Source: a virus. Taken from it: 26,567 nucleotides of DNA. Position 1 is the stretch's first letter; each line of letters opens with the position of its first letter. The notes beneath the pieces were generated by a model. The model was not told where the DNA came from and did not search any database. It saw only the letters and a list, made by a program, of their open reading frames with translations. The translations under genes were made by a program, and so were the position numbers. Shown here piece by piece: positions 1 to 26,567 of the stretch. The stretch is from the IMG/VR virus record IMGVR_UViG_3300046007_012202, positions 1 through 26,567 of that record; one strand, given 5' to 3'.

Positions 1-906
1 AGTAGTTGTGAAACTATCTTCAAATTCAAAGTCTTCAGAAGCTGGTTTAGCTTGATTAGCACTTGGATAAGAAGCTGAAGATTTACCAGTTAAGAAATTA
101 GTAATTTCATTGATTTTAGCGTGTTGTTCGTCAGTTAAATGTTTCGGAGCAAAATCTTCAAGTTCATTAGTTCTATCTAGTAAAAACTCTTTTACTTTAC
201 CTTGAGCAGCTGGATCAATTTTACCATCTACAATTGGAGCGTTTTTGAAAACTGCTTTATCTTTAAAGTAAATTGGTAAAGAAGTAGCTTCTGGTTTGAA
301 CATACTCATTTTGTAATCTGGGTAAGTTTCGTCTCCAGTTTGAATTTCTTTAACAACTAATACGAAATCTTTACCAGCCGATAAATCAAATACGTTACAA
401 GGAACGCCAGAGATTTCACCATTTTTCTCAGCAGAGATTTTATCTTTAATAGTTTTACCGTATTGGAAGATTAAGATTTTACCAACTAATTCTGGTTGTT
501 GTTCGTCTTCAACTACTAAAACATAAGAATAGTATTTTTTAGAGTATTTCAATTGTTTTGATTTTTCAATCAAGATTGCATTTTTAGAGTTTTGCATTGT
601 GTAATACAAATCTGTTAAAGGACATTTCTCATTAAAGTTTTTAGGTGAATCAAACCATCCACTTAATTCTTTTTGATTTTTGATGTCCACATAGTGGCTT
701 ACTTTGTCGATAGCTGATTGTCCGATTTTACCTTCTTGAGTTAAGTTAGGTAAAAAACGAACCACACTTCGCCAGCCCCTTTTTTTGTCTTTACATTTTG
801 ATAGATCTACTCTGTAGATACCATCTGTGTTTGTTGTTTTTGCTTCATTTAGGAAGTCCATTTTGGAATCTAATCCACCATTAAATAGGTCGTCAAGTTC
901 ATTCAT
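1..906 (-). CDS. 32: gp32-like single-stranded DNA-binding protein (3' end beyond window)
   Basis: Open for 302 codons from the ATG at 906-904 to the left edge, so the C-terminus is missing. The protein would coat single-stranded DNA during replication, recombination and repair. The N-terminus (MNELDDLFNGGLDSK) leads into an OB-type core with 'VVRFLPN' near residue 45, matching 'VIRFLP' of T4 gp32, and then 'HYVDIKN', 'CPLTDLYY', 'YVLVVEDEQQPELVGKI', 'FQYGKTIKDKI' and 'FVLVVKEIQ' in the T4 order. The visible C-terminal part turns acidic (SEDFEFEDSF), like the gp32 tail that binds partner proteins. The T4 zinc site is His-Cys-Cys-Cys; here I see only one His and the first Cys of 'CPxC', so zinc binding is probably lost. 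The family call is confident; the tail length is unknown. Confidence 0.88.
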   Translation of the reverse strand, partial: MNELDDLFNGGLDSKMDFLNEAKTTNTDGIYRVDLSKCKDKKRGWRSVVRFLPNLTQEGKIGQSAIDKVSHYVDIKNQKELSGWFDSPKNFNEKCPLTDLYYTMQNSKNAILIEKSKQLKYSKKYYSYVLVVEDEQQPELVGKILIFQYGKTIKDKISAEKNGEISGVPCNVFDLSAGKDFVLVVKEIQTGDETYPDYKMSMFKPEATSLPIYFKDKAVFKNAPIVDGKIDPAAQGKVKEFLLDRTNELEDFAPKHLTDEQHAKINEITNFLTGKSSASYPSANQAKPASEDFEFEDSFTTT

Positions 907-930
907 AATTGCTTTTTATTGTTTTTCTAT

Positions 931-946
931 ATCGGTTTAACCCGAT
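931..946 (-). promoter_or_regulatory. Hairpin in the gp32 leader, possible autoregulatory operator
   Basis: On the minus strand ATCGG-GTTAAA-CCGAT forms a 5-bp stem ending 24 nt before the gp32 ATG. It is followed by an A-rich unstructured leader. T4 gene 32 mRNA is repressed by gp32, which nucleates at a folded element upstream of an unstructured AU-rich stretch. The geometry here is similar, but no pseudoknot partner for the loop was found. Inference only. Confidence 0.3.
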
Positions 947-987
947 TACTTATTATATGAAAAAGATTGAAAAAAGTTTATATTTTA

Positions 988-1215
988 TTAGGTTATTTTT
1001 AATTTTTTTTGTATAAAGTTTTGTTCAGCTACATACTCTGTATAAGCTATTGTTCTATCTAAATCCTCAGTTAAATAGTATGTAAAATTGATAGATTTAT
1101 CAATCTGTTCGGAAATATATGCATTAAGATATTCTTTTGCACTTCCTTTTATATAAGAATTATCTAAAAGAAACTTTATCTTCTCAACTCTAGTAAATAT
1201 TTTATAACCATCCAT
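988..1215 (-). CDS. Hypothetical 75-residue protein upstream of gp32
   Basis: I do not recognise this protein. It starts at ATG 1215-1213 (MDGYKIFTRVEKIKFLL) and is lysine-, tyrosine- and glutamate-rich with predicted helical character; there is no signal peptide or membrane segment. It lies on the gp32 strand 81 nt upstream of gp32 and just downstream of a terminator, so it probably begins the transcript that continues into gp32. Coding is supported by that position and by plausible amino-acid composition. Its short length keeps confidence moderate. Confidence 0.6.
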   Translation of the reverse strand: MDGYKIFTRVEKIKFLLDNSYIKGSAKEYLNAYISEQIDKSINFTYYLTEDLDRTIAYTEYVAEQNFIQKKLKIT

Positions 1216-1255
1216 ATCTTTTCATATAATTTTAAGTTATATTTACTAAAAAAGA

Positions 1256-1286
1256 AAAAGTCTAACATTTGTTAGACTTTATTTCT
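1256..1286 (-). terminator. Intrinsic terminator of the exonuclease transcript
   Basis: AAGTCTAACA (1258-1267) pairs with TGTTAGACTT (1270-1279) over a two-base gap. Read on the minus strand the stem is followed by a T-rich run (TTTTTCTTTTTT). It would end transcription coming from the exonuclease and the 27-residue gene before the 75-residue gene begins. Confidence 0.75.
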
Positions 1287-1363
1287 AAAACTTCATATCC
1301 AATATGAACTCATAACTAAGACCACTAGATACAACATATCATAATCTTTTGCCGGTTTAGTAC

Positions 1364-1447
1364 TTATTTTTTATACCAATCACTAGAAAAATACTTTTTC
1401 ATATTATCATCGTGTTCAGCCGCTTCGTTATACTTTCTTAATTTCAT
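1364..1447 (-). CDS. 27-residue MK-tagged peptide, translationally coupled to the exonuclease
   Basis: The ATG overlaps the stop of the exonuclease gene in the string TAATG, a typical coupling arrangement. The product begins MKLRKYNEAAEHDDN and ends DWYKK before TAA at 1366-1364. Its N-terminus (MKxxKxNEA) matches the starts of the proteins at 2218, 12576, 16755 and 17323, which argues that it is a real gene. The length is close to that of the tag plus a short tail, so it may be a minimal capsid-targeted peptide or the remnant of a longer tagged protein. Function unknown. Confidence 0.5.
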   Translation of the reverse strand: MKLRKYNEAAEHDDNMKKYFSSDWYKK

Positions 1448-2214
1448 TACTTTGTTCTAATACTTTTTATCCTCTCGGTTTGATATCTAGATATATCTAC
1501 ATTTCTATTTTCGTCTAATAAAACAACAATTTTTTGATACATTTCTATCGTAATACGACAATCCGTTAATGCATCATGATAACCAGACATATTTATTCCA
1601 AGTGCCGGTCCAACTTTACTCATTGAAGATGAGATTAAACCGTTATCTCTCGTAGAAGTTCCAATACCATCTACCATTTTTTGATAAGTTAAATCAGTTT
1701 CTGCTAACTTTTGAATAAGAGGTAAGAAATATAGTTGAATCAGCATTTTCGTGTCTAAGACTTCATTATTTATTTTATGACCATATCTACCAGATAACAT
1801 TTGCATGTCAAATCCCGCGTTCTGTGCAACTAATAAACAAGGTGAGAACTCATTTATCCAATCAAAAAACTCATCTACGATTTGTTTCTCGCCTTTATAT
1901 TTATATGAACCAGAACCATAATGATTAAAACTTAGTATTCTTCTGTTTCCACCATCTGGTTGATTATACCTTGTCTTTAATTCAGAAGTTAGTTTGATTT
2001 TATCATCAAAAGAACTAATCTCATCAAATGTATTAGAACTAAAATTATATTTAGTTACCAGTGCAGATACTTGAGTTAGTTGTTCGTGTTTTGGTCCTAA
2101 TAGGCCGGTAGTTTCGGTGTCCAAAAATAACCAAGGCAGATTAGACTTACTTTTAAGAAAGTTTAACATTTCTGGTATTGTTTTATACCACATCTTATTT
2201 TCTTTTAGCAACAT
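1447..2214 (-). CDS. DEDDh 3'-5' exonuclease (DnaQ/RNase T fold)
   Basis: All three exonuclease motifs are present: ExoI 'LDTETTG' (D32, E34), ExoII 'QNAGFD' (D136) and ExoIII 'YHDALTDCR' (H213, D218). The H-x(4)-D spacing marks the DEDDh type. At 255 residues it is a stand-alone nuclease, with no polymerase or BRCT part. It could trim DNA or RNA 3' ends, acting in proofreading, repair or host nucleic-acid turnover; the substrate cannot be told from sequence. The start used is MLLKENKMWYK, 3 nt after the stop of the upstream tagged gene; an in-frame ATG seven codons later (MWYKTIPEM) is equally possible. It sits in a minus-strand run behind nrdB. Confidence 0.85.
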   Translation of the reverse strand: MLLKENKMWYKTIPEMLNFLKSKSNLPWLFLDTETTGLLGPKHEQLTQVSALVTKYNFSSNTFDEISSFDDKIKLTSELKTRYNQPDGGNRRILSFNHYGSGSYKYKGEKQIVDEFFDWINEFSPCLLVAQNAGFDMQMLSGRYGHKINNEVLDTKMLIQLYFLPLIQKLAETDLTYQKMVDGIGTSTRDNGLISSSMSKVGPALGINMSGYHDALTDCRITIEMYQKIVVLLDENRNVDISRYQTERIKSIRTK

Positions 2215-2217
2215 CTT

Positions 2218-2553
2218 TTACTTCTTTACTTTACCTTGTTTCTTTTCATAATCTAAATCAAAATTAACTTTTGGTTTAGGCTCTGGTGCAAAAGGACCGA
2301 TTAAATGTTTTAAATTCCAAGAAGGAACAAATTTCTTATTGTGTTTTTCGAAATCTTCATAAGATTCTATACCAGTATCAATAGGATTTTTAATATAATC
2401 TATATTAGCACCTTGTTTATTCATATCAGAAATTCTGTTACCAATGTCAGTACTTGCAGACATTTTCATAACTTTTTTTAGCTGATCTACTGATTGTTGT
2501 CTAGGAAGTGCTTCATTCACTTCATCAAACTCATTAAATTTTAATATTTTCAT
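2218..2553 (-). CDS. MK-tagged small protein, candidate internal head protein
   Basis: The family is not recognised. The protein has 111 residues, begins MKILKFNEFDEVNEALPRQQ and is lysine- and acid-rich with no membrane segment. The first 10-15 residues resemble the T4 capsid-targeting peptide of internal proteins (MKTYQEFIAEA), which is cut after a Glu by the prohead protease gp21. Four other proteins in this window start the same way. A TTTTAATATATAA element lies 4 nt before the ATG, and the downstream exonuclease starts 3 nt after the stop. Packaging into the head is an inference; an alternative is that the tag is a helical protein-interaction motif unrelated to the capsid. Confidence 0.7.
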   Translation of the reverse strand: MKILKFNEFDEVNEALPRQQSVDQLKKVMKMSASTDIGNRISDMNKQGANIDYIKNPIDTGIESYEDFEKHNKKFVPSWNLKHLIGPFAPEPKPKVNFDLDYEKKQGKVKK

Positions 2554-2557
2554 AGAG

Positions 2558-2570
2558 TTATATATTAAAA
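2558..2570 (-). promoter_or_regulatory. TTTTAATATATAA element before the 2218-2553 gene
   Basis: An exact TTTTAATATATAA on the minus strand followed by CTCT and ATG. The same 13-mer occurs at 12978-12990 and 3722-3734, and close variants at 6591, 15969, 16731 and 17602. It could be a phage late or middle promoter -10 element (compare T4 late TATAAATA), giving an almost leaderless mRNA, or an AU-rich translation-start element. Confidence 0.45.
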
Positions 2571-2581
2571 TCTATAACTAA

Positions 2582-2606
2582 AAAACCCACTCGAAAGTGG
2601 GTTGTT
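2582..2606 (-). terminator. Intrinsic terminator after nrdB
   Basis: AACCCACT (2584-2591) pairs with AGTGGGTT (2596-2603) over the tetraloop CGAA. Read on the minus strand it is followed by TTTTTTAG. It begins a few nucleotides after the nrdB stop at 2608-2610, separating nrdB from the tagged gene, which has its own upstream element. Confidence 0.85.
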
Positions 2607-2607
2607 T

Positions 2608-3570
2608 TTAGAAATCTTCGTTAAGATTATCAAAGTCAATTACTTTATCAGAAACTTTTTGATAATCACCATTTCTTTTCTCAAAGAAGTTTACTTTACC
2701 TTGTAAAGACAACATTTCCATAAAGTCAAAAGGATTTTCAGAATTGTAAACTTTAGAACAACCTAATTCAACCAACCAGAAGTCAGCAACGAACTCGATA
2801 TATTGTGACATAAGTTTTTCATTCATTCCAATTAAAGATACTGGTAAAGATTCAGAAATAAATTCTTTTTCAATTTCAACCGCATCACAGATAATTTCTT
2901 TGATTCTTTCTTCTGTTACTTTGTTTTGAATATACTTATTATGTAATAAACAAGCAAATTGACAATGTAAAGCTTCGTCTCTTGAGATTAACTCATTAGA
3001 GAAAGATAATCCTGGCATTAATCCTCTTTTCTTTAACCAGAAAATTGCACAGAATGATCCAGAGAAGAATATACCTTCAACTGCTGCAAATGCTATCAAT
3101 CTTTCTGCAAATGATTCAGAATCAATCCATTTTAAAGCCCATTGAGCTTTCTTTTGAACTGAAGGAACTGTATCAATTGCATTAAACAAACGATTTTTTT
3201 CTTCATCATCTTTAATATAAGTATCAATTAGTAATGAATAAGTTTCAGAGTGTACATTCTCCATTGCGATTTGAAAACCATAAAATGATTTAGCTTCTGG
3301 GTATTGTACTTCTTTTAAGAAGTTTTCTGCTAAGTTTTCATTTACGATACCATCGGATGCCGCAAAGAAAGCTAATACATTTTTAATGTAATGTCTCTCA
3401 TTATCATTTAATTTCTCTTCCCAGTCTGTAGTGTCTTGAGATAAGTCAATCTCTTCGCTGGTCCAAAATGAATGTTCCTCGGTTTTATACATTTCCCAAA
3501 TATCGTGATATTTCAGAGGGAAGATTACGAATCTACTAGGATTTTCGGTCAATATGTGTTCTTTTTCCAT
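2608..3570 (-). CDS. nrdB: Class I ribonucleotide reductase, small (radical) subunit
   Basis: Converts ribonucleotides to deoxyribonucleotides together with an R1 subunit (not in this window). The 320 residues carry the full R2 metal site: D73 (ASDGIVNEN), E104 and H107 (MENVHSE), E165 (FAAVEGIFF), E199 and H202 (SRDEALH), plus the tyrosyl-radical Y111 (HSETYSLL). The spacing and wording ('[14 protein letters not shown]', '[19 protein letters not shown]') match the eukaryotic/viral R2 branch closely. The C-terminus FDNLNEDF fits the R1-docking tail. The gene has its own terminator and a roughly 150-nt leader containing two hairpins behind a TTTTAATATATAA element, so it may be expressed separately and regulated in the leader. 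Confidence 0.96.
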
Positions 3571-3632
3571 GTTTATGTTATTTTTATTTGTTTGTTTTAT
3601 ATACTATTTTTTCATTAAGTTGTTTATAAAGT

Positions 3633-3663
3633 GAAAACACCAAGGAGCGAATTTGGTGTTTTC
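3633..3663. other. Strong 11-bp hairpin in the nrdB leader (terminator-like)
   Basis: GAAAACACCAA (3633-3643) pairs perfectly with TTGGTGTTTTC (3653-3663) around a 9-nt loop. The stem carries its own A and T runs, so it looks like an intrinsic terminator in either direction. No gene ends beside it: nrdB starts at 3570 on the minus strand and the next plus gene starts at 3817. On an nrdB transcript it would lie about 60 nt before the ATG, as an attenuator, or it would end a short RNA started at about 3718. Confidence 0.55.
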
Positions 3664-3667
3664 TTTT

Positions 3668-3719
3668 ATAGCCTAAACTATACCGGTCCTAAGAGTGGGT
3701 TCAATGACCCCCGGTTATA
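3668..3719 (-). other. Second structured element upstream of nrdB (possible RNA regulator)
   Basis: Nested pairings can be drawn: ACCGG with CCGGT, an inner GGGT-TCAATG-ACCC hairpin, and an alternative outer 7-bp stem TATAGCC with GGTTATA including one G-T wobble. The alternatives could switch. It is clearly more GC-rich than its flanks. The 52-nt span is too short for a tRNA, although the inner loop looks T-arm-like. It starts right after the TTTTAATATATAA element at 3722-3734 read on the minus strand, so it would form the 5' end of the nrdB leader or of a small RNA. Confidence 0.4.
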
Positions 3720-3721
3720 AA

Positions 3722-3734
3722 TTATATATTAAAA
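3722..3734 (-). promoter_or_regulatory. TTTTAATATATAA element upstream of nrdB
   Basis: Exact copy of the 13-mer found before two MK-tagged genes, here about 150 nt before the nrdB ATG. If it is a promoter, both intergenic hairpins are transcribed as the nrdB leader. Confidence 0.4.
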
Positions 3735-3816
3735 ATTAGTACCTTGTTTAAAACTTTTTACCTAAAAATGATAAAACATGAGTAAATAATTTATTGTCTA
3801 ATTAAAAACCAAAACA

Positions 3817-4122
3817 ATGGTAAAACACGAAATTAAAGTAGAGTTTTCTGACTCTACTACAATCCAAACACTTATCGAGAAATCTTACTTTGAAGAAGGA
3901 TTTAAAGGAAAAATCTTAGGTAAGAAAAACTTCCTAACAATTGACGAGAGTGATGAAATCAATCACACAATTTTTAAAGGACTTAACAACGCAACAGTTA
4001 AGATCACTAATGAAATCATTGATGGTTCAATGAGATTCTTAGTTGATGAAACACAAGGTGAAGTAAGACTTTATCCTATCTCAATCTACTGTGTTAAAGA
4101 AGAAAAATATACCTTTTACTAA
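3817..4122 (+). CDS. Hypothetical 101-residue protein before the GMPR/IMPDH-like gene
   Basis: Not recognised. It begins MVKHEIKVEFSDSTTIQ, is rich in alternating hydrophobic and charged residues and probably forms a small beta-rich fold; there is no signal peptide or membrane segment. The stop TAA is followed directly by the ATG of the next gene, so the two are almost certainly one operon and may act together. The 246-nt region before it holds the nrdB leader hairpins; I could not find a convincing TAnnTTTG promoter for it. Confidence 0.7.
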   Translation: MVKHEIKVEFSDSTTIQTLIEKSYFEEGFKGKILGKKNFLTIDESDEINHTIFKGLNNATVKITNEIIDGSMRFLVDETQGEVRLYPISIYCVKEEKYTFY

Positions 4123-5142
4123 ATGAAAAAATTTGATTGGAATGACATCACAATAATACCAGATACTCTGAGTACTATTGCTTCTCGTAGTGAGATAAAT
4201 CCATTACAAAATGGAAAACTTCCTATCTTTACCGCACCAATGGATATGGTTATTGATGAAAATAACATATCCGAATTTGAATTAAACAATGTAAACGTTT
4301 GTTTACCGAGAAATGTTAAATTCGATAGTTTAAAGAATGATAATTACTTCTATTCTTACGGACTTGATGAAATTATTGAGTTATTCGAGTCTGATAAAGA
4401 GCTACCTAAAAAAGTGCTAATTGACGTGGCTAACGGCCATATGCTAAAACTTTGGGAAATCTCTAAGAGAATAAAAGAGAAATACGGTAATAACATTGAA
4501 CTAATGGTTGGTAATATTGCTAATCCAGAAACTTACAGAAAGTATTGTGAGATTGGTGTTGATTGGATCAGGTGTGGCATTGGTGGAGGATCTGCCTGTA
4601 CTACATCAGCAAATGTTTCAATACATTTTCCAATGGCATCATTAGTAAATGAGTGTTATGAAATATCTAAAGAGTTTGATAATCCTACTAAAATCTTGGC
4701 AGATGGTGGATTTAGAAGCTTCTCTGATATAATTAAAGCATTAGCACTTGGTGCTCATGCTTGTATGTTAGGTGGAATATTCAACAAATGTTTAGAAAGT
4801 TGTTCTGATAACTTCTTAAAAGATTCTGTTGGTATATTTCATTTAATAGATGAAGAACGTGCAATCGCTAATTTTAATAGTGGTATAGATGTTTGGAAGT
4901 ATTATAGAGGAATGTCAACAAAAGAAGTTCAGAAGTCTTGGAATAGGAAAGAACTTAAAACCGGTGAAGGTATTTCTAAATACAATAAAGTAGAATACAC
5001 TTTATCTGGATGGAGAGAAAACTTTACTGATTATTTAAGATCCGCAATGTCTTATTCTAATAGTAGAACTTTAGAAGAGTTTATTGGTCAAGCTAACTGG
5101 GTTAAAATATCACAGAATTCTTTTGATAGATTTAACAAGTAA
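4123..5142 (+). CDS. IMP dehydrogenase/GMP reductase family enzyme without CBS domains
   Basis: A 339-residue TIM-barrel enzyme of guanine nucleotide metabolism. Family marks in order are 'FDWNDITIIP' at the N-terminus, 'PIFTAPMDMV' (34-43), the catalytic loop 'CGIGGGSACTTS' with the thioimidate Cys at residue 159, the phosphate-binding 'ADGGFRSFSDIIKALALGA' and 'MLGGIF', then 'YYRGMSTKE'. Length and the absence of a Bateman (CBS) insert favour GMP reductase (about 346 residues, GMP to IMP) over standard IMPDH. 'CTTS' replaces the usual 'CTTR', and the 'FYGMSSE'-like segment matches GMPR. The direction of the reaction is therefore not settled. It follows the 101-residue gene without a gap and ends at a shared terminator. 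Confidence 0.85.
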   Translation: MKKFDWNDITIIPDTLSTIASRSEINPLQNGKLPIFTAPMDMVIDENNISEFELNNVNVCLPRNVKFDSLKNDNYFYSYGLDEIIELFESDKELPKKVLIDVANGHMLKLWEISKRIKEKYGNNIELMVGNIANPETYRKYCEIGVDWIRCGIGGGSACTTSANVSIHFPMASLVNECYEISKEFDNPTKILADGGFRSFSDIIKALALGAHACMLGGIFNKCLESCSDNFLKDSVGIFHLIDEERAIANFNSGIDVWKYYRGMSTKEVQKSWNRKELKTGEGISKYNKVEYTLSGWRENFTDYLRSAMSYSNSRTLEEFIGQANWVKISQNSFDRFNK

Positions 5143-5145
5143 AAG

Positions 5146-5172
5146 AAAACCACTCAAATGAGTGGTTTTTTT
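5146..5172. terminator. Bidirectional terminator between the GMPR/IMPDH-like and ferritin genes
   Basis: AAAACCACTC (5146-5155) pairs with GAGTGGTTTT (5160-5169) over AAAT, followed by T's on the plus strand and preceded by A's. It serves the convergent genes on both sides. Confidence 0.88.
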
Positions 5173-5173
5173 A

Positions 5174-5716
5174 TTAGAAGTATGTTTGTTCAAAATAAAG
5201 AACTTCAAACTTATTCTCGTGATTTACTAATGTTATAGCATTTAATAAATCTGAATATTCTGCAACTGCATCATTTTGAATATTAACATAACTTTGAATA
5301 AAATTAAATGTTGCAGGATGAGTATTAAGAGATAATTTTTGAGCATCTGAATATTTTCCAAAAAGACCAAATTCCATTTCATATGCTAGTCCAACAATCT
5401 CAACTAAACCATTGAAATTTTTTGTAGTTGGTGCTTGTGTGATAACTGGAAGTAAATTCCATTGAGTTAAATAATCTTGAAGACCTTTGGCATGTTCTAA
5501 TTCTGAACTAGCTTCAGCTTCAAAAAAAGAAGCCGCTTTTTTATAATTCATATTCTTAAACCAATTTGCAGCATTTCTATAGAAATAATGTGCGGCATAC
5601 TCATCACCAATTCTATCATTTAACAATTCTTCGATAACCTCAGAAAAAAAAGTAAAAAAAAATGGAAATAAAAAAGTTTGGAACTCAGCCAGAAATTCAA
5701 CCAGAAGTTGAAACAC
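5174..5716 (-). CDS. Ferritin-like iron-storage protein with an abnormal 5' end
   Basis: The four-helix ferritin core is clear: 'DEYAAHYFYRNAANWF' (helix A, first Glu ligand), 'EAEASSELEHAKGLQDYL' (helix B, E-x-x-H ligands), 'YEMEFGLFGKY' (helix C Glu) and 'FNFIQSYVNIQ' (helix D, with the conserved Gln but Ile for the usual adjacent Glu). It reads like bacterial non-haem FtnA and would oxidise and store ferrous iron in the cytoplasm. The start is a problem. The core begins at about 'SEVIEELLNDRI', but upstream in frame there is only a Phe-rich stretch over two T runs, with no ATG; the first in-frame starts are GTG 5716 (used here) and TTG 5626. A plausible plus-strand ORF occupies the same bases. 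The gene may be truncated, fused or misassembled. Confidence 0.72.
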   Translation of the reverse strand: MFQLLVEFLAEFQTFLFPFFFTFFSEVIEELLNDRIGDEYAAHYFYRNAANWFKNMNYKKAASFFEAEASSELEHAKGLQDYLTQWNLLPVITQAPTTKNFNGLVEIVGLAYEMEFGLFGKYSDAQKLSLNTHPATFNFIQSYVNIQNDAVAEYSDLLNAITLVNHENKFEVLYFEQTYF

Positions 5717-5781
5717 AAATGGAAGGTGGTATAGTTAAGCATAATGTTCTTCCTGATCTATATATAAATTTTACAAAATAA
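5662..5781 (+). CDS. Possible 39-residue protein antisense to the ferritin 5' region
   Basis: Plus-strand ORF starting MEIKKFGTQPEIQPEVETQM and ending YINFTK, with A- and purine-rich codons like real genes here, whereas the minus reading of the same DNA is Phe-rich junk. It is directly preceded by a stop and A runs, and ends before the minus-strand gene at 5790. It has no recognised family. It may be a real small gene inserted in front of the ferritin, or the inverted end of another gene. Evidence is composition and position only. Confidence 0.35.
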   Translation: MEIKKFGTQPEIQPEVETQMEGGIVKHNVLPDLYINFTK

Positions 5782-5789
5782 ATTCTCTA

Positions 5790-6569
5790 CTAGCGTTTAA
5801 CCATTATAAACCAAGAACTATTACTTTGTGCCTTGATTTCTTCTTCAACTTCTTTATATTCTGCCTGACCTTGTGTAATTAAGTTAGCATGATTTATCTT
5901 AACACCACCGGGTAATGAAAAGTCGTACATTCCTAACATATTTCCTAATTGAACTTTAGTCCAACCAACAACATACTTATAGAATAAATCATCTTTAAAT
6001 AAGTTTTCTTGTGGAATGTTAGCATAAGCTTCCATAATAACATCATAATTGACTTTTGTTAAGATATGAAGTCTATGGTTAAGTTGATTAAATGAATACT
6101 TTAAAGTGTATTTATTTAGCTGGTTCAACATATCTGACATCGAATCTAACATTGTTTTGTAAACTCCTAACTCTCCAATTGTTGTAACATAAGAAGATAA
6201 GTAAGGTTGATTAGTAACCCCTAAGTTTACTGATAAGTTTGGTGTATTAATACCTAATTGAAATAAAGATTGTCCTCTAACTTCATATAAATAAACAACT
6301 GATTGTATTTCACAAGGAACGGTTACGTAATTATATTTAGTAAACTCTTCAGTAGTAAATGCTTCTTTTTTAACAAGAAAATACATTTTTTGTACGGCAT
6401 ACTGATACCATCTATAAAAGTAAGGAAGTGCTCTAGATTCAATTATTTGACGTATATTTGCATCGGGCATTGTTTTAGGTAAAGCACAAGATACACTTAT
6501 TTCTGTTTGAATTGAGTCTATAAATTCTTCTATTGTTAAACCACCTTGAAAAGGAATATAATCTGCCAT
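5790..6569 (-). CDS. Probable virion structural protein (unknown)
   Basis: 259 residues, soluble, with no signal peptide or transmembrane segment. Distinctive parts are an N-terminal stretch with 'SCALPKTMPDANIRQII', an aromatic-rich helix 'PYFYRWYQYAVQKMYF', a central Asn/Leu/Tyr-rich region, and a C-terminus 'LPGGVKINHANL' followed by an acidic helix and 'SNSSWFIMVKR'. I recall similar arrangements in tail, neck or head-completion proteins of large T4-like phages, but I cannot name the family, so the role is an inference. A TTTTAATATATA element lies 21 nt before its ATG, inside the spacer of the divergent host-type promoter for the 6642 gene, which suggests timed expression from a shared control region. 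Confidence 0.5.
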   Translation of the reverse strand: MADYIPFQGGLTIEEFIDSIQTEISVSCALPKTMPDANIRQIIESRALPYFYRWYQYAVQKMYFLVKKEAFTTEEFTKYNYVTVPCEIQSVVYLYEVRGQSLFQLGINTPNLSVNLGVTNQPYLSSYVTTIGELGVYKTMLDSMSDMLNQLNKYTLKYSFNQLNHRLHILTKVNYDVIMEAYANIPQENLFKDDLFYKYVVGWTKVQLGNMLGMYDFSLPGGVKINHANLITQGQAEYKEVEEEIKAQSNSSWFIMVKR

Positions 6570-6587
6570 AAAAATTCTTAATATTTA

Positions 6588-6618
6588 TTGTATATATTAA
6601 AATTTTATATTATCTTTG
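6588..6618 (+). promoter_or_regulatory. Bacteroidota-type promoter of the 55-residue gene
   Basis: TTG (6588-6590), a 20-bp spacer, then TATCTTTG (6611-6618), fitting the Bacteroidota primary-sigma consensus TTG-N19-21-TAnnTTTG. The ATG at 6642 follows 23 nt later. Confidence 0.75.
6591..6602 (-). promoter_or_regulatory. TTTTAATATATA element before the 5790-6569 gene
   Basis: Minus-strand TTTTAATATATA 21 nt before the ATG at 6569. It lies within the spacer of the opposing TAnnTTTG promoter, so use of one could exclude use of the other. Confidence 0.4.
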
Positions 6619-6641
6619 TATCACTAAAAAAGATAGAAACT

Positions 6642-6809
6642 ATGAACTCAATCGGCAAAATAACAAAAGAACAAATCATCAAATCTAGAAAGAAAGCTTC
6701 AAGAGAAATGGAGATCGAAGCTAATGCTGGCTGGGTAGCAACTCATAAAGTACACAAGTCTCAAAAAGACTATAATAGAAAACCAAAACATAGAAATTTA
6801 GAGTTCTAA
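6642..6809 (+). CDS. Small basic protein with an ArfA-like C-terminal motif
   Basis: 55 residues starting MNSIGKITKEQIIKSRKKAS. The start at 6642 is chosen because the promoter's TAnnTTTG box ends at 6618, so a longer in-frame reading from 6588 would begin inside the promoter. The C-terminal half, 'HKVHKSQKDYNRKPKHRN', is strongly basic and resembles the ribosome-binding tail of the rescue factor ArfA (KGKGSYxRKxKH). That is a motif resemblance, not a demonstrated homology; small basic proteins ending this way also occur as uncharacterised genes in Bacteroidota. Two hairpins follow the stop. If related to ArfA it would free ribosomes stalled on broken mRNA. Coding itself is well supported by the promoter. 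Confidence 0.7.
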   Translation: MNSIGKITKEQIIKSRKKASREMEIEANAGWVATHKVHKSQKDYNRKPKHRNLEF

Positions 6810-6811
6810 AA

Positions 6812-6849
6812 TTGTGTTGTTCGCGACGTAATACCTGTACACAACACAA
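6812..6849 (+). other. Stem-loop after the 55-residue gene
   Basis: TTGTGTTGT (6812-6820) pairs with ACAACACAA (6841-6849) around a 20-nt loop that contains TCGCGA. It lies two bases past the stop and abuts the next terminator. It could stabilise the 3' end of the mRNA or bind a protein or antisense RNA; function unknown. Confidence 0.45.
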
Positions 6850-6880
6850 AAAGCCATATTATTTTAATATGGCTTTTATT
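6849..6880. terminator. Bidirectional terminator between the 55-residue gene and the dnaJ operon
   Basis: A 13-bp stem, AAAAGCCATATTA (6849-6861) with TAATATGGCTTTT (6865-6877), over TTT, with T runs on both strands. The stop codon of the minus-strand 60-residue gene lies inside the stem. Confidence 0.9.
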
Positions 6881-7041
6881 TTTTCTTTTCTTTCTAAATT
6901 TTTTGATAAATTTACTTTTAACTCAAACCATTTACCTTTTGAGTACATATTATTCTTACCTGTATTTGAGTCAAAATACATGTCACCATCCTTAGGATTA
7001 CTTGGCGGTGAACCAAAAGAATAACTTGTATTCATCAACAT
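6859..7041 (-). CDS. 60-residue protein coupled to dnaJ
   Basis: The ATG overlaps the dnaJ stop (TAATG), so translation is probably coupled. The product starts [20 protein letters not shown] and continues 'MYFDSNTGKNNMYSKGKWFEL', a pattern (PKDGDMYFDxxT...MYxxGKWxEL) that recurs in small beta units of phage tail-fibre and neck proteins. The tail is basic (SKNLERKEKIKAILK) and ends within a terminator. It may be a virion accessory protein or a chaperone client or adaptor; the function is unknown. Confidence 0.65.
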   Translation of the reverse strand: MLMNTSYSFGSPPSNPKDGDMYFDSNTGKNNMYSKGKWFELKVNLSKNLERKEKIKAILK

Positions 7042-8108
7042 TAGAAATTACCTGAACTTTTTAATTTTTCTAAAACCGCTTTTTGATCAAGGTTAATAGA
7101 CTTTGGTATCCTAATTTTAATATTTACTACTAAACTTCCTAAACCTTCTTGTATATCTGCTACACCTTTACCATTCATTCTTATAATTTTACCGTGTTCT
7201 GTACCTGGTTCAATAGCAACTATTATATCTCCGTGTGGGGTTTTAACTGAAACATTTGCACCAATAATCGCATCTATAACCGAAATCTCTTGGTCAACTA
7301 TAATGTTACCACCTTCTCTTCTGAAATACATTTCTCTAATTTCATCAAATATAATATATAAATCTCCTGGTACACCATTGATAGTATGATTACCAAATCC
7401 AGTCATTGTCATTTGCATTCCATTTCCAACACCTTTAGGTATTTCAACATCTATGGTTTGTTCTTTTACAGTTGTTCCGTGTCCGTGACAAACATTACAT
7501 TTATTTGCAATTTGAGTTCCACTTCCATTACAATCAGGACAACCAGAAACATTTCTAATTTGTCCAAATGGTGTATTTTGTACTACGGTTCTTTGACCTG
7601 ATCCATTACAAGGAATACAAGTTCTTACATCAGAACCACCTTTCCCATTACAACCACCACAAGGTTCTTGTCTTTTATACTTTAACTTCTTTGTTGTTCC
7701 TGTAATTATTTCTTCAATAGTTAAAGAAACCTTGATTCTTAAATCAGAACCCTTTGACTGTCTTTGTTGTTGCTGTCTTCCACCACCGAATCCACCACCG
7801 AATATATCGCCAAATTGACTGAAAATATCATTCATATTGAATCCGTGACCTTGTCCACCACCAAATGGATTACCACCAAATGGATTACCACCATCTGTGG
7901 AACCAAATTTATCGTAGTTTGATTTTTTATCTGGAGAAGAAAGAACATCATAAGCTTCTGCGGCTTCTTTAAACTTTACTTCTGCTTCTGGGTTATCCGG
8001 ATTTCGGTCTGGATGCCATTTCATTGCCATTTTACGATAAGACTTCTTAATCTCATCTTCTGATGCCGTTTTATCAACACCTAATACGTTATAATAATCT
8101 TTTGCCAT
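7041..8108 (-). CDS. dnaJ: DnaJ (Hsp40) co-chaperone
   Basis: Stimulates the DnaK ATPase and delivers unfolded clients. The 355 residues hold every canonical part: a J domain with HPD at 32-34, a Gly/Phe-rich linker (about 70-115) with two 'DIF' motifs, a zinc domain with four CxxCxGxG-type repeats ([36 protein letters not shown]), and two beta-sandwich client-binding domains ending in a dimerisation helix. It is therefore a class A DnaJ, slightly shorter than the 376-residue E. coli protein. It is encoded three genes downstream of grpE on the same strand, and a full dnaK lies at 14044, so the phage carries a complete Hsp70 system. Likely captured from a bacterial host. Confidence 0.97.
7857..7893. 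repeat. Tandem 15-bp repeat in the dnaJ Gly/Phe region
   Basis: ACCACCAAATGGATT occurs twice in tandem, with a partial third copy, encoding repeated GGNPF on the minus strand. It is an internal coding repeat of the flexible linker, prone to copy-number change, and not a regulatory array. Confidence 0.8.
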
Positions 8109-8111
8109 AAT

Positions 8112-8426
8112 TTATGCTAATATTTTTTCTAATTTTATATCTCTATATATTTGTTTGGTTGTATCTGTTAGCTTAATAGAAGTCCATCTGTTGTATTTTA
8201 TAATAAACTCATTATTCAAAACGGTTGAAGACATAATTGGCATTTCGTCAATTATGTCTTTAAATACATTTTGTGCATCATCTATACTCCAATTATTTAC
8301 TTCTGATAATCTTTTGCAGAAATACTCCATAAACGGAGTTGCGTTATCTATAACATTACCTAGATAACCATCAGAATTAAATCCATGTGGTGCCAAATCT
8401 GATATTTGTACATACCAATTAATCAT
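8112..8426 (-). CDS. Hypothetical 104-residue protein between grpE and dnaJ
   Basis: Not recognised. It begins MINWYVQISDLAPHGFNSDG and contains 'NATPFMEYFCKRLSEVNNW' and a lysine-rich end. Predicted as a small soluble, mostly helical protein. It overlaps the end of the upstream 174-residue gene by 8 nt and stops 3 nt before dnaJ, so it is translated within the grpE-dnaJ operon. That position suggests a chaperone-related or virion-assembly role, but nothing in the sequence proves it. Confidence 0.7.
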   Translation of the reverse strand: MINWYVQISDLAPHGFNSDGYLGNVIDNATPFMEYFCKRLSEVNNWSIDDAQNVFKDIIDEMPIMSSTVLNNEFIIKYNRWTSIKLTDTTKQIYRDIKLEKILA

Positions 8427-8943
8427 TTATTATATCCTTTAAATTTTTATTTCTTTTTGCGGATTTTATATCCTCATTAATAGTTTCAGAGTTGTAAGCT
8501 TGATGAAATAATCCTGCAATATAATTATCAACGATAAGTTGTAATGTTTCTTGTGTTCTATCTAAGTTATCAAACATTTCTAATTTATTTGTGGTTTTTG
8601 GTAAAATTAAAACTAAATAATCTAAAAAATCATCTATATCAAATAATAATTCAAATAACTCTAATCTATTTCCTTTTAACATAGAAGGTGGAGTAATATA
8701 AACTTTACCCCACACCCTTCTAATTGATGGCATAATTAGATCTAATATTTCTTCATCACCATCATATAAAGTTCCTTGGAACTCAAACCCTTCAAATAAA
8801 TAAAGCTTCTTATCCAAAACATAATCTAATACATCACGAAACTCAGAAGAATTTTTAATACCCTGACATAAAGTATCAAGTATTATCTCTCGATAAGATA
8901 CATTTTGATTTATATTTAGAATTGAGGGTTTGGTGTTCATCAT
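8419..8943 (-). CDS. Hypothetical 174-residue protein between grpE and dnaJ
   Basis: Not recognised. It starts MMNTKPSILNINQNVSYREI; much of it is helical and leucine/aspartate-rich, with 'ELFELLFDIDDFLDYLVLILPK' as a hydrophobic-acidic helix pair, and it has a basic C-terminus. No signal peptide is seen. It lies 3 nt after grpE and overlaps the next gene by 8 nt, so it is a fixed member of the chaperone operon. It may be an adaptor, a scaffold-like client or an unrelated late protein. Confidence 0.7.
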   Translation of the reverse strand: MMNTKPSILNINQNVSYREIILDTLCQGIKNSSEFRDVLDYVLDKKLYLFEGFEFQGTLYDGDEEILDLIMPSIRRVWGKVYITPPSMLKGNRLELFELLFDIDDFLDYLVLILPKTTNKLEMFDNLDRTQETLQLIVDNYIAGLFHQAYNSETINEDIKSAKRNKNLKDIIND

Positions 8944-8946
8944 AAC

Positions 8947-9456
8947 TTATTTACTTAAAACGATCTTTGGATATCTAAATGGTTTACCATTTAATGAATA
9001 ACCTTTAGTCACAACATCAATGATTTTATTCTCACCTGTTTCTAATACAGAGATTACTTCATGTAAATCCTCATCATAGGTATCAGTTTGAATTGGTTCA
9101 ATACCTTGATTTTTCAAAAATGTTTCTAATTTTTGTGCAATAAGTAATAAACCTTTATCAACTTTTTTCATTGATTTTATAGCAATAGTTACATCACTAT
9201 CCATATCTAATACAGCTGATAACATTTTAGTTTTAGTATTTAATACTAATTCTTCTTTTTCTTTTTGAACTCTTCTTTTGTAGTTTTCAAAATCTGCATA
9301 CAATCTAACATGCTTGTCTTCTGCTTCTTTCAATTGGTCCTCTAACACTGAAACATGTAATCTTGGATTATCTTCTAAAATAATCTCTTTATTTACATCT
9401 ACACCAGTTAAATCAAGACCAATGTTCTTTTCTTTTTTCATTTCTTTTTCTTCCAT
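8947..9456 (-). CDS. grpE: GrpE nucleotide exchange factor
   Basis: Releases ADP from DnaK to restart the chaperone cycle. At 169 residues it has the family layout: a charged N-terminal tail, a long coiled-coil helix ('VLEDQLKEAEDKHVRLYADFEN'-type, about 36-60, containing the hallmark 'RLYADFENYKRR'), a four-helix dimer part ('GLLLIAQKLETFLKNQGIEP'), and the C-terminal beta domain ('YDEDLHEVISVLETGE', 'VVTKGYSLNGKPFRYPKIVLS'), which matches the GrpE signature G-[YW]-x-L-x-G-K-x-x-R-x-x-x-V. It is slightly short at the N-terminus. It is separated from the upstream gene by 1 nt and from the next by 3 nt. It partners the DnaK at 14044. Confidence 0.94.
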   Translation of the reverse strand: MEEKEMKKEKNIGLDLTGVDVNKEIILEDNPRLHVSVLEDQLKEAEDKHVRLYADFENYKRRVQKEKEELVLNTKTKMLSAVLDMDSDVTIAIKSMKKVDKGLLLIAQKLETFLKNQGIEPIQTDTYDEDLHEVISVLETGENKIIDVVTKGYSLNGKPFRYPKIVLSK

Positions 9457-9457
9457 A

Positions 9458-9955
9458 TTAATAATTAAATTTTAAAAGTTTCTTTATCGCACTTGAATTA
9501 TAAAACTCATAAATAACATTTTTATCTTCAAGTTCAATAATTTCTAATTTTTCTAAACCTATTTTCATTTCATCTATGTATTCAACAAGTTCTTTTAATG
9601 AATTAACCCAACCTGCACTAGGTTCCCAATAGTCCGGGAATTTATCTAAAAACTTATCAACCGCATAGTCGAAGTTTTTCTTTCTAACTAATAAAGTACC
9701 ATCCTTCTTAGGGTTACCAATAGATTTATTACTCAAAAATTCAGTAACATAAGTATTAAACTTATGAATTAAATTTATAGTTTCTATTATTTTAAGTAAA
9801 CCCATAACTAATGCGTCTCTTTCAGATATTTCAATCTCGGCATTTTCTTTCAGTACTCTCTCTGCTTCTTTTTCAGTGCATTGTAGTACATAATATACGT
9901 AAGTGTCCCAGAGGCAACGTTTTACAATCTCCTCCGGAAAAATGTGAATTTTCAT
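9458..9955 (-). CDS. Hypothetical 165-residue protein, first gene of the grpE-dnaJ operon
   Basis: Not recognised. It begins MKIHIFPEEIVKRCLWDTYV and is mostly helical, with 'ALVMGLLKIIETINLIHKFN' and 'NFDYAVDKFLDKFPDYWEP'. It has no membrane segment and no MK-tag of the kind seen at 2218. It ends 1 nt before grpE. A T-rich, low-complexity 47-bp gap separates it from the divergent homing endonuclease at 10003, so the operon promoter probably lies in that gap or has been displaced by the endonuclease. Confidence 0.7.
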   Translation of the reverse strand: MKIHIFPEEIVKRCLWDTYVYYVLQCTEKEAERVLKENAEIEISERDALVMGLLKIIETINLIHKFNTYVTEFLSNKSIGNPKKDGTLLVRKKNFDYAVDKFLDKFPDYWEPSAGWVNSLKELVEYIDEMKIGLEKLEIIELEDKNVIYEFYNSSAIKKLLKFNY

Positions 9956-10002
9956 ATTTAATATATAATTTATTGATTATAATAAAAAAAAAGTAAAAGT
10001 TT

Positions 10003-11076
10003 ATGGATAGGAAGTTAAGAATTGAGGAAATGCAGAATAAAATAGATAATCTATCATTAGATTTTAAAGTTATTGAATACAACGGATATGGTAAAAAAAG
10101 TAAATTTCAACATTCTTGTGGATATGAATTTGATATTAGAATAGATCATCTATTAAATAGAAAGGTATGTCCTAAATGTAATGGTAGAAAATATGACATA
10201 GAAGACTTTCAAAATAAGTCTAATCTAGTACATAATAATCAATATGAGGTTATTGACTTTAAAGGAACTAATTTTATTGCAAAAGTTAAACATTTAATAT
10301 GTGGTAACATTTTAACACAAAGAGGTTGTAATCATTTAAGAGGTGATGGTTGTCCTTATTGTTATGGTAATAAAAAATATACTAAAGAAGAAATATTAAA
10401 AATTAGTAGAGAAAAGTGGAATAATGAATATACGATACTATCCGAAAATGTAGAATATAATAAGAAGTCAGTAATACTACATAATACGTGTGGTAATAAA
10501 TTTGAGCAAGTAATATATCATCATTTATTAAAAGGTGGTTGTAAGTTTTGCGCTGGTAACAATAAACATACAATTCAAAGTGCACAAGAAAAGTCAGATA
10601 AAATTCATAATAATGAATACATTATTTTATCAGAACCAAAAGGTTCATTTAGTAAAATTAAAATAAAACATAAATTATGTAATAATAATTTTTATCAAGT
10701 TTTAGATACACATATAAGGGGGTGTGGTTGTCCTAAATGTAATACTAGCAAAGGTGAGAAGTATATTGAAAAATTACTTACTGATAACAATATTGAATTT
10801 GAGACACAAAAATATTTTAATGAGTGTAAATATAAACAAAAATTAAGATTTGACTTTTATCTACCAAAATATAATATATGTTTAGAATATGATGGAATAC
10901 AACATTATAAATCGGTTAAATGGTTTGGTGGCAAACCCGCTTTTGAACTACAAAAAATCAAAGATAATATTAAGAATGAATATTGTATTAAAAATAATAT
11001 ACAACTAGTTAGATTTAGATATGATAATAAATTTGAAAAAATTTCGGAAGATCTTAAAAAAATACTATCTTTGTAG
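10003..11076 (+). CDS. Free-standing homing endonuclease, zinc-finger repeats plus Vsr-like nuclease
   Basis: 357 residues. The N-terminal two thirds hold four tandem treble-clef-like zinc units of the form H..CG..F......CPxC (around 'HSCGYEF...VCPKCNGRK', 'LICGN...GCPYCYGNK', 'NTCGNKF...GCKFCAGNN', 'KLCNNNF...GCPKCNTSK'), which would bind the DNA target. The C-terminal domain 'LRFDFYLPKYNICLEYDGIQHY' and 'QLVRFRYDN' matches EDxHD/Vsr-type (I-Bth0305I-like) nuclease cores, with D, E, D and H in place. It is free-standing, with no intron or intein around it. It lies between divergent genes; its last codons contain the promoter box of the next gene. Confidence 0.82.
   Translation: MDRKLRIEEMQNKIDNLSLDFKVIEYNGYGKKSKFQHSCGYEFDIRIDHLLNRKVCPKCNGRKYDIEDFQNKSNLVHNNQYEVIDFKGTNFIAKVKHLICGNILTQRGCNHLRGDGCPYCYGNKKYTKEEILKISREKWNNEYTILSENVEYNKKSVILHNTCGNKFEQVIYHHLLKGGCKFCAGNNKHTIQSAQEKSDKIHNNEYIILSEPKGSFSKIKIKHKLCNNNFYQVLDTHIRGCGCPKCNTSKGEKYIEKLLTDNNIEFETQKYFNECKYKQKLRFDFYLPKYNICLEYDGIQHYKSVKWFGGKPAFELQKIKDNIKNEYCIKNNIQLVRFRYDNKFEKISEDLKKILSL
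11066..11073 (+). promoter_or_regulatory. TAnnTTTG box of the 11092 gene, inside the end of the endonuclease gene
   Basis: TATCTTTG ends 18 nt before the ATG at 11092. The upstream -33 position reads TTTCG rather than TTTG, so the match is partial. The box overlaps the last codons of the homing endonuclease. Confidence 0.5.
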
Positions 11077-11091
11077 AATATAATTTAAAAC

Positions 11092-11283
11092 ATGGAAATA
11101 AACGAAAAAGTAGAATTAAATAAGAAGATTAAATCTTATGATGGTACTAATTCATTTTTACTATCATTACAGAAACAATTAAAAACAAATACTAAATTAA
11201 AAAAAGAAGATTTCAAAGGTAGACAAGTAAAAGTTTTAAGTGATAAACAATACTCTGTTGCAGAAAACTTATTAAAAGACTAA
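11092..11283 (+). CDS. Hypothetical 63-residue basic protein before rnlA
   Basis: Not recognised. It begins MEINEKVELNKKIKSYDGTN, is lysine-rich, and has a segment 'KEDFKGRQVKVLSDKQYSVAENLL' that may form a helix pair. It lies 6 nt before the RNA ligase gene and has its own TAnnTTTG-like promoter box, so it is probably the first gene of the rnlA transcript and likely real. A nucleic-acid-binding role would fit the charge but is unproven. Confidence 0.7.
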   Translation: MEINEKVELNKKIKSYDGTNSFLLSLQKQLKTNTKLKKEDFKGRQVKVLSDKQYSVAENLLKD

Positions 11284-11289
11284 AATAAA

Positions 11290-12549
11290 ATGAAAAAAAT
11301 ATACAACATACCAACTTACGATGAAGCATTAGCTTTGGTTAATAAAGTGGACTCTCCATTTTACGAATCAAAATCTATTGTAGGTGGTTATGCTGTTTCC
11401 ACTTTCAACTATCGTTTGGCATCCTGGGCAGATTTCAACGATCCAGGTGCGAAAGAAATGAGAGGAATATCATACGTATTCAACTCTGACGGATCTTTAT
11501 TTAAAAGATACTTATTATTAGAGAAATTCTTTAACTTGAACCAAGTACCAGATACTATGTATTCCGAAGTTAAAGACTTTAAAATTAAATCTATCTACAA
11601 CAAAGAAGATGGATCTGTGGCATCATTTATCAAACTTCCAGATGGATCAGTTTTTGGTAAATCAAAAATGTCAGTTATTACTGACCAAGCAGAAGGTATC
11701 ATGAGAGTTTACAAATCAAACGAGTCCGTAAAAAGATTTGTTGATTGGACTTTCGATCGTGATATAACTGCAATCTTTGAGTATGTCGCTCCGACAAACA
11801 AAATTGTTTTAAGATATGCTAAAGAAGACTTAATTTTATTAAGATTGAGAGATAATGTTACTGGTGAACTATTAGACTTAAATGACTATTTAGAAGTAAT
11901 TGGAGACGTTAGAGTTGCTCCATCTGAGACAGGTTATACTTTAGACGAGTTAGTCGAAATGGCTTCTTATACAGAAGATAAAGAAGGATGGATAATTGAG
12001 TTTGAGAATGGTCTCTTAATGAAAATTAAGACAGACTTTTATTTCAAAAGACACGGTATATTGACTGAGGACATTTACAGAGAAAACGTTATAATCAACT
12101 ACATCTTAACTGATGAAATTGATGATGTTATTGCTCAAATCCCAGAAGATGAAGTAGAAGCACACGCTAGAATTGAAAAAATTATTTCAATAGTTAAAAG
12201 AGCTTTATCTAAAAAAGTTGAAGAAATAAAAAGATCATATGAGTTCTACTTAACTGTAGGTTCAAGAAAAGATTATTCAATCAACTTTAAAAGTAAAGAA
12301 GAGAACTTTCATTATGTAATGAAAATGGCGAATGTAGATGAAATGGCATTGCTATCAAGAGAAGAAATCTTAGAAATCTTTGAAGACTATGAAAGATATG
12401 AAAATATGATCAAAACTTCTGAACCATTTGAAATGGCTAAAGTTTGGTTGTCAAGAGATACTAACAAATTGTTAATAGCAAGAGAGTGGTTATCTAAAAT
12501 TGACCCAACTTTATTCTTCATTGACGTTGAAGAAGATGTAGAAGATTAA
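11290..12549 (+). CDS. rnlA: T4 RNA ligase 1-type RNA repair ligase
   Basis: Joins 5'-phosphate and 3'-hydroxyl RNA ends using ATP; in T4 it repairs tRNA cut by host anticodon nucleases. The 419 residues contain motif I 'KEDGS' with the adenylated lysine K105, 'KSKMS' (124-128), motif IIIa 'FEYVAPTNKIVLRY' (163-176), motif IV 'EGWIIEF' (E232) and motif V 'MKIKTDF' (K245, K247). The C-terminal helical region is longer than the T4 counterpart (374 residues in total). No polynucleotide kinase/phosphatase partner is in this window; in T4 the two genes are not adjacent either. Its presence suggests that the host uses RNA-cleaving defence. It ends at a bidirectional terminator. Confidence 0.95.
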   Translation: MKKIYNIPTYDEALALVNKVDSPFYESKSIVGGYAVSTFNYRLASWADFNDPGAKEMRGISYVFNSDGSLFKRYLLLEKFFNLNQVPDTMYSEVKDFKIKSIYNKEDGSVASFIKLPDGSVFGKSKMSVITDQAEGIMRVYKSNESVKRFVDWTFDRDITAIFEYVAPTNKIVLRYAKEDLILLRLRDNVTGELLDLNDYLEVIGDVRVAPSETGYTLDELVEMASYTEDKEGWIIEFENGLLMKIKTDFYFKRHGILTEDIYRENVIINYILTDEIDDVIAQIPEDEVEAHARIEKIISIVKRALSKKVEEIKRSYEFYLTVGSRKDYSINFKSKEENFHYVMKMANVDEMALLSREEILEIFEDYERYENMIKTSEPFEMAKVWLSRDTNKLLIAREWLSKIDPTLFFIDVEEDVED

Positions 12550-12575
12550 AACCCACCGATTGGTGGGTTTTTTAT
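12548..12575. terminator. Bidirectional terminator between rnlA and the 12576 gene
   Basis: AAAACCCACC (12548-12557) pairs with GGTGGGTTTT (12562-12571) over GATT, followed by TTATTT. It overlaps the rnlA stop codon and serves both convergent genes. Confidence 0.9.
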
Positions 12576-12974
12576 TTATCTAAAAAAATCAAGATGATCA
12601 TCATCTTCCCAACCCTCTACTTCTTCAAAACCTTCTGGATTAGGTGTGTTAACTACACCGGGATTTTCATAAATTTTAAATATGACCTTTCTAAAATCCG
12701 GTTTTAAATCATAAGATGCTTTTGGGTATTCTATCTTAACTTTTCCCATACAAGATTCTAATTCTAATGAATCTTCTTTTAGTTTATCACAATAATCTTT
12801 TAGTTTACCTATGGTATATATCAAATCATATTTTAATTCAATAGTATAAACCATATTATTTGGACTAAGTTTAGTCTCAATACCCCTATCAATGAAGTTT
12901 ATAAAAACCATATCAAGATACTCTTTATCAAGTCCTTCTGTGGCCGCTTCATTAAATCTTTTTAAATGTTTCAT
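12576..12974 (-). CDS. MK-tagged small protein, candidate internal head protein
   Basis: 132 residues beginning MKHLKRFNEAATEGLDKEYL; the body is a mixed helix-strand protein and the C-terminus is strongly acidic ('FEEVEGWEDDDHLDFF'). The family is not recognised. The start shares the MK-h-K-x-F-N-E-A tag with four other proteins here and resembles the T4 capsid-targeting peptide. The ATG lies 3 nt after an exact TTTTAATATATAA. The GIY-YIG endonuclease ends immediately upstream of that element, leaving the gene's own control region intact. Confidence 0.75.
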   Translation of the reverse strand: MKHLKRFNEAATEGLDKEYLDMVFINFIDRGIETKLSPNNMVYTIELKYDLIYTIGKLKDYCDKLKEDSLELESCMGKVKIEYPKASYDLKPDFRKVIFKIYENPGVVNTPNPEGFEEVEGWEDDDHLDFFR

Positions 12975-12977
12975 ATC

Positions 12978-12990
12978 TTATATATTAAAA
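12978..12990 (-). promoter_or_regulatory. TTTTAATATATAA element before the 12576-12974 gene
   Basis: Exact 13-mer on the minus strand, then GAT and ATG. It fills the whole space between the upstream homing endonuclease stop (12991) and this gene, which argues that the element is required. Confidence 0.5.
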
Positions 12991-13824
12991 CTAGATTTTA
13001 TATTTCCATATAAACCCTGCATAAGTTTCCTTATCACCTTTACAACATTTTGCAATTTGACTTCTACTCATTGTAGTATCAATCCTCTCAATCTCTCTTA
13101 AACTTTTCCATTCTTTAACTAAATTCATATCTAAATCATATTGTAGGATCTCACTTCGTTTTATCTTAGTTCCCTTTATACTATTTCTCAATTTCTCCTT
13201 TTGTTCTTCCGTTCTAGGTTTTCGATTACCTACATTTTTAGGATTATTTAATTTAGCCATTCTTAATTTCTCATTATGTTCATCTGTCATTTTTAGTCCA
13301 TATGCCCAATGATTTTCTTTATCTTCAAAATACTCTCTAAGAGTATTGCTTATCTTCTCTCTAACTAATGGATCATTACTTTTATTAGGGTTATTTAATT
13401 TAATTCTTTCTGAATAGTACTCCTTTAACTCGATTGATTTTTCTAAGCCAACAATTTCCTCAAGAGTCTTACCTTTTTTAGAACTAGAAATTTTATTTCT
13501 AGTTTCTACCGAGGATTCAGTAACATCAGTAACATGTGAATTGGTCAATCTACAGCCATCATTTGTTAAGTTCTCAACATAAATTCTCTCTAATTTATTA
13601 GATTCTTCAAAAGAATTACAACTATCTACTATATTCATGATAGGTAATGAATTATTATTAACTAATTTTCTTACCCATCTTGCTTTATATGTATCATATG
13701 ATTCGGAATTTTCATTTATAGATGATGAAATATGATCGTTAAATCTTCTTTTAGGTTCGTTGGTTTGACCAACATATCTTATTTCCATTGTAGAAGGATC
13801 CGATAATGTATAAATATATCTCAT
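12991..13824 (-). CDS. GIY-YIG free-standing homing endonuclease
   Basis: 277 residues. The N-terminal nuclease domain has 'YIYTLSDP' and 'RYVGQTNEPKRRFNDH' (the GIY and YIG strands appear as YIY and YVG, followed by the catalytic Arg region), and 'NKLERIYVE' supplies the metal-binding Glu. The middle carries NUMOD3-like segments ('KISSSKKGKT', 'KISNTLREY', 'KLRNSIKGTK'), and the C-terminus is a NUMOD1-type helix-turn-helix ('ILQYDLDMNLVKEWKSL', 'AKCCKGDKETYAGFIWKYK'). It would cut a cognate site and spread by repair. It is free-standing, placed between dnaK's control region and the 12576 gene. Confidence 0.9.
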   Translation of the reverse strand: MRYIYTLSDPSTMEIRYVGQTNEPKRRFNDHISSSINENSESYDTYKARWVRKLVNNNSLPIMNIVDSCNSFEESNKLERIYVENLTNDGCRLTNSHVTDVTESSVETRNKISSSKKGKTLEEIVGLEKSIELKEYYSERIKLNNPNKSNDPLVREKISNTLREYFEDKENHWAYGLKMTDEHNEKLRMAKLNNPKNVGNRKPRTEEQKEKLRNSIKGTKIKRSEILQYDLDMNLVKEWKSLREIERIDTTMSRSQIAKCCKGDKETYAGFIWKYKI

Positions 13825-14043
13825 GTGTTTTTATTTTCTTTTATATATAAAATTTTATATCGTTCCTTAATCAATACCATAAACTTTTTTAAAATAAAAT
13901 ATATAATAATAAAGTAACTTATTTATGACACATTGTCATTTAAAATTTTAAAATAAATTTTAAATATATGACAAAATTTGTAAATTTAAACTTTGGTATA
14001 GAAATTGAATATTAATAATTACAAAAAAAAATAAATTAAAATT
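13825..14043. other. Divergent intergenic region upstream of dnaK
   Basis: 219 bases between the GIY-YIG gene and dnaK, very AT-rich. It holds a perfect 16-bp palindrome, ATATAAAATTTTATAT (13845-13860), and an inverted repeat, ATGACA-CAT-TGTCAT (13925-13939), with a third ATGACA at 13968-13973. I found no good TAnnTTTG box. A 15-codon ORF (13968-14015) reads MTKFVNLNFGIEIEY, resembling the start of amidoligase-family proteins; this may be chance. Confidence 0.5.
13925..13939. promoter_or_regulatory. Operator-like inverted repeat upstream of dnaK
   Basis: ATGACA-CAT-TGTCAT is a perfect 6-bp inverted repeat with a 3-bp centre, about 105 nt before the dnaK ATG, with a further half-site 28 nt downstream. 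The shape suits a dimeric regulator. It is not the CIRCE heat-shock operator (TTAGCACTC-N9-GAGTGCTAA). Confidence 0.35.
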
Positions 14044-15936
14044 ATGAACAAAAGAGATGTAATAGTGGGAATTGATCTTGGTACAACTAATTCGGCCATT
14101 GCGGTTGTTGAAAATGGAGAACCAACAATTATCCCAAATTCAGAAGGTAAAAGAACAACACCTTCAGTTGTAGGATTCACTGATAAAGATAGAAAAATTG
14201 GTGACCCTGCTAAAAGACAAGCAGTTACAAACCCTGAAAAAACTGTTTACTCAATAAAAAGATTTGTAGGGAAAGACTTTTCATCTTGTAAAGATGAAGT
14301 AACAAGAGTTCCTTACAAAGTAGAAAAAACTGGCTCAAATGTACCTGGTGTTAGAATTGACGACAGAGTATATACTCCACAAGAAATCTCAGCAATGATT
14401 CTTCAAAAGATGAAAAAAACTGCAGAAGATTACTTGGGTTATGAAGTAACTAGAGCAGTTATTACCGTTCCTGCTTACTTCGGTGATGCAGAAAGAACAG
14501 CAACAATCGAAGCAGGAGAAATCGCTGGTTTGAAAGTTGAAAGAATTATCAATGAACCAACTGCAGCTGCTTTAGCATATGGTTTAGATAAGAAAAATGC
14601 AGAGTCTAAGATTTTAGTATTTGACTGTGGTGGTGGAACTCATGACGTGTCTGTATTAGAAATTGGTGACGGTGTTTTTGAAGTAAAATCTACTGACGGT
14701 GATACTCACTTAGGTGGTGACGACTTTGATAACGAAATCATTACTTGGATGGTTCAAGAATTCAAATCTGAAAATGATGTGGATTTATCAAAAGATGCTA
14801 TGGCATTACAAAGATTAAAAGAAGCTGCTGAGAAAGCTAAGATTGAATTATCTTCTTCTACAACAACAGACATTAATCTACCTTACATCACATCAAGAGA
14901 CAATCAACCTTTACACTTTGTAAAACAATTGACAAAAGCGAAATTTGACCAAATGACTAGTTCATTAGTTAAAAGAGCTATTGATTGTGCAAAATCTGCT
15001 CTTAAAAGTGCTAAATTAAAACCAGCTGATATTGATGAAGTTATCTTGGTTGGTGGTTCTACAAGAATCCCAGCAGTTCAAGAAGCTATTGAAAAATTCA
15101 TTGGTAAGAAAGCAAACAAATCTGTGAACCCAGATGAAGTTGTTGCATTAGGAGCAGCAATTCAAGGTGCAGTGTTGACTGGTGGTATTACTGACGTATT
15201 ACTATTAGATGTAACTCCTCTTTCACTTGGAATTGAAACAATGGGTGGTGTGTTTACTAAATTAATTGATGCAAACACTACTATTCCTACAAGAAAAAGT
15301 GAAACATTCTCTACTGCTGCAGATAATCAATCTTCTGTAGAGATCCACTGTCTTCAAGGTGAAAGACCTATGGCAAGAGACAATCGTTCTTTAGGTAGAT
15401 TCCATTTAGATGGTATTCCGCCGGCGCCAAGAGGTATTCCACAAGTTGAGGTAATTTTGGATATCGATGCCAATGGCATACTTTCTGTAACAGCGAAAGA
15501 TAAAGCTACTGGTAAAGAAAATAAAATCCGAATTGAAGGTGGTTCTCAATTAACAAAAGAAGAAATTGAGAATATGAAAGCAGAAGCTGAAGCTAATGCA
15601 GAATCTGATAGAATTGAAAGAGAAAAAGTTGACAAACTTAACGGTGCTGACAACTTAATCTTCCAAACAGAAAAACAAATGAAAGAGTTTGATGAAAAAC
15701 TAACAGAGGAAGATAAGAGAGCTTTAGGTATAGACCTAGATGAATTGAAAAAGGCTTACGCTGATAAAGATGTTGAAGCAATTGACGAAAGTTCTAAAAA
15801 ACTAAGTGATTCTTGGCATGCAATCAGTACTAAATTGTACGAACAATCTCAAAGTGAACCTGAACCAACTAACGAAGGTTCAGAGAATGTTCAAGACGTA
15901 AGTTATGAGGATGTTTCTGATGAAGAAGTTAAGTAA
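14044..15936 (+). CDS. dnaK: DnaK (Hsp70) chaperone
   Basis: Full length at 630 residues. The ATPase domain has 'GIDLGTTNS' (9-17), K72, 'TVPAYF' (P143), R151, '[11 protein letters not shown]' (E171) and 'FDCGGGT' (T199), in the same numbering as E. coli. The linker '[16 protein letters not shown]' is intact, followed by the substrate-binding domain ('[15 protein letters not shown]', '[12 protein letters not shown]') and a helical lid. The acidic tail ends DVSDEEVK. The oddities are H200 where E. coli and nearly all DnaK have Phe (GGGTFD to GGGTHD), C195 for Leu, and G147 for the usual Asn in 'AYFND'. With GrpE and DnaJ encoded at 8947 and 7041 it forms a complete system. It stands alone in its transcript and has its own terminator. 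Confidence 0.98.
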
Positions 15937-15937
15937 T

Positions 15938-15972
15938 AAAAAGGCCAATCAATTTTTGATTGGCCTTTTTTT
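15938..15972 (+). terminator. Intrinsic terminator of dnaK
   Basis: A perfect 15-bp stem, AAAAAGGCCAATCAA (15938-15952) with TTGATTGGCCTTTTT (15956-15970), over TTT, followed by more T's. It is the strongest terminator in the window. Confidence 0.92.
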
Positions 15973-15980
15973 ATATATAA
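15969..15980 (+). promoter_or_regulatory. TTTTATATATAA element before the 82-residue gene
   Basis: TTTTATATATAA-CTTCT-ATG differs from the element before the 2218 gene (TTTTAATATATAA-CTCT-ATG) by single-base length changes. It overlaps the T tract of the dnaK terminator. Confidence 0.4.
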
Positions 15981-15985
15981 CTTCT

Positions 15986-16234
15986 ATGAAAGAAATATTT
16001 AGTTCGGTTATTAGAAGAAAAGTTATTAGATTAATAAATGATATAGGACTTGGTGTTTCCGAGATAATTATTGATTTGCCTTTAAGTTTTGATACTTTTA
16101 ATACAATAGAATTAAGTAATAATTTAATTATTTTACATAAATTTAATGATGTATTAGACTATACCACTGATTTTGATGACTTGGATGATGAAGATAAATT
16201 AGAGGTTTATAAGTTTCTTTATCTTTATTTATAA
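15986..16234 (+). CDS. Hypothetical 82-residue acidic protein after dnaK
   Basis: Not recognised. It begins MKEIFSSVIRRKVIRLINDI; the middle is hydrophobic-beta-like, and the C-terminus is acidic with 'DFDDLDDEDKLEVYKF'. The start at 15986 is chosen because the longer in-frame reading from 15905 would run through the end of dnaK and its terminator. It overlaps the convergent gene at 16229 by 6 nt with no terminator between, so the two transcripts must run into each other. Confidence 0.65.
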   Translation: MKEIFSSVIRRKVIRLINDIGLGVSEIIIDLPLSFDTFNTIELSNNLIILHKFNDVLDYTTDFDDLDDEDKLEVYKFLYLYL

Positions 16235-16726
16235 ATAACGTGACTTATTCTTTTGTGCCAAATATGCCTTTAAATCCTCATAATTAACATTGCCTGGGTT
16301 ATCAAATACTTTTTCTGCAATACCTTCTGGTTTTTCTTCAATCTTTTTAAGTTCGTTAGCTTTTACACGTTCATCATACTCTTCCTCAGTATTTTTTAGA
16401 ATATGACCTAAGTAAAAATCAATACCCTTTTCTCTTATCATTAAAGGATCTAATTGAAATAAAAATTCTTGAAAGTCATCAGTATAAACTACAAATGATG
16501 AATCCTTTATATAATGATCAACATAAAATTTTATATCACCAACATTACCTTGTCCATAGATTGTTGTGTTATACTGCATATTGTAAAACTTAGCAAATCG
16601 ATCCTTATCATTATAAATACGACTACCATTTTTTTCCACAGTAGGAACTAATCCTAAACTAACTCTAAAATACCTTGATTTTTTAAACTCTTGTAAGGTT
16701 TGATAACTTGAAACTATACTTAACAT
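16229..16726 (-). CDS. Hypothetical 165-residue protein
   Basis: Not recognised. It begins MLSIVSSYQTLQEFKKSRYF, has an aromatic-rich central part ('FAKFYNMQYNTTIYGQGN', 'FYVDHYIKDSSFVVYTDDF'), a charged helical stretch and 'GNVNYEDLKAYLAQKN' at the end. There is no signal peptide. TTTTAATAAATA-GATT-ATG precedes it, a variant of the element before the tagged genes, so it may belong to the same expression class, such as virion or assembly proteins. It is convergent with, and overlaps, the 82-residue gene. Confidence 0.65.
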   Translation of the reverse strand: MLSIVSSYQTLQEFKKSRYFRVSLGLVPTVEKNGSRIYNDKDRFAKFYNMQYNTTIYGQGNVGDIKFYVDHYIKDSSFVVYTDDFQEFLFQLDPLMIREKGIDFYLGHILKNTEEEYDERVKANELKKIEEKPEGIAEKVFDNPGNVNYEDLKAYLAQKNKSRYL

Positions 16727-16730
16727 AATC

Positions 16731-16742
16731 TATTTATTAAAA
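16731..16742 (-). promoter_or_regulatory. TTTTAATAAATA element before the 16229-16726 gene
   Basis: Minus-strand TTTTAATAAATA 4 nt before the ATG. This variant contains AATAAATA and is the closest of the set to the T4 late box TATAAATA. Confidence 0.45.
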
Positions 16743-16754
16743 TAAATCTGTTCC

Positions 16755-17318
16755 CTATTCAGTTTCTATTTCAAGTTTTTCATCTTCTCCAAACATATCA
16801 TCTAACTCAATTTTAAGATTAATTAAATACTCTTCATCTAAACCTTTAACTTCGGTATTTTTATCTAATTGTCCAACAATTTCAAATGTATTTATATCAT
16901 ATTTTTTAAGTGTAATATGACATTTCTTAATATCATCAATACTGAAATCTTTACCATCTTCTTTAGGGAAGTTTGCAATATCTTGTGCCACCTCAGAAGT
17001 ATCAATTTTAATAAAAATTGAATAAGTATTCTCATCATCTGAAAACTTAACAGTTAGATTACTGTTTTTATTAGACACTTCTGAACTATCTAATCTAACA
17101 CCAAATTCTTTAAATGTTGGTTTTGCTTGATCCTTTTTAGAAGTTATATTGGCTTTCTTTACACTCATTTCATCTTGCTCTGATCCCCCTTCTGGTTCAG
17201 ACTGAAAATCAAACATCTTATCAACTCTTTTCTTTAATACTCCTAATAATGAATTACTGTAACTTTCTATGGTATCAACAGTTTCATTAATAAAATCACT
17301 ATACTTAATTATTTTCAT
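16755..17318 (-). CDS. MK-tagged 187-residue protein, candidate internal head protein
   Basis: Begins MKIIKYSDFINETVDTIESY; the first 12 residues are the member of the set closest to the T4 targeting peptide (MKTYQEFIAEA), and 'INE' fits the hydrophobic-x-Glu cleavage rule of the T4 prohead protease. A lysine- and acid-rich linker follows (about 40-70), then a probable beta-strand domain ('NLTVKFSDDENTYSIFIKID', 'CHITLKKYDINTFEIVG') and a very acidic end. The family is not recognised. It starts 4 nt after the stop of the tagged 90-residue gene, so both are one transcript. Confidence 0.75.
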   Translation of the reverse strand: MKIIKYSDFINETVDTIESYSNSLLGVLKKRVDKMFDFQSEPEGGSEQDEMSVKKANITSKKDQAKPTFKEFGVRLDSSEVSNKNSNLTVKFSDDENTYSIFIKIDTSEVAQDIANFPKEDGKDFSIDDIKKCHITLKKYDINTFEIVGQLDKNTEVKGLDEEYLINLKIELDDMFGEDEKLEIETE

Positions 17319-17322
17319 CTTT

Positions 17323-17595
17323 TTATAAATTTTTTATTGATGTATTTGGTTTTGGTGGCATTATAATTGTTGAGTATCCTCCTTGTCCTAATCCTATCTT
17401 ATCTTGTATATCATTTACAAAAACTTGTGGTACTTTACCACTATCTTCATATTCTACCATCATCTCTGCATAAAAATTCATAAGATTATTTATTTCTATT
17501 GGTCTTAAATTAAACTTCTTTAGAATAGAAATAACTTCATTCTGATAATCATCATCTGAATAACCGAACCCTTCAAATCTTTTTATATATTTCAT
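17323..17595 (-). CDS. MK-tagged 90-residue protein, candidate internal head protein
   Basis: Begins MKYIKRFEGFGYSDDDYQNE, then a mostly helical body ('VISILKKFNLRPIEINNLM') and a Gly/Pro-rich end. It shares the MK-x-I-K-x-F-E tag. TTTTAATATATA lies 6 nt before the ATG. It is the first gene of a minus-strand pair with the 187-residue tagged protein. The family is unknown; packaging into the head is inferred from the tag only. Confidence 0.72.
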   Translation of the reverse strand: MKYIKRFEGFGYSDDDYQNEVISILKKFNLRPIEINNLMNFYAEMMVEYEDSGKVPQVFVNDIQDKIGLGQGGYSTIIMPPKPNTSIKNL

Positions 17596-17601
17596 ATACT
17601 A

Positions 17602-17613
17602 TATATATTAAAA
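17602..17613 (-). promoter_or_regulatory. TTTTAATATATA element before the 17323-17595 gene
   Basis: Minus-strand TTTTAATATATA 6 nt before the ATG. The divergent uvsE promoter box lies about 30 bp to its right. Confidence 0.45.
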
Positions 17614-17643
17614 AATAATAGTGGTAAATATAATAATTATTAC

Positions 17644-17651
17644 TATATTTG
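17644..17651 (+). promoter_or_regulatory. TAnnTTTG box immediately before uvsE
   Basis: TATATTTG followed by TATT and ATG. In Bacteroidota the transcript starts a few bases after this box, so the uvsE mRNA would be leaderless or nearly so. No clear TTG is present at the -33 position. Confidence 0.5.
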
Positions 17652-17655
17652 TATT

Positions 17656-18573
17656 ATGAAGAATATAGGCTATTGTTGCATCTCTATGGGAGTAAATGCA
17701 GATAAGAAAAAGAAAGAATTCATAACGGTGAACCGAGGTATGGTTCGTAGAACATTTGATGCAAAAGGTTTACCTTATGTTTCAGAATTAGTTATTGAAA
17801 ATCTAAAAGATACTTTAAAACTATTAGAGTATAACATTAAAAATAACATTTACATTTATCGAATGTCAAGTGACTCCTTTCCTTGGATGTCAGAATATGA
17901 GTTCAGTGATCTACCAAAGTTTCCTGCAATTCATACTTACTTAAAACTTATCGGTAAGAAAGTAAAAGACCACGGTATACGTGTATCGTACCACCCGGGA
18001 CCTTTCAATGTACTCGCAAGTGAGAATCCATCAGTTGTAGAGAAAACTATTAAAGAGTTAAACAAACACGCAGAACTTATGGATTTGATGGAATTAGATC
18101 AAACTACATTCTATCCAATCAACATACATATCAATACTACTCAACCAACAAGAGAGTTGGCTGCAGAAAGATTTTGTAAAGAGTTTGAAAACTTATCAGA
18201 GTCTTGTAAGAAAAGATTAGTTGTTGAGAATGATGATGGTGCAAATCAATACTCTGTTAAAATGTTATATGACTGGGTTTATCAAGTTATTGGTATTCCA
18301 ATTACTGTTGATAGTTTACACTATCAATGTCATCCAGATAATATGAGTTGGGAAGATACACTAAGATTAGGAACCTCTACTTGGAAAGATGTAAGACCTC
18401 TTACACATCATTCATCATCTGCAAAAATACATGAAGATGCCACTGCAAAACAAATTGCACATGCAGACTTTTTATATGAAAAGTTTGAAAGTTTTGATAT
18501 AGAAGTAGATATAGAATTAGAATGTAAACAAAAAGATTTAGCATTATTTAGATACAGGAAAGAACATATTTAA
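17656..18573 (+). CDS. uvsE: UV-damage endonuclease (UvsE/UVDE)
   Basis: Nicks DNA 5' to UV photoproducts and some other lesions, starting repair without UvrABC. The 305-residue TIM barrel has the family blocks in order: 'GYCCISM' (5-11), 'YRMSSDSFPWMSEYEF' (68-83), 'VSYHPGPFNVLAS' (H113), 'NIHIN' (H158), 'LVVENDD' (E191), 'TVDSLHYQCHP' (D219, H222), 'LTHHSSS' and 'DIELECKQKDLAL' at the end. The metal-binding His, Asp and Glu residues all appear present. It is driven by its own TAnnTTTG box, is divergent from the tagged genes, and is followed by a homing endonuclease. A phage copy would restore damaged genomes on entry. Confidence 0.95.
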   Translation: MKNIGYCCISMGVNADKKKKEFITVNRGMVRRTFDAKGLPYVSELVIENLKDTLKLLEYNIKNNIYIYRMSSDSFPWMSEYEFSDLPKFPAIHTYLKLIGKKVKDHGIRVSYHPGPFNVLASENPSVVEKTIKELNKHAELMDLMELDQTTFYPINIHINTTQPTRELAAERFCKEFENLSESCKKRLVVENDDGANQYSVKMLYDWVYQVIGIPITVDSLHYQCHPDNMSWEDTLRLGTSTWKDVRPLTHHSSSAKIHEDATAKQIAHADFLYEKFESFDIEVDIELECKQKDLALFRYRKEHI

Positions 18574-18618
18574 TATATAAACATACCAATAACATTGGAT
18601 ATAAATTATTACAAAAAT

Positions 18619-19638
18619 ATGTATAGTATTGAAGATATTAAAGAAGTTTGTTTATCAGACAAACATGTATTAAAAATTAAAAGTGAAATAACTAAAAATG
18701 GTATGTTAGACCACCTGATAAACTTGTATTCATTTTTTAATAATAAAAGTATATCACAGATAATATGGCATTTTAAAAATGATATTTATGATGATATTAA
18801 ATGTATCTGTTCCAAAAGTGTAAGATATATTGATATAAATAAGGGATATGTTAAATATTGTTCTAATAAATGTCAATTAAATGACTATTGGAGTAATATT
18901 TCTAATGATGAAATAGAAAGGAGAATAATAAAGACTAAGAAAACTTGTAAAGAGAAATATGGAGTTGAAAACTTCAATACACTAGATATTATAAAAGAAA
19001 AGACTAAGAAAACTAATAATGAGAAATATAATTCTGATTATCATCTAAAAACAGATAAATCAAAACAAATGATTAAAGATAATCTTAATAATAAATATGG
19101 TGTTGATAATGTGTCCAAATTAGAACATGTCAAAATAAAAAAGAAGAATAAGTCTTTACTTAAAACAGATGAAGAAAAACTCTTAATAAGAGAGAAATAT
19201 AAGAATACTATTCTTGAGAGATATGGAGTAGAACATTTAAGTCAGGATTCTGATTTTTTAGAAGAATTATTAAAAAAGTCATTCAGTTATAAATCTCACA
19301 GATTACCAAGTGGTAAAGTTATATCTTTACAGGGTTATGAACCTAAAGTTATTGATTATCTATTGAAGTATTATGATGAAGATGATATACTATATACCAA
19401 TAAATCAATTGAGAATAAAATAGGTAAAATATTTTATCAGAATATTGACAAAATATCAAGATATTTTCCAGACTTATATATAATTTCAGAAAATAAGATA
19501 GTAGAAGTTAAGAGTACATTTACCTATGATTTAGACATAGGTAAAAATATGTCTAAAAAAGAGGAATGTTTGAAAAGAGGAATAAAATTTGATTTTATTA
19601 TTTATGATAATATAAACAATAATTTTATAATTAAATAA
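18619..19638 (+). CDS. Putative homing endonuclease with zinc knuckle, DUF723-like repeats and PD-(D/E)XK core
   Basis: An N-terminal zinc-binding part ('CICSKSVRY...KYCSNKCQ') is followed by repeated segments ending 'EKYGVENFN', 'EKYNSDYHL', 'NKYGVDNVS' and 'ERYGVEHLS', the DUF723-type DNA-binding units of free-standing phage endonucleases. The C-terminal 'YFPDLYIISENKIVEVKSTFTY' supplies a PD...ExK nuclease core. The ATG at 18619 is used; an in-frame TTG at 18595 would add eight residues. It lies between uvsE and a small gene on the same strand, close enough (46 nt from uvsE) to be co-transcribed. Specificity is unknown. Confidence 0.75.
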   Translation: MYSIEDIKEVCLSDKHVLKIKSEITKNGMLDHLINLYSFFNNKSISQIIWHFKNDIYDDIKCICSKSVRYIDINKGYVKYCSNKCQLNDYWSNISNDEIERRIIKTKKTCKEKYGVENFNTLDIIKEKTKKTNNEKYNSDYHLKTDKSKQMIKDNLNNKYGVDNVSKLEHVKIKKKNKSLLKTDEEKLLIREKYKNTILERYGVEHLSQDSDFLEELLKKSFSYKSHRLPSGKVISLQGYEPKVIDYLLKYYDEDDILYTNKSIENKIGKIFYQNIDKISRYFPDLYIISENKIVEVKSTFTYDLDIGKNMSKKEECLKRGIKFDFIIYDNINNNFIIK

Positions 19639-19645
19639 CTATTAA

Positions 19646-19951
19646 ATGGATAGAATAAAAAATATTTTAAATATATTTATAAAAAAATCTTTACTGGATT
19701 GTAAGTTCTCAAAGGGTGATTTAGTTAAAATTTCTGGTGGTATATATCATGATTTATATGGTTGTAGAGGAACTATTAAAAAAATTAGAGAAAATGGAAT
19801 CTACTATGTATCTCTTGTATATCCATCAGAATATCAATTAAAGGAATTTGATGGTGAATTTATACCTCACTGGTTTTATGAAGAAGAGTTAGAGTTTGTA
19901 GATAAAGATGATGAAAGAAATTACAAACTAAATCAACTATTTACCAAATAA
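19646..19951 (+). CDS. Hypothetical 101-residue protein with a KOW/SH3-like core
   Basis: A basic N-terminal helix (MDRIKNILNIFIKKSLLD) is followed by 'FSKGDLVKISGGIYHDLYG', 'GTIKKI' and 'YYVSLVYPSEY', a pattern of strands and glycines typical of small SH3-like barrels such as KOW units, and it ends in an acidic helix. I cannot assign a family. It is 7 nt downstream of the homing endonuclease and ends at a shared terminator. Confidence 0.65.
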   Translation: MDRIKNILNIFIKKSLLDCKFSKGDLVKISGGIYHDLYGCRGTIKKIRENGIYYVSLVYPSEYQLKEFDGEFIPHWFYEEELEFVDKDDERNYKLNQLFTK

Positions 19952-19954
19952 ATA

Positions 19955-19983
19955 AAAAATCCACCCTAAGGTGGATTTTTTTA
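19955..19983. terminator. Bidirectional terminator between the 19646 gene and argH
   Basis: AAAAATCCACC (19955-19965) pairs with GGTGGATTTTT (19970-19980) over CTAA. It ends both convergent transcripts. Confidence 0.9.
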
Positions 19984-21315
19984 TTTACATAAACTTTCTA
20001 TAGCTTTATCAACCTTATCAAAATTAAACTTCTCAATTATTAGTTGCATTTGATTTCTTATTTGTTCATTACATAAGTTACCAATACTTCCTTCATGAGT
20101 ATGATTAGTTGTCTTATTATCAAAATTATACTTACCCGATTCTATGTTATCACCAACTTCTCTATAAGCATCTCTAAAACTTTTTCCTTGTAAAACTAAA
20201 TTATTTACCTCTTCAACCGAGAATAAATATTTATATCTTTCATCATTAAGTATGTCTTTATTTACAGATATTTGTTTAAGTGAGTAGTTACTTATTTGTA
20301 AACAATCAATCAAATCATCAAACGCTGGCATAAAACTTTCTTTAATCATTTGTAAATCTCTGTGATATCCAGATGATAAATTAGTTGTTATTAGTGTTAT
20401 TTCATAAGAAAGAGAACTTAATTTATTACATTTAGCTCTTACCAACTCAAAAACATCTGGGTTTTTCTTATGTGGCATAATACTTGATCCAGTTGTAATC
20501 TCATTAGGTAACTTCATAAAGTCATAATTTTGATTAGTAAACAAACATACATCCTGTGACATCTTACTTAAAGTTTGTGCAATTGAAGAAATAGCTTGTG
20601 ATACAATTCTTTCTACTTTACCTCTACCCATTTGAGCATAAACAACATTATAATTTAATGTATCAAATCCTAATAATTCAGTTGTTAAAGTTCTATCTAA
20701 TGGAAATGAAGATCCATAACCAGCCGCAGAACCTAATGGATTCTTATTAGTAATTTTATAAGCTGCTTCAAGTTGTGTTAAATCATCAATTAAACTTTCT
20801 GCCCAACAAGCAAACCAAAGTCCAAATGAAGATGGCATTGCAACTTGATAGTGAGTGTAACCAGGCATCATAACATCTTTATACTTTTCACTAAGCTCAA
20901 TAAGTGTATTAAAAAGTTCTTCACTTATATTTACTACTTCTGTTATTTTATCACGAATAAATAGTTTTAAATCTAAAAGAACTTGGTCATTTCTGGATCT
21001 ACCACTATGAATTTTTTTACCAATCTCGCCTACTCTTCTAGTAAGAAGAAGTTCTACCTGTGAATGAACATCTTCTACATTTTCTTCTATTTGAAAATTA
21101 TTATTTTTAATCTCATCTAAGATAATTAAAAGTTCTTTTTTAAGAATATCATGCTCTTCTAAAGTTAGAAGATTAATACTCTGTAACATCTTTATATGTG
21201 CTAGTGATCCAATTACATCAAACTTAGCCATCATTAAATCCATTTCACGATCTTTACCTACAGTAAATCTCTCAATCTCTTTACTTGTGTCAAATCCTTT
21301 AGTCCAAAGTTTCAT
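19981..21315 (-). CDS. argH: Argininosuccinate lyase
   Basis: Cleaves argininosuccinate to arginine and fumarate, the last step of arginine synthesis. It is full length at 444 residues, with the family blocks 'MKLWTKGF', 'EDVHSQVE', 'HSGRSRNDQ' (103-111), 'PGYTHYQ' (catalytic His at 155) and the signature 'GSSIMPHKKNPD' (276-287) with the catalytic Ser. 'VYAQMGRGK', 'MPHKKNPDVFELVRAKCNK' and 'THEGSIGNLCN' are, from memory, typical of Bacteroidota ArgH, so recent capture from the host group is likely. No active-site residue seems lost. It follows the amidohydrolase gene by 14 nt in one operon. ArgH is highly unusual in a phage; an altered substrate (another succinyl adduct) cannot be excluded. 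Confidence 0.95.
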   Translation of the reverse strand: MKLWTKGFDTSKEIERFTVGKDREMDLMMAKFDVIGSLAHIKMLQSINLLTLEEHDILKKELLIILDEIKNNNFQIEENVEDVHSQVELLLTRRVGEIGKKIHSGRSRNDQVLLDLKLFIRDKITEVVNISEELFNTLIELSEKYKDVMMPGYTHYQVAMPSSFGLWFACWAESLIDDLTQLEAAYKITNKNPLGSAAGYGSSFPLDRTLTTELLGFDTLNYNVVYAQMGRGKVERIVSQAISSIAQTLSKMSQDVCLFTNQNYDFMKLPNEITTGSSIMPHKKNPDVFELVRAKCNKLSSLSYEITLITTNLSSGYHRDLQMIKESFMPAFDDLIDCLQISNYSLKQISVNKDILNDERYKYLFSVEEVNNLVLQGKSFRDAYREVGDNIESGKYNFDNKTTNHTHEGSIGNLCNEQIRNQMQLIIEKFNFDKVDKAIESLCK

Positions 21316-21329
21316 ATGTTAAATTTTTT

Positions 21330-22286
21330 TTATAGTCCTAAAACTTGTAATCCATTTTTTGTTGAAATCTCTGACAGAATATCAACATTATAAATTTTGC
21401 ATGCTTCTAATAAAACCTTTATTTCTGTCCACATATCACCATCACCAAATGGTTTATAAACATCATTAATATTATCAGTACCAATTGCTACTTTAATACC
21501 CCAGTCGATCATTTCATCTACTGGTGTTATAGAATTATGACTTGGTGCCAATCTCTCAGTTCTTGGATGATCTATCCAAGCAATAGGACAAGAGATAACA
21601 CTTAAATCTGCTTCTTTCATTAATCTATAAATGTCTTGACGTTTTTCTTTAATATGTGCACCAACTGATATAGAATGTATTGCAGTTACCATTCCTTCCA
21701 TACCCCATTGAATTGTTTTCTTAGCAAGTAATTCAGTTTCACTTTCCTCAGAAGTATTGAACTGGTCAACATGAACGTGAACTCTTTTATTTAATCTTTT
21801 ACCAGCTTGTAAGATAATATCTAAATGTTTTTCTTCATTACTAGCATCTTTTGCAGGTAAACCACCAATAATATCAACAAAATCAAGTGATCTATCAAAC
21901 CAGTATTTTGCATCTTTATCAATAACACCTTTAAGTGTTTGATTAACAAACTTCATTTTTATTTTATCATCCCACTTACTTCTAAGCATCTCTGCTGCAA
22001 ATATTGCCTTATCTTCAATTGCTTCATCAACATCAATAAAACTTCCAAATGCTTGACATCCTTGAGATACCATTAATTCTGTTGCCTTCTGCATACGCAA
22101 AAAAATATCCTCAACTGAGGAACTTCGTTTTAGTGTATCAACAATTGACCACTTCTTTTGTAATTCAGAGTAAATATGCTTTACAGAATCTTCATCTAAT
22201 GAAAATGCTCTGTCAAAATGTGCATGTGTATTTACCCAACCTCCATTTAATTTAATTTGATTCTCTAATTTGTCCCTTAAATTCAT
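21330..22286 (-). CDS. Metal-dependent amidohydrolase, cytosine-deaminase-like
   Basis: 318 residues of the amidohydrolase TIM barrel: 'THAHFDRAF' (H21, H23), 'VHVHVDQFN' (H172), 'TAIHSISVGAH' (H204), 'SCPIAWIDHPR' and 'IGTDNINDVYKPFGDGDMW' (D261). The motif wording is closest to cytosine deaminase and related hydrolases. It lacks the usual beta-sandwich made from sequence before the HxH and after the barrel, so it is a barrel-only form. The substrate is unknown: a nucleobase (cytosine to uracil) would suit a phage, but pairing with argH raises the possibility of an arginine-pathway or amino-acid derivative. The start is the first ATG; a TTTTTAATATAA-like stretch lies about 15-25 nt upstream. 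Confidence 0.82.
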   Translation of the reverse strand: MNLRDKLENQIKLNGGWVNTHAHFDRAFSLDEDSVKHIYSELQKKWSIVDTLKRSSSVEDIFLRMQKATELMVSQGCQAFGSFIDVDEAIEDKAIFAAEMLRSKWDDKIKMKFVNQTLKGVIDKDAKYWFDRSLDFVDIIGGLPAKDASNEEKHLDIILQAGKRLNKRVHVHVDQFNTSEESETELLAKKTIQWGMEGMVTAIHSISVGAHIKEKRQDIYRLMKEADLSVISCPIAWIDHPRTERLAPSHNSITPVDEMIDWGIKVAIGTDNINDVYKPFGDGDMWTEIKVLLEACKIYNVDILSEISTKNGLQVLGL

Positions 22287-22345
22287 ATAAAATTTATTTA
22301 TTATATTAAAAATAATATCTTTGTTATTATTTTTTTGATTTTATT

Positions 22346-22376
22346 TTGGTAATGCAAAAAAATGACCGTATATTTG
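22346..22376 (+). promoter_or_regulatory. Bacteroidota-type promoter of the 124-residue gene
   Basis: TTG (22346-22348), a 20-bp spacer and TATATTTG (22369-22376), identical in spacing to the promoter at 6588. The ATG is 28 nt downstream. A second TATCTTTG at 22316-22323 lacks a good -33 partner. Confidence 0.78.
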
Positions 22377-22404
22377 TACTCTAATCAAATAACAAAAACG
22401 ACTT

Positions 22405-22779
22405 ATGATAACTTCAGCAAAAATTAACTCAGTTCAAGCAAAAATTAAAGCAGCAATCGCTCAAATCGCAAGAGAAGAGAATGTAGATATTTCTTTTGGT
22501 TCTTGTAGATATGATAGTGCTAAATATAATACTACAATGACGGTTAAAACTAAAGTTATCACTGAAAGAGTTATCACGGTAAATGATAATACCTCTAAAA
22601 TGTTAGGATTTGATGGTAATGTTATTGGTAGATTTACAATTGTAAATGGTAAAACATTCACTATTACTGACATCAAAACAAGAAATAGAACTTATCCAAT
22701 CATCGCTGAGTTTGAAGGTAAATCATACAAACTTAGTGTACCACAAGTAAAAAGAGGTTTACTAAACTTAACAAAATAA
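22405..22779 (+). CDS. Hypothetical 124-residue protein with a strong promoter
   Basis: Begins MITSAKINSVQAKIKAAIAQ, an amphipathic helix, followed by 'VDISFGSCRYDSAKYNTTMT' and a beta-rich C-terminal part ('GRFTIVNGKTFTITDIKT', 'YKLSVPQVKRGL'). Similar uncharacterised proteins (helix, then 'I..G..RY......M.V') occur in many phages, from memory, but I know no function. It is a single-gene transcription unit with a consensus host-type promoter and its own terminator, so early, strong expression is likely. Confidence 0.8.
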   Translation: MITSAKINSVQAKIKAAIAQIAREENVDISFGSCRYDSAKYNTTMTVKTKVITERVITVNDNTSKMLGFDGNVIGRFTIVNGKTFTITDIKTRNRTYPIIAEFEGKSYKLSVPQVKRGLLNLTK

Positions 22780-22780
22780 T

Positions 22781-22808
22781 AAAAGAGGACTATTTGTCCT
22801 CTTTTTTC
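22781..22808. terminator. Bidirectional terminator between the 22405 gene and the thioesterase
   Basis: AAAAGAGGAC (22781-22790) pairs with GTCCTCTTTT (22796-22805) over TATTT. The thioesterase stop codon (22792-22790) lies at the edge of the stem. Confidence 0.9.
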
Positions 22809-23257
22809 TTTTTATTTCTTTCGATAACCATTTCCTCTGGGGTTAGTAAACCTCTACCAAACAATTTAACTCTATCATCATATCTTTTCTTAACTCTTTC
22901 TGAAATCGGTACTGGTGCTCCTTCATCATCAATTCTAACAAATACCATTTTAGTTGAACAAACTAAATCTTGAACTCCTGTGTAAACATTATGTTTTCTC
23001 GCTTCAAGATTGATTGTAATAGATGTATTACCTATATTCTCAACACTTCCATATATCTTAATTAAGTTACCAGTTTTAACTGGTCTTTGAAAAATTACTT
23101 CTTCAATTTTCTTTGTTACCATTCTTGGTGTATCACAAATCTGACAGCAATAAACTGCAGCAGACTCGTCTAAAATTGACATCATTTCACCGCCAAATAA
23201 ATTTCCATGTACTCCTATCTGTGAGGCCATACATACTCTTGTTGTAATTAGTTCCAT
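22790..23257 (-). CDS. Acyl-CoA thioesterase, YciA-like hotdog fold
   Basis: Hydrolyses acyl-CoA to free acid and CoA. The 155 residues have the hotdog signature 'GVHGNLFGGEMMSILDESAA' (N19, D30), then 'VIFQRPVKTGNLIKIYGSVE' and 'FVRIDDEG', as in YciA and cytosolic long-chain acyl-CoA thioesterases, and a lysine-rich end. It lies 4 nt after dCMP deaminase in the nusG-led transcript. Its role in a phage is unclear: it might alter host lipid or CoA pools, or release an acyl group from a modified product. Confidence 0.88.
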   Translation of the reverse strand: MELITTRVCMASQIGVHGNLFGGEMMSILDESAAVYCCQICDTPRMVTKKIEEVIFQRPVKTGNLIKIYGSVENIGNTSITINLEARKHNVYTGVQDLVCSTKMVFVRIDDEGAPVPISERVKKRYDDRVKLFGRGLLTPEEMVIERNKKKKEDK

Positions 23258-23261
23258 TATT

Positions 23262-23675
23262 TTATATTTTTACTATTTCTACTCCTGCTTCTCTTAAAAA
23301 CTCTACACCTGTAATGTCTTTATAATCCTCGTGATAAACTAATCTTTTAATTCCTGATTGAAGAACTAATTTAGAACAATCTCTACACGGAGAATGTGTT
23401 TGATATAATGTCGCACCATCACAAGACTGACCGTGTTTAGCACATTTTAAGATAGCATTTGCTTCTGCGTGAATAACGAACCAATTAGTTTCATCATTTG
23501 TTTCACAGCAGTTATCGAAGCCCGAGGGAGTCCCATTGAAGCCATCTGATACAATCATACCATTCTTTACAATTATGGCACCTACTTGTTTTCTAGTACA
23601 ATGTGAAAGTGTTGCCCACTCGTGAGCCATATTTAGATATACGTTATCGTATCTTTGTTGTTTTTCCTTATTCAT
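23262..23675 (-). CDS. Deoxycytidylate (dCMP) deaminase
   Basis: Converts dCMP to dUMP for dTTP synthesis. The 137 residues hold the zinc site 'HAEANAIL' (H69, E71) and 'SPCRDC' (C97, C100) as well as 'KQVGAIIVKNGMIVSDGFNG' and 'NCCETND', as in the ComEB/T4 Cd family. The start overlaps the end of the 62-residue gene by 8 nt. With NrdB it supplies DNA precursors. The usual allosteric region is short, so regulation by dCTP/dTTP is uncertain. Confidence 0.95.
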   Translation of the reverse strand: MNKEKQQRYDNVYLNMAHEWATLSHCTRKQVGAIIVKNGMIVSDGFNGTPSGFDNCCETNDETNWFVIHAEANAILKCAKHGQSCDGATLYQTHSPCRDCSKLVLQSGIKRLVYHEDYKDITGVEFLREAGVEIVKI

Positions 23676-23856
23676 TGAATATACGTTTTATTTTGCGTTT
23701 TCTTATTGGTGATTTAAGTCCTAGTATTTTCTCGTTGATCCAATCTATTGAAACAGGGCAAGAAGGTACAAAAGCTTTTAGATCATCTGCTAGTTCCTTT
23801 CGATTTTTCTCTAATTCTTCACCTTTCTCAAGTAAATCTTGCAATCTTTTATTCAT
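23668..23856 (-). CDS. Hypothetical 62-residue charged protein
   Basis: Begins MNKRLQDLLEKGEELEKNRK, a probable coiled coil, with a middle 'FVPSCPVSIDWINEKILGL' and a basic tail 'RKRKIKRIF'. Its ATG overlaps the stop of the preceding gene (ATGA), and its end overlaps the dCMP deaminase start by 8 nt, so it is embedded in the operon and probably translated. No family recognised. Confidence 0.65.
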   Translation of the reverse strand: MNKRLQDLLEKGEELEKNRKELADDLKAFVPSCPVSIDWINEKILGLKSPIRKRKIKRIFNE

Positions 23857-24038
23857 TTAGATAATCTTTTAATTTTCTCAATCCTTCTATGCTTTTTATG
23901 TAACTGATTAAACTGGTCATAAAAATCCTTCGATGTAACAACATAATTAGCAGAACCCCTTATCGAAGATCTGCTAATTGCATCTGCTGCTTTACTTATC
24001 TTACTAACTAAAGATCGATTATCCATGTATTTTATCAA
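23853..24038 (-). CDS. Small protein resembling an internal piece of the T4-type major capsid protein
   Basis: 61 residues; the start may be ATG 24038 or ATG 24026 (MDNRSLVSKI), both overlapping the end of nusG. The segment 'LVSKISKAADAISRSSIRGS' followed by 'ANYVVTSKDF' follows the same pattern as T4 gp23 'IDKEAVEIARQTGRGEGNF' and 'IIASRNV' (I-x-K-x-A-x-x-I-x-R...RG-x-x-N-h-h-h-x-S). A basic helix ends it. It may be a captured capsid fragment, a decoy, or an unrelated protein of similar pattern. It lies between nusG and the 62-residue gene. Confidence 0.6.
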   Translation of the reverse strand: MIKYMDNRSLVSKISKAADAISRSSIRGSANYVVTSKDFYDQFNQLHKKHRRIEKIKRLSK

Positions 24039-24573
24039 TCTGATGTAAATCTAAAGTCAGTGGAGTTTTTCTACCAAAAATTGAAACTGCTAGAGTAACT
24101 TTATGATCTTCTATTTTCTCAATAGTAGCTTTCATTGAAGTAAATGGTCCTTCATTGATCATAACTTCTTCACCAACAATAAATGTAATTGATGTTTCTT
24201 TATTCATTGATTCTGTATGTCTACCAATCATTCTATTTACTTCGTTCTCAGTAAGAGATTTAATGTCACCATTTCTTTCTGTTAAGAAACCGGCAACTCC
24301 TTTAACACCTTTTAAGAAGTATTTAAGTTCTCCTAATGAATTAGTTTCCATAAAGATATATCCAGGTAACATAATAGTTTCTTTCTGAACTTTCTTACCA
24401 TTCTTTAAGTAGAAAATCTTTTCAAGTGGAACAATTACTTGTCCTACTTTACCCATAAGATCTCCATTCTCTGCTTCTTTTTTAAGACGCTCCGCAACTG
24501 ATTTTTCTCTATTGCCCTGTGTCCTCAAGGTATACCATTTCATGTCTGTTTTATTTGTAACTTCTGTACTCAT
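24019..24573 (-). CDS. nusG: NusG-type transcription elongation/antitermination factor
   Basis: Full length at 184 residues: an NGN domain ('WYTLRTQGNREKSVAERL' from residue 13, 'VIVPLEKIFYLKNGKKV', 'MLPGYIFMETN', 'VKGVAGFL') and a C-terminal KOW domain ('VGEEVMINEGPFTSMKATI', 'LAVSIFGRKTPLTLDL'). NusG binds the RNA polymerase clamp and links it to Rho or ribosomes. A phage copy could replace host NusG to prevent Rho termination of long phage transcripts or to redirect coupling. It sits in the rnh to thioesterase transcript, 14 nt after the gp62-like gene. No extra domain is present. Confidence 0.94.
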   Translation of the reverse strand: MSTEVTNKTDMKWYTLRTQGNREKSVAERLKKEAENGDLMGKVGQVIVPLEKIFYLKNGKKVQKETIMLPGYIFMETNSLGELKYFLKGVKGVAGFLTERNGDIKSLTENEVNRMIGRHTESMNKETSITFIVGEEVMINEGPFTSMKATIEKIEDHKVTLAVSIFGRKTPLTLDLHQIDKIHG

Positions 24574-24587
24574 ATTATATTTTATTT

Positions 24588-24974
24588 TTATGTATTTACT
24601 CTTTTTAGATATGATAACTCATCTTTAATAAACTCGTAATGTTTCTCAATTAAGTAATCTAAATCATCTGGTTTAACCTTTAAACTAACCAATAACATCT
24701 TGTAATCTTTTGGTACTAGTACTGGTTTATCTGATTTCTCACTTTTAGACCAGAAATAACTTGGGTAAGGTTCAGTCTTCATAAACTGATACCAAAGTTC
24801 CATACCTACTACTTTATCTATGTTTTTTAAGTTCAAAAGTTGTGCTTGTTCAGGATATCTTTTTGAAAAGTACCTGTTAAATATGAAAAAGTTTTTTTCT
24901 TTTTCTTCCACCGTAATTGCTTCCCAATTACCTCTTTTAATCATTGCGTTAAAAACGTCTATTAGTTCTGCCAT
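24588..24974 (-). CDS. Candidate gp62-like clamp-loader small subunit
   Basis: 128 residues. 'FFIFNRYFSKRYPEQAQLL', 'VVGMELWYQFMKTEPYPSYF' and 'WSKSEK' follow the T4-type gp62 order (F-x-h-N-x-h-x-S-x-x-P..., h-x-Y-x-F-h, then a [RK]F/YFxKW-like block). Gp62 with gp44 loads the sliding clamp. The protein is shorter than T4 gp62 (187 residues), and the gp44, gp45 and gp43 genes are not in this window. The ATG overlaps the rnh stop (TAATG), so it is coupled to a replication gene, which supports the call. A late-transcription cofactor (T4 gp33 also follows rnh) is the main alternative. Confidence 0.45.
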   Translation of the reverse strand: MAELIDVFNAMIKRGNWEAITVEEKEKNFFIFNRYFSKRYPEQAQLLNLKNIDKVVGMELWYQFMKTEPYPSYFWSKSEKSDKPVLVPKDYKMLLVSLKVKPDDLDYLIEKHYEFIKDELSYLKRVNT

Positions 24975-25945
24975 TATCTATTATTATAAACTTCGTTCAT
25001 CTTTTCTATAATCTCTTCTGGTAAGTTTATCAATCTTAAATCAATTAGTTTTACATTTTTCTCAATGTTTGTCACGATTGGATCTATCTGATTTTTACTT
25101 AATTTCTTTTTCTCACAAATTAAATCTGCAATATTTTCATATAAGTCAGGATCAGTTAAACTAACTTCTCCAAATTCAGAAATATACTCATTATAAATTG
25201 TTTGAGCACCAGCTGCACCGATACCTCTTTTCTTACCATTCTTTGTAACACTCCAAACAGAACCAATGTTATCACTTTGGTCTCCTGAAATAATCTTAAT
25301 GATTAAAGACTCAATAGGATTTATTTCGTGTATCTCATACTTATCAATAAACTTATTCAATAATAACAAAAACTCTGTATTATCATTAAGATTAAAGATG
25401 TCATCATTTGGAAGTTTAGTAACCTTATTTACAAAGATTTGGTAGTTTCTTGGTAAGAATAACTTTTCTTTGTTATACATTTCATTTGTCATTATGTTTA
25501 TTGTTAAAGGTTCTAAACGATAATTTACTAGTTGTTTGATGTCATAGTCATTTGAAACTATAATAACACATCTTTCTTCATTATTTGCTTTCTCAACTAA
25601 GTAGCTTAGCCAATCATCTCCTTCTACTCGTGGTGCTTCTAAAACATTTATAACACTTTTAATTTCTTCTTTAAACTCACCATATGTTTTATAAACAAAA
25701 TCCCAGTCTATATCGGTATCTTTTTTCCTCGTACCTTTGTAGTTTTCTGTATAATCTTTTCTCCAAGATTTTTCTTTTGAATCCGAGACCAAATAGACAT
25801 TACTAAATGGATACCATTTTCTGTAATTTCCGACTGCTACTTCCAAAGATTTATGGAGAGCACCAAATAGTAAATTGTTCTTATGTAATGTGAAAACTAA
25901 TTTACTCAGTAAATAATTTCCATCAATTAGCAAATCAACATTCAT
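24974..25945 (-). CDS. rnh: T4 RNase H/FEN-type 5'-3' exonuclease
   Basis: Removes RNA primers and 5' flaps on the lagging strand. The 323 residues have the PIN-like core ('VDLLIDGNYLL' at the N-terminus, 'YKGTRKK', 'RVEGDDWLSYLVEKAN', 'VIIVSNDYDIKQLV'), then 'IISGDQSDNI' and the H3TH loop 'KKRGIGAAGAQTIY', with the metal-binding Asp and Glu residues present. This is the order in T4 RNase H, and the length (T4 305) agrees. It is followed without a gap by the gp62-like gene and preceded by the HNH endonuclease, which may have inserted next to it. Confidence 0.93.
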   Translation of the reverse strand: MNVDLLIDGNYLLSKLVFTLHKNNLLFGALHKSLEVAVGNYRKWYPFSNVYLVSDSKEKSWRKDYTENYKGTRKKDTDIDWDFVYKTYGEFKEEIKSVINVLEAPRVEGDDWLSYLVEKANNEERCVIIVSNDYDIKQLVNYRLEPLTINIMTNEMYNKEKLFLPRNYQIFVNKVTKLPNDDIFNLNDNTEFLLLLNKFIDKYEIHEINPIESLIIKIISGDQSDNIGSVWSVTKNGKKRGIGAAGAQTIYNEYISEFGEVSLTDPDLYENIADLICEKKKLSKNQIDPIVTNIEKNVKLIDLRLINLPEEIIEKMNEVYNNR

Positions 25946-25964
25946 TTTATTTTATTATTTTTAT

Positions 25965-26567
25965 CTATCCTGCGAATCTATTATTCTTCGCAAGATTCTC
26001 AAACGCACTCAAAGGTTGAAAGTTTGTATAGTGATTTAGTTTATAAACTTCTTCTTCACTCTTTGCCCAAGATATAGGAATTATATGGTCCAAATGCCAA
26101 TAAGTTCCGTGATTATTCCAAAACATAAATTCATCAAATTTTTCCTCGATATATATTTTAAAATCTTCATAAGAACAACCAAGTATATCATAAGTTCTTG
26201 ACTTTTTACTAAAACCCTGTTTTTTAATTGATTCTTTAATTCGATTTCTTATAGAATGTGATAGTTTGAATAATGGATCATCTAACATTTTTTGTCTTCG
26301 ATAATTATTTATATTGTCCCTATTCAACCTTCTATATTCCTTTCTCTGTTCTTTTATTATATCTTTATTTAACTCTCTATACTCTTTACTTTTTTGTTTT
26401 ATCTTATCTTTATTTAAAAGATTATATAACTTTTTATTCTCTTTATTACGTATTCTGTACTCCTTTTGTTGTAATTCAATTTTATCTTTATTTTTCTTCT
26501 TATTCTCATTATTTATAACATTTGTACATATTTTACAATAGGCAGACATTTTATTATTTTTAAATGT
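25965..26567 (-). CDS. HNH homing endonuclease (5' end beyond window)
   Basis: The reading frame stays open to the right edge: upstream of the ATG at 26549 it reads TFKNNK, joining naturally to 'MSAYCKICTNVIN', where homologues usually have an earlier CxxC. The true start is therefore probably outside the window. The middle is a long charged helix of roughly 14-residue repeats ('KEYRIRNKENKK', 'KEYRELNKDIIK', 'KEYRRLNRDNIN'). The C-terminus has the HNH core 'WHLDHIIPISWAKSEEE' and 'NFQPLSAFENLAKNNRF'. It is a fourth homing-endonuclease family in the window, next to rnh, a common type of target gene. Confidence 0.85.
   Translation of the reverse strand, partial: TFKNNKMSAYCKICTNVINNENKKKNKDKIELQQKEYRIRNKENKKLYNLLNKDKIKQKSKEYRELNKDIIKEQRKEYRRLNRDNINNYRRQKMLDDPLFKLSHSIRNRIKESIKKQGFSKKSRTYDILGCSYEDFKIYIEEKFDEFMFWNNHGTYWHLDHIIPISWAKSEEEVYKLNHYTNFQPLSAFENLAKNNRFAG

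Follow-up and report, generated by a model that had tools for sequence, protein, structure and literature searches.

What has become of the start of a ferritin gene whose conserved core carries no start codon? The question is raised by a viral contig of 26,567 nucleotides (IMG/VR record IMGVR_UViG_3300046007_012202; the whole of it is called the window here), in which minus-strand positions 5174-5644 form an open, intact ferritin core frame (PF00210, E 2e-19; 70.3 bits against a curated Pfam cut-off of 24.5). A first-pass annotation had observed that this core lacks an ATG, that the same frame upstream of it translates into a phenylalanine-rich stretch and that a 39-residue ORF is read on the plus strand, and all three observations held. 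No ATG occurs in the core frame upstream to the first stop; the only alternatives in frame are GTG 5716 and TTG 5626, the latter already inside the core, and the window contains no complete, translatable ferritin gene with a start codon. The plus-strand ORF (5662-5781) overlaps the place where the ferritin start should be. By its length alone, an ORF of 39 codons is no better than chance; it is sequence homology that lifts it above this level. The features of the locus are listed in Table 1.

As explanations, the first-pass annotation had proposed a rearrangement junction, the insertion of a small gene over the start of ferritin or an assembly error in homopolymers, and it had called for a comparison with related phages. 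We collected 25 related ferritin loci from viral_contigs, corresponding to 22 distinct proteins, and in all 25 the arrangement was straight, with an in-frame ATG leader on the strand of the core. The closest relatives were L002 and L003 (core identity 90%), the former from the 385-kb record G001. The first 32 residues of the plus-strand ORF matched the N-terminus of the L002/L003 ferritin (65% identity, E 3e-6; tblastn, collected loci), and the DNA of the ORF region matched the relatives at 78% over 118 columns (E 4e-21; 7e-20 in a repeat search). By blastn, window 5166-5641 corresponded to G001 128402-128877 (88%), and window 5645-5756 to the abutting stretch 128876-128993 on the opposite strand (78%). 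This arrangement of the two pieces was found again when the comparisons with G001 and L002 were repeated, and also against G006. Because both pieces match abutting stretches of relatives on opposite strands, we conclude that the plus-strand ORF is the ferritin's own inverted 5′ end, and we regard it as almost certain that the inversion involves the leader of this very gene. The frames of the two pieces join at a codon boundary that fits L002, and the A runs are the A-rich stretch just 5′ of the leader ATG, seen from behind. The suspicion of a rearrangement junction was well founded, two such junctions bounding a short inversion.

Table 1. Coordinates of features at the ferritin locus of the window
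Feature	Position	Strand	Remarks	Evidence
IMP dehydrogenase / GMP reductase-like gene	4123..5142	+	one border of the site	PF00478, E 1e-37
Hairpin terminator (ACCACTCAAATGAGTGGTT + T run)	5149..5174		gap between IMPDH-like gene and ferritin; also at empty site of L066	sequence
Ferritin core without leader	5174..5644	-	begins at helix A; no in-frame ATG	Pfam, A2 alignment, solved-ferritin alignment, AF2 of L002
Whole ferritin insertion	5177..5795	-	window 5176 and 5796 only 44 bp apart in L066	comparison with empty L066 site
Cys29 to Phe, Pro69 to Thr	5558-5560 and 5438-5440	-	core residues 29 and 69	invariant in 18 other aligned ferritins
Possible fallback start TTG	5624..5626	-	GAGG (5641-5638) 11 nt upstream	sequence only
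Inverted microhomology, left copy TCAG	5640..5643			sequence, alignment
Inverted segment (A-rich 5′ flank and leader codons)	5644..5752 (5640-5756 including shared bases)	+		blastn to L002/G001
Ferritin leader codons, n=31 (MEIKKF... to ...NVLP)	5662..5754	+	opposite strand to core	65% identity to L002 N-terminus
Inverted microhomology, right copy CTGA	5753..5756			sequence, alignment
Fortuitous ORF tail past breakpoint	5755..5781	+		outside L002 match except shared GA
Neck / head-tail adaptor gene	5790..6569	-	other border of the site	phrog_211 head-tail adaptor Ad2, E 9e-14

With its 39 open codons, its ATG and the A-rich sequence upstream, the plus-strand ORF might be taken for an independent small gene lying over the ferritin start. 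However, its first 31 codons are the ferritin leader by both DNA and protein homology, its last eight are without a match in L002, and no convincing match was found in phage records (best E 0.7). We give this reading very little credence: what had appeared to be an inserted gene is the ferritin leader reversed. Even less probable is that sequencing errors in the two T runs just upstream of the core mask a normal minus-strand ATG. The true start codon and leader are on the other strand, and since the missing codons sit there, changes in the length of A or T runs cannot restore the start.

We regard it as very likely that about 110 bp, comprising the A-rich flank and the 31 leader codons, were inverted in place between TCAG and CTGA, which would have moved the leader to the plus strand as the 39-codon ORF and left the minus-strand core without an ATG. 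The inverted segment is single-copy with two clean junctions, and microhomology of at least 4 bp occurred in only 2.6% of 200,000 random 109-bp segments of the window. Rather than a switch, we infer a one-off mutation that arose by template switching or by microhomology-mediated break-induced replication; the likeliest account is that a mutation mediated by microhomology decapitated the ferritin gene. Human-chimpanzee microinversions, in the excerpted text of PMC8755829, are flanked by inverted repeats of 3-75 nt, and the same two processes are given as their cause. The inversion in the window is like those of the excerpt in being clean and single-copy with a short inverted repeat at its edges. 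It is unlike them in length (~110 bp versus 17-33 bp), in its host (phage versus primate) and in that one ancestral flank is not comparable: the window and L002 have different neighbours 5′ of the leader, and gain or loss of bases at that junction is beyond comparison. An inversion driven by a hairpin was considered and rejected, as the single strand 5620-5775 folded no better than shuffled sequences (z 0.70).

Both junctions are known from one contig, and a 28-mer of the inverted segment had no match in other viral contigs, a search from which near-identical records may have been absent. The inversion might stem from the library or the assembly, if a chimeric molecule with an inverted piece, generated for example by multiple displacement amplification, dominated a stretch of low coverage. 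Inverted chimeric (palindromic) reads are known from amplification (PMC13265396, excerpt), the microhomology is only 4 bp at both breakpoints, and the contig is a fragment of 26.6 kb, compared with the 385-642 kb reached by related records. However, palindromic chimeras keep both arms, whereas the window has the segment once and two clean junctions would be required; by reasoning, an assembler would also need junction-bearing reads to flip a segment across 4 bp. Apart from ferritin, the conserved genes of the contig have their full length, and there was no further convincing inversion. Among 30 other window ORFs tested, 27 were matched in nine compared records, 24 of these over at least 95% of their length; shorter matches were obtained for 8947-9456 (78%), 10003-11076 (80%) and 22790-23257 (90%). 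Among the compared records, abutting matches on opposite strands were convincing at the ferritin site only. One other candidate, a 44-bp match of 6849-6892 in L066 and L068, looks palindromic and coincides in part with a normal match. On balance, we consider an artefact unlikely, and an inversion in real phage DNA rather than in a chimeric library molecule probable.

The ferritins of this group are like the bacterial non-heme ferritins (FtnA type; PF00210; 1eum, 3bve, 5c6f) in having a four-helix core, a short fifth helix and the ferroxidase ligands. Core identity to the top matches, ferritins of E. coli, Vibrio and Helicobacter, was 23-29%, and 526 PDB chains matched an AF2 model of L002 at E ≤ 0.001, with E. 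coli and Vibrio ferritins at the top. One scan of bacterial genomes with exact-peptide patterns confirmed no relatives, so that solved structures provide the basis for the comparison with cellular ferritins. Annotated phage records gave no match to a ferritin query, a literature search on phage ferritins returned nothing usable, and the ferritin of PMC10013915 is, in the excerpt of that paper, a bacterial gene. Solved ferritins have no more than a few residues ahead of the core; in the phage forms, a leader of some 10-70 residues precedes it. The L002 model assigns low confidence to residues 1-23, which is what a disordered tail would give, and its helix A runs from residue 34, the position of the breakpoint. 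By this model, the window core keeps all helices and is without its normal start.

The predicted coincidence of one edge with the start of helix A, and of the inverted unit almost exactly with the supposedly disordered leader, would also suit an invertible switch, in which a recombinase flips the leader to turn a tagged ferritin on and off. The inverted repeats at the edges are just 4 bp, however, long repeats were not found, and the serine and tyrosine recombinase families (PF00239, PF00589) were found in neither of two records, the window and G001, both of which may be incomplete; positive controls for this search succeeded in 10 of 14 and 14 of 14 genomes. Because neither long inverted repeats nor a recombinase was found, we conclude that the inversion is not a switch; with the inverted state also seen in none of the 25 relatives, such a switch is highly improbable.

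As a consequence of the in-place inversion, we would expect the gene to be inactivated or cut to a truncated core initiated at TTG 5626. This TTG is possibly the best fallback start, and its use would cost the protein the first residues of helix A. A second ferritin copy that could serve as a backup was found neither in the window nor in G001. The core itself keeps E15, E48, H51, E91 and Q123 (core numbering), which are invariant in the A2 alignment, align with the solved ferritin 5c6f and which we take to be the ferroxidase ligands. Of 35 columns that do not vary among the 18 other sequences of the alignment, two are changed in the window core (C29F and P69T); these two otherwise invariant residues and the leader inverted away set the window copy apart from FtnA-type ferritins. 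When the 18 were scored likewise, 13 showed no break at an invariant column and three showed one, while the distant L020 and L022 showed four each. The two changes hint weakly at relaxed constraint or decay of the window core; the signal is two residues only, and the more distant L020 and L022 break more columns.

The lost leader belongs to a recurrent type. The loose pattern M-x(1-3)-[FILVYM]-x-x-[FY] fits 18 of the 22 distinct ferritins, a count that none of 2000 shuffles equalled (mean 1.14), and 14 of 18 when leaders sharing their first eight residues are counted once; the misses are the more distant L020, L022, L024 and L025. Because the pattern was drafted after the sequences had been seen, shuffles overstate its strength. 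In G001, 42 of 454 ORFs begin with a strict form (MK-x-[FILVY]-x-x-[FY]), versus 3 of 1812 internal Met positions, and 116 of 454 begin with the loose form (shuffle mean 48.8). In a 48-kb stretch of T4 with 56 CDS, the strict form retrieved ipI, ipII and ipIII only. The loose form retrieved nine CDS, six of which are not internal proteins, so that specificity is confined to the strict form. The leader of the window (MEIKKF) matches the loose form but not the strict one.

The locus between the neck and IMPDH-like genes is a variable, putative cargo site that holds ferritin as an insertion, and in relatives it is filled mostly with leader-bearing genes. L066, 82-93% identical to the window in the stretches common to both, has an empty site. 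G001 308-345 kb is for the most part collinear with the window; the exception is ferritin, whose G001 copy lies at 128 kb. A scan with the neck gene found 17 loci, and ferritin was absent from the stretches examined in all of them; in G001 and L072 the site is occupied by a cold-shock-like gene (named by eye). In L007, ferritin lies within 2.4 kb of a neck gene, but on its other side. The interval between the borders was counted in 12 loci in which the two borders could be mapped or approximated: L027, L028 and 10 of the 17. Left out were three copies sharing the match pattern of L073 and four loci without an IMPDH border. Of the 33 distinct ORFs that fill these intervals, 22 start with the loose leader pattern (shuffle mean 3.5, maximum 9) and 15 with its strict form. 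The remainder are GIY-YIG-like endonucleases (by eye), cold-shock genes and genes with leaders narrowly missing the pattern.

In L069 (6777-9527), L071 (1563-4134) and L078 (6794-9145), the neck-IMPDH interval is filled by small genes in tandem, about four to seven per array; nearly all of these genes begin MKHLK/MKYIK...F/YNE, and the arrays look like a fast-changing cargo locus. Dispersed copies of the window terminator were considered as exchange sites and rejected: related records repeatedly show short matches to the region of the terminator, but the window has a single copy of the exact 19-mer and G001 has none. Three ORFs of the window were unmatched in the nine compared records (17323-17595, 19981-21315 and 21330-22286); argininosuccinate-lyase-like and amidohydrolase-like genes (by eye) make up 19981-22286. 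Free-standing homing-endonuclease-like genes (GIY-YIG, HNH or similar, by eye) stand between conserved genes at 10003-11076, 12991-13824, 18595-19638 and 25965-26549. Next to ferritin in L002, at 4363-4893 (G001 128988-129518), there is a DUF5856 gene, annotated as starvation-inducible, whose leader (MKKFSDF) is of the same type as that of ferritin. In G001, the head maturation protease domain is N-terminal in a 712-residue protein (L047 12744-14882; G001 32744-34882), and in six of eight records searched the S77 match falls within an open frame of 660-769 residues, which exceeds T4 gp21 by far; these long proteins are possibly protease-scaffold fusions.

The internal proteins IPI, IPII and IPIII of T4 are targeted to the capsid and processed by the gp21 prohead protease. 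The phage leaders are like the T4 capsid targeting sequence in being short N-terminal peptides with a hydrophobic residue followed three positions later by F or Y (T4 ipI begins MKTFKEF, the L014 ferritin MKTFKHF), and in being common to many otherwise unrelated proteins. They are unlike it in that many begin with ME, MQ or MS instead of MK. For the T4 sequence, 10 residues suffice and residues 4 and 7 are the most important for targeting (PMC9026906, excerpt); judged by the loose form, the window leader has a hydrophobic residue at about position 4 and an aromatic one at about position 7, within the first ~10 residues. The cleavage motif L/I-X-E was present in 13 of the 22 relatives (shuffle mean 8.0; 30 of 2000 shuffles reached 13) and absent from the leader piece of the window. 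G001 encodes a T4-type major capsid protein (PF07068), portal (PF07230) and head protease (phrog_207). A somewhat wider pattern yielded 70 leader proteins, of which 53, picked by eye to leave out those crossing a stretch border or resembling chance fits, were scanned with Pfam. Ferritin, NUDIX, polyA polymerase, DUF5856, ankyrin and other domains were each found in one member, a diversity that would suit a detachable targeting peptide, but some leader proteins resemble enzymes expected in the cytoplasm. That the lost ferritin leader was a T4-type capsid-targeting peptide is, in our view, a tentative but realistic possibility. A literature search found no paper linking ferritin to a capsid targeting sequence.

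Taken alone, the inversion is unremarkable: an ordinary mutation, or possibly an artefact. It matters because it exposes the nature of the leader, apparently a detachable, disordered peptide of a kind that many other genes of these phages also carry and that is similar to the tag that loads proteins into the T4 head. The rearrangement possibly points to a family of head-packaged ferritins. More speculatively still, large T4-like phages may use the leader to load ferritin into their capsids, so that an iron store or an iron-detoxifying cage would enter the host along with the DNA; the neck-IMPDH interval would then be an exchange site for packaged cargo, and the window a natural knock-out with ferritin cut off from the virion. 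If ferritin is virion cargo, these phages would bring iron-handling cages into the cells they infect, which would bear on the interplay between phages, iron and oxidative defence.
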